Notes under the pieces: generated by a model
Seen by the model: only the letters and a program-made list of their open reading frames with translations
Told to the model about the DNA's origin: nothing
The model's database searches: none
Shown here: piece after piece, positions 1 to 64,000 of the stretch
Layout: each line of letters opens with the position of its first letter
Position numbering within the stretch: position 1 is the stretch's first letter
Translations under genes and position numbers: made by a program
DNA from: Alkalihalobacillus sp. LMS39
GTDB lineage: Bacteria; Bacillota; Bacilli; Bacillales; Bacillaceae_F
Reading direction: 5' to 3'
Assembly (NCBI RefSeq): GCF_022812285.1
Contig: NZ_CP093300.1
Coordinates: forward strand, 4,601,171-4,665,170
DNA length: 64,000 bases

Positions 1-627
1 AAGATCATGTTTTATCGCAAATACAGCCAGTTGTGTTCGGTCTCGTAAATCTAGCTTTTGTAAAATATGACTCATATGGTTTTTCACCGTGCCTATTGAT
101 AAATGTAGGATTTTAGAAATTTCTTCATTGTTTTTTCCTTCGGCGACGAGTTGGACAATGGCTAATTCCCGGTCGGTTAATGAAGCAATGACAGGGGGGA
201 CGGTTTGCTTTTTTTGCAATTTTGGTAAAATTCGATTCGCAATGCCTTCTCCAAGCAATACTCCACCATTTAAACATGTTCGAATCGATTGAATCATTTG
301 CTCAGGCTCGGTATCTTTTAATAGATAGCCTTTTACCCCTAACTGCAGCGCATCAATGATGTAGTCATCATCATCAAACGTTGTGAGCATGACGATTTTT
401 ATTGTCGGCCATAGCGTTAGCATTTCTTTTGCAGCGTCAAGACCATTCATCACAGGCATTCTTATATCCATTAGCACTAAGTCGACTGGCTCCTTTTGCA
501 AGAAGGCAATTGCTTCTTGTCCATTGCTCACATCGCCGATGACTTTCATTTGTCCGTAATGTTCTAGCATCATTTTTAACCCTTGTCGTACGAGAAGCTG
601 GTCTTCCACAAGCAAAATTGTTGTCAT
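1..627 (-). CDS. NarL/LuxR-family response regulator (C-terminus beyond window edge)
   Basis: This is a two-component DNA-binding response regulator. It starts at ATG 627 (first residues MTTILLVEDQ) behind the RBS GGAGGGGAG and is still open at base 1, so 209 residues are visible. The receiver domain covers about residues 1-120, with the phospho-acceptor Asp54 in LVLMDIRMP and the conserved Lys in GYLLKDT. A LuxR-type helix-turn-helix (LTDRELAIVQL...GTVKNHMSHIL) follows at about 145-205. The kinase gene lies immediately upstream with one base between its stop and this ATG, so the two are co-transcribed and translationally coupled. The layout is that of the DesR/LiaR/YvfU class. The target genes cannot be read from the sequence. 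Confidence 0.93.
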   Translation of the reverse strand, partial: MTTILLVEDQLLVRQGLKMMLEHYGQMKVIGDVSNGQEAIAFLQKEPVDLVLMDIRMPVMNGLDAAKEMLTLWPTIKIVMLTTFDDDDYIIDALQLGVKGYLLKDTEPEQMIQSIRTCLNGGVLLGEGIANRILPKLQKKQTVPPVIASLTDRELAIVQLVAEGKNNEEISKILHLSIGTVKNHMSHILQKLDLRDRTQLAVFAIKHDL

Positions 628-628
628 G

Positions 629-1750
629 TTACTCCCCTCCTTGGATTGGTAATTTACATTGAAGAATGAACGTTTCTCCTTGTGTCGTCAGGGCAAGATA
701 GCCTCCACATTGTTCAACTCTTTGTCTCATTGTCGTTAAACCAAAACCTTCATGGATTGTGTTTGTCGTCACCCGCTCATTCTGTATTTCAACGACAAGC
801 CAGTTGTTTTCTTCAATCGTTAAATAAATTGACACCTTTTTCTCTTTCGCATGTTTCATTACATTTGTTAACGCTTCTTGGACAGTGCGATAAAAGACGA
901 CGGCTTGCTCTCGGTTTAATTGAAGCTTATGGACACCTGGTTTCACTGTCATTTCAATATGAAACTGCTGCTCGAGTTCATAACGTTTGAGTAATTGAAT
1001 GACGGCTGGTACTCCACTTACAGGCTCATCGTATAATTTGTGAACGGATTGTCTTGTTGTCGATAATGTTTCCCGGGCAAGATTTTTTGCCTGTTCGACT
1101 GCAGTTTTCCCTTCTGGTTTGTCATATTGAATAAGCGCTCCTTCTAGCTGCATCACTAATGCGGCTAAGGAGTGCCCTAAAGAATCATGAAGATTTCTTG
1201 CTATCCGTTGACGTTCCTCTTCTTTAATTTGAATCGTAAGCCCGTCGACTTTATATTTCTGTTGTTTATATTCTCGCAAAACACCTCGGTACATCGCTTC
1301 TTTTTCTTTTGCTTCTTGTTTCCACCTTTGCTGCAAATACCATTGAAGGAGAAAAACAAGATATAAGATTGCGATATAACTAGCTTCTATATACGTATGA
1401 ACGGCCGCTACCGTTGCAATTATGACGATGGATTGTATTATAACGGGAATGAATAGCGTTTTCCTAGTATGCCCGCTGTCATAGGACAAATAAAAAAGTT
1501 TCATTGTGATATAAATAAAGACCACTAGTATATTGGATATAGTCCATGTGATGTAAACAAGAAAACTAACATGGAGCAATTCCAAACTGACTTTCCCTCG
1601 TTCACTTTTAATAAGAGGGAGAAGCACTGAACATAAAAATAAGCCTGTACAGGCAAATAAAAGCAGTGGATTTCCTTCTCCCCAACTACTAACCGCTATA
1701 ATGATAATGCCAAAACTAATAACGAGATGAAACCAAAGTCTATGATTCAC
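629..1750 (-). CDS. Sensor histidine kinase, HisKA_3/NarX-DesK class
   Basis: Membrane histidine kinase of 373 aa with a GTG start at 1750 behind AGAGGGAC. About five hydrophobic segments fill residues 1-140 with no large extracellular loop, which suggests that it senses the membrane or an intramembrane signal. A short coiled linker follows, then the HisKA_3 dimerisation box RQRIARNLHDSLGHSLAAL with phospho-acceptor His188. The ATPase has its N-box in QEALTNVMKHA and its G-box in GFGLTTMRQRV. It forms an operon with the response regulator downstream. It resembles DesK, LiaS and YvfT in architecture, but I cannot assign it to one of them. Confidence 0.92.
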   Translation of the reverse strand: MNHRLWFHLVISFGIIIIAVSSWGEGNPLLLFACTGLFLCSVLLPLIKSERGKVSLELLHVSFLVYITWTISNILVVFIYITMKLFYLSYDSGHTRKTLFIPVIIQSIVIIATVAAVHTYIEASYIAILYLVFLLQWYLQQRWKQEAKEKEAMYRGVLREYKQQKYKVDGLTIQIKEEERQRIARNLHDSLGHSLAALVMQLEGALIQYDKPEGKTAVEQAKNLARETLSTTRQSVHKLYDEPVSGVPAVIQLLKRYELEQQFHIEMTVKPGVHKLQLNREQAVVFYRTVQEALTNVMKHAKEKKVSIYLTIEENNWLVVEIQNERVTTNTIHEGFGLTTMRQRVEQCGGYLALTTQGETFILQCKLPIQGGE

Positions 1751-1802
1751 GTCCCTCTTCTTCCTAACCTTTAAGTATAGTTAGTTAAATCATATCATAA
1801 AA

Positions 1803-1846
1803 AAAGAAATAACAGTTTTAGAATTACCTAAAACTGTTATTTCTTT
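1803..1846 (-). terminator. Bidirectional intrinsic terminator after spoIIQ
   Basis: A perfect 19-bp inverted repeat (arms 1803-1821 and 1828-1846, 6-base loop) is followed on the minus strand by a run of T. It ends the spoIIQ transcript and separates it from the two-component operon. The A-rich and T-rich flanks would allow it to work in both directions. Confidence 0.85.
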
Positions 1847-1863
1847 GTGTTTGTGGGGTGGAC

Positions 1864-1891
1864 AGGTGTCTTTTTGCGGTGTCAGACACCT
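1864..1891. other. Short inverted repeat AGGTGTCT...AGACACCT
   Basis: An 8-bp inverted repeat with an internal extra GGTGTC lies between the spoIIQ stop and its terminator. It has no T-tract of its own. It may be a small dispersed element or an RNA-stabilising hairpin in the spoIIQ 3' UTR. No function can be assigned. Confidence 0.4.
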
Positions 1892-1913
1892 TTTCCCGTT
1901 TATTTCCCACATA

Positions 1914-2744
1914 TTATCTTTCTTCAACTTCGCTGCTGTCTTCTTCTTTTTCATCGTCTTTTGGCTTATCTTCTTTAGGTTCTTCTTCTTTTGGCTCTTC
2001 TTCTTTTGGCTCGTCTTCTTCAGGCATGTCACCAATAATAGAATCTACCGTTTTGTCGATGTAGTCTACTGGGTTGACAGCTTGCCCGTTATGACGGACT
2101 TCAAAATGAACATGAATCCCAGCATCACTGTTATATAAACTGCGACCCGCTTGTCCAAGAATCTCCCCTTGGCTAATGGATTGTCCTTCTTCTACTTTAA
2201 TTGAATCTAAGCTTTGATAGTGTGTCGCTACACCATCTTCATGTTGAATCTCAACAACATAGCCTAATAGCTCATCTTTTTCCGCTTTGACAACTGTTCC
2301 GCTTAGAGCAGCAGTAACATCAAATGATTCACCGTTTTCTTTCGCTAAATCAATTCCTGTGTTTGGACGGTAAGTATTATCGTAATATACGAGAGCGGCT
2401 TGTTGTTCTTCTGGACTAGCATCATAGTCAAAGAAGTTTCCAATGATTTCAACTTCTTCTTCTTCAGCAATTGGCATTATCATCGTTTCACTTGTTCCTA
2501 CAACTGGTACTGCATCTTCAAAGTCAGTCATTCCTGGACTTGGTTGACCTTGTTCATTAAAGTCATCCGTCGGCAGTGCTGTATCGTTTCCACCTTGTAA
2601 CATGAAAAATACGCTTAAAACAACCGCTGCGGCTCCTAAATAAACTGCAGGTACAATCCATCTTTTACGTAAAAAACGTTGTACATTAAATGACTGCGTT
2701 TCTCTTGATTGATTAGAAGATTGATTTTTTTCTTCTTCTCTCAT
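1914..2744 (-). CDS. spoIIQ: Stage II sporulation protein SpoIIQ (degenerate LytM/M23 domain)
   Basis: SpoIIQ is made in the forespore under sigma-F and binds mother-cell SpoIIIAH to hold the two membranes together during engulfment. This 276-aa protein has a cytoplasmic start, one membrane segment (about 29-50) and an M23/LytM domain (about 115-220). In active M23 enzymes the first zinc ligand is the His of HxxxD. Here the motif is NTGID, with Asn128 in place of His, whereas HVH (His211, His213) is kept, so the domain should lack peptidase activity, as in B. subtilis SpoIIQ. The tail (about 235-276) is a Glu/Lys/Pro repeat (EEEPKEEEPKED). Position next to spoIID and murAA matches B. subtilis. 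A possible sigma-F -35 GTATA lies at 2844-2848, but its -10 is poor. Confidence 0.92.
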   Translation of the reverse strand: MREEEKNQSSNQSRETQSFNVQRFLRKRWIVPAVYLGAAAVVLSVFFMLQGGNDTALPTDDFNEQGQPSPGMTDFEDAVPVVGTSETMIMPIAEEEEVEIIGNFFDYDASPEEQQAALVYYDNTYRPNTGIDLAKENGESFDVTAALSGTVVKAEKDELLGYVVEIQHEDGVATHYQSLDSIKVEEGQSISQGEILGQAGRSLYNSDAGIHVHFEVRHNGQAVNPVDYIDKTVDSIIGDMPEEDEPKEEEPKEEEPKEDKPKDDEKEEDSSEVEER

Positions 2745-2867
2745 TTCTCATCACCTCGTCAACCATTCTGATCAAATCTAAGAGATTCTATACATTACCT
2801 GAAAAATTTTTTTAGATTTATTTTTCGACAAAGAGTATGAAAATATACATTTTCAAAAAAAATTAAA

Positions 2868-3290
2868 GAAAAACGCGGGAGCTTCTTTTCATTTCAATCG
2901 ATGTGCGGAGCCCTGCCCGCTTTTGAAAGTGAACCCCAAGTGCTATTCTTGCGGAGAAACGCGCAAGTGCGCACCCTTTGCTCTTCTTTAATAATCTTTC
3001 AAAGCTTCGCTGCTAGCCCAAAATTTTTATTCTCCCTCATTTGTCTCATTTTTGCGGTCAGAGCAGCCGTTATTTGTGAACAAGATACGGGTTTCCGTTT
3101 TTTAGCGGCCACAGGAGCGCTTATTCATGCAAAAGCAACTCTATTCCTAGCGATATATTATGATTAACTGCTCCTGTGTCCGCCAACGTTCCAAAACGCT
3201 AGTAATGTTCACAGATAACGGTTTTCATGGCCGCTTACTACATAAACAACAAAATCGCTAACTCGATAAACTCGACCCAAGTGACTATTT
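2868..3290. repeat. Composite dispersed repeat, copy 1 (arm plus hairpin core)
   Basis: This gene-free stretch between spoIID and spoIIQ is a repeat, not a gene. Bases 2868-3029 carry the arm sequence GAAAAACGCGGGAGC ... CCCTGCCCGCTTTT ... CAAAGCTTCGCTGCTAG. Bases about 3053-3270 carry a core that is nearly identical to about 31115-31328. A short third piece of the arm recurs at 3310-3340. The core contains a long two-part inverted repeat (separate entry). No reading frame here looks like a gene. Confidence 0.8.
3067..3221. repeat. 155-nt hairpin core of the composite repeat, copy 1
   Basis: Outer arms CCGTTATTTGTGAACA (3067-3082) and TGTTCACAGATAACGG (3206-3221) pair with one mismatch or G-U. 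Inner arms GCGGCCACAGGAGC (3105-3118) and GCTCCTGTGTCCGC (3170-3183) pair with one mismatch. The same arms at the same spacing occur at 31125-31279. It could be a structured RNA or a non-autonomous mobile element. Confidence 0.75.
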
Positions 3291-3309
3291 TATTTTTCCT
3301 AAACAATAA

Positions 3310-3340
3310 GAAAAACACGGGAGCTTCGCTGCTAGACCAA
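3310..3340 (+). repeat. Short fragment of the GAAAAACGCGGGAGC arm repeat
   Basis: The sequence GAAAAACACGGGAGCTTCGC and the following GCTAG reproduce both ends of the arm at 2868-3029 with the middle missing. It closes the composite repeat on its right side, so the core is flanked by arm sequence on both sides. Confidence 0.6.
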
Positions 3341-3388
3341 TTTTTTTTATAATAAACTTATTTTCTTTGCAATAATCACACAACAAAA

Positions 3389-3420
3389 AGCCAGTTCTCC
3401 TCAATAAAGAAGAACTGACT
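3389..3420 (-). terminator. Intrinsic terminator after spoIID
   Basis: Inverted repeat with arms AGCCAGTTCT and AGAACTGACT (one G-U pair), followed on the minus strand by TTTTTG. It lies ten bases beyond the spoIID stop. Confidence 0.8.
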
Positions 3421-3430
3421 TCGATTCCTT

Positions 3431-4453
3431 TTATTCACCACTATGAGCCATTAAAGCCCCAACAAAAGGTTCAACCGTTGTTAATGAGACACCATTGTAA
3501 TAATGGTCGATGATTTCTTTATATGTTTTTCCTTCTTTCGCCATGCCTTCCGCACCATATTGACTCATGCCCACTCCATGGCCCCAACCTCTTGTTACAA
3601 ATGTAATTGTATTTCCGTTTCGGTGCCATTGAAAATCACTTGAATCCAACCCTAGTGCCTCACGAACGTCACGACCACTAATTTCTTTATTATTAATGAT
3701 TACTTTGGCCACACGGTTTCCGGATGTACGAGAAACAATTTCACCGATTTCATCACCAGGTGGAAGCGTAACACCAAGTTTTGTTTCCATGTCTTGAACC
3801 GTTATTTGCGTTTGACCTTCATATCGAGGAGATTCTTTATCCCATGGACTTTCTACACTACGTAAATAAGGAATCTCTCCTGTCCAATATTCTTCTGAAT
3901 TCTCGGTATAACCATTACTCGTTGAAAAAAACAACGCTTCAATTGGCTCACCTTCAAATGTAAGGACCTCTCCTTGTGTAGCATATACCGCTTGGCGTAT
4001 TTTATTCATATTCGCTTCATAATCAGACCATTTTGCTTTGAGCTCTTCTGGGCTATGATACACTTGGTACATTTCCGTATCATTAACAGTCGCTCCGTCT
4101 GGCAATTTACGGTCGTCCTTACCATTCGGATTTAACATATGTCGTACGATATACGTCCTTGCTGCAATCGCTTGTGCCTTTAATGCTTCAGGTTCAAAGT
4201 TCGGACCCATTTCAGAAGCTACGACCCCAATAACATATTCCTCAAGTCCAATTTCTTCAATGGTGTCTTGTTTACTTCGGAACACAGCTACACTAATATT
4301 ATTTGTTGGCACAGACTCGGTGGACACCTCTGCCACCGCTTGATGAGTGGGTTGGGTTGTTTCTGGGTTGTTTGTTAAAAAGATGACAAGCATTGTAGGT
4401 AGAATTAAAATTACGGTCGCTAGTATTACGCCAATCACTAGTAGTCGTTTCAT
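3431..4453 (-). CDS. spoIID: Stage II sporulation protein SpoIID (lytic transglycosylase)
   Basis: SpoIID is a mother-cell membrane enzyme that cleaves glycan strands in the DMP engulfment complex. The 340-aa product has an N-terminal membrane anchor (about 5-28) and then the SpoIID/LytB domain. The conserved stretch LEEYVIGVVASEMGP holds the Glu expected to be catalytic, and ALKAQAIAARTYIVR follows it. The C-terminus has the family signature RGWGHGVGMSQYGA. Length and motifs match the B. subtilis protein (343 aa). A sigma-E-like -10 lies 40 bases upstream. It has its own terminator and lies between murAA and spoIIQ. Confidence 0.95.
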   Translation of the reverse strand: MKRLLVIGVILATVILILPTMLVIFLTNNPETTQPTHQAVAEVSTESVPTNNISVAVFRSKQDTIEEIGLEEYVIGVVASEMGPNFEPEALKAQAIAARTYIVRHMLNPNGKDDRKLPDGATVNDTEMYQVYHSPEELKAKWSDYEANMNKIRQAVYATQGEVLTFEGEPIEALFFSTSNGYTENSEEYWTGEIPYLRSVESPWDKESPRYEGQTQITVQDMETKLGVTLPPGDEIGEIVSRTSGNRVAKVIINNKEISGRDVREALGLDSSDFQWHRNGNTITFVTRGWGHGVGMSQYGAEGMAKEGKTYKEIIDHYYNGVSLTTVEPFVGALMAHSGE

Positions 4454-4492
4454 GCCAAACCCCCATCTTACCTTTGATTATTGTTCTTACAT

Positions 4493-4500
4493 ATTTTATG
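4493..4500 (-). promoter_or_regulatory. Sigma-E-like -10 element of spoIID
   Basis: On the minus strand the octamer CATAAAAT fits the sigma-E -10 consensus CATANANT and lies about 40 bases before the spoIID ATG. The -35 region (TCTATTTT) is only a weak match. B. subtilis spoIID is sigma-E dependent, which agrees. Confidence 0.45.
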
Positions 4501-4611
4501 TAGGCTTGGCATAAAATAGAACGAGTTCTTTTTGTATTTCTTTGTAATGAAACTGTAAAATTGTAAAAGGTATAAAGGCTCTTTCGTAAAATATATATGA
4601 AGTAACAAAGA

Positions 4612-4642
4612 AAAGTCTGACACTAGGAATGTGCCAGACTTT
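4612..4642 (-). terminator. Intrinsic terminator after murAA
   Basis: Arms AAAGTCTG and CAGACTTT with an inner CAC/GTG pairing, followed on the minus strand by TTTTCTTTG. It lies just beyond the murAA stop and separates murAA from spoIID. Confidence 0.8.
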
Positions 4643-4647
4643 GTTGT

Positions 4648-5973
4648 TTATACTAAGTTGGTGTTCATTTTTAATGGAGCGGGAGCCTCTAAGTTCTCAA
4701 GCTCTTCTTTGACAACTTCGTCAATGCGTTCTACATTGGCTCCTAGTTGTTGTAACTTTTCTGGTAAATCAACATAACCACGGTCAATATGCTTTAATTC
4801 AACGACGCGGGTAACACCATCTGCGACAAGACCGGCTAACACAAGAGCAGCTCCTGCACGTAAATCAGTTGCTGATACTTCAGCACCTTGTAAACGTGAT
4901 GGCCCGCTAATAATAGCAGATCGACCTTCAATCTTAATATTACCGTTCATCCGACGGAATTCTTCCACATGCATAAAGCGGTTTTCAAATACCGTTTCTG
5001 TAATGACACTTGTGCCATTCGCATGAAGAAGTAAGGTCATCATTTGTGCTTGCATATCAGTTGGAAACCCTGGGTGTGGCATTGTTTTAATGTCAACCGG
5101 CTTTAATAAGTCAGGACCGATGACACGAATACCTGTAGGTTCTTCTATAATCGTAACCCCCATTTCTTCCATTTTAGCTATTAATGGACGTAAATGTTCA
5201 GACATAGCTCCTTCAACTAATACATTGCCTTTTGTAATAGCAGCAGCCACCATAAAAGTTCCTGCTTCTATTCGATCAGGGATTACTGTATGCTCAGCGC
5301 CGTGTAACTCATTGACTCCATCAATTCGAATTGTACCTGTTCCTGCACCGCGAACTTTTGCACCCATTGCATTTAAATAATTCGCTAAGCAGACAATTTC
5401 AGGTTCTTCTGCCACGTTCTCAATAATTGTTGTACCTTTTGCCATAACAGCAGCCATCATAATGTTTTCTGTCGCCCCTACACTAGGGAAGTCAAGGTAA
5501 ATTTTTGCTCCTTGAAGTTGGCCTTCGATACTCGCTTCGATAAATCCATTACCGATAGTCACTTCCGCTCCCATCGCTTCAAAACCTTTAAGATGTTGAT
5601 CGATCGGGCGAGATCCAATAGCACAACCACCTGGCAAAGCAATTCGTGCATGACCCACTCTTGCTAATAGTGGACCCATTACTAAAAAAGACGCTCGCAT
5701 TTTTCTTACATACTCAAATGGTGCTTCTGTTTTGAGTGTTTTTTCTGCATTCACTTTAAACTGACCATCTTCATACTCAACGTCAATGTTTAGATTTCGT
5801 AAAACTTCCTTCACCGTGTATACATCAGCCAGAGACGGCACATCATATATGGTGCTAGTGCCACGACTTGCAAGAATCGATGCAGCTATGACAGGCAGTA
5901 CAGCATTTTTTGCTCCTTCAACCTTGACGGAGCCTTTGAGTTGCCTGCCGCCTTGGACTATAATTTTTTCCAA
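4648..5973 (-). CDS. murAA: UDP-N-acetylglucosamine 1-carboxyvinyltransferase MurAA
   Basis: MurA transfers enolpyruvate from PEP to UDP-GlcNAc, the first committed step of peptidoglycan synthesis, in the cytoplasm. The 441-aa protein shows the substrate-binding KN pair ([13 protein letters not shown], Lys22-Asn23) and the catalytic, fosfomycin-targeted Cys117 in [17 protein letters not shown] second MurA paralogue is present at 53244-54530. The neighbours ywmB upstream and spoIID downstream identify this copy as the MurAA orthologue. The gap to ywmB is 42 bp, consistent with one operon. Confidence 0.97.
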
Positions 5974-6015
5974 CGTATTCCCCTCCGCGTCTAGAAATTA
6001 AGCGTCTCTTTTATA

Positions 6016-6762
6016 TTAATATTCAGTCGTTATTATAGGCGTGCCAATTGTCACTCTTGTTTTTGCGCCCAATCCTTCTGGGCTAGTTCGTAGAGCAACC
6101 TGTACGTTCATTTTTTTGTTGTTTGTCACTATGTGGTCTGCCCAATTTTCATTATATGCAGATACCGATACAAACGTTTCCTCTTTTATTTGTTCAATTT
6201 TTTCTGCAGATAACTCAGATAAAAGCGTTTCAGCGGATTCATGTAGATTATCGGAATAATCGATGTTTCCTTGAACAGTAGAGAAGATTTCTGGTTTTTG
6301 TGAAAACAAAACTTGTGTGCGTGATTCTAAAGATGGTTCGAAACTGTCCCATAACGAGGTAGTCCATTGTTGTCCCTGGACTTCATAAATGATGTACATG
6401 TTGTATTGCCCACCAGACGGATAAGCAAGAACGGTAACTTGTTCATTCATTGCGATTTGAGGATGTTGCTTTGTTCCTGTCACTTTCCAATGCTCTTCTT
6501 TTTCTATATTTGTTGGAAAGTCCCAATCGAATTCCGGCTCAATGTCCATCAATGATTCCACTTTATCGGTGTAATCTTGAAGACCTGAAACAAAATCATG
6601 TTCTCCTCTTACATACAGTTTCCAGTTTGATACTTCAATTTCATTTGATTGCATTACTGTGGTTATCTCTTCTATTTGTAATGCGACTTCAGCTTCCCCA
6701 TTTGCATACACTGTTGTCGTCAACAAAATGACAAGTGTAAAAATTAACAATCCGTACTTCAT
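6016..6762 (-). CDS. ywmB: YwmB family protein (DUF1779)
   Basis: Predicted secreted or membrane-attached protein of 248 aa with a signal-like N-terminus (MKYGLLIFTLVILLTTTVYA). I assign it to the YwmB family from its length, its start and its fixed position between ywzB and murAA in Bacillus. The B. subtilis homologue has no defined biochemical role to my knowledge. No catalytic motif is visible. It probably shares a transcript with murAA. Confidence 0.85.
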   Translation of the reverse strand: MKYGLLIFTLVILLTTTVYANGEAEVALQIEEITTVMQSNEIEVSNWKLYVRGEHDFVSGLQDYTDKVESLMDIEPEFDWDFPTNIEKEEHWKVTGTKQHPQIAMNEQVTVLAYPSGGQYNMYIIYEVQGQQWTTSLWDSFEPSLESRTQVLFSQKPEIFSTVQGNIDYSDNLHESAETLLSELSAEKIEQIKEETFVSVSAYNENWADHIVTNNKKMNVQVALRTSPEGLGAKTRVTIGTPIITTEY

Positions 6763-6864
6763 ATTTATATGCCCCTCTCCGTAACATAACGACGTTATTA
6801 GTTACATTTTTTCCAGAGAGGGACTTTGCATACATGGAAGTTGTAGTCAACAATCGACAAACCT

Positions 6865-7098
6865 TTAAAATAAATGACGAAGCATTGTCGACCAGCTTAA
6901 ATATTCAAGAAAAAAGCTGCTCACAAGATGAGAGATAGCAATTGAAAGTAAAATCATGAGCGTTTTTGCTTTAGCACCGTTAGGGTCTTTTACAAACAAA
7001 TCAAACTTAAATGATTGTAAGGCCCACCACGTCGTTGCTAAAAAAAACAAATTCACAACAATATGTAATAAAGCCTGTTGCCCAAAGCTGTCTACCAC
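6865..7098 (-). CDS. ywzB: YwzB family small membrane protein (DUF1146)
   Basis: A 77-aa protein with two hydrophobic segments (about 8-27 and 44-65) joined by a charged loop (KFDLFVKDPNGAKAK). The DUF1146 family is fixed at this position beside ywmB/murAA in Bacillaceae. The start is GTG 7098 with AAAGGAG at good spacing. Function unknown. In B. subtilis the gene directly follows atpC; here the nuo cluster and an IS lie between them. Confidence 0.85.
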   Translation of the reverse strand: MVDSFGQQALLHIVVNLFFLATTWWALQSFKFDLFVKDPNGAKAKTLMILLSIAISHLVSSFFLEYLSWSTMLRHLF

Positions 7099-7404
7099 AA
7101 TAAAAACTCCTTTTACATCAATACTGATTCCTTTAGTAACTATAAGGGATCATCCTTTTCCAAGAGAAGAGACCTATTTCCCATAAATGCATAAAGCAAT
7201 CCATCTTTCATATTACCCGAATCTCATGTAAAAATCTACATTTCCTCGGAAATTATTCTATGAAATGACAAAGAAAACCGGGACAAAAGCAATATCCCAA
7301 AATTTTCATATTATGAAACCGTAGTTTTGTTTTCAAACTATTCTTATGTTACACGTTCTTTCTCTATTGTGTATCGGTCTAATGTCCTAAGTTTTTGACA
7401 AAAT
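7099..7404. other. Intergenic region between nuoN and ywzB
   Basis: About 300 bases with no credible gene. The part next to ywzB holds its RBS (AAAAGGAG). I see no clear sigma-A promoter with 17-bp spacing and no RNA gene. Confidence 0.5.
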
Positions 7405-7436
7405 AAAAAACGAAGCCATAATGGCTCCGTTTTTTT
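7405..7436 (-). terminator. Intrinsic terminator of the nuo operon
   Basis: Arms AAAAAACGAAGCC and GGCTCCGTTTTTT form a stem with one internal mismatch directly after the nuoN stop. The minus strand continues with TTTTTTATTTT. Confidence 0.85.
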
Positions 7437-7437
7437 C

Positions 7438-8937
7438 TTAGCGTTGTAAGATTTGACTAATATCAAAATGTGTAGCAAAAAAGTCTAATGCCAGGTTCGG
7501 GAACAAACCTAACCCTAATGTCCCTACTCCTGCCAATATTAGAACAACATACATGCCAACAGGAACTTTAAATGGTTCTTTCTGTTGAACAGGTCGGAAA
7601 TACATTTGTCCCATAATTCGGAAATAGTAAAAGTAAGAAACGACAGATGTCGCAATCATAATCGCAACTAGCCAGTAATATTGTTGCACAACTGCACCAA
7701 GGAAAATGTAATACTTACCTATAAACCCAGCAGTTACTGGAATTCCTGCTAACGAAAGAAGGAATAATCCCATGAATAATGCGGTAATCGGTGAACGTTT
7801 CCCTAGGCCAGCAAAACTGCTAATTTGCTCTGATTTAGCTTGGGTTGTAACAAGCTGTAAGACAGCAAATGCACCTAAGTTCATAAACAAGTAAGCAACA
7901 AGGTAAAACCAAATATTTTCAAACATAATGACGTTAAATGTTGCTAATGGTACGAGTAAATATCCAGCTTGTGCAATACTTGAATAAGCAAACATCCGCT
8001 TTACATTGTATTGTCTTAACGCCATCACGTTTCCGATTATCATCGTTAATGCGGCAATCCAGACAATATAGTATTGGGCATCAAATAAAAGTGAGTATCT
8101 CGGGTCAAGACCAGGAGCTGCGATAAAAACAACGATCATAAATCGTAAAATAATCGCAAAGCCAGCTGTTTTTGATACAACACTTAAAAATGCACTTACT
8201 GGAGTCGGTGCGCCTTGATACACATCAGGAGCCCACATATGAAACGGCACCCCTGCAATTTTAAATACTAAGCCAACAAAAACTAAGAAGAAGGCAAAGA
8301 AAGCTAAAAATTGATTTTCTAATACAACAGGTGATGACATTGCCTCGGCAATATCAAACAAGTTCGTATAACCCGTTAATCCGTAAACATAGCTCATCCC
8401 AAACAATGTAATCGCTGTGGCAATTCCGCCGTTCACAACATATTTAAATGCCGATTCATTGGATTGAACATTATGTTTCTTTAATCCTGCCAAAATATAG
8501 GAAGAAAGAGATAATAATTCTAATCCTACAAACAACGTAATCATATCGGCACTTGATGCCATAATCATACCACCAAGTAAAGCTGTTAAAAAGAGGTAGA
8601 AAAACTCCCCTCGGTAAGCAATTTCCTTCTTACCGTAGTCAATAGCCATAATGAGGACAAAGGCAGCACCGACTAACATAATTAATTTAAACGCAATCGA
8701 AAATGAATCTAACCGATACGTATCATATAAAATCATTTGTACGGGTTCGCCTAATTGATTAATTAAAAAGAATAAAGCGATTAAGATCCCGGCAAGCCCG
8801 AACCATGCTAAATAGCGGCGGTCGACTTTATCCTTTAAAAACAAATCAAGGAGTGACAAGAGAGTTGCTACGATAAGGATAGTGAACTCTGGCGCCATGA
8901 TTTGCCATGGGTAACTTAGTAACGTTTCTAAATCCAT
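7438..8937 (-). CDS. nuoN: NADH-quinone oxidoreductase subunit N
   Basis: One of the three antiporter-like membrane subunits of respiratory complex I. It is 499 aa with about 14 predicted membrane helices, and carries the proton-translocation family region (GVPFHMWAPDVYQGAPTPVS) with the conserved Lys/Glu helices. It is the last gene of the nuo cluster and starts four bases after the nuoM stop behind a G-rich RBS. The function is inferred from the family and from the complete membrane arm next to it. Confidence 0.95.
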   Translation of the reverse strand: MDLETLLSYPWQIMAPEFTILIVATLLSLLDLFLKDKVDRRYLAWFGLAGILIALFFLINQLGEPVQMILYDTYRLDSFSIAFKLIMLVGAAFVLIMAIDYGKKEIAYRGEFFYLFLTALLGGMIMASSADMITLFVGLELLSLSSYILAGLKKHNVQSNESAFKYVVNGGIATAITLFGMSYVYGLTGYTNLFDIAEAMSSPVVLENQFLAFFAFFLVFVGLVFKIAGVPFHMWAPDVYQGAPTPVSAFLSVVSKTAGFAIILRFMIVVFIAAPGLDPRYSLLFDAQYYIVWIAALTMIIGNVMALRQYNVKRMFAYSSIAQAGYLLVPLATFNVIMFENIWFYLVAYLFMNLGAFAVLQLVTTQAKSEQISSFAGLGKRSPITALFMGLFLLSLAGIPVTAGFIGKYYIFLGAVVQQYYWLVAIMIATSVVSYFYYFRIMGQMYFRPVQQKEPFKVPVGMYVVLILAGVGTLGLGLFPNLALDFFATHFDISQILQR

Positions 8938-8941
8938 CTCT

Positions 8942-10453
8942 TTACCCCCCTATCCCTGTAAGAATAAGTTGAATGACACCTTGCAATGGTTCAGCTAACA
9001 CAGCTGGATATACCCCAATAACAATGATTAATGCTAATAGAACAAGTAGTGGAATCCACTCTAACGAACGGAGGTCCGATACTTCTTTCCATTTATCTGG
9101 TGTAGGTCCAAATGTCACATTCAGTGTCGCTCGTAATAAATACACAGCCGTTAAGATAATCCCTAACGTTCCCACTGCTGCAATAATTGGCATAACTTCA
9201 AATAAACCTAAGAACGCCAGAAACTCACTAATGAAGCCAGACATTCCAGGAAGTCCAAGTGATGCCATTGCTCCTGCTAGGAAAAATCCGGATGCGTATG
9301 GCATAGAGCGGGCCATGCCACCTAATTTCTCTAACGAAGATGTGCGCGTTCGGTCATAATAAATCCCGATAATAAAGAACAACAAGGCTGAAATTAACCC
9401 GTGAGAGACAACTTGGAAAATGGCACCTTGTAATCCCGCTTCATTTAATGCTGCCACCCCAATTAATACAATTCCCATATGTGAAATACTGGAATACGCT
9501 AACACCATTTTCACATCAGTTTGGATGATGGCTAAGTATGCACCATACAACAAGTTAACAACACCTAGAATGGCTAATACAACGGCCATTTGCTGGACTT
9601 GTTCCGGGAAAAATCCTAGCCCAAACTGAATAAGTCCGTAAGCACCGATTTTCAATAAAATCCCTGAGTGAATCATAACAATGGCTGGAGGAGCTTGAAC
9701 GTGTACACGTAACATCCAGCTGTGCAAAGGAAAAATTGGTAATTTTACTCCAAAAGCAACGAGCAAGGCAATTAATAATCCCCACCGTAACTGATCTGCT
9801 TCAGGGCCATATAACTGTAAGACAGCCGTTACTTCATCAATTCGTAACGTTTGTGTTAATGCAAAAAGAACAGCAAACGCAATAATCATAACAGCTGATC
9901 CTAATCCGTTGTATATCAAAAACATATTAGCTGCTTTTTCTCTGTCGATATAACCCCATCGACCAATAAGAAAATACATCGGTATTAATGTCACTTCAAA
10001 AAAGACGAAGAACAGCAATAAGTTTTGTGCCGCAAAAACACCAAGCATACCAATTTCAAGGAACAGGAATAAAATGAAATAGGCTTTCCATCCTTCTTTA
10101 ATTTGAATGACGGACGCTAATGCCGCTAAAGTAGCTACAATGGCTGTTAGTAAAATTAAAACCATACCAAAGCCTGTCACACCTAAATCATAATTCACAG
10201 CCAGATTAACCCCACGTGATTCAAGTGCAGGATTCCCGAAATTAATCCATTGTCTTACCTCTTCAAATTGAAGCGCACTACTTGTTTTATCAAATTGGGT
10301 ATACAACATGACCGCAAGTGCAAGCGGAAGCAATGTTGTGAAAAAGCCAATCCATTTTATGAGCTGGTGATTCCCTTTAGGAATACAAGCTAAAATTAAA
10401 ATCCCAACGAGAGGTGAAAAGATGAGCAGGGATAAGAAGTAAGAATCTGTCAT
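8942..10453 (-). CDS. nuoM: NADH-quinone oxidoreductase subunit M
   Basis: Antiporter-like membrane subunit of complex I, 503 aa, about 14 helices. Family motifs include FFVFFEVTLIPMYFLIGRWG with the essential Glu of helix 5, and KLPIFPLHSWMLRVHVQAP with the conserved Lys and the discontinuous helix. It overlaps the end of nuoL by 4 bp, so translation is coupled. Confidence 0.96.
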   Translation of the reverse strand: MTDSYFLSLLIFSPLVGILILACIPKGNHQLIKWIGFFTTLLPLALAVMLYTQFDKTSSALQFEEVRQWINFGNPALESRGVNLAVNYDLGVTGFGMVLILLTAIVATLAALASVIQIKEGWKAYFILFLFLEIGMLGVFAAQNLLLFFVFFEVTLIPMYFLIGRWGYIDREKAANMFLIYNGLGSAVMIIAFAVLFALTQTLRIDEVTAVLQLYGPEADQLRWGLLIALLVAFGVKLPIFPLHSWMLRVHVQAPPAIVMIHSGILLKIGAYGLIQFGLGFFPEQVQQMAVVLAILGVVNLLYGAYLAIIQTDVKMVLAYSSISHMGIVLIGVAALNEAGLQGAIFQVVSHGLISALLFFIIGIYYDRTRTSSLEKLGGMARSMPYASGFFLAGAMASLGLPGMSGFISEFLAFLGLFEVMPIIAAVGTLGIILTAVYLLRATLNVTFGPTPDKWKEVSDLRSLEWIPLLVLLALIIVIGVYPAVLAEPLQGVIQLILTGIGG

Positions 10454-12324
10454 CTAAAATACCCCCCTGTCACTGTCAAGACGACTAGTAAGATAACAAG
10501 CCCCATAAAAGCGACTGTTCCATACATTTGAACTTGACCGTTTTGTAATCGAGCATGAACACTTCCCATTGCTTCTGTCACACCTACAACTGCTTTTATA
10601 ATGACTTCAATGACGTATTTTTCAATATAGTGGAACAAATAGCCAATCACAACGGTTCCACGCACAAATACGGCTTTGTAAAACTCATCAAAATAAAACT
10701 TATTAGCGATAATTTGATAAAAACCACTGTTTGTCGAAATCAGCGACTCGCGCGCCATTGATTTTTTTCCATACAAGAGCCACGCAATAAAAATACCGAA
10801 AAGCGATACAAAAACAGCAACTGGCATAATCCAACCTGGGTCATGCACATAAACATGTCCTCTTGCCCATGGACTATCACTTAACCAATCCCCTAAAAAT
10901 GTTCCAAACCAGTGCGTGTGCACAAACCCTGACACAACCGCTAACACAGCAAGGACAATCATCGGAATCGTCATAATGGCTGGTGATTCATGAACTTTAG
11001 AATGGTCTTGTTGTGGTTTTCCAATGAATACAAGGAAAAACAGGCGGAACATGTAAATCGCTGTTAGTAAGGCGGTTATTAACGCGATAGCGAATAATCC
11101 ATATCTCCCGTCTGTAAAGGTTGTTAGTAAGATTTCTTCTTTACTAAAGAACCCTGAAAATAACGGAAACCCTGCAATCGCTAAACAGCCAATTAAAAAC
11201 ACAACAGCGGTTGTTTTCATTTTTTTATAAAGGCCACCCATTTCATAGATGTTTTGTGTATGGACAGCATGAATGACACTTCCAGCAGCTAAAAAGAGTA
11301 AGGCTTTAAAAAACGCATGTGTCATTAAATGAAAGACTCCCGCTACATAACCAGCTGAGCCTAACGCAAGCATCATATAACCTAACTGACTGACAGTAGA
11401 ATATGCAAGCACTCGTTTAATGTCTTTTTGCGCTAACGCGATCGTTGCTGCGAAAATCGCTGTGAATCCACCAACTGCCGCAACAGTTGTCATCGCAAGT
11501 GGAGAAGCGGAAAAGAGCGGGAACATCGTTGCCACTAAATATACCCCTGCTGCGACCATTGTTGCCGCATGGATGAGGGCAGATACTGGCGTTGGCCCTT
11601 CCATCGCATCTGGTAACCATGTATGCAACGGAAATTGACCTGATTTTCCGATAGCACCGACAAAGATTAATATTGCGATAAGCGAAAGCATCCCTTCTGA
11701 CAAGCCATTTGCTTGAACAGTTTCAAAGATTGTCCGCAATTCAAAGCTACCAACATTCCAGAAAATAAGAATGATCCCGATAAACAAACCGATATCACCG
11801 ATACGAGTCACAATAAACGCCTTTTTCGCTGCAGCTCGTGCTTCTGTTTTAAAATAATAAAACCCAACAAGTAAAAACGAACAAACCCCAACTAATTCCC
11901 AAAAAATATAAAGTTGAAGTAAATTAGGAGACATCACAAGTCCAAGCATTGAAAATGTGAATAAGCCTAAATATGAATAAAAGACAGGCAAACGAACTTG
12001 GTCAGCCGCTGATAAGTATCCTTTTGAATACATATGTACTAAAAAGCTAACAAGCGTCACAATAAATAACATTAACGCATTCAGCTGATTGATTTCCATT
12101 CCCATTGTAATCGAATGAGTTCCAATCGTAAGCCATGTAAATTGTAATAATACATCTTCACCTGTGAATCGTTCAACTAATACAATTGTTGCTATAACGA
12201 GAGCAACAAACGATAACACCATTCCTACATAAGCGCCCTTTTCCTTTAACTTACGTCCAAATAGAACAAGAATAAGAAAAGATAATAGGGGAAAGAGCGG
12301 TATGATCCATGCATTTTCCATCAT
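10450..12324 (-). CDS. nuoL: NADH-quinone oxidoreductase subunit L
   Basis: The largest antiporter-like subunit of complex I, 624 aa. It shows IFWELVGVCSFLLVGFYYF and KSGQFPLHTWLPDAMEGPTP, and a long C-terminal part with the lateral helix expected of NuoL. I place the start at ATG 12324 (MMENAW...), eight bases after AGGAGAGG; a GTG nine bases upstream (12333) would overlap the RBS. The stop overlaps nuoM by 4 bp. Confidence 0.95.
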   Translation of the reverse strand: MMENAWIIPLFPLLSFLILVLFGRKLKEKGAYVGMVLSFVALVIATIVLVERFTGEDVLLQFTWLTIGTHSITMGMEINQLNALMLFIVTLVSFLVHMYSKGYLSAADQVRLPVFYSYLGLFTFSMLGLVMSPNLLQLYIFWELVGVCSFLLVGFYYFKTEARAAAKKAFIVTRIGDIGLFIGIILIFWNVGSFELRTIFETVQANGLSEGMLSLIAILIFVGAIGKSGQFPLHTWLPDAMEGPTPVSALIHAATMVAAGVYLVATMFPLFSASPLAMTTVAAVGGFTAIFAATIALAQKDIKRVLAYSTVSQLGYMMLALGSAGYVAGVFHLMTHAFFKALLFLAAGSVIHAVHTQNIYEMGGLYKKMKTTAVVFLIGCLAIAGFPLFSGFFSKEEILLTTFTDGRYGLFAIALITALLTAIYMFRLFFLVFIGKPQQDHSKVHESPAIMTIPMIVLAVLAVVSGFVHTHWFGTFLGDWLSDSPWARGHVYVHDPGWIMPVAVFVSLFGIFIAWLLYGKKSMARESLISTNSGFYQIIANKFYFDEFYKAVFVRGTVVIGYLFHYIEKYVIEVIIKAVVGVTEAMGSVHARLQNGQVQMYGTVAFMGLVILLVVLTVTGGYFR

Positions 12325-12343
12325 CGTAATCACCTCTCCTTTC

Positions 12344-12658
12344 CTACTGCTTCATCAGGTTCATCTGATCGACGTTTACCGTTTTTCGGTTACGATAAAG
12401 AGCGATAAGAATGGCCAGACCGACAGCAGCTTCAGCTGCCGCAACAGTGATTGTAAATAGTGAAAAGATTTGACCTGTAATCGCAGGGTTTGGTCCATGT
12501 AACGCAAAGGCAACGAGATTGATGTTCACCGCATTCAGCATAAGCTCAATGGAAATTAACACAATAACCGCATTTCGTTTCGTCAACACACCAAACATCC
12601 CGATACAAAATAAAAGTAAAGCGACAATCAGATAGACGGATAAAGGAATACTACTCAC
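12344..12658 (-). CDS. nuoK: NADH-quinone oxidoreductase subunit K
   Basis: Small membrane subunit of complex I (MrpC-like), 104 aa with three helices. Two conserved buried Glu residues are seen, one in [13 protein letters not shown] and one in [11 protein letters not shown]. The start is GTG 12658 (MSSIPLS...), nine bases after GGAGG; this gives the usual family length and an 8-bp overlap with nuoJ. A longer frame runs up to 12712 but has no RBS there and adds a basic stretch absent from the family. Confidence 0.94.
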
Positions 12659-13172
12659 GGTCACCCGCCTCCTTTTCTTGATCATCATTTTTTGCAATCG
12701 CAACGGCACCAACTAATGCCACAAGTAAAATAACCCCGACAACTTCAAACGGAATCACAAATTTCGAATAAATTTCGATCCCGATTTGGCGCACATTGTC
12801 GTCGTGTAATGGTGCAGGGTCTGAACCAAACGATAAATCATTAATGCCAATAAACATAATGACAAAAAAGACAGCCACACCGACAAAAGCGACGATCGAG
12901 CGAAAAAAGCCAGCTGGAATATCTGTACGGTCATCATGTTTGGTCAGCATTATCCCAAACAACATAATAATCGTAATCGCACCTGCATATATCAACACTT
13001 GAACAAATGCTAAAAATTCAGCAGACAACAATACGTAAAACCCTGCAATACTTAAAAAAGTAAAGGCAAGGGCCACGATAACGTGGACCACCTTTTTTAA
13101 GTTTATCATTAACACGCCGCCACTAACGGCAATAAGGGCAAGGATAAAAAAGGCAAGCATTTCTCCATTCAC
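12651..13172 (-). CDS. nuoJ: NADH-quinone oxidoreductase subunit J
   Basis: Membrane subunit of complex I, 173 aa, five predicted helices. The conserved helix-3 region, where NuoJ has its pi-bulge, is visible in [20 protein letters not shown]. It starts at GTG 13172, overlapping the nuoI stop by 4 bp (GTGA), with GGAGG ten bases before. Confidence 0.95.
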
Positions 13173-13594
13173 GCTTTATTCTCCTCCCTCACATTCGTGT
13201 CGTTTTCATCAAGCCATTCGAGATTTTTAAATAATTCATCTCGGCTATACTCTGATAGCTCAAAATTATTTGTCATCACAATTGCTTCTGTTGGACACAC
13301 TTCCGTACATAAATCACATAAAATACAGATTTCAAAATTGATATCATACGTATCAATAATTTTTCCTTTTTTATTTGGATCCGGGTGTGGTTTGCCTGTT
13401 AATTGAATACAATCTGTTGGGCATATTGCCGCACACTGATTACAGACAATACATTTTTCCGGATAAAATTTTTGAATGCCGCGAAACCGGTCTGGCATTT
13501 CGATCGGTTCATCTGGATAGCGGGTCGTTACATTTTGTTTTGTTAAGTTGCTTACTGTATATTTCAGTCCTTTTAGTAAACCTTTACCGAACAT
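13169..13594 (-). CDS. nuoI: NADH-quinone oxidoreductase subunit I (two 4Fe-4S clusters)
   Basis: Peripheral-arm subunit of complex I that carries clusters N6a and N6b between the input module and NuoB. The 141-aa product has two ferredoxin motifs, CIVCNQCAAICP and CILCDLCTEVCP, each with four Cys. It is short, as in other Bacillaceae, with an acidic tail. A 37-bp gap separates it from nuoH. Confidence 0.97.
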   Translation of the reverse strand: MFGKGLLKGLKYTVSNLTKQNVTTRYPDEPIEMPDRFRGIQKFYPEKCIVCNQCAAICPTDCIQLTGKPHPDPNKKGKIIDTYDINFEICILCDLCTEVCPTEAIVMTNNFELSEYSRDELFKNLEWLDENDTNVREENKA

Positions 13595-13631
13595 AGTTTT
13601 TCACCCCTTGCTTCGATTTGAAGTCTTCTTC

Positions 13632-14633
13632 CTACAAGATAAATTCCTTTATTAATGCTGTTAACACGATGTTGGCAATGGCAATCGGCAATAGAACTTT
13701 CCATGCAAATTCCATTAACTGATCTCCACGTAATCTTGGGAATGTACCACGCATCCATATCATTAAGAAGATAATGACAGAAAACTTCAAGCCAAACCAA
13801 ACTACTCCAGGAATGAAGTCTAAAAAGAGAATCGGCTGCCATCCTCCTAAAAAGAGTACGGTCGTAAGTGCTGCCATCGCAAACAAATACACATACTCAG
13901 CGAGCATAAAAAATGCCCAGCGAAAACCTGAATACTCAACATGATATCCAGCAACTAATTCTGACTCTGCTTCAGGTAAGTCAAAAGGTACTCGGTTTAA
14001 CTCAGCTGTTGCAGCAATTAAAAACACGAGAAACGCTGGTAATTGCCACACTACAAACCAAACATTGCTTTGGGCATTGACGATTTCGATTAAATTTAAA
14101 CTTCCTGAAAGTAACACTACCCCAACAACGGATAAAACAAGCGGCACTTCATATGAAATCATTTGGGCGGCCGCACGCATTCCACCCATTAAGGAATATT
14201 TATTGTTTGATGCCCAGCCTCCTGTTAAAATACCTAACGTTGTAATCCCTGAAACGGCTATATAAAACAATAAGCCAACCCCGATATCAGCAAAATATAA
14301 GTTTTCAGAGAAGGGAATAACCGCTAATACGACAAAGGCAGGTACAAACGCAAGTACAGGTGCTAAAATAAACAACGGTTTATCTGCTTTTTTCGGAATT
14401 GTATCTTCTTTTAATAGAAGCTTTAACACGTCAGCTACCGTTTGTAATAATCCAAGCGGTCCCCCCGTCCGGTTAGGTCCAACTCGAAGCTGCATAAACC
14501 CTAACACTTTTCGTTCTGCTAAAATCGCATATGTTACGAAACCGAGCACGACACCTAAGAGAGCTGCTCCCATAATGAAAAAGGTTAATGCATTTAACCA
14601 ACTAGGCTGAGATGTTAAGATATCACTCATCAT
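13632..14633 (-). CDS. nuoH: NADH-quinone oxidoreductase subunit H
   Basis: Membrane subunit of complex I that forms the quinone-binding chamber with NuoD and NuoB. It has 333 aa and about eight helices. Family signatures include ERKVLGFMQLRVGPNRTGG, NRVPFDLPEAESELVAGYH and RGTFPRLRGDQLM. The ATG shares its first base with the nuoD stop (TAATG), and GGAGG lies upstream inside nuoD. Confidence 0.97.
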   Translation of the reverse strand: MMSDILTSQPSWLNALTFFIMGAALLGVVLGFVTYAILAERKVLGFMQLRVGPNRTGGPLGLLQTVADVLKLLLKEDTIPKKADKPLFILAPVLAFVPAFVVLAVIPFSENLYFADIGVGLLFYIAVSGITTLGILTGGWASNNKYSLMGGMRAAAQMISYEVPLVLSVVGVVLLSGSLNLIEIVNAQSNVWFVVWQLPAFLVFLIAATAELNRVPFDLPEAESELVAGYHVEYSGFRWAFFMLAEYVYLFAMAALTTVLFLGGWQPILFLDFIPGVVWFGLKFSVIIFLMIWMRGTFPRLRGDQLMEFAWKVLLPIAIANIVLTALIKEFIL

Positions 14634-15733
14634 TATCCATCAACCTCCCCAAGAACAATGTCAATTCCACCTAAAATGGCAATTAAGTTTGCAATCGGTT
14701 GACCTACGAGCAGTTTCGGAAGAATTTGCAAGTTATAAAAAGAAGGCCGACGGAATTTTAATCGATATGGCTCCTTTTTCCCTTTACTTGCAATGTAACA
14801 TCCGATTTCGCCTCGAGGAGATTCGATTCGAACAAACGTTTCTCCTTCAGGTGGCTTTATAATCCTTGGTGTTTTTGCTAATATAGCCCCTTCACTAGGG
14901 AACTGTGCCACAGCTTGTTCTACAATTTTGATCGATTCTTCGATTTCCTGCATGCGAATTACATATTTCGCCCAGCAATCACCGTCAGTGTGTGTTGGTA
15001 CGTCAAAATCAAAACGGTCATAGATCGAATATGGTTCGTCTTTCCGCAAATCCCACTTGACTCCTGTACAGCGAATATTCGCACCACTCATCGAATAACG
15101 AATCGCTTCTTCTTTTGTATACTTTCCCACTCCTTTAACACGTTGGAGGAAAATTTCATTGCCTGTCACTAAGTTGTGGTATCCTTCTAATTCTTTTCGT
15201 AAATAAGGAAGCAAATCACGAACTTTTTCAATCCACCCCGGAGGCGCATCCCATTTCACACCACCGACACGCATATAGTTAAAGGTGAGTCGCCCACCTG
15301 AAATTTCGTTTAACAGATTAATAATCATCTCGCGCTCACGAAACGCATATAGGAATGGACTCATCGCGCCTAAATCGAGTAAGTATGTACCATACCAAAC
15401 AAGATGGCTAGCAATTCTTCCAAGTTCCATCACTATGACACGTAAATATTCCGCTCGCTCAGGAATTTCTAAATCCATCATCGTCTCTACTGCGTGACAA
15501 AGAACATAATTGTTCGTCATCGCTGATAAATAATCAAGTCTGTCGGTATAAGGAATAATTTGCGTATATTGAAGATTTTCCGCTAATTTTTCCGTTCCGC
15601 GGTGGAGGTAACCAACAACAGGTGTGGCTTCAGTAATAATTTCTCCGTCTATTTTTACAACTAATCGAAACACCCCGTGTGTACTAGGATGTTGTGGTCC
15701 GACGTTTAGTAGCATTTCTTCTGTGCGAATCAT
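14633..15733 (-). CDS. nuoD: NADH-quinone oxidoreductase subunit D (49-kDa subunit)
   Basis: Peripheral-arm subunit with part of the quinone site, 366 aa. The N-terminal signature LNVGPQHPSTHGVFRL is intact, and the Tyr and His thought to contact quinone lie in VGYLHRGTEKLAE and in this signature. It is separate from nuoC, with five bases between them. Confidence 0.97.
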   Translation of the reverse strand: MIRTEEMLLNVGPQHPSTHGVFRLVVKIDGEIITEATPVVGYLHRGTEKLAENLQYTQIIPYTDRLDYLSAMTNNYVLCHAVETMMDLEIPERAEYLRVIVMELGRIASHLVWYGTYLLDLGAMSPFLYAFREREMIINLLNEISGGRLTFNYMRVGGVKWDAPPGWIEKVRDLLPYLRKELEGYHNLVTGNEIFLQRVKGVGKYTKEEAIRYSMSGANIRCTGVKWDLRKDEPYSIYDRFDFDVPTHTDGDCWAKYVIRMQEIEESIKIVEQAVAQFPSEGAILAKTPRIIKPPEGETFVRIESPRGEIGCYIASKGKKEPYRLKFRRPSFYNLQILPKLLVGQPIANLIAILGGIDIVLGEVDG

Positions 15734-15738
15734 CTGTT

Positions 15739-16923
15739 CTACACCTCCTCATCATGAGGTTCATAGTCTTTGCGTAACGGGTGACCAACCCAGTCATCTG
15801 GCAACATTATTCTCGTTAAATTTGGATGACCTGTAAAAGTAATGCCTAACAAATCATATGCTTCTCGCTCAGGCCAATCCGCCCCTTCCCAAATCGAGGA
15901 AAGAGATTCAATCGTTGGATTTTCACGGTCAATCTTCACTTTTAACGCTACATTTTCTTTTGTTTTAAAAGAATAAAAGTGATTGTATATTTCCATATGA
16001 GTTTCAAAGTCCGATCCATGCAACTCAGATAAATAATCAAAACTTAATTGCTCATTATGCTTTAAAAACTGAGCCACTTTATAATACGATTCTTTTTTTG
16101 CGACTAACGTAGGAACATCTTTAGCCAGTCGGTTGATATAAGAAGCTTCTAACATTCCTTCACCTAGATTATCTTCAATGACTTTTACATACTTATCTAG
16201 TTTTGGTTGGTTGACAGACGGCGTTTCTTCTACTGTTTCCTCCGTTGCCCCCGAACTGGCAGCCTTCGCTCGAGCAGCTGCCGCAGCTTTGGCTTTTGCT
16301 ACTGCAGCAGCCTTTGCTTTCGCTTTTTCATCATCAGTATCGGCTCCACCTTGTGCCGCTATTTTTGCTTTGGCGGCGGCTGCAGCTTTTGCCTTTGCCG
16401 CTGCAATGGCTTTGGCTTTTTCATCGTCTCCAGAAGAATCCGCTTCCGTCCGATTTTGTTTTGCTAATGCGGCCGCTTTCGCTTTTGCCGCTGCTGCGGC
16501 TTTGGCTTTTGCGGCTGCTCCTGCTGGTTCTGAAGTTGTTTCTGTTTCCGCTTCTTTTTGTTTTGCTAGTGCGGCTGCTTTCGCTTTGGCTGCTGCTGCG
16601 GATTTGGCTTTTGCGGCTGCCGCGGCCTTCGCTTTTTCATCTGCTCCTGCTGGTTCTGAAGTTGTTTCTGTTTCCGCTTCTTTTTGTTTTGCTAGTGCGG
16701 CTGCTTTTGCTTTTGCCGCTGCTGCGGCTTTGGCTTTCGCGGCTGCTGCGGCCTTCGCTTTTTCATCTGCTCCTGCTGATTCTGAAGTTGTTTCTGTTTC
16801 CGCTTCTTTTTGTTTTGCTAGTGCGGCTGCTTTTGCTTTTGCCGCTGCTGCGGCTTTGGCTTTTGCGGCTGCCGCGGCCTTCGCTTTTTCATCAGGTGTT
16901 ACTTTTTCCTTATCATCGCTCAT
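15739..16923 (-). CDS. nuoC: NADH-quinone oxidoreductase subunit C with Ala/Lys-rich N-terminal extension
   Basis: The 30-kDa subunit of complex I. The real NuoC domain fills only about residues 245-394 and ends with the family signature [12 protein letters not shown]...[14 protein letters not shown]. Residues about 10-230 are an Ala/Lys repeat ([14 protein letters not shown] blocks). In its first part the unit is 42 aa long, each unit ending in [13 protein letters not shown](S/P)AGA, which is a 126-bp tandem repeat in the DNA. The segment should be disordered or a long charged helix. Extended NuoC proteins are known in Bacillus; the role of the extension is not. The gene overlaps nuoB by 4 bp. 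Confidence 0.95.
16500..16890. repeat. nuoC: 126-bp tandem repeats inside nuoC
   Basis: Three near-identical in-frame units with a period of about 126 bp encode the 42-aa Ala/Lys/Glu/Thr blocks. Their near identity at DNA level, including at synonymous positions, points to recent slippage or unequal exchange. The number of units probably varies between strains. Confidence 0.8.
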
Positions 16924-17438
16924 TGACTAGTCACCCGCTTCCCAGTCTTTGCTTCATAACGGATTTTTTCTTGTAATTTATTTATTCCATAAATAAGTGC
17001 AGCGGGGTTTGGTGGACAGCCAGGAATATAAACATCGACAGGAACAATCTGGTCGACTCCTTTAACTACGGCATATGATTTCACATATGGTCCGCCTGCG
17101 GTAGCACAGGACCCCATTGCAATCACCCATTTTGGTTCTGGCATTTGATCATATAAGCGTTTTAAAATTGGTGCCATTTTTTTTGTCACCGTTCCAGAAA
17201 CGATCATACAGTCAGATTGACGCGGTGATGTACGGAAGATGACACCAAATCGGTCTTGGTCATAATGTGAAGCTCCTGTTCCCATCATCTCAATCGCACA
17301 ACAGGCTAACCCAAACGTTAACGGCCAAATCGAGTTACTTCTCGCCCAAGCTTTCACTTGTTCTAACGTTGTAAAAAATATATTTTGCTCTAACTCTTCA
17401 CGTTCTTGTTTCGTTAAACTGTCTAAGTTTAAATCCAT
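16920..17438 (-). CDS. nuoB: NADH-quinone oxidoreductase subunit B (cluster N2)
   Basis: This subunit carries the terminal 4Fe-4S cluster N2 that reduces quinone. It is 172 aa with the tandem Cys pair [11 protein letters not shown] (Cys46-Cys47), GSCATAGG and GCPPNPAAL as the remaining ligands. Both ends overlap neighbours (nuoA by 10 bp, nuoC by 4 bp), which argues for tight translational coupling. Confidence 0.98.
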
Positions 17439-17806
17439 GTCAACACCTTCTTTTTCCAGGCATATAGTAAGCCAATAAAAAGCATAACCATAAAAATAAC
17501 CATCTCAATTAGTGCAAAAATACCTAAATCATCATAGGCAACAGCCCACGGATATAAAAATACCGTTTCCACATCAAATAATACAAAAAGGAGGGCAAAC
17601 ATATAATAACGCACGTTAAATTGAACCCAACTTCCACCAGTCGGTTCAACCCCACTTTCGTATGTCGTGTACTTTTCTTCCGTTGGCTTATGAGGACGTA
17701 ATACGCGCCCGGCTGTAAGCGCAACCAATGGTAGCAATATACCAAGAATGACAAACACAGCGACGACTAAATAGTTGTTTTGATATAGATTATACAATGG
17801 ATCCAT
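17429..17806 (-). CDS. nuoA: NADH-quinone oxidoreductase subunit A
   Basis: First gene of the 11-gene nuo operon. It encodes a 125-aa membrane subunit with three helices. The loop [20 protein letters not shown] and the helix [19 protein letters not shown], with its conserved Asp and Glu, are typical. A good sigma-A promoter lies about 55 bases upstream. No nuoE, nuoF or nuoG is found on either side. Confidence 0.97.
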
Positions 17807-17858
17807 ACAACGTCAGCCTCCAAGCTTTAGTACGGGATTTCTTTTTTGAATCGTTACC

Positions 17859-17887
17859 ATTATAGCAAATCCTATATATGGTGTCGA
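17859..17887 (-). promoter_or_regulatory. Sigma-A promoter of the nuo operon
   Basis: On the minus strand the -35 is TCGACA (17882-17887) and the -10 is TATAAT (17859-17864), with 17 bp between them. Transcription would start near 17852, about 45 bases before the nuoA ATG. Confidence 0.75.
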
Positions 17888-17889
17888 CC

Positions 17890-17905
17890 GTTACAAAATT
17901 GTAAC
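17890..17905. promoter_or_regulatory. Inverted repeat GTTACAA-N2-TTGTAAC upstream of the nuo -35
   Basis: A 7-bp inverted repeat with a two-base centre lies two bases upstream of the nuo -35 hexamer. Its position suits an operator for a dimeric regulator. I do not recognise it as a Rex, Fnr, ResD or CcpA site. Confidence 0.45.
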
Positions 17906-17958
17906 ATTTTTTTAATATACCATTTTGTATAGCATGTCTTACTTACTATTGATACTCA

Positions 17959-17973
17959 TTGCAAGCGCTAACA
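17959..17973. promoter_or_regulatory. Catabolite-responsive element (cre) between nuoA and the DUF1722 gene
   Basis: The 15-mer TTGCAAGCGCTAACA matches every position of the CcpA consensus WTGNAANCGNWNNCW. It lies about 107 bp upstream of the predicted nuo start. It also overlaps a possible -35 (TTGCAA) with a -10 GATAAT 16 bp later for the divergent plus-strand gene. CcpA could repress that gene, act on nuo from upstream, or both. Confidence 0.6.
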
Positions 17974-18028
17974 TGAATGTGATAATGTGACTATTATGTG
18001 AACACTACTAGTAAAGGAGTAAAATAGA

Positions 18029-18523
18029 ATGGTAGAAAACGTAACAAGTAAAAAGGTAATAAAAAATGTGGTAGAACGAATGTGGTCATCAAATAAATAC
18101 GATGTTATGGCAAGAGGCTATGAATATTATAAAAAAATGAAGCCCATCCTACAACGAAATTCCGTTGCCAACGTTTCCTTATTCTATCAATTCTTACTAA
18201 AGTGTAAGTCGCTGCCATATTCAAAAAAAGGAGTAACAACAACATATGAACATGTGTGGGGTTATTATAAAAGCGAGGCAACAGATGAAGAAAAAACTCG
18301 GTATAAACAATTAGTCAGTCGATTACAAGAAATAGAGTTGATTTTCTATAAGTTTCCTAACGTTGTAGTCGATGCAGTTACTTTTATAAGAGAGTTAAAT
18401 GAAAAATACCCAAAACCTTATATTACACAGTCTAATTTTATTTATCCAAAACCTGAATGGAACATCGTTATAGTGAAAGGAAATCACTATTCCATTTTTG
18501 ATGGTGTCGTAACAAAAGTTTAA
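18029..18523 (+). CDS. YbgA/DUF1722-like protein
   Basis: A 164-aa soluble protein with AAAGGAG nine bases before the ATG. VERMWSSNKYDVMARGYEYY, the central TTYEHVWGYYK and a C-terminal PYITQSNFIYPKPEW resemble the stand-alone DUF1722 (YbgA) domain, found alone or fused to DUF523 and seen in contexts linked to DNA-damage response. I recalled this match and did not compute it. There is no signal peptide or membrane segment. It is transcribed away from nuo with a cre-like site between, and an IS lies 15 bases downstream. Its cellular role is unknown. Confidence 0.6.
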   Translation: MVENVTSKKVIKNVVERMWSSNKYDVMARGYEYYKKMKPILQRNSVANVSLFYQFLLKCKSLPYSKKGVTTTYEHVWGYYKSEATDEEKTRYKQLVSRLQEIELIFYKFPNVVVDAVTFIRELNEKYPKPYITQSNFIYPKPEWNIVIVKGNHYSIFDGVVTKV

Positions 18524-18590
18524 GTTAGTCTTAAAAGTGGACACGTCAAAATGGGATTAACCTAAAAGAAAGATTATAATGTAAATACTA

Positions 18591-18905
18591 ATGACGAAGG
18601 ACGTGTTCACTATGGGTAAGCACCATGATCATGAATATAAGGAGTATGTGGCTAAATTAGTTGTAGAAGAGGGAAGAGTGGCACGCGAGGTGGCTTATGA
18701 ACTGGAAATCCCAACTACAACGATACACAGGTGGGTTCAAAATTATAAAGGGAAAGTAAAGGCAGCAAAAGAACCATCAGAATATGTGACTCCTTCGGAG
18801 TTAGAAAAGCTAAAAAAAGCACATCAAAAAGAAATTGAAAAGCTTAAGGAGGAAAATGAGATATTAAAAAAGGCCATGCATATCTTCACGAAAAACCAGG
18901 GATGA
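18591..18905 (+). CDS. IS3-family transposase OrfA
   Basis: The DNA-binding part of the transposase, 104 aa. Residues about 10-45 form a helix-turn-helix (VAREVAYELEIPTTTIHRWV). Residues about 65-98 form a leucine-zipper-like coiled coil (LEKLKKAHQKEIEKLKEEN). It alone can bind ends; fusion to OrfB by frameshifting gives the active enzyme. Its stop overlaps the orfB ATG in ATGA. Confidence 0.93.
   Translation: MTKDVFTMGKHHDHEYKEYVAKLVVEEGRVAREVAYELEIPTTTIHRWVQNYKGKVKAAKEPSEYVTPSELEKLKKAHQKEIEKLKEENEILKKAMHIFTKNQG
18846..18872 (+). other. Programmed -1 frameshift signal of the IS3 transposase
   Basis: The slippery heptamer A-AAA-AAG (18866-18872) is in the orfA frame and is preceded 13 bases upstream by a Shine-Dalgarno-like AAGGAGG (18846-18852), a known stimulator of -1 slippage. 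After a -1 shift the frame stays open and enters orfB in phase, giving the OrfAB fusion expected for IS3 elements. Confidence 0.75.
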
Positions 18906-19789
18906 AATTTTATTTCATATATTCCCACCGAGATGAGCACTTGGTTGTGAAGATGTGCGAAGTCCTATCTGTATCTAAGAGTGGGTATTACAAATGGGTA
19001 TCCAGTCAAAATAGAGAATCGACCGAACGAGAAAAGAAGAGAGATGAACTTAAAAAAAAGATACAACAATCATTTCATACAAGTTTTGGGACATACGGAA
19101 GCCCAAGGGTTCATGATGATTTGATTGATTTGGGATATATAGTTTCCCAAAAGACCGTTGCACGGTTAATGAAAGAAATGGGCCTAAAGGCGACACCTGA
19201 AGAAAAATATATAGTTACTACAGATTCTAATCATGACGAGCGAATTTATCCTAATTTACTTAACCAAAATTTCAAAGTAGATAGCCCTAATAAGGTTTGG
19301 GTAACGGACATTACTTATATTTGGACATTAGAGGGCTGGGTTTATTTAGCCTCTGTCATGGATTTGTTTTCGAGAAAAATTGTAGGATGGAGTCAAAGTT
19401 CGTCAATGAAAAAGGATTTACCATTAAAAGCTCTACAGATGGCTATTACGACGCGTCAACCGCCCGAGGGGTTAATTCATCACTCTGATCGTGGTTCTCA
19501 ATATTGTTCAACAGACTATATTCAAACATTAAAAGAAAAAAGAATGATAATAAGTATGAGTAGAACAGGAAACCCTTATGACAACGCTTGTATCGAATCT
19601 TTTCACGCAACTATTAAGAAGGAATTGATTTACAGGAGGCGCTTTAAAACTCGTTCAGAAGCTATTAAAACGGTCAACTACTATATTAATAATTTTTATA
19701 ATGAAAGAAGAAAACATTCAACCTTAGGATATTTCTCTCCAAATAATTTTGAGAGAAAATATAGCACAAGCATAGAATCAGTCTCATAA
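18902..19789 (+). CDS. IS3-family transposase OrfB (DDE integrase)
   Basis: The catalytic part of the transposase, 295 aa, rve integrase core. The DDE triad is visible as Asp in WVTDITYIWT, Asp in HHSDRGSQYCS and Glu in NACIESFHATIKKEL, followed by the usual basic region and YNERRKHSTLGY. An N-terminal HTH_21 region (GTYGSPRVHDDL) is present. It is full length and apparently functional. Confidence 0.95.
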   Translation: MKFYFIYSHRDEHLVVKMCEVLSVSKSGYYKWVSSQNRESTEREKKRDELKKKIQQSFHTSFGTYGSPRVHDDLIDLGYIVSQKTVARLMKEMGLKATPEEKYIVTTDSNHDERIYPNLLNQNFKVDSPNKVWVTDITYIWTLEGWVYLASVMDLFSRKIVGWSQSSSMKKDLPLKALQMAITTRQPPEGLIHHSDRGSQYCSTDYIQTLKEKRMIISMSRTGNPYDNACIESFHATIKKELIYRRRFKTRSEAIKTVNYYINNFYNERRKHSTLGYFSPNNFERKYSTSIESVS

Positions 19790-19801
19790 TTAATCCATTT
19801 A

Positions 19802-19849
19802 GGGTGTAGAGAGGAGAAGTTGTCTCTGTAACTTCTCCTCTCTACACCC
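19802..19849. other. Perfect 20-bp hairpin at the IS right end
   Basis: Arms 19802-19821 and 19830-19849 are perfectly complementary over 20 bp (starting GGGTGTAGAGAGG) around an 8-base loop. The left arm overlaps the right inverted repeat of the IS. There is no T-tract, so it is not a standard terminator. It may block read-through translation or transcription, or mark an insertion scar. Confidence 0.7.
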
Positions 19850-19940
19850 AAACCAAACGAAGTGCGGTAGAGTTTTCATGAAAAAAAGTTCCGTTTTTCT
19901 GTGTCTATTTTATTGACAGAAGTCCAAAGTGTAACTTTTT

Positions 19941-20125
19941 TCGGACATCTATTCCGCTATTTCTCGAATTTTACCGTGTTTTCAAAACTTAACGGACATC
20001 TGTTCCGTTATTTCCGCTTTCAGCGTAATACTCCTACCTGATTCTGGCCATTAACGGAACACATGTCCGATAGGTTTTTGAAAAAGCTATTTTTCCTCCC
20101 AATAACGGAACTGGTGTCCGTTAGG
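19941..20125. repeat. CGGACAT-N3-TTCCG repeat cluster 1
   Basis: Two forward motifs (TCGGACATCTATTCCGCTAT at 19941 and ACGGACATCTGTTCCGTTAT at 19992) are followed by two reverse motifs (TTAACGGAACACATGTCCGA at 20051 and AATAACGGAACTGGTGTCCG at 20101). The forward and reverse copies can pair as nested stems. The same layout occurs at 29966, 43893 and 57763. No gene lies in this stretch. Confidence 0.8.
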
Positions 20126-20151
20126 ACTCGACATAAGTTAAAATTCAACAA

Positions 20152-20197
20152 AAAAATGCCTATAGATAACCGTGAAAGGACGTCTACAGGCATTTTT
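20152..20197 (-). terminator. Intrinsic terminator of the atp operon
   Basis: Arms AAAAATGCCT and AGGCATTTTT with an inner TAG/CTA pairing; the minus strand continues with TTTTTTTG. It lies immediately after the atpC stop. Confidence 0.85.
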
Positions 20198-20198
20198 A

Positions 20199-20615
<417 letters not shown>

Positions 20616-20670
20616 TTAACAGCATCGAGGCTATTAGTAGAGTAAGGAGCCACTTTGGACTCCATGCTCA

Positions 20671-22986
<2,316 letters not shown>

Positions 22987-23036
22987 CTATTTTTCACCAC
23001 CTTTTCGCTTAACTGGTTTTTGCGACTTTCCCGCGA

Positions 23037-24569
<1,533 letters not shown>

Positions 24570-25115
24570 CTAGCTTTTTTGCAAGAGATTACGTTCCAGG
24601 CGAGTAAGCTGGCCTTTCACACTGCCATCATAAATGCGGTCACCGATGCGAATCGTAATACCGGCTATGAGGTTTTTATCAATAATATTTTCAATAATTA
24701 ATTTCGATTTTCCAACTTTTTGTGCAAATAAGACAGATAAGTCCGTCTTTTCTTGCTCTGATAATGGGTAGGCAGAATACACTTTTGCTTCAGCCACATT
24801 TTGCTCTTGGTATGATAGCAATTTATATTCATCCACTAACGGAACAAGTGCTTCCACACGCTTGCGTTCAACAAGCAAAAGCAATGTATGCATCACAAGT
24901 TCACTTACGTTTTGACCAAAACCCGTTTTCACGATATTCTGTTTTTCTTCTACCCGAACTTTCGGATTTAATAGAACAGTCATCATTTCAGGAGTATTGC
25001 CCACTACTTCTTTTACTAGCTGTAGCTCAGTTTCGATTTGTTGAACTAAACCTTTTTCTTTTGCTAACTGAAAAAGAGCAACAGCATAACGATTGGCTAC
25101 TGCTTTGTTGCTCAT
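24570..25115 (-). CDS. atpH: ATP synthase delta subunit
   Basis: Peripheral-stalk subunit that joins the b dimer to the top of F1, 181 aa. It has an N-terminal helical domain (ANRYAVALFQLAKEKG) and a C-terminal region (LIAGITIRIGDRIYDGSVKGQL) typical of OSCP/delta. It overlaps the end of atpF by 4 bp. Confidence 0.97.
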   Translation of the reverse strand: MSNKAVANRYAVALFQLAKEKGLVQQIETELQLVKEVVGNTPEMMTVLLNPKVRVEEKQNIVKTGFGQNVSELVMHTLLLLVERKRVEALVPLVDEYKLLSYQEQNVAEAKVYSAYPLSEQEKTDLSVLFAQKVGKSKLIIENIIDKNLIAGITIRIGDRIYDGSVKGQLTRLERNLLQKS

Positions 25116-25603
25116 AGCTCTTCGCCTACTTCTTTAAGATAGTCTTCAATGAACTTTTGCTGTTCTGCTTCGTTCAGTTCTTTTTCAATCACTTTCGTTG
25201 CAATTAATACTGATAATGATGCAACTTGGTCACGAAGAGAAGAAACAGCTTGTTCTTTTTCACGCTTGATTTCTGCAAGTGCAGAATCTTTAATACGCTC
25301 TGCCTCACCTTTAGCAGATACGATAATATCTTGAGCTTGCTTCTCGCTCATTTTCTTTGCATTTTCAAGAATTGATTGTGCTTCTTGTCTTGCATTCTCA
25401 ATTTCTTTACGTTGTTGTTCTAAATATTTTTCAGCCTCTTTACGGTCTTTTTCAGCAAAGTCAATTTGCTCATTAACCATTTGTTGGCGCTTTTCCATTA
25501 AGCCCATCATCGGTTTTAACGCAAACTTACTTATCGCCCATAACAGTATAAGAAAGGCAACTAATTGATATATGATCGAACCCCAAGGAATCACAAAATC
25601 CAA
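25112..25603 (-). CDS. atpF: ATP synthase b subunit
   Basis: Peripheral stalk subunit with one N-terminal membrane helix (SIIYQLVAFLILLWAISKFA) followed by a long charged coiled coil to the C-terminus. A TTG at 25603 has AAGGAG eight bases before it and gives 163 aa. A GTG at 25612 would overlap the RBS but cannot be excluded. The order atpE-atpF-atpH is standard. Confidence 0.95.
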   Translation of the reverse strand: MDFVIPWGSIIYQLVAFLILLWAISKFALKPMMGLMEKRQQMVNEQIDFAEKDRKEAEKYLEQQRKEIENARQEAQSILENAKKMSEKQAQDIIVSAKGEAERIKDSALAEIKREKEQAVSSLRDQVASLSVLIATKVIEKELNEAEQQKFIEDYLKEVGEEL

Positions 25604-25712
25604 GTGAGTCACTCCTTTCTAATGTTCTTACACCTAACATAAGGAATGGCGAAGGTTCAAAGCAGAACACTGTCGCCATCTATAGCATTTTTGTGCTTGT
25701 ATACGACCTTTA

Positions 25713-25925
<213 letters not shown>

Positions 25926-25993
25926 TTAAAAAATCCTCCTTATAAATACAAATAATTTTTTATTATTTTAAACGCTCAAATTACGAGCAATGT

Positions 25994-27128
<1,135 letters not shown>

Positions 27129-27132
<4 letters not shown>

Positions 27133-27353
27133 TGTTCATTGTCTCCTAAATATGGTTGGATTACTTTATAAACACCGTAAAAACCCGAACCAATTCCTAG
27201 TAGTAGAAAAATGATAAGGAATAGTGGTTTTGTAGCAAAACGTTCATCTATCCAATTTCCGATAAAAACACCGGCAAGCACCCCGCCTACAATATACGAT
27301 GAAATAATCGAAACGAGCGCCATTGCCCGCATAGAACGTCTACCTAATGACAT
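27129..27353 (-). CDS. atpZ: AtpZ, tenth atp operon gene
   Basis: A 74-aa hairpin-like membrane protein with two helices (about 12-32 and 43-64) separated by GNWIDERFATKP. It is the first gene of the operon. AtpZ proteins (AtpZ/AtpI family) are known from alkaliphilic Bacillus, where AtpZ and AtpI were reported to take part in Mg2+ uptake. The start ATG at 27353 has GGAG upstream. Confidence 0.88.
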
Positions 27354-27438
27354 TGCACCGCTCCTTCCTACTATTGTAGGAGCTTACGAAACTAATTTTA
27401 TGTATCATTTGTAACCCTTATCATAAATACCCTTTGTA

Positions 27439-27467
27439 ATCGTACAATAGTGAAAACCTTATGTCAA
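27439..27467 (-). promoter_or_regulatory. Sigma-A promoter of the atp operon
   Basis: On the minus strand a perfect -35 TTGACA (27462-27467) and a -10 TACGAT (27439-27444) are 17 bp apart, about 85 bases before atpZ. The rest of 27354-27558 is AT-rich leader with no gene. Confidence 0.75.
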
Positions 27468-27558
27468 CGGCTTTTCAGGATAAATATGTAGTCCGTTTTT
27501 AGAAAATTAGGTTTGTCACAATTTTGACAAAAGTATACCATTTTTTTCTTGACAAAAC

Positions 27559-27583
27559 AAAGGAGAGGGTTTCCCTCTCCTTT
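27559..27583 (-). terminator. Intrinsic terminator after the S8 protease gene
   Basis: A perfect 11-bp stem AAAGGAGAGGG/CCCTCTCCTTT with a 3-base loop. The minus strand continues GTTTTG and the plus strand TCTC, so it favours minus-strand termination. Confidence 0.8.
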
Positions 27584-27614
27584 TCTCTATTTATTATGGA
27601 CAATAATTTTCTTT

Positions 27615-29849
27615 TCAACCAATCTCACCTATAAAAATGGCTGTTTCAAGCGTATCTTCTTGTCCGTCTTGTTTCGCAAACACAAGCGCTTTATAAATAC
27701 CCTCTGTTAAACCTAGCTCTGACAACTCCACTTCAAGAAGCCCTCTTGCTACATTTTCCCGTGCATCCAAATAAGAAATAAACTCAAATGTATCTGGGTC
27801 ATACAAAGCAATGCCAACTTCTTCTGCACCACCAGGCAAATACATTTCATAACGATATGTTTCTGGCTCATCACCATGCTCAAAGTTAAAAGCCATCACT
27901 CGTGGGTAATTTGGCTCTTCAATAAAAAACAAATACGGGACAACAACATCTTCTTTTCCACCTTGGATGACCACTTCCCCGTTATGAATGCCTTCTTCTA
28001 GCACAGGCGGAAAAATATCCATCGTAATGGTTACTTCTTTTTTCTCATCTGGCTTTAAGTCAAAAGAGAACGGCACTTTCCACTGAATACCATCTGGTAC
28101 ATCAATCGGAGGAACGACGTAATATGTTTCTGTTTTGTCTCCTTTATTTTCAACAGTAACCGTAACATCCTTCACTTGTCTCCTATCATCACGAGAATAC
28201 TTTCCAAAAGAAAGCGCCCCAGGTAAAACAAGGGTCTCGGCATTTATCGCTTCTACAATTTGAATTCTCCCAGCGCCTTGCTCATGAGGTAAATAACGAT
28301 TCCCTTCTTTGTCTTCTAGTTTTTTAGCTGTATTCATTAAGGCTGCTTTAATTTGGTCAGGCGTCCAATCTGGATGGGCTTGTTTCAGTAATGCAGCCGC
28401 TCCTGCGACATGCGGGGCAGACATACTCGTCCCATTTAATCCTAAGTAACCATGTGGTATTGTACTATCAATGGCGACACCAGGGGCAACGACATCAGGT
28501 TTCACATCCCATGTTTGTGTCACTGGTCCTCTTGATGAAAACGGCGCAATTAAATCTTCTTCATTCCGATATATCGTGCGTAATGAAGGTGACTTTTCAT
28601 TTTCAATTTGTTCTAGTAACCATTCTCCATCCTCTTTTGTTATTCCCGCTACTGGAATATCAACTTTTCCTTCAATTGCACCTACAAAAGCACCATCTGT
28701 ATTGTTAAAAATAACAACCGCTTCTGCTCCAGCCTCTTTTGCTATTCTTGCTTTTTCGGCAAAAGGAAGAATACCTCGTTTTAATAAAACAATTTTTCCG
28801 TTAACATCCTCTAAATCCTTTTCCATTCCTAGTTCACCATAAACAAACGGGAAATCTCTCGTAACATCCCATGGTCGTGAGCCACTCATCATTTGCAGAG
28901 GAATTTCTTTTTCTTCACCAAAAATCGTCAAATATGGCATTTTTAAAGGTGGTGATGATGCGCCAACAGAAATGGCTCGTGCCGATGTACCTGGAGAACC
29001 GACTGTCCACATATTCGGACCACTGTTTCCATTTGATGTGACCGCAACCACACCAAGTTCTACTGCTTTATCTAATGCCACACTCGTTGGCCAATCTGGG
29101 CCATTCACGGCATTCCCTAGTGACAAGTTTATAATATCGACACCGTCTTCCACCGCTTTTTCTATCGCTTCGATTACTTGCTCAGTCGTCCCTTGTCCAC
29201 CAGGACCTAAAGCCCGATAAGCATAAATATCAGCTTCCGGTGCTACCCCTTTTATTTTTCCATTTGCCGCGATAATACCAGCGACATGTGTCCCATGAAC
29301 GGTTGGTCCACCTTCTTCTATTTTCGTTTCCATAGGGTCATCATCATAATCAACAACGTCAAATCCGCCTTTATAGTTACGCTTTAAATCTGGATGTGTA
29401 TAATCAATTCCCGTGTCAATGACAGCGACCTTCACACCTTTTCCCGTTAATCGTTCTCCGTTTTCATCAAGCTGGGACCGAAATTCACCCCCGCCAATAA
29501 AAGGAACACTTTCATCAATCAACGCTTTATAATTGACAACTTTGTCTACTCGTTCTATACCCGAGACGGTTTTTAATCGTTCCACATCTTTTTCAGGTAG
29601 TTGGATTGAAAAACCGGTAAACAGTGTTTGAAATGTTTTTCTAATTTCGCCTTTTGGAAATGTAGATTTAATGGTTTCTAACACAGCGTCAATGTCTGTT
29701 TCAGACACCTCAACAATAACTACGGCTTCTTGTTCCGATGCCGGAGTAGGAAGCGGAGGCCGTTCAGGAAACTGATTCGCTTGCACTTGCACCAGCCCTA
29801 CTTGAGTCATAGCAAACAACATCGTAAACAACAACAATACTTGTCTCAT
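27615..29849 (-). CDS. Secreted subtilisin-family (S8) serine protease, Vpr-like
   Basis: Extracellular endopeptidase of 744 aa. Order of parts: signal peptide (1-24), I9 pro-domain inhibitor (about 42-110), S8 catalytic domain with Asp145 (VAVIDTGIDYTHPDL), His185 (HGTHVAGI) and Ser475 (LNGTSMSAPHVAG), a PA domain inserted at about 330-425, then beta-rich C-terminal domains. This is the layout of Vpr, the minor extracellular protease of B. subtilis (806 aa). There is no LPxTG anchor, so it is probably released. The gene is monocistronic. Confidence 0.93.
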   Translation of the reverse strand: MRQVLLLFTMLFAMTQVGLVQVQANQFPERPPLPTPASEQEAVVIVEVSETDIDAVLETIKSTFPKGEIRKTFQTLFTGFSIQLPEKDVERLKTVSGIERVDKVVNYKALIDESVPFIGGGEFRSQLDENGERLTGKGVKVAVIDTGIDYTHPDLKRNYKGGFDVVDYDDDPMETKIEEGGPTVHGTHVAGIIAANGKIKGVAPEADIYAYRALGPGGQGTTEQVIEAIEKAVEDGVDIINLSLGNAVNGPDWPTSVALDKAVELGVVAVTSNGNSGPNMWTVGSPGTSARAISVGASSPPLKMPYLTIFGEEKEIPLQMMSGSRPWDVTRDFPFVYGELGMEKDLEDVNGKIVLLKRGILPFAEKARIAKEAGAEAVVIFNNTDGAFVGAIEGKVDIPVAGITKEDGEWLLEQIENEKSPSLRTIYRNEEDLIAPFSSRGPVTQTWDVKPDVVAPGVAIDSTIPHGYLGLNGTSMSAPHVAGAAALLKQAHPDWTPDQIKAALMNTAKKLEDKEGNRYLPHEQGAGRIQIVEAINAETLVLPGALSFGKYSRDDRRQVKDVTVTVENKGDKTETYYVVPPIDVPDGIQWKVPFSFDLKPDEKKEVTITMDIFPPVLEEGIHNGEVVIQGGKEDVVVPYLFFIEEPNYPRVMAFNFEHGDEPETYRYEMYLPGGAEEVGIALYDPDTFEFISYLDARENVARGLLEVELSELGLTEGIYKALVFAKQDGQEDTLETAIFIGEIG

Positions 29850-29965
29850 GTATTTACGTCCTCCTCATTTCACCTTATTTGACTAGTATCTGCCACAAAA
29901 GCAAAAGTCATGTAAAGAAGATTTGAAAACGAGGAATTGGTTAAATCGTGATACAGTTGCCGCCG

Positions 29966-30152
29966 TTCGGACATTTATTCCGCTAATTCTGTAATAAAGC
30001 CGTTCGTTTGGTTCGTATCGGACATCTGTTCCGTTATGGTCCCTTTTTCCGCACGAGAAACAATCAAAAAAGAGGAAGTAACGGAACAGATGTCCGTTAC
30101 GGTTGAAAATACACCAGTTTATATGTAGATAGCGGAACAAATGTCCGATAGC
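29966..30152. repeat. CGGACAT-N3-TTCCG repeat cluster 2
   Basis: Forward motifs at 29968 (CGGACATTTATTCCGCTA) and 30019 (CGGACATCTGTTCCGTTA), reverse motifs at 30079 (GTAACGGAACAGATGTCCGT) and 30130 (TAGCGGAACAAATGTCCGAT). Layout and spacing match cluster 1. It fills the gap between the protease gene and the upp terminator; no gene is present. Confidence 0.8.
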
Positions 30153-30190
30153 ACCCAAAAAAGTTCAGCGTTCCCCACTACAAACAAAAA

Positions 30191-30215
30191 CCGAAAAGGA
30201 ATTTCCCCTTTTCGG
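30191..30215 (-). terminator. Intrinsic terminator after upp
   Basis: Arms CCGAAAAGG and CCTTTTCGG; the minus strand continues TTTTTG. It lies 11 bases beyond the upp stop. Confidence 0.85.
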
Positions 30216-30225
30216 CATAATTTCA

Positions 30226-30855
30226 TTATTTTGTTCCGAACAATCGGTCGCCTGCATCTCCTAATCCAGGGACGATATATCCTTTTTCGTTTAGTTTTTC
30301 ATCCATTGCCGCTAAATAAATATCAACATCTGGGTGGGCTTCTTTTACAACGTCCACACCTTCTGGAGCAGCAATTAAACACATGAGCTTAATATTAACT
30401 GCACCACGGTTCTTCAAGCTATTGATAGCTTCGACAGCAGAACCACCTGTGGCTAACATCGGGTCAATGACGATAAACTCACGCTCATGGACATCATTTG
30501 GTAACTTCACATAATATTCGACAGGCTTTAATGTTTCCGGGTCACGGTATAATCCAACATGACCTACTTTTGCAGCTGGAATTAATTTTAAGATTCCATC
30601 AACCATACCAAGTCCCGCTCGAAGAATTGGAACAAGCCCTAGCTTTTTGCCCGCGATTTTTTTGGAAGGGGCTGGTCCTACTGGCGTTTCTACTGTTACA
30701 TCACGAAGCGGTAACTCTCTTGTAATTTCAAATGCCATTAATGCTGCAACTTCATCTACTAACTCACGGAATTCCTTTGTTCCTGTTGATTTATCACGTA
30801 TGTACGTTAACTTGTGTTGAATTAACGGGTGATCAAATACATATACTTTGCTCAT
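30226..30855 (-). CDS. upp: Uracil phosphoribosyltransferase
   Basis: Converts uracil and PRPP to UMP in pyrimidine salvage. The 209-aa product starts at ATG 30855 ([11 protein letters not shown]) with AAAGGAG before it; the frame stays open upstream without a better start. The PRPP-binding loop [11 protein letters not shown] and the uracil-binding C-terminus ([18 protein letters not shown]) are intact. It lies between glyA and the atp operon, as in B. subtilis. Confidence 0.97.
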
Positions 30856-30974
30856 TATGTTAGCTCCTTTTTTCGCCATTTCTACTATGAGAGCATTCAG
30901 GACGATATACTCCTTTTGAAAATGATACAAAAAAAACTTGTCCCATTCAAGCCTGTTCCTTAAAAGTTCAATAA

Positions 30975-31340
30975 GAAAAACGCGGAAGCGTCTTTTCTTT
31001 CTATGCGAAGTGAGGAGCCCTGCCCGCTTTTAAAAGTGAACCCCAAGTGCTCTTGGACGAAACTCGGAGGTGCGGATCATTCGAGATTATCAGATCCCAT
31101 GTCACATTTTTGCGGACAGAGCAGCCGTTATTTGTGAACATGATACGGGTTCGCATTTATTAGCGGCCACAGGAGCGCTTATTCACGCAAAAGCAACACT
31201 ATTCCTAGCGATATATTATGATTAACGGCTCCTGTGTCCTCCAACGTTCTAAAACGCTAGCAATATTCACAGATAACGGTTTTCATGGCCGCTTACTTAC
31301 CATAAACAACAAAATCGCTAACGCGATAAATCCGACCGAA
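30975..31340. repeat. Composite dispersed repeat, copy 2
   Basis: This gene-free stretch between upp and glyA repeats 2868-3290. The arm part (GAAAAACGCGGAAGC, then CCCTGCCCGCTTTT and GTGAACCCCAAGTGCT) is shorter here, whereas the core from about 31115 to 31328 is nearly identical to copy 1. A further arm copy follows at 31466-31560, so the core is again flanked on both sides. Confidence 0.8.
31125..31279. repeat. 155-nt hairpin core of the composite repeat, copy 2
   Basis: Outer arms CCGTTATTTGTGAACA (31125-31140) and TATTCACAGATAACGG (31264-31279); inner arms GCGGCCACAGGAGC (31163-31176) and GCTCCTGTGTCC (31228-31239). Total length equals that of copy 1 exactly, so the folded architecture is kept while the loops differ by substitution. 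Confidence 0.75.
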
Positions 31341-31363
31341 GTGTTGAATGATTCACTTCGGTC
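31334..31363 (+). terminator. Intrinsic-terminator-like hairpin after the repeat core
   Basis: Arms GACCGAAGTG and CACTTCGGTC (10 bp) around a 10-base loop, followed on the plus strand by TTTTCTT. It would end a plus-strand transcript through the hairpin core. Copy 1 has only a decayed version (GACCCAAGTGACTATTTTAT). Confidence 0.65.
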
Positions 31364-31465
31364 TTTTCTTGCTTGTTTCATAATAATCCAAGTCCCTAAT
31401 TCAGTCTAAGAATTTATTAGAGCAACGTTATACACAAGTCGACTATACTATAGTTTTTCTAAATA

Positions 31466-31560
31466 GGAAAAACATGGGAACTCTTATCACTTCAAGCGAA
31501 GTGCAGAGCCTTCGCTCTTCTAGAACAAGCTTTCAAAGCTTCGCTTCTACAACAAAATTT
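31466..31560 (+). repeat. GAAAAACGCGGGAGC arm repeat, further copy
   Basis: Contains GGAAAAACATGGGAACTC, CGCTCTTCTAGAACAAGC and the palindromic AAGCTTTCAAAGCTTCGC, as in 2868-3029 and 43747-43823. No coding potential. Confidence 0.6.
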
Positions 31561-31586
31561 TAATCCTATCTTATCGTTCAACAAAA

Positions 31587-31610
31587 AATAGCCAGGAGCC
31601 CCTGGCTATT
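31587..31610 (-). terminator. Intrinsic terminator after glyA
   Basis: Perfect 10-bp stem AATAGCCAGG/CCTGGCTATT with a 4-base loop, followed on the minus strand by TTTTTG. Confidence 0.85.
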
Positions 31611-31614
31611 CTAA

Positions 31615-32862
31615 TTACAAGCTTAATGTTGAATACATCGGAAATTTCGCTGTTAGTGCATCAACACGTGAAGCTGCTTCTTTTAATGATTCTTCATTTT
31701 CGATGTTTTTCAATGTAAGGGCAATAATAGAGCCTAATTCTTTCATTGCTTCGTTATCTAACCCACGAGAAGTCACAGCTGCTGTTCCAATTCGAATTCC
31801 ACTTGTTACAAAAGGACTTTCCGGATCAAAAGGAATTGCATTTTTGTTTGTTGTAATTCCAACGTCATCTAATGCTTTTTCAGCTACTTTTCCAGTTAAA
31901 CTTAAGCTTTGTAGGTCAAGTAATAATAAATGATTATCCGTACCACCTGATACAAGGTTAATTCCTTCTGCATTCAATGCTTCTGCTAATGCTTTCGCGT
32001 TAGAGACGATGTTTTGTGCATATGTCTTGAACTCAGGTTTGAGCGCTTCCCCAAACGCTACTGCCTTCGCTGCGATTACATGCATTAATGGACCACCTTG
32101 GATTCCAGGGAAAATCGATTTGTCGATTTTCTTACCAAATTCTTCTTTACAAAGAATCATTCCTCCACGAGGACCACGTAATGTTTTATGTGTTGTTGTT
32201 GTTACAAAGTCAGCATAAGGTACTGGGCTTTCATGAACTCCCGCTGCCACTAAACCAGCAATATGAGCCATGTCTACCATTAAGTATGCCCCTACTTCAT
32301 CCGCTACTTCACGGAATTTTTTGAAGTCGATTGCTCGAGGGTATGCACTTGCTCCCGCAACGATAAGTTTTGGTTTATGTTCTTTTGCTAATGCTAACAC
32401 CGCATCATAATCAATTTGTTGCTTTTCTTTATCTACACCGTACTCAACGAAATTATATTGAACCCCACTAAAGTTAACTGGGCTACCATGAGTAAGGTGA
32501 CCACCGTGAGAAAGGTTCATCCCAAGAACAGTATCCCCTGGCTCTAAAATGGTAAAGTATACAGCCATGTTTGCTTGTGCACCTGAATGCGGTTGAACAT
32601 TGACATATTCAGCACCAAATATTTCTTTTGCACGGTCACGGGCTAAGTCCTCAACGATATCAACATACTCACAGCCACCATAGTAACGACGACCAGGATA
32701 TCCTTCCGCATATTTATTTGTTAAGACTGAGCCTTGCGCTTCCATTACAGCTTCACTGACAAAGTTTTCAGAAGCAATCATTTCAATTTTGTCCCGTTGA
32801 CGACCTAACTCCTGTTTAATCGCCTTGTATACGTTAGGGTCTTGATTTTTTAAGAATTCCAT
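31615..32862 (-). CDS. glyA: Serine hydroxymethyltransferase
   Basis: PLP enzyme that converts serine and tetrahydrofolate to glycine and methylene-THF, a main source of one-carbon units. It is 415 aa; the PLP lysine lies in [17 protein letters not shown], and the N-terminus has the usual [13 protein letters not shown]. The gene stands between ywlG and upp, the B. subtilis order. The 104-bp gap to ywlG shows no riboswitch. Confidence 0.98.
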
Positions 32863-32966
32863 CCTTCTTCCCCTTTCATGGTCAAACTCATTATCTTTCG
32901 TGTTTTTTCATCTGCATGTTTCATTTTATCAGAAGTAGGCGTTAAAATCTTCTATTTTTTAAAAAA

Positions 32967-33548
32967 TCACATACATTTTTCATTTGTTTTCTTGTTATTA
33001 TTCGGATATACCGCTCTTTGTCCGCCAATTAACTTCGGACGGGTGACCGCCAACGTCACATGTGCTTGGCCAATTTCCTTCACTGTACTTCGAACCGGTA
33101 CAGCGACATGCTTTAAGTGCATCCCTATTAATGTATCACCTATATCGATACCAGCATCCGCTTTAATGAATTCGACTACAACCGGATTTTTCATTTGTGT
33201 ATACGCATAAGAAGCCATTGCCCCACCAGCGGTTTTCACAGGTAAAACGGTAACTTCTTCAAGATGATGTGCCATTTGTGTTTCTTTTTCAACTACTAAC
33301 GCACGATTTACGTGTTCACAGCATTGAAAGGCAAGAGAAAGTCCATATGTTTTTGCCCACTCATGTAGCGTTTCAAAAATAACTTTGCTCACTTCTTCAG
33401 ATCCACTAGTGCCAATCTTTTCACCTACTACTTCACTTGTACTTGTCCCAACGACAACAACAGCTCCTTCATGAGGGGATTTTGCTGAAATTAAATCGTT
33501 AAGGACCGTTTGTAGGTCTTTTTTTACCGTTGAAAGGTCAATCATCAT
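32967..33548 (-). CDS. ywlG: YwlG family protein (UPF0340/TIGR01440)
   Basis: A 193-aa cytoplasmic protein of the UPF0340 family, assigned from [17 protein letters not shown], the segment [16 protein letters not shown] and its position between rpiB and glyA. No biochemical activity is established to my knowledge. It is 15 bp from rpiB and probably co-transcribed. The last residues ([11 protein letters not shown]) are variable. Confidence 0.9.
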
Positions 33549-33563
33549 CTGGCCACCTTTCTT

Positions 33564-34004
33564 TTATACGTTTTCGATTGCCATTACTTTGTCGACACGT
33601 CGAGCATGACGACCACCTTCAAATTCAGTTTCAAGCCAAACTTTTGCAATGTCACGAGCAAGACCTGGCCCAACGATGCGTTCACCCATCGCAAGAACAT
33701 TCGTATCATTATGCTCTCTCGTAGCTTTTGCACTAAATGTATCGTGCGCTAGAGCACAACGAATCCCTTTCACTTTATTAGCAGCTATGGACATTCCGAT
33801 ACCTGTACCGCAAATTAAGATGCCTCGGTCCACTTCATTTGATACGACTTTTTCACAAACAGGTAATGCATAATCGGGATAATCAACAGAGTCCGTACAT
33901 TCACATCCAACATCTTCGTACTCAATACCTAGCTCATCCATTAATGCTTTAATTTCTTCTTTAATTTGAAGCCCACCATGATCAGAACCAATGGCTACTT
34001 TCAT
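33564..34004 (-). CDS. rpiB: Ribose-5-phosphate isomerase B
   Basis: Interconverts ribose 5-phosphate and ribulose 5-phosphate (RpiB/LacAB family), 146 aa. The start MKVAIGSDHGGLQIKEEI and the catalytic Cys region GILICGTGIGMSIAANK are intact. It is the ywlF position of B. subtilis. Together with tal (ywjH) it covers the non-oxidative pentose phosphate pathway. Confidence 0.95.
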   Translation of the reverse strand: MKVAIGSDHGGLQIKEEIKALMDELGIEYEDVGCECTDSVDYPDYALPVCEKVVSNEVDRGILICGTGIGMSIAANKVKGIRCALAHDTFSAKATREHNDTNVLAMGERIVGPGLARDIAKVWLETEFEGGRHARRVDKVMAIENV

Positions 34005-34016
34005 TTTCTTCTCCCC

Positions 34017-35315
34017 CTATTGTGTTGAAAACTTTTCAATCGTTATCTTTAGTTTATTCGCTTGCGCAGAAAGTTGGTTCGCTGTTTCAGCTACTTCTAG
34101 GATTAAAGCGGTTTGTTCTTCTGTCGTTGCAGTCATTTCCGTTGCACCTGCTGAAGTTTCCTCAGAGAATGCAGCCACCTCTTGGGTTTGCTTTGTCGTT
34201 TCTAAAATCGCTTTTAACTGATTATCAATTAAACCAGCAATCTCAGTAATCACTGTATTTACATGATGTATTGATTTTTCCATCTCACTGATTGCTTCAT
34301 TTGTTGCTGTACCTTTAACAGATTGTTCATTCGCAACTGTCACTTGAGCGGTAATTTGTTGTACTACTTTTCCAACTTCTGTTTGAATATTATGAATTAA
34401 TTCTGTAATGCCTTGGACAGCTTTCGAGCTTTCATCCGCTAATTTACGGACTTCGTCGGCAACCACAGCAAACCCTTTTCCGTGTTCTCCTGCTCTCGCA
34501 GCTTCAATTGAGGCGTTTAACGCTAGTAAATTTGTTTGTTCAGCAATATCCCCGACAAGAGAAATAATTTCTTCTACTTTTTTCGCTTGGTCATTTAAAC
34601 TTCCAACTGCTTGCAATGATTGTTGATTGTCATTGGCTAATTGCTTAATTCCACTAACAAGACTTTCAATGACTTCTTTACTTTCAGTTAATGTACTCAC
34701 CATTTTTGTAGACGATTGCTTTGACGTATCGGCATGTTCTTGCACTTGTTTTGCAATGGCCGTGACATCCTCCATTGATTGTGCCGTTTGTTCAATGGCA
34801 CTAGCAGACGTCTCTGCTCCACCCGCAATTTCCTGGATCGTACGGTTCACTCTCTCTGCATTATGTGATGCTGCTTCTGTCGCTCCTTGAATGAAAGTTA
34901 CCGTTGTATTCGTTTTTTCAAAATTATCTTCTATATCTTGTACCATGCTTCTTAAACTATGAAGCATTTGATTAAAAGCAAGTCCAACAGCGCGGAGTTC
35001 ATCATCTGATTTAGACACTTCGATATCATCACTAATATTTCCTTCTGCTGCTTTTTTCGCTGCACCTTCTAATTCATGTAAAGGCTTCGTTATAAAGCGC
35101 GCACCGAAATAACAAAGCAGGATTGTCCAAAAGATACCTTTGATTAATGTAAAACTAACAACACCTTCATAACTTAAGCTTAAACTCGATTGCAACCAAT
35201 CCGATAAGAAAAAAATGACGACAGCACTTGAACCATATGTGATGAACGCTAAACTCGTAATGCCGACGACTAATTTTTTTCTAACACTAAACTTATATTT
35301 TGTTTTTTCCCCCAC
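34017..35315 (-). CDS. Methyl-accepting chemotaxis protein
   Basis: Chemoreceptor-type protein of 432 aa from GTG 35315, which has GGGAG nine bases before and avoids the overlap with ywlE caused by a TTG at 35354. Two hydrophobic segments (about 15-35 and 45-70) enclose almost no extracellular domain. A HAMP domain (about 65-120) and a signalling domain follow, whose hairpin tip reads [20 protein letters not shown]. With no sensor domain it may sense from the membrane or cytoplasm. It is inserted between ywlE and rpiB, adjacent in B. subtilis. Confidence 0.92.
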
Positions 35316-35328
35316 GATGGCACTCTCC

Positions 35329-35772
35329 CTATTGTTCGTTGTTGTATTTTTCAATTAGCCTGTCCACTAATTGTTCAAGCTCAGCTGCTGTTTTTCTATA
35401 CGCCTCCACAGAGTGTCCAAACGGATCAATCACATCACCTTCCCCGAATTGAACAAACTCTTTTAACGTATAGACTTTTTCACTAACATAAGGGGCATTC
35501 AGAATAATCGTTTGCTTATGGCTTTCTGTCATCGTTAAAACAACTGTGGCCCAATGCAAAAGCTCATCTGTTAACGGACTTGATTGATGTTGACCGTCAA
35601 TGCCACGTTCTGCTAGCACTTGTTTTGTACCTTCTGAGGCACCACTACCAATGGCAGCATAGATTCCTGCCGATCGGACCGCTATATCTCCGTTTATCTT
35701 TTCGCGAAGAAGCTTTTCTGCTAAAGGACTTCTACACGTGTTACCTGTACATACGAAAAGAATATTCACCAT
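35329..35772 (-). CDS. ywlE: Low-molecular-weight phosphatase, YwlE-type arginine phosphatase
   Basis: The product (147 aa from ATG 35772, [16 protein letters not shown]) has the LMW phosphatase P-loop with Cys8 as nucleophile and Arg14. The Thr in CTGNTCRS is the residue that, in B. subtilis YwlE, favours phospho-arginine over phospho-tyrosine, so a role reversing McsB kinase is likely. The general acid loop appears as [13 protein letters not shown] near the C-terminus. The synteny with mntP and ywlC supports this. Confidence 0.9.
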
Positions 35773-35864
35773 GAATTTAGGCATCCTTTCTACGTTGGCT
35801 TCTGTTCTCGCATACGACAATCTTTATGAAAAAAAACCTTCTACAATTAATTTTATCCTAACAA

Positions 35865-35887
35865 AAGGGGATATTCAATATCCCCTT
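35865..35887 (-). terminator. Intrinsic terminator after mntP
   Basis: Perfect 11-bp stem AAGGGGATATT/AATATCCCCTT; the minus strand continues TTGTTAGG. It lies seven bases beyond the mntP stop. Confidence 0.8.
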
Positions 35888-35894
35888 GTCGCCC

Positions 35895-36440
35895 CTACAT
35901 TGGCCAAAGTAACTTTATACCAAATCCTAATAAAATACAGCCTCCTAATAACTCACCGTAGGAGCCAATCATCCCTTTAAATTTTGCTCCGGCTAATAAG
36001 CCAATCCATGATAATACCATGCTCATTAGCCCAAATGCCATTACCGTAATCACTGTTTTTGCCCCTAATACACCTAAGCTTAATCCGGCAGAAAAACTGT
36101 CAATACTTACACTTAATGCAAAAACGAACAAACCAAACCCTCTTGTCGCCGCGACACTTTCTTCTTCTTCACGTATGGAAGAAAGGACCATTTGTAATCC
36201 GAGAAATAGCAACAACCCTCCACCAATCATTGTCGCTAACATGCCAAAATGAGCGGAAATTAATCTTCCAACCATAATTCCGAGTAAAGGCATAATGACA
36301 TGAAATGCTCCGATTGTAACGCCAATACGGAAGATTTGACGTAATCGTAACCCCACCATTCCCATTCCTAGTGCGATAGAAAAAGCATCCATTCCTAAAG
36401 CTGTAGCCATAATAAATAGTGTAACGATTTCTCCGATCAC
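35895..36440 (-). CDS. mntP: Manganese efflux pump MntP
   Basis: A 181-aa membrane protein with six predicted helices in two related halves. Each half has the conserved Asp motif: ALGMDAFSIALGMG and ALSVSIDSFSAGLSLG. The MntP (DUF204) family exports Mn2+. It corresponds to ywlD of B. subtilis, between ywlE and ywlC. I see no yybP-ykoY riboswitch in the 61-bp upstream gap. Confidence 0.93.
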   Translation of the reverse strand: MIGEIVTLFIMATALGMDAFSIALGMGMVGLRLRQIFRIGVTIGAFHVIMPLLGIMVGRLISAHFGMLATMIGGGLLLFLGLQMVLSSIREEEESVAATRGFGLFVFALSVSIDSFSAGLSLGVLGAKTVITVMAFGLMSMVLSWIGLLAGAKFKGMIGSYGELLGGCILLGFGIKLLWPM

Positions 36441-36501
36441 AACAATTCCCCCTTGACCATGCTAATCCAATGTATGCACGGACAAGGAGAAATAAGACAA
36501 A

Positions 36502-37545
36502 CTATCTTATAATTATTCCGCCAGCTGCTTTTTCAAGTCGATTCATAATAGCCACACCGACTCCAACTTTAGGGAATGTTTCTGAAAATATAATATCTAC
36601 ATTCTTCTCATTAAAAGCTCTAAGTGAATCGTATAATTGCTTTGCAACGGTTGTGACATCCGCTCGATATCCACAAGCAATTACAACATCTGCTTTATAC
36701 TTGTCTTTCTGTTCTTCTGTTGTTAACACACCGACACGGAGCCCTTCTTGTTGTTGGCTTTGAATAAGCTCGTGAATCATATCCTCATTCTCAACTAGGA
36801 TAAAATCGGCATTCGGTGCATAATGTGTATACTTCATTCCAGGAGATTTTGGTGCTACGTCATGTTGACTTAAAGACTCGTCCACATCTACTCGACCAAC
36901 AACAGCTTCTAGCTGTTCTTTTGTAACTCCCCCTGGACGTAATATCATCGGGTATACTCCTGTACAATCTACTACAGTAGATTCAACGCCAACCCCTGTG
37001 TCCCCCCCATCAATAATGCCAGAAATGCGACCAAGTAAATCCGTTTGCACATGTTTTGCCGCAGTCGGACTCGGCTTACCCGATTGATTGGCACTAGGAG
37101 CCGCTACCGGTAGATTCGCTTCTTCTAATAAAGCTAGTGCAACAGGATGGTCAGGTATCCGAATTGCGATTGTTCCAAGCCCTGCTGTTACATAAGGAGA
37201 CACATCTTTTCCTCCTGTAAACACAAGCGTGAGTGGACCTGGCCAAAAAGTCTTCATTAATGTTTTTGCATAAGCAGGCTCATTTGTCACTAACTGGGTC
37301 GCTTGTTCTATCGTCGCTACATGGACGATAAGAGGGTTATCACTCGGTCTCCCTTTTGCAGCAAAGATTTTTTTTATTGCTTCGTCATTTTTTGCATTTC
37401 CGCCAAGACCATAGACAGTTTCTGTCGGAAAAGCGATAATTTCGTTTTGATTTATCAACAAGGCTGCGTCCTTGATTTCTTTAGTCTTTCGAAGATTTTC
37501 ATTATTTTTATCCACAACCCATTGATAAGTTTGTTTATAACTCAT
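36502..37545 (-). CDS. ywlC: Threonylcarbamoyl-AMP synthase (Sua5/YwlC type)
   Basis: Makes threonylcarbamoyl-AMP for the t6A37 modification of tRNAs that read ANN codons. The 347-aa protein has the YrdC/TsaC domain first (IAFPTETVYGLGGNA, KGRPSDNPLIVHV, APSANQSGKPSPT), then a Sua5 C-terminal domain after the linker KSPGMKYTHYAP. The B. subtilis enzyme (346 aa) has the same two-domain form. Confidence 0.96.
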   Translation of the reverse strand: MSYKQTYQWVVDKNNENLRKTKEIKDAALLINQNEIIAFPTETVYGLGGNAKNDEAIKKIFAAKGRPSDNPLIVHVATIEQATQLVTNEPAYAKTLMKTFWPGPLTLVFTGGKDVSPYVTAGLGTIAIRIPDHPVALALLEEANLPVAAPSANQSGKPSPTAAKHVQTDLLGRISGIIDGGDTGVGVESTVVDCTGVYPMILRPGGVTKEQLEAVVGRVDVDESLSQHDVAPKSPGMKYTHYAPNADFILVENEDMIHELIQSQQQEGLRVGVLTTEEQKDKYKADVVIACGYRADVTTVAKQLYDSLRAFNEKNVDIIFSETFPKVGVGVAIMNRLEKAAGGIIIR

Positions 37546-37678
37546 ATTTTCTCCTCCCTTCTCCGGTGTTTTTACACAATGTAATCCCTTTCTTTTAAAA
37601 AGGGCAAATCTTTAGTCTCTCTCTGCGATTACCTCGATTTGTACCTAACGTTCTTTTTATCATTTTCTGAACAAAAAA

Positions 37679-37709
37679 ACAAGTTATCCCAACCTTGTGG
37701 ATAACTTGT
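37679..37709 (-). terminator. Intrinsic terminator after ywlB
   Basis: Perfect 11-bp stem ACAAGTTATCC/GGATAACTTGT with a 9-base loop; the minus strand continues TTTTTTTG. Confidence 0.85.
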
Positions 37710-37717
37710 GGATAACT

Positions 37718-38155
37718 TTATTCGAATGTCGTAGCCATTACTTTTGTGACACCTGGAACATATTGATGAAAATGTGGTGATTGTCGAATTTTTTCAGGAA
37801 CTTCTTCTTCTTTCACTTCATGAAAGCCTAAATACTCAAAAAATTGAATGGATTGTTTTGTTAGTAAGTACAATGTTTCGACACCTTTCTGTTTCGCAAA
37901 CTGAAGGGCAACTTCTAAAAATTCTAATCCAATTTTGGCATTCCATGATTCTGACTGGATAACTAGGGAGCGTAATAGCCCGTCCACTCCTAAATGTTCG
38001 ATTCCGACAGTACCTACAATCTTTTGTTGTTCTTCCACAACAAGAAAATCATGAATATGCTGCTCAATCCCTTTTTCCTCTAATCCTGCCTTTGCCACGA
38101 GACGTTGAACCGGTAGTAAATCTTTTTCTTCAGCTATTCGAACGACAATACTCAA
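37718..38155 (-). CDS. ywlB: GNAT-family acetyltransferase YwlB
   Basis: A 145-aa N-acetyltransferase domain. The acceptor-side strands contain KIVGTVGIEHLGVDGLLRSL, and the acetyl-CoA region is degenerate but recognisable (AKIGLEFLEVALQFAKQKGV). The start is TTG 38155 with GGAGG eight bases before it. The assignment to YwlB comes from family and position between ywlC and spoIIR. The substrate is unknown. Confidence 0.85.
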   Translation of the reverse strand: MSIVVRIAEEKDLLPVQRLVAKAGLEEKGIEQHIHDFLVVEEQQKIVGTVGIEHLGVDGLLRSLVIQSESWNAKIGLEFLEVALQFAKQKGVETLYLLTKQSIQFFEYLGFHEVKEEEVPEKIRQSPHFHQYVPGVTKVMATTFE

Positions 38156-38280
38156 TGGTGGTTCCTCCTCTTGTACAAGCTATAGTAACTTATATGCAGG
38201 AGACCCGCCTCTTATGACAGTTGCTGTTCACCAATTCAGGAAAAAGAATTATTCGTTCTTGATTCCACTCACCTAAGAAA

Positions 38281-38892
38281 TTAAAAAATCGATTTAAACC
38301 AATCTAACGTGTCAGAGAAAAATTCAACAACGAAAAATGTAACAATAATTTCATCCTCTTCTTCCTCTTCTTCCACTTCTTCTACATCAACCGCATCACC
38401 ATTAGAGAAATCTAAAAAGCATAACGGCGGAAACAATACACACCACCAGTTTTCTCCTTTCCCTTCTCCAAGGGTAATTAATACAGCATCATATGATCCA
38501 GCTGGATACACAAGATTACCATATAATTTTGTTGGGAACTCTACTTCATTAAATTCAACTGTATATTTTTGGTCTAAACCGATGTTCGTTAGTTGTTTTT
38601 CTACAATCGCTTCAATTTCAGGTAAGTTCGCTTGAATCACTTGTTTTGCTTCTTCTAGGCCATCTACATCTTGCACCCAATTGGTAATGGACGCGTTCAC
38701 TTCATCGCGAATTTCACGTTTTAACCATTGGTCTTTTATCGCATCACTATTGGCTAAGATTCGTAATCGAATCGCTTCTTCTTGACTAACATCTTCATGT
38801 AATTCTGCGACAGCTAATTGTTGCTGTCCTTCCCAGCTAATGACTAATACAAATAAAGAGAATAATAGATAAATAATAACTTTATTGTTCAT
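38281..38892 (-). CDS. spoIIR: Stage II sporulation protein R
   Basis: SpoIIR is made in the forespore and secreted to trigger SpoIIGA, which processes pro-sigma-E in the mother cell. The product is 203 aa from ATG 38892 (MNNKVIIYLLFSLFVLVISW) with AGGGG ten bases upstream; the frame runs further up but without a better start. It has a signal-anchor and the conserved IRLRILANSDAIKDQWLKRE and GSYDAVLITLGEGKGENWWC segments. The C-terminal acidic run EEVEEEEEEDE is unusual. Confidence 0.93.
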   Translation of the reverse strand: MNNKVIIYLLFSLFVLVISWEGQQQLAVAELHEDVSQEEAIRLRILANSDAIKDQWLKREIRDEVNASITNWVQDVDGLEEAKQVIQANLPEIEAIVEKQLTNIGLDQKYTVEFNEVEFPTKLYGNLVYPAGSYDAVLITLGEGKGENWWCVLFPPLCFLDFSNGDAVDVEEVEEEEEEDEIIVTFFVVEFFSDTLDWFKSIF

Positions 38893-38969
38893 ATTAACAC
38901 CGCCCCTTTTCACTACACAGTGTGGACAGGTGTTTTGAAAAATAAACAATAAAGTGTTCGACAAATCTC

Positions 38970-39842
38970 TTATTCTATTTTTTCTGTTATTGTCGCAAAA
39001 ACGAGTCGGTCTTTTCCGTTTATATCAAACACCACTTCAATATGAGCCGTTGGGTACATTGCACGAACGAGGGCGGCTACATCTTCTCCTTGTCCCACTC
39101 CTACCTCAAAAGCAATCCAGCCGGTCGACTTTAATATTTGCGGAATTTGGTTCATCAGACAACGATAAAAATCTAATCCATCCATACCACCAACAAGGGC
39201 TCGTTTTGGTTCATGATCGCGAACAACAGGATCTAGGTTTTCAATATCATCGAGTGGAATATACGGTGGGTTTGAAATGACAATGTCCACCTTTTTACCC
39301 TCTTCTAAAAGTGGTTGAAGCAAGTCCCCTTCAATAAACGAAACTTCTGCGCCTAGTCGCTTTGCATTTAGCTTTGCCACTTCCAATGATTCCACAGCTA
39401 TATCAATTCCGATTACGGTAGACTGTGGCAATTCTAGTGCTACTGTAATGGCAATGGCCCCACTGCCAGTTCCAACATCTACAATCGTAAATGACTCTTG
39501 TTCTTTTCCTTTTACCCGTTCAAGTAAGCCATATACAAGCTCTTCGGTTTCCGGGCGTGGAATAAGAACTTCTTCATTTACAGCAAAGGTTCGTCCGTAA
39601 AACTGCTCTTCACCCGTTAAATATTGAAGTGGTATTCCACTTGCAAATTTTTGCACGTCGGCTTTAAACGCTTGCTCGATTTCTTTTGTGATTTCATCTT
39701 GCATCCCCATATACAATTCTGTTCGTGTTTTCCGTAAGTGGAACCGCAACAAAAGTTCAGCCGCTATTTTTTCTTTATTCTGTTGTTCTAAAAAAGAAGA
39801 AGCCCAATGGAGGGCTTCAAATACTTTCAGTTGTCCGGTCAT
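38970..39842 (-). CDS. prmC: Release factor glutamine methyltransferase PrmC
   Basis: Methylates the Gln of the GGQ motif in release factors. The 290-aa protein has the N-terminal helical domain that binds the factor, then a Rossmann methyltransferase with SAM motif IVDVGTGSGAIAI and the catalytic NPPY in VISNPPYIPLDD. The start is three bases after the prfA stop, so its substrate RF1 is made from the same mRNA. Confidence 0.97.
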   Translation of the reverse strand: MTGQLKVFEALHWASSFLEQQNKEKIAAELLLRFHLRKTRTELYMGMQDEITKEIEQAFKADVQKFASGIPLQYLTGEEQFYGRTFAVNEEVLIPRPETEELVYGLLERVKGKEQESFTIVDVGTGSGAIAITVALELPQSTVIGIDIAVESLEVAKLNAKRLGAEVSFIEGDLLQPLLEEGKKVDIVISNPPYIPLDDIENLDPVVRDHEPKRALVGGMDGLDFYRCLMNQIPQILKSTGWIAFEVGVGQGEDVAALVRAMYPTAHIEVVFDINGKDRLVFATITEKIE

Positions 39843-39845
39843 TTT

Positions 39846-40916
39846 TTACTCCTCAGCGTTTTGCATGAGCTCTGCTTGCTCTTCGACTATGAGAGCATCA
39901 ATGATTTCATCGAGCTTCCCTTGCAAAATTTGGTCTAACTTTTGAATCGTTAATCCAATTCTATGGTCGGTTACCCGACTTTGCGGAAAATTATATGTTC
40001 GAATTCGTTCGGAACGGTCACCCGTTCCAACCGCAAGCTTACGATTTTGATCATATTCTTGTTGAGCTTCTCGTTGAAATTTATCATAAACACGTGCTCG
40101 CAAAACTTTCATCGCTTTTTCTTTATTTTTAATTTGTGATTTTTCATCTTGGCATGAAACAACAACACCTGTTGGCAAGTGCGTTAAGCGTACAGCAGAC
40201 ATCGTTGTATTAACACTTTGTCCTCCAGGTCCACTTGAGGCAAATGTGTCAACGCGAATATCTTTATCATGAATATCCACTTCTACTTCTTCTGCTTCAG
40301 GTAAAACTGCTACAGTAGCCGTTGACGTATGAATCCGTCCACCTGATTCGGTGGCAGGCACACGCTGTACACGATGGGCACCGTTTTCATATTTTAATTT
40401 GGAATAAGCACCTTTTCCATTGACACTGAAAATAATTTCTTTATACCCGCCTAACTCAGTTGGCGTGGCTTCAATTACATCAGCCTTCCAGCCTTGCGCT
40501 TCAGCAAAACGAGAGTACATTTTGTATAAATCGCCTGCAAATAATTGTGCTTCATCCCCACCTGCAGCTCCACGAATTTCAACAATAACGTTTTTGTCAT
40601 CATTCGGGTCCTTCGGAAGCAACAGGATACGCAAACGTTCTTCTAACTCTTTTTTCTGACCATTTAATTCACTTATTTCTTCTTTTACCATGTCATACAT
40701 TTCATTATCTAACTTGTCTTCAAGCATCGCTTTTGCATCTGATAATTGCTCCGATACTTCCTTATATTCACGATATGCTTGCACCGTCTCTTCTAAATCA
40801 GCTTGTTCTTTTGAGTAATCACGAAGTTTATTCGTATCGTTAATCACATCGGGATCACTTAATAATTCATTTAGGCGGTCATACCGGTCTTCTAACGATT
40901 GTAATCGATCTAACAC
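39846..40916 (-). CDS. prfA: Peptide chain release factor 1
   Basis: RF1 reads UAA and UAG. It is 356 aa from GTG 40916, which has GAGG eight bases upstream; a GTG nine bases further up (40925) overlaps that RBS. The catalytic [10 protein letters not shown] is intact, and the codon-reading tripeptide of RF1 (PxT) appears as PAT in [13 protein letters not shown]. It is followed by prmC. Confidence 0.97.
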
Positions 40917-41124
40917 GAGCTTCACCTCTTATTTCAGTCCATAACAGTATAATTATAGTATAAGCAAGGAATTGAGTCAAAATAAGTATTTTTTTAGTAT
41001 TACCTACGAAAATGGCATCAATACTTCACCCATCTTTACTAGCATACTCAGGATTTACCTTCCTTGTGTCTTTTAGTTTGTTGAGCAGAACAATTGGGAA
41101 ATAATAAGAACGAGGTGATAAAAA

Positions 41125-42459
41125 GTGAAGTATGTTGTAATTGGAGGAGATGCAGCAGGGATGAGTGCTGCTATGCAAATCATTCGAAATGATAAACAAG
41201 CCGAAGTCATCACATTAGAAAAAGGTTCAATCTACTCTTATGCTCAATGTGGCCTTCCTTACATTATCGGTGGACATATTCCGTCTACAGATGATTTAAT
41301 CGCAAGAAAACGAGAAACCTTTCAAGAAAAATATGGGATTGATGCCCGGATATATCACGAGGTCACTAAGATTGACCCGAAAACAAAAACTGTTTACGGT
41401 CAAAAAAGAGACAGTAACGTACCTTTTGACATTCAATATGATAAATTGTTAATCGCTACAGGCGCAGAGCCACTTCTTCCTAAATGGGAAGGAAGTAAAC
41501 TGAACGGGATTCATACGATAAAAACAATTCCTGACCTTCATTCTCTTATCGAGGATATTGGTACGTCGAAAAAAGAAGTAGCCATTATTGGTGGTGGTTA
41601 TATCGGTTTAGAGATGGCTGAAAACTTTCACGACGCTGGTCACCATGTCACTATCATTGAACAAGCACCACAATTGGCGACAGTTTTTGATGCTGACATG
41701 GCCGAACATATTCACAATAAAGCGAAAGAAAAAAACATTACACTTTACTTAAATGAATCAGTTCAGGCGTTTACAGGAGAAGAAACGGTTCATGAAGTCA
41801 TAACAGATAAGCGGTCGATACGAGCCGAAATCGTTATTGTCGCTGTCGGTGTAAAACCAAATACACAACTCGTTGAGCAAACCGGTATCCATTTATCTTC
41901 TAACGGTGCGATTATTGTGAACGCCCAAATGGAAACAAATATAAAAGATATATATGCTGCTGGTGATTGCGCCACACAATATCATCGGATCAAACAAAAA
42001 AATGATTATATCCCTTTAGGTACACACGCAAATAAACAAGGACGAATTGCAGGATTAACGATGGCAGGTGTGCACAGAACATTTCAAGGTGTTGTCGGAA
42101 CCGCGATTATTAAGTTTTTTGACTTAACATTAGCCCGGACCGGTATTTCTGAAAAAGAAGCCGAAGCATTACGTTTTCCTTATCACACAATCAAAGCAGA
42201 ACTACCCCATATCGCTGCCTATTACCCAACACCAGAACCTATGCAGGTGAAGCTTATGTATGAAGCAGAAACAAACCAATTATTAGGTGGGCAAATTATT
42301 GGAAAATTAGGTGTTGATAAACGAATTGACGTTTTAGCGACTGCCTTGTATCATCACATGACCATTCAGGATCTTGAAGACTTAGACTTAGCCTATGCTC
42401 CCCCTTACAATATGGTGTGGGACCCGATTCAACAGACAGCGAGAAGAAGAGAGCATTAA
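41125..42459 (+). CDS. FAD/NAD(P)-dependent oxidoreductase, CoA-disulfide reductase-like
   Basis: A 444-aa pyridine nucleotide-disulfide oxidoreductase of the CoADR/NADH oxidase group. FAD-binding motif VIGGDAAGMSAAMQI is at the N-terminus, the single redox Cys is in SYAQCGLPYIIGG, the NAD(P) motif is VAIIGGGYIGLEMAE, and the second FAD motif ends in IYAAGDCATQY. The single Cys fits CoADR, NADH peroxidase or Npx/Nox enzymes, so the substrate remains open. It starts at GTG 41125 behind GAGGTGAT and runs opposite to its neighbours. Confidence 0.88.
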   Translation: MKYVVIGGDAAGMSAAMQIIRNDKQAEVITLEKGSIYSYAQCGLPYIIGGHIPSTDDLIARKRETFQEKYGIDARIYHEVTKIDPKTKTVYGQKRDSNVPFDIQYDKLLIATGAEPLLPKWEGSKLNGIHTIKTIPDLHSLIEDIGTSKKEVAIIGGGYIGLEMAENFHDAGHHVTIIEQAPQLATVFDADMAEHIHNKAKEKNITLYLNESVQAFTGEETVHEVITDKRSIRAEIVIVAVGVKPNTQLVEQTGIHLSSNGAIIVNAQMETNIKDIYAAGDCATQYHRIKQKNDYIPLGTHANKQGRIAGLTMAGVHRTFQGVVGTAIIKFFDLTLARTGISEKEAEALRFPYHTIKAELPHIAAYYPTPEPMQVKLMYEAETNQLLGGQIIGKLGVDKRIDVLATALYHHMTIQDLEDLDLAYAPPYNMVWDPIQQTARRREH

Positions 42460-42468
42460 TTGGAAAAA

Positions 42469-42496
42469 CCCCCTCAGTCTGGATGAACTGAGGGGG
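42469..42496 (-). terminator. Terminator shared by the convergent CoADR and lipoprotein genes
   Basis: Perfect 10-bp stem CCCCCTCAGT/ACTGAGGGGG with an 8-base loop. The T-tract (TTTTTCC) is on the minus strand, serving the lipoprotein gene. The plus side lacks a strong T-run. Confidence 0.8.
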
Positions 42497-42502
42497 TGGC
42501 AC

Positions 42503-42964
42503 TTATTGAGAGCTAGGGCTATTGACATGGACTTGATATCTTGGAACGATTCGTTGCAACGATTGTCGCGCCTGCTTCTCTTTTTCTTTTCGTTCCTCCG
42601 CTGACATGTTTTCTCCATACACATTGACCCAAGCGTGACTTCCGGCGATAATGACCGCACCTGCTCGAAGCCCTTCTTGTTCAATGACGTATCGAATCTT
42701 CTCCTCATCATCGCCTAAGTCTTGTCGTCTCGGTGTTAATGTTCTAAAGCTCGTACTATGATTTTCATAGCCTTCATGGTAAAAATCTGGTTCATCTGTT
42801 ATTTCACCGTAGTTTATCGGTCCAGGACCGAGCATGCCATAAGCAACTTGCTGAGCGTTTGCCCCTTGTAATCCTTGAACAGAATTCGCTTTCGGTGGGG
42901 AAGCCGGTGTACACCCAGCGACTAACAGTATTGCAACACTACAACCTACAATGGTTTTCTTCAT
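42503..42964 (-). CDS. Lipoprotein of the YhcN/YlaJ spore family
   Basis: A 153-aa protein with a lipobox (LLVAGCTPAS, Cys18 as lipidated residue). The mature part has a compact domain with IRYVIEQEGLRAGAVIIAGS and ends in RIVPRYQVHVNSPSS, the pattern I associate with the YhcN/YlaJ sporulation lipoproteins of the spore inner membrane. The family match is from memory. No sigma-G promoter is obvious upstream. Function in germination or outgrowth is possible but not shown. Confidence 0.65.
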   Translation of the reverse strand: MKKTIVGCSVAILLVAGCTPASPPKANSVQGLQGANAQQVAYGMLGPGPINYGEITDEPDFYHEGYENHSTSFRTLTPRRQDLGDDEEKIRYVIEQEGLRAGAVIIAGSHAWVNVYGENMSAEERKEKEKQARQSLQRIVPRYQVHVNSPSSQ

Positions 42965-43079
42965 TGAGGCACCTCCATTTTAATGTGGATGGGGCTGCCT
43001 TATTAGTGTTACCTTTGAAGAATCATCATTTACACGTTAATTCCACCCATGTACTCTAATAACATCCAGCTACAACCAG

Positions 43080-43649
43080 CTACAATGGGGGCGCTGCATA
43101 ACATTTACGGCAAACAGGGTAATAGGATTCATTACCACCGATGACAATTTGTTCTCCTGTATAAATCGGTTTTCCGTCTTTAATACGGAGGGCCATGATT
43201 GCTTTTCGTTCACAAAACCAGCAAATTGTTTTCATTTCTTCAATTTTGTCAGCGTAGAGCAACATGTATTTACTTCCTTCAAACAATTCATTTTGAAAAT
43301 CGTTTTTTAAACCAAATCCCATCACCGGAATATTTAACTGATCAACAATCGCGGCTAACTGGATAATATGGTCCTTTTTTAAAAACTGACATTCATCCAC
43401 AAGGACACAAGCTGGTTTATTCTCTTCTTTTTCCACTAAAGCAAAAATATCCGTATGTTCATCAATCGCAATCGCTTCTCGCCGTAACCCAATTCTTGAG
43501 GAAACATATCCTACTTCATCTCGATTATCAAGAGCAGAAGTTAAAATGACAACACGTTTATTTTGTTCTTCATAATTATGTGCGACCTTTAAAATTTCAA
43601 TCGACTTCCCACTATTCATTGCACCATATTTAAAAAATAATTGAGCCAA
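43080..43649 (-). CDS. tdk: Thymidine kinase
   Basis: Phosphorylates thymidine with ATP in salvage. The 189-aa protein has the P-loop [18 protein letters not shown], the catalytic Glu in VLVDECQFL, and zinc Cys at CWFCERKA and CRKC. It starts at TTG 43649 behind GGGAG. The sequence ([16 protein letters not shown]..., [11 protein letters not shown]) looks more like the thymidine kinases of E. coli and lactic acid bacteria than B. subtilis Tdk, although the locus near prfA is the Bacillus one. Confidence 0.95.
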
Positions 43650-43746
43650 GATGTTCTTCTCCCTTTTCTTTTGTTCGTTGATTTCGACATTTTTCTATTA
43701 TACCACCCTTTTTCTTGTCTACGGAATGAAATTCATGGCTTTGTAA

Positions 43747-43823
43747 AGAAAAACGCGGGAGCGAAGTACAGAACACTGCCCGCTCTTCTAGAATAAGCTT
43801 TCAAAGCTTCAATGCTACATTAT
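43747..43823 (+). repeat. GAAAAACGCGGGAGC arm repeat, copy near tdk
   Basis: GAAAAACGCGGGAGCGAAG, CTGCCCGCTCTTCTAG and AAGCTTTCAAAGCTTC follow one another as in the arms of the composite repeat. Here the arm stands alone, without the hairpin core. Confidence 0.65.
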
Positions 43824-43892
43824 CTTTTAAAATTGAAAGAACAAGACATAAAAGAATAAACCTTGTATGTCTTGTTCCTTAATAAAGCTCGT

Positions 43893-44076
43893 TCGGACAT
43901 ATATTCCGCTATTTCTTAAAAAAGGTACCTTTTTCAAATACTATCGGACATTGGTTCCGTTATCTAAGTAAAATGAGCGATTTTTTTTGTTGTTGGAGAC
44001 AAATAACGGAACATATGTCCGTAACTTTTAAAATGGACTCATTTATCATGGAATTACGGAAAATATGTCCGTTAGC
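43893..44076. repeat. CGGACAT-N3-TTCCG repeat cluster 3
   Basis: Forward motifs at about 43893 (TCGGACATATATTCCGCTAT) and 43943 (TATCGGACATTGGTTCCGTT); reverse motifs at 44002 (AATAACGGAACATATGTCCG) and 44053 (ATTACGGAAAATATGTCCGT). It ends 16 bases from the hutG stop codon and may serve as its 3' structure, since no other terminator follows hutG. Confidence 0.8.
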
Positions 44077-44091
44077 GGGTGTCTGGGAAAC

Positions 44092-45099
44092 CTACCTCTT
44101 CTCTTTACCCCTTTTTAGCCGTTGTTTATAGCCAGTTAAAAACGACAGCATCGTATGGACACCGACTTTCACCGTATGTTCACCTACATCTTTTAATGGG
44201 TCTAAACAAACGATATCCATCGCCTTAACTTTTGGATTTCTTCCTGCTGTATACACAGCTTGAAATAATTCATCTGTTGCCATTCCACCTGGTGTTGAGG
44301 CCGGGGCTCCAGGACCTACACTTTGATCAAGTACATCCATATCCACAGTTACATAAATTGTATCGACTTTTTTACTAAGCTCAGTTAAAGCCTCTTTGAC
44401 CACTTTCGTAATACCTTTTTGGCGTGCTTGCCTCATTGTTATATAATTCACTTTGTGATGGTCTGCGTATTCTTTTAACGAATACGCATTAAAAAAACCG
44501 TGCAAGCCAATATTGTACACATCTTCGCCTTTAATTGTTTCGCTTTCAATTAAATTTCGAATGGGTGTGCCATTGGATGGGCCATCATCCTTTAAATCGC
44601 GCAAATCGAAATGAGTATCAAACTGTAAAATGCCGATCCGTTGCTCTGGATAAACGTCTTTATACCCTTTCACAAGCATTGCTGTTATGGAATGGTCCCC
44701 TCCAACAAACAAAGGAAATAATTGTGGATGATGATCTTGAAATGCAACCATCGCTTTGCGAATATTCGTGTGGCAAACCGAGATGTCTGTGACATGTTGG
44801 CGAACATCCCCCATGTCGACGACTTGCAGTTCTGTTAATGATTCATCTTCATCTAAGTTATAAGTCGTAAAATATTTCCATGCTCTTCGAAAGGCATTCG
44901 GATGTTCGCTTGCACCAGAAGCTGATATTGACGACCGCGATAACGGGACTCCGACAATACCAACGTCAAAGTGAGTCCAATCAACCTCCCCATCTATTGC
45001 TTTAATCCATTCGTGTACTTTTGCATCAGTTGTTATCGTCGTTGTTGGATGCCAACGAAAAGCTGGAGGTTGAAAGAATGGATACGGATAATGACTCAC
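44092..45099 (-). CDS. hutG: Formimidoylglutamase
   Basis: Hydrolyses N-formimino-glutamate to glutamate and formamide, the last step of this histidine pathway. The 335-aa protein belongs to the arginase/agmatinase fold: Mn2+ ligands lie in FVGGDHSITAML, FDTHFDLRD and VDMDVLDQSVGPGAPAST. Overlap with hutI is 4 bp. A general agmatinase is possible from sequence alone, but the operon decides for HutG. Confidence 0.96.
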   Translation of the reverse strand: MSHYPYPFFQPPAFRWHPTTTITTDAKVHEWIKAIDGEVDWTHFDVGIVGVPLSRSSISASGASEHPNAFRRAWKYFTTYNLDEDESLTELQVVDMGDVRQHVTDISVCHTNIRKAMVAFQDHHPQLFPLFVGGDHSITAMLVKGYKDVYPEQRIGILQFDTHFDLRDLKDDGPSNGTPIRNLIESETIKGEDVYNIGLHGFFNAYSLKEYADHHKVNYITMRQARQKGITKVVKEALTELSKKVDTIYVTVDMDVLDQSVGPGAPASTPGGMATDELFQAVYTAGRNPKVKAMDIVCLDPLKDVGEHTVKVGVHTMLSFLTGYKQRLKRGKEKR

Positions 45100-46370
45100 A
45101 ACCTTTGCCCTCCTTGTACCACTATTTTCCCGTTTTTTATTACCGTATGTGTATGATTGATGCCGTAATGATATTGTAATTGCATATAATTTGGAACGTC
45201 GTGAATAACTATATCTGCTTTTTTCCCTTTTTCAATACTTCCAATTTCATCGCCTCGTTTAATCGCATGGGCGGCATTGATCGTTGTTGCTGTAAGTACC
45301 TCTGCAGGTGTCATTCCCATCTTTAGGCAACCTAAATTCATAATAAAAGGCAAAGAGATTGTCGGTGATGAGCCAGGATTACAATCTGTTGATAACGCAA
45401 CTGGTACTCCGGCATCAATCATTTTACGACCATTTGCAAATTCCGCCATTAAAAAGAAAGCTGTTCCTGGAAGCAATACACCGATTACACCAGCAGCAGC
45501 CATTTGCTTCAGTCCTTCATCCGACACTTTTAATAAATGGTCAGCTGAAATGGCTCCAACTTCGGCTGCTGTTTCAGCACCACCATATGGTTCAATTTCA
45601 TCCGCATGAATTTTTGGAAGCAAGTCATACTTTTTGCCTGCTTCTAATATTTTCTTTGATTGTTCTGGCGTAAAGACACCATGCTCACAAAACACGTCAT
45701 TAAATTCAGCTAACTGCCTTTTGGCGACCTTAGGAATCATATCGTCAATAACAAGGTCAACAAATTCATCTGGATTTTCTTTATATTCTGCCGGAATAGC
45801 ATGGGCTCCCATAAAAGTGGATACTATATCAATGACATGGGATTCATTTAATTGTTTAGCGACCTCTAATTGCTTTACTTCATGTTCAAACGATAAACCA
45901 TAGCCACTTTTCGCTTCAATTGTAGTCACTCCATGGAGTAAAAAGCGGTGAAGGCGACGTTCACTTTCTTGATAAAGCTGCTCCTCTGTTGCTTTTCTTG
46001 TCGCTCTTGTTGTCGCATGAATTCCTCCACCAGCATTCATAATGTCCATGTAGGACGCCCCTTGTAAACGCATATTGAATTCGTTTTCCCGACTACCGGC
46101 GTAAACAAGATGTGTGTGCGGGTCAACAAACCCTGGGGTTACAATCTTTCCTGCTGCATCGATGATTTCTGCTTCATCTAGACGGTCCTTATATTGCTGT
46201 TTCAGTTCCTCATCCGTACCTACCGCCTGAATAACGCCATCTTCTAGCCAGACACTTGCATTTTTTACAATGGACAATTGCTCCATCTCTTTTCCTATTC
46301 TCGGCTTTGCTGTCCCTTGTAACGTAATGACCTCATTTGCATTTTGAATGAATAGAGGTTTGGTTTGCAT
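45096..46370 (-). CDS. hutI: Imidazolonepropionase
   Basis: Opens the ring of imidazolone-5-propionate to formiminoglutamate, 424 aa, amidohydrolase superfamily. The metal-binding HTH occurs in GFVDPHTHLVYAGSRENEF, with further ligands in KIHADEIEPYGGAETA and ALSTDCNPGSS. It is coupled to hutG by overlapping stop and start codons and follows hutU by 14 bp. Confidence 0.97.
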   Translation of the reverse strand: MQTKPLFIQNANEVITLQGTAKPRIGKEMEQLSIVKNASVWLEDGVIQAVGTDEELKQQYKDRLDEAEIIDAAGKIVTPGFVDPHTHLVYAGSRENEFNMRLQGASYMDIMNAGGGIHATTRATRKATEEQLYQESERRLHRFLLHGVTTIEAKSGYGLSFEHEVKQLEVAKQLNESHVIDIVSTFMGAHAIPAEYKENPDEFVDLVIDDMIPKVAKRQLAEFNDVFCEHGVFTPEQSKKILEAGKKYDLLPKIHADEIEPYGGAETAAEVGAISADHLLKVSDEGLKQMAAAGVIGVLLPGTAFFLMAEFANGRKMIDAGVPVALSTDCNPGSSPTISLPFIMNLGCLKMGMTPAEVLTATTINAAHAIKRGDEIGSIEKGKKADIVIHDVPNYMQLQYHYGINHTHTVIKNGKIVVQGGQRL

Positions 46371-46384
46371 GTGACCACTCCTTT

Positions 46385-48052
46385 TTATTTTTTATCTTGT
46401 AGCATTGGCATACGGATGCCTTTTTCCTTTGCCGTATTCATTGCTGTTTCATAGCCTGCATCAGCATGACGAACAACACCCATTCCAGGGTCTGTTGTTA
46501 ATACACGTTCTAATCGTTTCTCTGCTTCTTTTGTTCCGTCAGCCACAATCACAACACCGGCATGTAACGAGTAACCCATTCCAACACCACCACCGTGATG
46601 AACAGAAACCCATGTTGCTCCTCCAACCGCATTGATCATTGCATTTAAAATCGGCCAATCCGACACTACATCTGAACCATCTTTCATCGCTTCTGTTTCG
46701 CGGTTTGGAGACGCTACAGAACCTGAATCAAGATGATCACGGCCAATTACAATCGGAGCTTTTAATTCTCCACTTGACACCATATCATTTAAAATTTTCC
46801 CAAAGCGAGCGCGCTCACCATATCCTAGCCAGCAAATCCGCGATGGCAATCCTTGAAACTGAATTTTTTGCTGAGCCATTTTAATCCAGTGGCACAAATG
46901 TTCATTATCGGAAAATTCCCGTAAAATCGCTTCATCTGTTTTATAAATATCCTCAGGGTCACCCGATAAAGCGACCCAACGAAATGGTCCTTTTCCTTCA
47001 CAAAATTGTGGCCGGATATAAGCAGGAACAAAGCCTGGAAATTGAAATGCGTCTTCTACACCTTCATCTTTAGCGACTTGACGAATATTGTTGCCATAAT
47101 CAAAGGTAACCGCTCCTTTATTCATCATCGCTAACATCGCTTTCACGTGAGTGGCCATTGCTGATTTTGATAACTCCACATAACGTTTTGGGTCTCTGCT
47201 TCGTAGTTCAATCGCTTCAGCAAGACTCATCATGGATGGAATATACCCATTAAGTGGATCATGTGCCGATGTTTGGTCTGTTACGATATCTGGGGTAAAG
47301 TTTCGCTCGACCATTTCCGGAAGAAGGTCTGCTGCATTGCCTAACAGCCCGATCGATAACGGTGTTTTCTTTTGTTTTGCTTCTTCCGCCATTCGAATCG
47401 CTTCATCGAGTGATGTTGTTTTCACATCGGTATATTTCGTTTCGATTCGGCGATCAATTCGTGTTTCATCAACTTCTATTGCAATGCAAACTCCACCATT
47501 CATTGTAACGGCTAAAGGTTGAGCCCCTCCCATTCCACCTAGTCCCGCTGTTACTGTAATCGTTCCTTTTAGCGTGTTGTTAAAATGTTGTTTTGCTAAT
47601 TCAGCAAACGTTTCATAAGTTCCTTGCACAATTCCTTGTGAACCAATATAGATCCAGCTGCCCGCTGTCATTTGCCCATACATCATCAAGCCTTTTTTAT
47701 CGAGCTCATGGAATGTATCCCAGTTGGCATATGCAGGTACAATATTCGAGTTGGCTAAAAGGACTCTTGGCGCATCGGTATGTGTTTTAAAAACAACAAC
47801 CGGTTTGCCTGATTGAACTAATAATGTTTCATCATCCTCAAGTTGCTTTAACGTAGCGACAATGGCATCAAAGCTTTCCCAGTTTCTAGCAGCTTTCCCG
47901 ATTCCACCATAAACAACAAGGTTATCTGGATGTTCAGCCACATCCGGGTCTAAATTGTTCATTAACATTCTTAGTGCCGCTTCCTGCTGCCACCCTTTCG
48001 TATTTAACGTCGTTCCCGTATACCGTATCACTTTATTTTGAGCTGTTTTCAT
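46385..48052 (-). CDS. hutU: Urocanate hydratase
   Basis: NAD+-dependent enzyme that hydrates urocanate to imidazolone propionate, 555 aa. The NAD-binding stretch [19 protein letters not shown] and the C-terminal signature ([18 protein letters not shown]) are intact. Length is as in B. subtilis (552 aa). Confidence 0.98.
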
Positions 48053-48065
48053 TGTTCTTCCCCCT

Positions 48066-49586
48066 TTAATAAGATTTCACTTCCGCTTTGTTTATCACAT
48101 CTTCGTGTGTTGTTGTTTGCAACCACACATTCATCGCTTCAATGTCTTTAGAAAACACTCGATCTTCTACTATTTCTGGAACTACATTTCTCGCTTTATC
48201 TAGAAAAGTTCTCGTTGCTTTTGCCATTTTCTCTTTGCCGCGAATTTCTGTCGCTTGCATCGCACAAATGGCTTCAATGGCTAAAACACGACGTGAATTC
48301 GCAATGACTTGATACGCATGCCTTGAACCAATTGTCCCCATACTGACATGGTCCTCTTGATTTGCGGATGATGGAATTGAATCGACGCTCGCTGGATGAG
48401 CTAATGTTTTGTTTTCCGACACGAGTGAAGCAGCCGCATACTGCATAATCATAGCCCCAGATTGTAATCCAGGTTCTGGACTTAAAAATGGAGGCAAATC
48501 GTTTAATTGAGGATTCACAAGCCGTTCAATGCGTCTTTCAGAAATATTACCTAACTCAGCCATCGCAATCGCTAAAAAGTCCATTGCAAACGCAATTGGT
48601 TGGCCGTGGAAATTTCCTCCACTTAACACTTTTTTCCCATCATCAAAAATGAGTGGGTTATCTGTTGCAGCATTCATTTCGATTTCAAGCTTTTCTTTTA
48701 CATACGCTAATGTTTGCCAAGTTGCCCCATGGACTTGAGGAATACAACGAATCGAATACGCATCTTGGACACGGAGTTCTCCTTGTGTTGTCGTTAATTG
48801 ACTATCTTTTAAGTACGAGCGAATTCGCTCGGCTACTTCAACTTGCTCTTTATATCCTCTTGCAAGATGAATATCCTCATCAAACGCATCCATGATTCCT
48901 TGTAATCCTTCTATTGTTAAAGAAGCAATAAGTTCAGCTTGAAACGCTAAGTTTTCCGCTTCTATATAAGCAACAACTCCCATCGCAGTCATCGCTTGTG
49001 TTCCATTGATTAACGCTAATCCTTCTTTTGCCGTTAACGTAATTGGAAATAACCCTTCTTTTGTGAGCGCATCAATCGATTTCATTTCCGTTCCTTTATA
49101 CATCACTTCTCCTTCCCCGATTAATGCAAGGGCTAGATGGGAAAGGGGAGCAAGGTCACCACTTGCCCCTAAAGAGCCTTGTTGCGGTATGATTGGATGG
49201 ATATTGTAGTTTAATAAATCTAGTAATCTTTCAATGACAACGGGCCGCACCCCAGAAAACCCTTTTACTAACGCATTCGCACGAAGTAAAATCATAGCTC
49301 TAGATACAATGTCAGGAAACGGATCGCCAATTCCACATGCATGAGAACGAATTAAGTTAAGCTGTAATGTCTCTACATCTTCTTTACCGATAAAAACATC
49401 ACTAAACTTCCCAAACCCTGTTGTAATTCCATACACTGTTTTTTCTTCATTTACGATTTTTTCAACTGCTTTTCGACTTCGTTTTACTTTTTCTAAACTT
49501 TCAGGTGAAATCGTTACTTTTTCTCCTTCAAAAAGTACTTTTTTTACTTCTGTAAAAGACAACGACTGTCCCGTTAATATGACCAT
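48066..49586 (-). CDS. hutH: Histidine ammonia-lyase
   Basis: Deaminates histidine to urocanate using the MIO prosthetic group made from Ala141-Ser142-Gly143, seen in [17 protein letters not shown]. It is 506 aa, the first enzyme gene of the operon. Its expression is controlled by the HutP-dependent terminator immediately upstream (49638-49702). Confidence 0.98.
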
Positions 49587-49637
49587 TTTCTCTCACGCTC
49601 CTTTTTCGCTTTACCCAGATAAAGGACCAATAAAAAA

Positions 49638-49686
49638 GAGGACTACATCAATGAAATTTCGCAAAAAATTTCATGATATAGCCCCC
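49638..49686 (-). terminator. HutP-controlled attenuator between hutP and hutH
   Basis: On the minus strand a long stem (arms around ATGAAATTT/AAATTTCAT, extended by GGGGGCTAT and GTAGTCCTC) is followed by TTTTTT. It lies between the hutP stop and the hutH start. In B. subtilis HutP with histidine and Mg2+ stops this kind of stem from terminating. Confidence 0.85.
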
Positions 49687-49702
49687 TAGTATCTAATAGC
49701 TC
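49686..49702 (-). promoter_or_regulatory. HutP RNA-binding site (three NAG triplets)
   Basis: The minus-strand RNA reads GAG-N4-UAG-N4-UAG (GAGCTATTAGATACTAG). HutP of B. subtilis recognises three NAG triplets spaced by four bases, so the spacing and triplets fit exactly. It sits directly at the foot of the terminator stem. Confidence 0.85.
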
Positions 49703-49709
49703 TGGGCAA

Positions 49710-50153
49710 TTATATATGATTAATTCCTAATCCAATTGTTTCATGCTCTGATCCTTTTACAGGCGCTCCAATCGTTCCGTATAATGATACCGCAATCCAA
49801 TCCCCTTCTGCTTGATTGTCATACGGATTTCCACGCAACACAGCAAAACGTAATCCTACTGTACGGTGGACAGAACCTAGCTGAACTTGACCTCTTGTTA
49901 CACCGTGTAAGGCTTCAATAATAGCATGATACAATGCATGTGATTCTCGGTAAATCCCGCTTTCTATCACATGGTTATTCTTTGCAGCTGTTTCAATAGC
50001 GGCTACCACTTTATGAGCCTCCATTGAACCTACTTTTCCAATACAGCCCGACCAGCCTGATTGTTCGAGCTTTGTTAACTCCTCTGCTGAATCATCAGAC
50101 AACAACAATAAAATGGCGTGTCGACCGATTCGTCGATCTTTCCTTAAGGCCAT
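49710..50153 (-). CDS. hutP: Hut operon antiterminator HutP
   Basis: RNA-binding regulator, 147 aa, closely like B. subtilis HutP (148 aa). Conserved parts include [20 protein letters not shown] and the histidine/metal site region [16 protein letters not shown] with its two His, and the C-terminus [12 protein letters not shown]. The RBS is weak (AAAGAG). HutP is made constitutively from the operon promoter and opens the downstream attenuator when histidine is present. Confidence 0.97.
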
Positions 50154-50210
50154 ATACCAACAACTCTTTCAACTCAATTATCTTTTCACTAATCACTAAT
50201 GGCTATTTTA

Positions 50211-50239
50211 AGTGTAAGCGGTTTACAATTTGTTGTCAA
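50211..50239 (-). promoter_or_regulatory. Sigma-A promoter of the hut operon with cre-like palindrome
   Basis: On the minus strand TTGACA (50234-50239) and TACACT (50211-50216) are 17 bp apart. The palindrome TGTAAGCGGTTTACA (50213-50227) fills the spacer and the -10. It resembles a cre but is one base too long for the standard spacing, so CcpA control is possible but unproven. Confidence 0.65.
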
Positions 50240-50273
50240 TAAAAACAATGGATGAAGCGATAAACATGCAAAA

Positions 50274-50302
50274 AACAGGCAAGAGGACATCCTCTGCCTG
50301 TT
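50274..50302 (-). terminator. Intrinsic terminator after rpmE2
   Basis: Arms AACAGGC-AAGAGGA and TCCTCT-GCCTGTT with one bulge; the minus strand continues TTTTTTGC. It lies 16 bases after the rpmE2 stop. Confidence 0.85.
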
Positions 50303-50318
50303 ATGTTTAAAAATAATC

Positions 50319-50564
50319 TTACTTCATGTTGTACTTTTTCTTGAACTTATCTACTCGTCCACCAGCGTCTGCAAGCTTTTGCTTACCAGTATAGAATGGA
50401 TGAGAGTCAGAACTAATTTCCACTTTTAATAGTGGATAAGTGTTACCGTCTTCCCATTCAATCGTTTCGCTAGAAGATTTTGTAGAACCGCTTAGAAACT
50501 TGAATCCAGTACTTGTATCCATGAATACAACTTTCTTGTAATCTGGGTGAATTCCTTGTTTCAT
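50319..50564 (-). CDS. rpmE2: Ribosomal protein L31 type B
   Basis: Large-subunit ribosomal protein, 81 aa from ATG 50564 ([20 protein letters not shown]), with GGAG nine bases upstream. It has the long form and no CxxC zinc motif, so it is the zinc-independent type B (YtiA-like). In B. subtilis the gene beside rho is the zinc-containing type A rpmE. Here type B occupies that position. No Zur-box-like sequence was noticed upstream. Confidence 0.95.
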
Positions 50565-50669
50565 TGCTTTCAACTCCTTCCGCCCTGAATCTATTCGAAA
50601 CAGAGTTATCTAATCACACATGACGAAATTATACCAAGGTGAGAATGAATTTGCAACTGGAAATCAAAT

Positions 50670-51938
50670 TTATTTTCGTTTTGGCCCATTCATATCTTTT
50701 TCAATCGACTCAAAGAATTCTTCATTTGTTTTTGTTTCTTTAATTCGGCGAATAAAATGATCGACAAACTCAGCTGAATCATTCATCGATTTACGAATCG
50801 CCCAAAGCTTATCAAGATGCTCTTTTGGAATCAACAGCTCTTCTTTTCTTGTGCTTGAACGACGGATGTCAATGGCAGGGAATATACGACGTTCTGCAAG
50901 CTTACGGTCAAGATGAACTTCCATATTTCCTGTTCCTTTAAATTCTTCATAAATGACGTCATCCATACGTGAACCTGTTTCGACTAGCGCTGTCGCTAAA
51001 ATCGTTAAACTTCCACCTTCTTCAATATTACGAGCTGCCCCAAAGAAACGTTTTGGACGATGAAATGCCGCAGGGTCAATCCCCCCTGATAATGTTCTTC
51101 CACTTGGAGGAATAACAAGATTATACGCTCTAGCTAATCTCGTAATACTATCCATTAAGATAACAACGTCTTTCTTATGTTCAACTAAACGCATTGCTCG
51201 TTCTAAAACAAGCTCTGTCACTTTAATATGATTTTCTGGAACTTCATCAAATGTAGAACTTACGACTTCAGCTGGAACTGACCGTTCAATGTCTGTTACT
51301 TCTTCTGGACGCTCATCGATTAAAAGTACGATTAACTCCACATGTGGATGATTTTCAACAATACTGTTTGCCACTTCTTTTAATAATGACGTTTTCCCTG
51401 CTTTTGGTGGCGCAACAATTAATCCACGCTGTCCAAATCCTACTGGAGAAACCATGTCAATAATCCGGGAAGAAACTCGTTTTGGAGCTGTCTCTAGCTG
51501 AATTTTCTCCTGTGGATATAAAGGAGTTAATGCCGGGAAATGCGGTCGCTCTTTTGACGTATCCGGGTCTTCCCCATTTACTGCTTCCACATGCAATAAC
51601 CCATGATATCGTTCATTTTCTTTTGGAGGGCGGACTTTTCCAGATACTTTATCCCCGTTTCGCAAGTCAAAACGACGGATTTGTGACGCTGAAATATAAA
51701 TATCTTCTGAGCTTGGCAAATAGTTAATAGGTCTTAGGAAGCCAAACCCTTCTGATTGGATAATTTCTAGAACGCCTTCCATAAACATCAGGCCATCTTG
51801 CTCAGCTTGTCCTTTTAAAATCGCAAAAATAAGCTCTTTTTTATTTAATTTACTGTAATAGGATACTTTGTACTCTCGTGCGAGTTCATAAAGCTCTTTC
51901 AGCTTCATATTTTCTAACTCTGCAATGTTAACACCCAT
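50670..51938 (-). CDS. rho: Transcription termination factor Rho
   Basis: Hexameric RNA-dependent ATPase that ends untranslated transcripts, 422 aa from ATG 51938 ([20 protein letters not shown]). It has an N-terminal helical domain, the RNA-binding cold-shock-like domain with GFGFLRP, the Walker [20 protein letters not shown] and the arginine finger/Q-loop region near the C-terminus. The start is chosen by comparison with B. subtilis Rho (427 aa); the upstream RBS (GAGTGG) is modest. Confidence 0.96.
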
Positions 51939-52001
51939 TTTGACACCACTCTTTACACATAATTTTTCTATTATCATTTTCTATCCGAACACACTTTAAT
52001 A

Positions 52002-52178
52002 ATGAAAGCGATTCACATTTTCACGTTTCCTAATTGGGTTAAAAAAAGAGTTGGAACGGAAGATTGTCTTGGAAAAGTAGATGTTCTTTCTCAAGTGCTG
52101 AAGGATAAAAAGAAGTACTTAGGGAAGAAATACTATATTTATAGATATAATAACAGTTTCTATTGTAACCATATTTAA
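52002..52178 (+). CDS. Possible small plus-strand ORF (58 aa), doubtful
   Basis: An open frame of 58 codons from ATG 52002 to TAA 52176-52178 lies between rho and glpX. The product begins MKAIHIFTFPNWVKKRVG and is Lys/Tyr-rich (KKKYLGKKYYIYRY). There is no convincing RBS, and its neighbours run the other way. It may be chance or a relic. Confidence 0.2.
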   Translation: MKAIHIFTFPNWVKKRVGTEDCLGKVDVLSQVLKDKKKYLGKKYYIYRYNNSFYCNHI

Positions 52179-52214
52179 TTGTTATATTCAATAAAAATGT
52201 CTTAAAATTAAAAA

Positions 52215-52250
52215 GAAATGCTGATAAACTCGGTTGTTTACCAGCATTTC
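52215..52250 (-). terminator. Intrinsic terminator after glpX
   Basis: A 15-bp stem (GAAATGCTGATAAAC with GTTTACCAGCATTTC, one G-U) followed on the minus strand by TTTTTAATTTT. Confidence 0.85.
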
Positions 52251-52254
52251 CCTT

Positions 52255-53220
52255 TTATCGGATAACTAAATCCGGTTTTTTCTTCATGCTATGCTTCCCA
52301 TCAACAAATCGTACCGTGCCAGACTTTGCACGCATAACTAAAGATTGGGTTGTTGCTCGGCTTCCTTTATAAAGGACTCCTTTTAACAACTCGCCATCTG
52401 TCACTCCTGTTGCTGCAAAAATAGCATCATCACCACGGACAAGGTCGTCCATTCGTAATGCTTTACTAGGGTCTGTAATCCCCATCTTTACACAACGAGC
52501 CAACTCAGCTTCATCTTGTGGTAACAGCTTTCCGATAAGCTCGCCACCTAAACACTTTAACCCAACAGCTGCTAATACGCCTTCTGGTGCTCCTCCTGAG
52601 CCAAGAAGCATATCAACACCTGTGTCTTCAAAAGCCGTATTAATCGCAGCCGCCACATCACCATCTGGGATTAATTTAATACGCGCTCCTGCTCGTCTTA
52701 TATCTTCAATCATTTTATCATGACGTTGTCGGTTTAAAATCGCAACCACGACATCTTCAATATCTTTGTTTTTTGCTTTAGCAACGGCTTTCAAGTTATC
52801 AAGAACAGGCGCATCGATATCGACTTTCCCAACAGACTCTGGACCTACAGCGATTTTTTCCATATACATATCAGGGGCATGAAGTAAACAACCATGATCA
52901 GCTACAGCAATGACAGCCAAGGCATTCCATTGACCTGAGGCAACAATATTCGTGCCTTCGAGCGGGTCAACTGCGACATCTACACGTGGCCCATATCCTG
53001 TACCAAGCTTTTCTCCGATATATAACATCGGTGCCTCGTCCATTTCTCCTTCACCAATGACGACAGTCCCTTTCATTGGAATTGTATCGAATACATCTCG
53101 CATGGCTTGTGTTGCTGCTTCATCAGCCTCTTCTTTTTTTCCTCTACCCATCCATCTTGCAGACGCTAATGCCGCAGCTTCTGTTACGCGGACTAATTCC
53201 ATTGATAGACTTCGTTCCAT
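52255..53220 (-). CDS. glpX: Fructose-1,6-bisphosphatase class II
   Basis: Gluconeogenic phosphatase, 321 aa. Metal and substrate residues are visible in [16 protein letters not shown] and [17 protein letters not shown]. It lies between murAB and rho as in B. subtilis. Together with fba nearby it covers neighbouring steps of gluconeogenesis. Confidence 0.97.
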
Positions 53221-53243
53221 TTCTTCTTCCCCCTTATGTTACA

Positions 53244-54530
53244 TTACGAACTTTTTACAGATTCGACTTCTTCGTCCGTTAATTTTTCTCTCCATACTTT
53301 TGCACCTAAATCTAACAGTTTTTTCTCTAGTGATTCATAACCTCTGTCAATATGCTCAAGACCTGAGATTTCCGTTACACCTTCTGCTAACAAACCAGCA
53401 ATAACTAAAGCTGCACCTGCACGTAGGTCGCTTGCTTTTACTTTTGCCCCCTGTAACTTCGTTGGGCCAGAAATAATCGCAGATCGACCTTCTACTTTCA
53501 CATTTGCACCCATTCGTCGTAATTCATCAATATGTTTGAAACGGGCATTATAAATCGTATCGGTCACAATACTCGTCCCTTGTGATTGTGTTAGTAATGT
53601 TGAAAATGGCTGCTGTAAATCGGTCGGAAACCCTGGATAAACAAGAGTTTTAATATCAACCCCGGTTTTGTCTCCTTGGTTATGTATCAATAGTTTGTCA
53701 TCATACTCTTCGATTTTCACACCCATTTCACGAAGCTTTGCAATAAGTGACTCGACATGGTACGGTATGACATTATCAATCACCATTTTTTGACCAATGG
53801 CTGCTGCCATAATCATATATGTTCCCGCTTCAATTCGATCTGGGATAATCGTATGACGACATCCATGAAGTGTTTCTACGCCTTCAATACGAATGACGTT
53901 TGTACCTGCACCTTTAATTTTAGCACCCATGCTTGATAATAACGTCGCAACATCAATGATTTCAGGCTCTTTTGCAGCATTTTCAATGATTGTTCTTCCC
54001 TTTGCTTTGACAGCAGCAAGCATAATGTTAATCGTTGCCCCAACACTTACAACGTCTAAGTAAATTTTAGCGCCACGAAGCTCGTCTGCCCGTAAGTATA
54101 TCGCGCCTTGTTCATTCGTTACTTTAGCACCTAATGCTTCAAACCCTTTTATATGTTGGTCAATCGGTCTTGGCCCTAAATTACATCCGCCAGGTAATCC
54201 AATGACAGCTTTTTTAAATTTCCCAAGCATCGCTCCCATCATATAGTAAGATGCTCGTAATTTTTTTACTCTACCATTCGGAAGAGGCATTGCAATCATA
54301 TCACTAGGGTCAATAATCATTTCTTGATTTTCTAGTGAGACCTTTCCACCAATTTCGGTTAAAAGCTCACCTAATAATTGAACATCAGAAATTCTCGGTA
54401 AATTATCAATGGTTACTGTTGAATCTGCTAATATAGCCGCAGGAATGAGAGCAACTGCACTATTTTTCGCACCGCTGATTTGTACAGTACCCTCGAGTGG
54501 GTATCCGCCTTCTATTAATAATTTTTCCAT
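53244..54530 (-). CDS. murAB: UDP-N-acetylglucosamine 1-carboxyvinyltransferase MurAB
   Basis: The second MurA paralogue, 428 aa from ATG 54530 ([14 protein letters not shown]). The Lys-Asn pair ([13 protein letters not shown]) and catalytic Cys ([16 protein letters not shown]) are intact, so it should be active. Low-GC Gram-positives commonly keep two MurA enzymes; position between tal and glpX marks this as MurAB (MurZ). A frame extension to 54551 adds seven residues with no better RBS. Confidence 0.96.
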
Positions 54531-54790
54531 TCTGCTCACTTCCTCTTCCATTCCATTACAAAATGTAATGTAAATGTGAATAGTTATCCATCATTATAAC
54601 CAATATTACTAAAGTTTAAATGATAGAACTTAGAAAGTATAACATTATTCGAACGTTTTTTTAAGATTGTTTTTCTTTCAGTGACTTTGTTTTGAAATCC
54701 TTTATTGGGTTTATCGAGGTAGAATAATGTGTTCGTTCCATTGTGCTCTAGCCACTTCGTTTTCAATAAAGCGCATTCAAACTTTCGTCC

Positions 54791-55432
54791 TTATTTTTTG
54801 TTCCAATCTGCTAAAAACTTTTCAATTCCTTGATCCGTAAGTGGATGTTTCACAAGCTGTGTAATGACATTGTATGGGATCGTTGCAATATGAGCACCGC
54901 GAGCAGCTGACTCAAATACATGGAGAGGGTGTCTAATCGAAGCAGCAATAATTTCTGTTTGAATCTCATGAACATTGAAAATTTCAGCGATATCTGAAAT
55001 TAAGTCGAGTCCATTATGGCCGATATCATCCAATCTTCCTAAAAACGGTGATACATATGTAGCTCCAGCTCTAGCCGCTAATAAGGCTTGAACAGCAGAA
55101 AATACTAACGTTACATTTGTTTTAATGCCATTTTCAGCAAAATAATGAACCGCTTTCAATCCTTCAATTGTTAAAGGAACTTTCACTGTAATATTATCTG
55201 CGATTGAAGCTAGTTGTTTTCCTTCTTCAATCATTCCTTTTGCGTCTAATGCAATAACTTCGGCACTTACTGACCCTTTTACGATAGCTGTAATTTCACG
55301 CAAACGTTCATGAAAATCAACGCCTTCTTCTTTTGCTACTAATGACGGATTTGTCGTTACTCCAGCTAAAATTCCAATTTCATTTGCTTCACGAATTTCA
55401 TCAATATTGGCCGTATCAATAAAAAATTTCAT
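54791..55432 (-). CDS. ywjH: Transaldolase-like protein (fructose-6-phosphate aldolase family)
   Basis: Short-form transaldolase, 213 aa from ATG 55432 ([13 protein letters not shown]) with AGGAGAGG eight bases before. The family motifs [14 protein letters not shown] and [15 protein letters not shown], with the Schiff-base Lys in the latter, are present. Members act as transaldolase (TalC) or fructose-6-phosphate aldolase (FSA); the Bacillus protein at this locus is a transaldolase. Confidence 0.94.
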
Positions 55433-55474
55433 CAGGTACACCTCTCCTTAATTATGAGCAAATTTTTTTAAAAA

Positions 55475-55510
55475 GGAAGAGTTAAAAGTAACATACTTTT
55501 AACCCTATCC
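55475..55510 (-). terminator. Intrinsic terminator after fba
   Basis: Stem GTTAAAAGT/ACTTTTAAC, extended by GGA/TCC with mismatches, followed on the minus strand by TTTTTAAAAAAATTTT. Confidence 0.7.
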
Positions 55511-55518
55511 CTTTATTT

Positions 55519-56382
55519 TTACGCTTTGTTAGAAGAACCAAATTCACGCATTTTGCCTTTTACTGTTTCTTTAATGGCATCACGAGCTGGTCCTAAATAT
55601 TTACGTGGGTCATATTCATTTGGTTTTGCTGCTAACGTTTCACGAACAGCTTTTGCAGATGAAATCTGGCTTTCTGTGTTTACGTTAATTTTTGCATGAC
55701 CAAATTCAATGGCTTTTTGGATATCTTTTGTTGGGATTCCTGTTCCACCATGTAGTACTAACGGAATTCCTACTAATTCATCAATTTCTTTCATGCGATC
55801 AAAACCTAAGTTCGGTTCGCCTTTGTAAGGACCATGAACTGATCCTAGAGCAGGTGCAAAACAATCTACTCCTGTTTCACGAACTAATTGCTCACATTCA
55901 GATGGGATCGCATAAGCTGCATCTGCATCGTCTACGATTAAATCATCTTCTTGTCCACCGATACGACCAAGCTCTGCCTCAACTGATACTCCAAGTGTAT
56001 GAGCAACAGCGATAACTTGCTTTGTAATCGCGATATTTTCTTCAAGCGGGTGGTGAGAACCATCAATCATGACAGATGTAAATCCAGCATGAATCGCTTC
56101 CACACATTTCTCAAAGCTTGAACCGTGGTCTAAATGAATGGCAACAGGAACAGTAATGTTGTAATCATCCATTAATGCTTTTACCATTGCAACAACCGTT
56201 TTAAATCCTCCCATATAACGTGCTGCACCTTCTGATACACCACAAATAACAGGTGATTTTTCTTCCTCTGCTGCTTGAAGAATGGCTTGTGTAAACTCTA
56301 GGTTGTTTAAGTTAAATTGACCCACTGCATAACCTTCTGCTTTTGCTTTTTGTAACATTTCTTTCATTGAAACTAAAGGCAT
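55519..56382 (-). CDS. fba: Fructose-bisphosphate aldolase class II
   Basis: Zinc-dependent glycolytic aldolase, 287 aa from ATG 56382 ([18 protein letters not shown]) with GGAGG seven bases upstream. Metal ligands are in [13 protein letters not shown] and [15 protein letters not shown], and the phosphate-binding INVNTESQ follows. It lies downstream of spo0F as in B. subtilis, with a hairpin and cre-like site between. Confidence 0.97.
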
Positions 56383-56550
56383 TTTTGTTCCTCCTTTTAC
56401 AAAAATAACAGATATTATCATCAATAAATGGAAATTGTATCATTCACTTAAAAGATTCCCTAACCAAAACGGAAATATCCTTTTTTCTTTTGTGATATGT
56501 ATCTCTCCAACTCTACCCATTTTGATGACCATGTTCATTATAGCACAAAG

Positions 56551-56599
56551 ACACGTAAAAACACTTGAAAATCCTATGAATTCTCATGTTTTTACGTGC
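56551..56599 (-). terminator. Hairpin between spo0F and fba
   Basis: Arms CACGTAAAAACA and TGTTTTTACGTG (12 bp) around a 25-base loop. On the minus strand it is followed by CTTTGTGCTATAATG and lacks a long T-run, so termination is plausible but not certain. TATAAT in that flank (56537-56542) could be a -10 for fba. Confidence 0.5.
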
Positions 56600-56610
56600 A
56601 AGCGCTTTCT
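56597..56610. promoter_or_regulatory. Cre-like site upstream of fba
   Basis: TGCAAGCGCTTTCT matches the CcpA consensus TGNAANCGNWNNCW at every fixed position; only the weakly conserved base before it (G) differs. It lies about 215 bases before fba and just after spo0F. Confidence 0.5.
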
Positions 56611-56625
56611 ATCTCTCTGTTTTGC

Positions 56626-56991
56626 TTATTGTGTAACTTCAAAATTTTCTTTTATGACTTTTCTCACATCGTCAATATCAAATGGTTTCGCAAAATGTGT
56701 AATCGCTCCTAAGTTCATTGCTTCATTAATCATATTCAATTCTCCATAAGCCGTCATCATAATGACCTGAACTTCCGGTTTAATTTCTTTTATTCTGCGT
56801 AAAATTTCTAGTCCATCCATACCAGGAATTTTCATATCAAGCAATACTAAATCAGGCACTTCTTTTTCCACGATTGTTAACGCTTGTACACCGTTCGCCG
56901 CTTGAAACATTTGATACCCATCTTTTTGTAAAATCTCATTTAACAAAACACGAATTCCATACTGGTCATCTACTACTAATATTTTTTTCAC
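56626..56991 (-). CDS. spo0F: Sporulation phosphorelay response regulator Spo0F
   Basis: Single-domain response regulator that passes phosphate from sporulation kinases to Spo0B. The 121-aa protein has the acidic pair in VVDDQYG, phospho-acceptor Asp52 in [13 protein letters not shown], the switch Thr in MMTAYGE and Lys in HFAKPFD. There is no output domain. The promoter region carries a sigma-H-type promoter and a Spo0A box. Confidence 0.97.
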
Positions 56992-57048
56992 ATTAGAACC
57001 TCTTTTCTATTTTTTGTGTATAATAGGCCAAATTGGCTATGAGCTTGT

Positions 57049-57055
57049 TTCGTCA
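57049..57055. promoter_or_regulatory. Spo0A box near the spo0F start site
   Basis: TTCGTCA, i.e. TGACGAA on the minus strand, fits the 0A box TGNCGAA. It lies 9-15 bases downstream of the sigma-H -10, near the expected transcription start. Confidence 0.55.
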
Positions 57056-57064
57056 CACGTAACA

Positions 57065-57093
57065 CTATTCGATGTTTCCCTTAGTTTTCCTCC
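57065..57093 (-). promoter_or_regulatory. Sigma-H-type promoter of spo0F
   Basis: On the minus strand GGAGGAAAA (57085-57093) fits the -35 consensus RNAGGAWWW at all positions and ATCGAATAG (57065-57073) fits RNNGAATWW at all but the last, with 11 bp between. B. subtilis spo0F has a sigma-H promoter. Confidence 0.7.
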
Positions 57094-57117
57094 TTTTTCA
57101 TCCATTTTTTATAATCC

Positions 57118-57146
57118 TTTTCAGATGAGAAAATTCTCGGTATAAT
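57118..57146 (+). promoter_or_regulatory. Probable sigma-A promoter of ywjG
   Basis: TTTTCA (57118-57123) and TATAAT (57141-57146) are 17 bp apart and lie 30 bases before the ywjG ATG. The -35 is weak. Confidence 0.5.
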
Positions 57147-57175
57147 CGACAGAAATGAGAGAAAGAGGTAGGGCC

Positions 57176-57688
57176 ATGTTACAAATTTTCCAAACTCAGT
57201 TCATTGGAGTACTAAAACAAATCAAAGAACAAGAAGAAACGATCGAAGAATGTGGCCGTGCTTTGGCTCAAGCAGTTGTCGGAGAAGGAACGATATATAT
57301 AATTGCTGACAGAGAAATGACCCCAATTGCATCAGCCATTGTTCATGCGGATAAAACAAATCGAATCGAAGCTCTTGATAAAGAGAATATTGCTATCATC
57401 ACACCTGCAGACCGAGTCGTTTATTTTACCTCTTATAGTTCAACTGGGGATATGGTTATGGTTGAATCTTTACTTGAACGCCATATTACCGTGATTGGAA
57501 TCGCTGGCAACGACCGTGTTGGTATTGATAAAATGTGTGATTTTTTTATTAATACATGCCTTGTTCAAAGCCTTGTGCCAACTGATGAGGGAGAACGAAT
57601 TGGCCTTCCATTTATTGGTGTTGGATTGTATGTGTTCGAGCTATTGTCATTAGTATTAACAGATATTTTGTTAGAGTATGAAGAGTAA
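57176..57688 (+). CDS. ywjG: YwjG family protein (DUF2529)
   Basis: A 170-aa protein from ATG 57176 (MLQIFQTQFIGVL), with AGAGG seven bases upstream. The fold looks SIS-like (GEGTIYIIADREM, SSTGDMVMVESLLER), which suggests sugar-phosphate binding, but no activity is known to me. It is divergent from spo0F and convergent with pyrG; the B. subtilis gene also lies between these two. Confidence 0.9.
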   Translation: MLQIFQTQFIGVLKQIKEQEETIEECGRALAQAVVGEGTIYIIADREMTPIASAIVHADKTNRIEALDKENIAIITPADRVVYFTSYSSTGDMVMVESLLERHITVIGIAGNDRVGIDKMCDFFINTCLVQSLVPTDEGERIGLPFIGVGLYVFELLSLVLTDILLEYEE

Positions 57689-57762
57689 TAGGCTCTCTTT
57701 GTGCGGATAGGGCTGAACTAGTTGCTTGGTGGTGGCGCCGCGGCCCTGTCCGAGCGTTCGTT

Positions 57763-58660
57763 ACGGACATTTATTCCGCTATTTCTTCAAATACAGGGTG
57801 ATTTCATTTGTTATCGGACATACGTTCCGCTACTTGCCCAAAATGGCGGTTAATCTAGCTTTATTTTTTGTTTTAACGGAACTGATGTCCGAAAGCTCCT
57901 GACAAATTGCCATTTTGCGGCGATTAGCGGAACTCGTGTCCGTTAGAGTGGAGGCGGCGAGCCTCCTGATGCCCCTTTCCCATCACTCACTTCGTTACGG
58001 ACATTTATTCCGCTATTTCATGAAATACAAGGTGATTTCATTTGTTATCGGACATACGTTCCGCTATTTGCCCAAAATGGCGGTTAATCTAGCTTTATTT
58101 TTTGATTTAACGGAACTGATGTCCGATAGCTCCTGACAAATTGCCATTTTGCGACGATTAGCGGAACTCGTGTCCGTTAAAGTGGAGACGGTGAGCCTCC
58201 TGATGCCCCGTTCCCATCACTCACTTCGTTACGGACATTTATTCCGCTATTTCTTGAAATACAGGGTGATTTCATTTGTTATCGGACATACGTTCCGCTA
58301 CTTGCCCAAAATGGCGGTTAATCTAGCTTTATTTTTTGTTTTAACGGAACTGATGTCCGATAGCTCCTGACAAATTGCCATTTTGCAGTGATTAGCGGAA
58401 CTGGTGTCCGTTAAAGTGGAGGCGGCGAGCCTCCTGATGCCCCGTTCCCATCACTCACTTCGTTACGGACATTTATTCCGCTATTTCTTGAAATACAGGG
58501 TGATTTCATTTGTTATCGGACATACGTTCCGTTACTTGCCCAAAATGGCGGTTAATCTAGCATTATTTTCTGATTTAACGGAACTGATGTCCGTTAGCTC
58601 CTGACAAATTGCCATTTTGCAGTGATTAGCGGAACTCGTGTCCGTTAGAGTGGAGGCGGC
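57763..58660. repeat. Tandem array of a 234-bp unit with CGGACAT-N3-TTCCG motifs (cluster 4)
   Basis: Units begin at 57763, 57997, 58231 and 58465, exactly 234 bp apart; the last is cut at about 58660. Each unit has two forward motifs (ACGGACATTTATTCCGCTAT; ATCGGACATACGTTCCGCTA) and two reverse ones (TTAACGGAACTGATGTCCGA; TTAGCGGAACTCGTGTCCGT). Units differ by a few substitutions. Because 234 is a multiple of three, short frames recur in each unit, but these are artefacts. The array fills the gap between ywjG and pyrG. Confidence 0.92.
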
Positions 58661-58687
58661 ATTCCATAAACTCAACAACACACTAAA

Positions 58688-58717
58688 GGGAGCGAAAAGA
58701 ATATTCTTTTCGCTCCC
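58688..58717. terminator. Bidirectional terminator between ywjG and pyrG
   Basis: A perfect 15-bp inverted repeat (GGGAGCGAAAAGAAT/ATTCTTTTCGCTCCC). The plus strand continues TATCTTTTTT, the minus strand TTTAGTG. It ends pyrG and could also end transcripts coming from the repeat array. Confidence 0.8.
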
Positions 58718-58725
58718 TATCTTTT

Positions 58726-60351
<1,626 letters not shown>

Positions 60352-60440
60352 TTAGTTTTATCTCTTTCCGCATTCCATGCAACGGCCAAATATGTATGGT
60401 GATAGTATACCCTCGTCATACGGGTGCATGTACAATTGGA

Positions 60441-60501
60441 TGATTAAAAAAACAAAAGCAAAAGCGACACCACTCCCTAAATAGGGGGCGCACTTTTGCT
60501 T
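60441..60501 (-). terminator. pyrG leader attenuator
   Basis: On the minus strand the stem AAGCAAAAG/CTTTTGCTT (60493-60501 with 60456-60464) encloses CGCCCCCTATTTAGGGAGTG and is followed by TTTTGTTTTTTT. Its 5' strand holds a C-run that an extra G-run at the transcript's 5' end could pair with. It lies between the pyrG promoter and gene and would also stop rpoE read-through. Confidence 0.75.
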
Positions 60502-60534
60502 GTACGTTATCTTTTGTTGGCATTTTTTAAAGAA

Positions 60535-60574
60535 GCCCAAAAATGATTTTACCTATTTCGACATCAAAAGTCAA
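60535..60574 (-). promoter_or_regulatory. pyrG promoter with GGGC start
   Basis: On the minus strand TTGACT (60569-60574) and TAAAAT (60546-60551) are 17 bp apart. Seven bases after the -10 the sequence reads GGGC (60538-60535), the start used for CTP-sensitive reiterative G addition at B. subtilis pyrG. Confidence 0.8.
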
Positions 60575-60583
60575 TATGAAGGT

Positions 60584-61105
60584 TTATAAATCATCCTCAT
60601 CTTCAAATTCTTCTTCGTCTTCTATATCCTCATCTTCGGATTCTTCTTCATTATCGTCAAATCCATCAAGATCTTCTTCAAACTCTTCTTGGTTTTCTTC
60701 ATCGGTAATTTCATCGAGTTCATCTTCTAAATCTTCAAACTCATCTTCATAGTCTTCAAACTCTTCTTCTTCCTCAAACTCATCAGCTGCCTTCGCTTTT
60801 GCTTTTTTACGAGTTTTCGGAACCACTGTGAAGTCTTCCTCCATTTTTTCAACTGGATACCAGCTTCTAAGCCCCCATGTGTTTTCACCAACACAAATAA
60901 AACGACCGTCTATATTCAAGTCTGTATAGAGAGAAGAGATTCGTCTATTTACTTCTTCTTCTGACATGCTTTTAATCTCTGCGACTTGCTTTAATAAATC
61001 ATGGTAAATGAAAGGGCTTTTATGTTCTTTCATAACCGCATATGCAATTTCAACCATTGATGTTTCTGCTAACTCTTCTTGATTAAGATCTTTAATACTG
61101 ATCAC
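60584..61105 (-). CDS. rpoE: RNA polymerase delta subunit
   Basis: Gram-positive RNA polymerase subunit that speeds recycling and core release. It is 173 aa from GTG 61105, ten bases after AAGGA; a GTG at 61114 lies within the RBS. The N-terminal folded domain (about 1-85) includes YTDLNIDGRFICVGENTWGL. The rest is a Lys patch (KTRKKAKAKA) followed by an almost wholly Asp/Glu tail, the usual delta form. Confidence 0.96.
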   Translation of the reverse strand: MISIKDLNQEELAETSMVEIAYAVMKEHKSPFIYHDLLKQVAEIKSMSEEEVNRRISSLYTDLNIDGRFICVGENTWGLRSWYPVEKMEEDFTVVPKTRKKAKAKAADEFEEEEEFEDYEDEFEDLEDELDEITDEENQEEFEEDLDGFDDNEEESEDEDIEDEEEFEDEDDL

Positions 61106-61244
61106 TTCACGCACTTCCTTTCACAATCGTCCGCTGTTTGTCTAAAATCATACTTTTCATTATAAACATATTTCTCTCAATTATGCCAGAATTGTTCAGA
61201 ATTTCATCTAAATATCATTCGTTCTTTCTCTTTGAAATTCCTTC

Positions 61245-64000
61245 TTACATATTCCGACGATATTGACCTCCGACTTCATATAAAGCAGCGGTGATTTGTC
61301 CAAGGCTTGCCACTTTCACTGTTTCCATCAATTCAGCAAATACATTCCCACCCGATAAGGCAGTTTGTTGTAACTGTTGTAATGCTTGTGGTGCCATATC
61401 TTGATTTCGTTCTTGGAACGCGCGAAGATGTTTAATTTGTTGTTCTTTTTCCTCTTTTGTAGCTCGAGCTAGCTCAATTGTAAATTCCTCGTCTTCTTTT
61501 ACATTCGGGTTAATATACGTGTTTACACCAATAATCGGGAGTTCACCACTATGCTTTTTCATTTCATAGTGCATCGATTCTTCTTGAATTTTTCCTCTTT
61601 GATATTGGGTTTCCATTGCGCCGAGGACACCACCCCGATCATTGATTCGCTCAAGCTCTTCTAACACAGCATTTTCCACTAATGTCGTTAACTCTTCAAT
61701 AATAAATGAGCCTTGTAATGAGTTTTCGTTTTTGGCTAACCCTAATTCTTTCGTAATAATCATTTGAATGGCCATAGCGCGACGGACCGATTCTTCTGTT
61801 GGTGTTGTGATCGCTTCATCGTACGCATTTGTGTGCAACGAATTACAGTTATCATAAATAGCCATTAACGCCTGCAAAGTCGTTCGAATATCATTAAAGT
61901 CAATTTCTTGAGCATGAAGAGACCGCCCAGAAGTTTGAATATGATATTTCAACTTTTGACTGCGCTCATTAGCCCCATACTTATTACGTAACACCGTAGA
62001 CCAAATTCGACGTGCTACTCTTCCAATAACAGTGTATTCCGGGTCTAAGCCATTACTAAAGAAAAACGAAAGATTAGGTGCGAAAGCGTCGATATCCATA
62101 CCTCGGCTTAAATAATATTCAATATACGTAAAGCCGTTTGCTAATGTAAATGCAAGTTGGGAGATTGGATTTGCGCCTGCTTCAGCAATATGATATCCCG
62201 AAATGGAAACAGAATAATAGTTTCTTACCGAGTGATCAATGAAATATTGTTGAATATCCCCCATCATCCGAAGCGCAAACTCTGTTGAAAAAATACATGT
62301 GTTTTGCCCCTGGTCTTCTTTTAGTATATCTGCTTGGACTGTTCCTCGAACAGAAGCTAATGTTTTTTGCTTAATTTGTTCATACTCATCTTTCGTTGGC
62401 TCATTTCCTGTCTTTTCCTTGAAGAATTCGACTTGTTGTTCAATGGCTGTATTCATAAACATGGCAAGGATGATCGGAGCTGGGCCGTTAATTGTCATTG
62501 ATACCGAAGTGGAAGGGGCACAAAGATCAAACCCGGCGTATAATTTTTTCATATCATCTAATGTACAAATGCTTACGCCACTTTCCCCGATCTTCCCGTA
62601 AATATCTGGACGATAATCTGGATCTTCTCCGTATAGCGTTACAGAATCGAATGCTGTACTTAAGCGCTTTGCTTCATCATCCTTTGACAAATAGTGGAAT
62701 CTACGATTTGTCCGTTCTGGAGTCCCTTCCCCTGCAAACTGACGTTTCGGATCTTCACCTTTGCGTTTAAACGGAAAAACACCAGCAGTATATGGAAACA
62801 CACCAGGTACATTTTCTTCATAGGACCAACGGACGATATCACCCCAGTCTGAATACTTCGGTAGCACAACTTTAGGAATCTTTAATCCAGACAAACTTTC
62901 CGTTACAAGCTCTGTTACAATTTCTTTATCTCTAATTTTGGTTGTAAATGATGTTTGCGCATATTTTTCTTTCACGGTTTCCCATTGGTCTAAAATTTGC
63001 TTTGTTTCCGGATGAAGAGTCGATTCTATATATTGCTTTGTTTTTTCAAGTTGCTCTAGTACATTGGCTTCCGTTCCAACCCCTTGCTGTAACACCTCGA
63101 TTGTTCCCGTTACTTGAAATAATTTTCTGGCTTTTGTTGCTTCTTCATCTGTATATTTTTTATAGTCTTTAATCGTTTGAGCAATTTCTCTTAAATAGTG
63201 TGTCCGATCCGGCGGAATAATGAGATTTTGGACAGTGACCGTTTCATCACTAGGTTTTTCAACTTCCCATTCAACACCACACTTGTCATTCAAAGTTTTA
63301 ATTAATGCATGAAACAATCGATTTGTTCCTACGTCATTAAACTGACTCGCGATAGTACCGTATACTGGCATCGTTTCTAGTGGTTCTGTAAATAACATAT
63401 GACTTCGTTGATATTGTTTTCTTACATGCTGGAGGGCATCTTCTGACCCTTTTCGTTCAAACTTATTAATGACGATTAAATCAGCATAATCAATCATATC
63501 AATTTTTTCTAACTGAGTTGGAGCTCCGTACTCACTCGTCATGACATACATAGACACGTCCGATACTTCTGTAATTTCAGCATCACCTTGGCCAATCCCA
63601 CTCGTTTCTACTATGACTAAATCAAATCCAGCTGCTTTAACAATTTGGATCGCATCTTTTATACTCGCTGAAATTTCTGTTTTCGATCCTCTTGTTGCTA
63701 AACTTCTCATAAATACACGTGGGTGATGAATCGCATTCATTCGAATTCGATCTCCTAATAAAGCTCCCCCTGTTTTTTGTTTTGTCGGGTCAATCGATAA
63801 GATGGCGACCGATTTATTCTCAAATTCCATTAAGAAACGCCGAACAAGCTCATCCGTTAATGAACTTTTTCCCGCTCCCCCTGTTCCTGTAATCCCTAGG
63901 ACAGGAACGTCCTTTGCATATTCTGCTATCTTTTGTAACACATCATTTGCATTTTCTACTTGTTCTACATGTTTGGCTACTTGTTGCTCAGCTAAAGAAA
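61245..64000 (-). CDS. icmF: Fused isobutyryl-CoA mutase IcmF (N-terminus beyond window edge)
   Basis: Adenosylcobalamin-dependent mutase that interconverts isobutyryl-CoA and butyryl-CoA. The visible 918 residues begin in the linker after the B12-binding domain. First comes the G-protein chaperone domain with P-loop [25 protein letters not shown] and NKFE. Then follows the mutase domain, with [20 protein letters not shown] and the active-site region [16 protein letters not shown]. The frame is open through the right edge. In Bacilli this gene commonly lies with acyl-CoA dehydrogenase genes next to rpoE; these are not in view. Confidence 0.93.

What the first reader, a model, noticed from the sequence alone, without database searches (positions are those of the whole stretch)
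57763..58660. Exact 234-bp tandem array of paired inverted motifs between ywjG and pyrG
Four units (the last one truncated) repeat with a period of exactly 234 bp. In each unit two forward and two reverse motifs can form nested stems: the outer pair TAGCGGAA...TGTCCGT and the inner pair AACGGAAC...TGTCCGAT. In unit 4 the second forward motif ends CCGTTA rather than CCGCTA, which pairs Watson-Crick with the TAACGG of the reverse motif. Near identity of units points to recent amplification or active homogenisation. It is not a CRISPR (unit too long, no spacers) and I see no coding. Possible roles are protein binding or nucleoid organisation, a transcription barrier between convergent genes, or a selfish repeat.
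Basis: seen in the sequence. Interest (0 to 1): 0.8.

Follow-up and report, generated by a model that had tools for sequence, protein, structure and literature searches.

The report
Bacterial repeat with its own protein
The tandem array is a local multiplication of a 179-base element that is scattered through this bacterium's chromosome, carries four copies of one short site at fixed spacing, and in many related bacteria lies beside the gene of one unnamed protein, so the two probably work together.

Summary
The array is real: four complete 179-bp elements joined by 55-bp linkers. Each is a copy of a dispersed family (A; an estimated 140-200 copies here) with four polar sites, CGGACA-N4-TTCCGYTA, in F-F-R-R order, 51/59/51 bp apart. 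Core and geometry recur in other genera while spacers differ. In 14 element pairs shared with a congener, site cores changed at 2.6% of positions and spacers at 13.4%: purifying selection on the sites. Hairpins can form, but copies show little sign of pairing being selected, which favours DNA sites. The congener has one copy at this locus, so the array is a local amplification. A sister family (B) has the same geometry; 34-35 of 35 copies follow the replichore. The main find lies outside the window: a ~215-aa protein without a Pfam or NCBIfam family (nuclease-like plus winged helix, inferred). At 23 of 29 loci its gene lies within about 320 bp of a four-site element, and in this genome its two paralogs sort with the two families: one beside A-like, the other beside B-like elements. 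I read this as a repeat/cognate-protein pair that works like REP/RAYT with unrelated parts. Binding and cleavage are untested.

The parts
57764..57942 (.). unit 1, complete 179-bp four-site element; sites F1 57764-57781, F2 57815-57832, R2 57874-57891, R1 57925-57942
57943..57997 (.). 55-bp linker 1
57998..58176 (.). unit 2, complete four-site element
58177..58231 (.). 55-bp linker 2
58232..58410 (.). unit 3, complete four-site element
58411..58465 (.). 55-bp linker 3
58466..58644 (.). unit 4, complete four-site element (only its linker is lacking)
19942..20120 (.). single dispersed copy, family A
   Evidence: element at the matching place in G001
29968..30147 (.). single dispersed copy, family A
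   Evidence: element at the matching place in G001
43894..44071 (.). single dispersed copy, family A
   Evidence: element at the matching place in G001
31113..31291 (+). four-site element of sister family B (homology extends over 31091-31340)
3055..3233 (+). four-site element of sister family B
57155..57688 (+). ywjG-like gene (177 aa), convergent neighbour on the left
58726..60330 (-). pyrG (534 aa), convergent neighbour on the right
58685..58727 (+). stem with T-run beyond the array, probable intrinsic terminator of the ywjG side
   Evidence: read from the sequence; no experiment

Best explanation
The unit is a binding and target element for a dedicated protein. Each 179-bp element carries four copies of a polar ~18-bp site (F-F-R-R, 51/59/51 bp) with A- and T-tracts about one helical turn apart in the spacers. 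A ~215-aa protein recognises the sites through a C-terminal winged helix (inferred), and its N-terminal PD-(D/E)XK-like domain nicks or cuts there (inferred). Repair or replication of cut elements would spread copies and multiply them in tandem, as at ywjG-pyrG (inferred). Copies lie mainly near gene 3' ends and between convergent genes (shown). Their site cores are kept by selection (shown), presumably because the protein goes on binding them (inferred). In G000 one paralog of the protein lies beside family A elements and the other beside family B elements (shown by flanking sequence).
For: Geometry: F-F-R-R in 102 of 151 site groups formed without preset spacing; a complete chain in 21 of 27 loci, from 12 of 16 other genomes. 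Core constraint: 20 of 784 core positions changed vs 201 of 1496 spacer positions in 14 pairs; one-branch count 11 departures vs 52 expected, P 1.8e-12. Gene-element linkage: a chain within about 320 bp at 23 of 29 close-homolog loci, including 14 of 14 from pattern-positive genomes; 0 of 8 distant-homolog loci; 0 chains in the same 37 loci read backwards. Sorting: elements beside paralog b match 85-87 of 87 A and 0-1 of 32 B copies; those beside paralog a match 32 of 32 B and 0 of 87 A. Co-occurrence: 11 of 17 pattern-positive vs 15 of 380 pattern-negative genomes have a close homolog (Fisher 9e-11); nine of those 15 have diverged elements beside the gene. Elements beside the gene resemble dispersed copies of their own genome more than others on average (0 of 5000 permutations, 9 genomes).
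Against: No binding, cutting or movement has been shown. The nuclease assignment is weak: only the distant homologs hit DUF559, below its curated cut-off, and the PDB profile search gave nothing better than E 0.087, all in the C-terminal part. Six of 17 pattern-positive genomes lack a close homolog at my threshold (G075, G122, G211, G212, G270, G394; G270 has a 60% C-terminal piece, G122 is 83% complete), and six of 29 gene loci showed no complete chain. In one search the own genome was the best match for only 3 of 9 genomes, and relatedness was not removed. No target-site duplication and no clean empty site. Purifying selection on fixed copies is more than a purely selfish spreader needs.
Confidence: 0.62

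Rival explanations
1. The protein binds the elements, but the pair serves the host (nucleoid layout, supercoiling or replication-linked structure); spread is ancient and incidental, and the nuclease-like domain may be inactive.
For: Selection on stationary copies; both paralogs present in G000 and G001 at 92% and 97% identity; family B orientation follows the replichore in 34-35 of 35 copies although 78% of genes are leading; A/T tracts about a turn apart.
Against: Very patchy: strict pattern in 17 of 397 genomes of the order and 0 of 391 sampled outside it; 40 listed copies in G257 at 84-100% identity, so recent multiplication there.
Confidence: 0.2
2. RNA-level element: transcribed in 3' UTRs, the element folds into a long double stem that tunes mRNA decay or termination.
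For: Strong fold of unit 3 as RNA, z -6.66; 30 of 39 tandem cases lie closer to the upstream stop; F1-R1 arms match each other slightly more than shuffled pairs (z 3.47 in 127 rows, z 1.74 in the 82 G000 rows); N4 stretches of F1-R1 and F2-R2 likewise (9 and 42 of 1000 shuffles); one double change at the C/T position of F2 and R2 keeps pairing (1229358).
Against: Spacers A vs C z 0.26, loop halves z -0.17, F2 vs R2 z 0.23; the non-pairing control F1-F2 is as high (27 of 1000); none of the 11 core departures in G001 has a pairing-restoring partner change, as read from the listed sites; 21 of 84 genes have a terminator before the element.
Confidence: 0.1
3. Ordinary MITE or REP moved by the resident Y1 (RAYT-like) transposase, now decaying.
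For: Short, non-coding, inverted ends, many copies; a RAYT-like gene exists at G000:C1:4571783-4572367.
Against: That gene is flanked by its own palindromes (GGGTGTCAG-type) and its 10-kb surroundings hold one lone site with 2 mismatches, no chain; its homologs occur in 15 of 17 pattern-positive and 23 of 31 other genomes examined; cores do not decay.
Confidence: 0.05
4. Bidirectional transcription terminator between convergent genes.
For: Convergent gaps enriched (23 seen, 13.3 expected by length).
Against: One terminator-like site inside the elements of 84 genes examined; intrinsic terminators not rarer beside elements; tandem gaps hold 42 of 68.
Confidence: 0.03

Closest known systems
REP/BIME repeats with RAYT proteins (PMC3733652: passages and abstract read; PMC2817692 and PMC3116915: search listing only)
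   Same: Many dispersed extragenic palindromic repeats, mostly downstream of genes, often in inverted pairs, with a dedicated protein gene beside matching repeats.
   Different: No GTAG/CGTC tag; four sites at fixed spacing; the protein is not a Y1 HUH transposase.
bcr1-bcr18 repeats of the Bacillus cereus group (PMC6542083, PMC3446304, PMC2267715: passages)
   Same: Short intergenic repeats of Bacillus with mobile features.
   Different: bcr1 described there as restricted to the B. cereus group, mobility linked to a TTTAT motif; no dedicated protein in the passages read.
MITEs (RUP, NEMIS, ERIC and others; named in a passage of PMC3733652)
   Same: 70-300 bp, non-coding, inverted termini.
   Different: No target-site duplication found; site cores constrained in fixed copies; no transposase with matching ends seen.
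TnsA of Tn7 (recalled, no call)
   Same: Nuclease-like domain plus winged helix in one protein.
   Different: Sequence relation, TnsB-like partner and transposon ends were not searched for.

Membership tests
REP/BIME with RAYT | GTAG or CGTC tag at the palindrome foot | tested here: not met
   Site consensus CGGACA-N4-TTCCGYTA; flanks T-W-W and W-W-A.
REP/BIME with RAYT | cognate Y1 transposase gene flanked by the repeat | tested here: not met
   The RAYT-like gene is flanked by other palindromes, no four-site chain near it. The second Y1 gene, G000:C1:4711594, has no site within the 5 kb read.
REP/BIME with RAYT | dedicated protein gene beside matching repeats (works like) | tested here: met
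   23 of 29 loci; paralog-specific sorting, but with an unrelated protein.
MITE | target-site duplication | tested here: not met
   No direct-repeat signal in the flanks of 82 elements; best z 3.5 among about 11,000 offsets tried.
MITE | short, non-coding, terminal inverted repeats | tested here: met
   179 bp, F and R sites at the ends.
MITE | autonomous relative with the same ends | tested here: inconclusive
   No F-F ... gene ... R-R element in sampled DNA; the gene is flanked by whole elements instead.
bcr repeats | sequence match to bcr1-bcr18 | not tested
   Consensus sequences not held.
bcr repeats | TTTAT motif | tested here: inconclusive
   Flank base counts show no TTTAT consensus.
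CRISPR | short repeats with unique spacers, cas genes | tested here: not met
   234-bp unit, linkers nearly identical; cas genes were not searched for.
Rfam RNA families | match at gathering score | tested here: not met
   No A or B copy in the window has one.
Y1 HUH transposase (PF01797) | Y1 domain in the element-associated protein | tested here: not met
   No PF01797 hit for the associated proteins scanned.
DUF559 / PD-(D/E)XK nuclease | profile match and catalytic motif | tested here: inconclusive
   Three distant homologs 18-19.8 bits vs cut-off 20.6; D69, E83 and H90 invariant in 21 aligned proteins, Q or D where K is usual by recall.

The most novel reading that the evidence does not exclude
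A so far undescribed class of bacterial repeat system: a stationary nuclease/winged-helix protein and a genome-wide set of four-site elements that it reads as fixed-geometry docking sites. It spreads and multiplies the elements, co-diverges with them (two paralogs, two families in one chromosome), and uses replication-strand polarity, as family B's replichore-locked orientation suggests.
Probability: 0.35. Interest if true: 0.88.

Novelty: new variant of a known kind. Interest (0 to 1): 0.74.

Why it matters
Dispersed palindromic repeats are common in bacteria; REP/RAYT is, by recall, the best-known case with a dedicated protein. A second, unrelated repeat-protein pair, with rigid geometry and paralog-specific variants in one chromosome, would show that such partnerships arise repeatedly. 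It also makes an old question testable: what keeps such repeats in place, and how do they multiply. The gene is small and easy to delete or purify.

Tried and rejected
Intrinsic terminator role: terminators about as frequent with as without an element. RNA hairpin as the conserved feature: little complementarity beyond column make-up. RAYT-like Y1 transposase as mobiliser. Target-site duplication: none. Empty-site comparison: the G001:C10 element near 72775, facing the window at about 38230, was not clean; the G001 place for G000 1273223 did not align. Family A orientation against replichore: significant but far from perfect (threshold 20: left 27+/4-, right 6+/9-, P 0.0017), and G257 is mixed. 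Plasmids: no DNA match to A or B, one 30% protein hit. Phages: no match to B DNA or the protein. Viral contigs: no pattern hit and no protein relative. Solved structures, PADLOC, PHROGs, NCBIfam: nothing informative. Nine literature searches showed no description of this element or protein in the rows seen; several listings were capped (20 of 30 shown, 10 of 4,107, 12 of 19, 10 of 489, 10 of 27), and most rows were unrelated.

Limits of my own counts: one search mixed a few rows of other genomes into a set named G0; one search repeats it with the 82 G000 rows. Gene caller and terminator finder are home-made. The chain finders accept only narrow spacing, so the grouping is the fairer count for geometry. 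In one search some of the chains counted sit at 9 to 11 of the 11 mismatches allowed. Of the close hits, 29 loci were examined; two more G020 hits had no locus. Of 23 distant hits, 8 had loci. The 52 expected is slightly high, as C/T positions can change without counting. Stretches of G000 were partly chosen around hits; 19 stretches not chosen around A hits gave 29 A and 32 B per Mb, and some of these were picked at B hits. Copy number is an estimate from these densities, from 781/4 sites and from 146 exact F1-F2 pairs per strand.

Full report
1. Tandem Repeats Finder gives 57757-58660, period 234, 3.9 copies, 95% matches. The array lies between convergent ywjG-like (57155-57688 +) and pyrG (58726-60330 -) genes. 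Every unit has a complete 179-bp element; three 55-bp linkers join them, and only the last linker is missing. The four units differ at 14 of 179 positions: 12 in spacers, one in an N4 stretch, one at the C/T position of a site.

2. It is one locus of a dispersed family. The motif CGGACA-N(3-7)-TTCCGYTA has 781 exact hits in this genome (G000), 591 in the congener G001 and 3 in G002, with 0 control hits in these three. Each element is F1-F2-R2-R1 with starts 51/59/51 bp apart; 87 family A elements were found in the G000 DNA held, 48 with exactly this spacing and the rest within 2 bp per step, which is also about what the finder allows. Grouping sites without preset spacing gave F-F-R-R in 102 of 151 groups. 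The window holds three single copies besides the array.

3. The array is a local amplification. G001 has one element at the same ywjG-pyrG place. A second G000 array (three units, 214-215 bp apart, at C1:1229358) also faces one element in G001. Tandem arrays occur too in G232, G094, G058 and G127.

4. The site cores are under selection. Of 15 A loci in alignable G000/G001 regions, 14 have an element at the matching place. Divergence: core 20 of 784 (2.6%), N4 stretch 35 of 224 (15.6%), spacer 201 of 1496 (13.4%), flank 559 of 2157 (25.9%); core vs spacer P 7e-20. Because G000 elements were chosen for good cores, I also counted only departures on the G001 side: 11 seen, 52 expected at half the spacer rate, P 1.8e-12.

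5. What is conserved looks like DNA sites rather than a hairpin. A unit folds well as RNA (z -6.66) and as DNA (z -6.11). But in 127 elements the facing spacers match no better than shuffled pairs (z 0.26), nor do loop halves (z -0.17) or whole F2/R2 sites (z 0.23); F1/R1 shows a small excess (z 3.47; z 1.74 with the 82 G000 rows). For the N4 stretches alone F1-R1 and F2-R2 exceed shuffles weakly (9 and 42 of 1000), but so does F1-F2, which does not pair (27 of 1000). One pair shows a double change at the C/T position of F2 and R2 that keeps pairing (1229358). Outside the sites mainly A-tracts and T-tracts are shared, about one helical turn apart.

6. Where the elements lie. Counting arrays once, 42 elements are in tandem gaps, 23 in convergent, 3 in divergent, against 40.8, 13.3 and 13.9 expected by length (P 4e-4); in tandem gaps 30 of 39 are closer to the upstream stop, median 51 vs 157 bp. 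Genes with an element do not lack intrinsic terminators.

7. Sister family B. Window copies at 3055-3233 and 31113-31291 have the same 51/59/51 geometry but another sequence. The genome search listed 40 matches, the cap, at 88-100% identity. In the large stretches held, some chosen around known copies, 35 copies were found: 16 on the minus strand up to 2.33 Mb, 19 on the plus strand from 2.516 Mb. GC skew flips between the 2.51-2.53 and 2.60 Mb stretches, so 34 or 35 of 35 follow the replichore; 78% of 1100 called genes are leading. Family A orientation also depends on the replichore, but far less strictly.

8. Distribution. With a strict F1-F2 pattern, 17 of 397 genomes of the order, in 13 of 135 genera, are positive; of 391 sampled phylum members outside the order none is. 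Spacers differ between genera while geometry persists: 21 of 27 loci, from 12 of 16 other genomes, have a complete chain. Viral contigs gave no pattern hit; plasmids showed no DNA similar to A or B, phages none similar to B (A not tried).

9. The associated protein. One G000 gene (a; C1:1176096-1176743, minus strand, 216 aa) sits between two four-site chains of B type. Its paralog b (C1:4244716-4245354) sits between two of A type. Close homologs (50% identity or more, 190 bits or more) occur in 26 of 397 genomes: 11 of 17 pattern-positive and 15 of 380 pattern-negative (Fisher P 9e-11). Of the loci examined, 29 from these 26 genomes, 23 have a chain within about 320 bp of the gene, 7 of them on both sides; this includes all 14 loci of pattern-positive genomes. 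Eight distant-homolog loci have none, and the 37 loci read backwards have none. Nine of the 15 pattern-negative genomes (G013, G138, G372, G047, G204, G127, G154, G178, G248) carry diverged elements beside the gene. Without a chain: G033 (R-pairs only), G004, G348, G020, G312 and the partial G079.

10. Cognate sorting. Elements beside G000 paralog b match 85 and 87 of 87 A copies and 0 of 32 B copies (G001 ortholog: 85 A, 1 B); elements beside paralog a, in G000 and G001, match 32 of 32 B and 0 of 87 A. Across nine genomes, elements beside the gene resemble dispersed copies of the same genome more than those of other genomes on average (0 of 5000 permutations as high), though the own genome is the single best match in only 3 of 9 and relatedness was not removed.

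11. What the protein may be. No Pfam, NCBIfam, PHROG or PADLOC family is reached convincingly. The C-terminus gives weak winged-helix hits; three distant homologs give DUF559, a PD-(D/E)XK nuclease-like family by recall, at 18-19.8 bits against a cut-off of 20.6. D69, E83 and H90 are among the invariant residues of 21 aligned proteins. The fold is therefore inferred, not shown.

12. Reading. The best account is a repeat with a cognate DNA-binding, possibly DNA-cutting, protein. Shown: geometry, core constraint, gene-element adjacency, paralog sorting, local amplification. Inferred: binding, cutting, spread by repair or replication. It works like REP/RAYT, but is not a member: the tag and the Y1 transposase are absent, and the resident RAYT-like gene has other palindromes beside it. 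Whether it overlaps the bcr1-bcr18 repeats by sequence could not be tested.

Noticed in passing
G000:C1:4571783-4572367 (L198:3780-4367): RAYT-like Y1 transposase gene flanked by GGGTGTCAG-type palindromes, a separate repeat system of the same genome.
   Followed up: partly
window 2866-2947, 2965-3040, 30973-31054, 31499-31574: Further repeat modules beside the B copies; the B copies seem to sit in mosaics of several repeats.
   Followed up: no
G257 loci L208-L237: Four-site elements embedded in a larger mosaic repeat with an extra outer inverted motif.
   Followed up: partly
G000:C1:1100001-1200000: No family A element found in 100 kb, followed by 13 (3 of them one array) in the next 80 kb.
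   Followed up: no
window 16257-16912: Long in-phase repeats of 24 and 126 bp, probably an alanine-rich coding sequence.
   Followed up: no
window 50574-50605 (-): L31-Firmicutes ribosomal protein leader, the only Rfam gathering-level hit in the window.
   Followed up: no
loci L274, L275, L277, L284, L313-L316: Distant homologs of the associated protein (33-39% identity) without four-site chains; a sister family with perhaps another target.
   Followed up: partly
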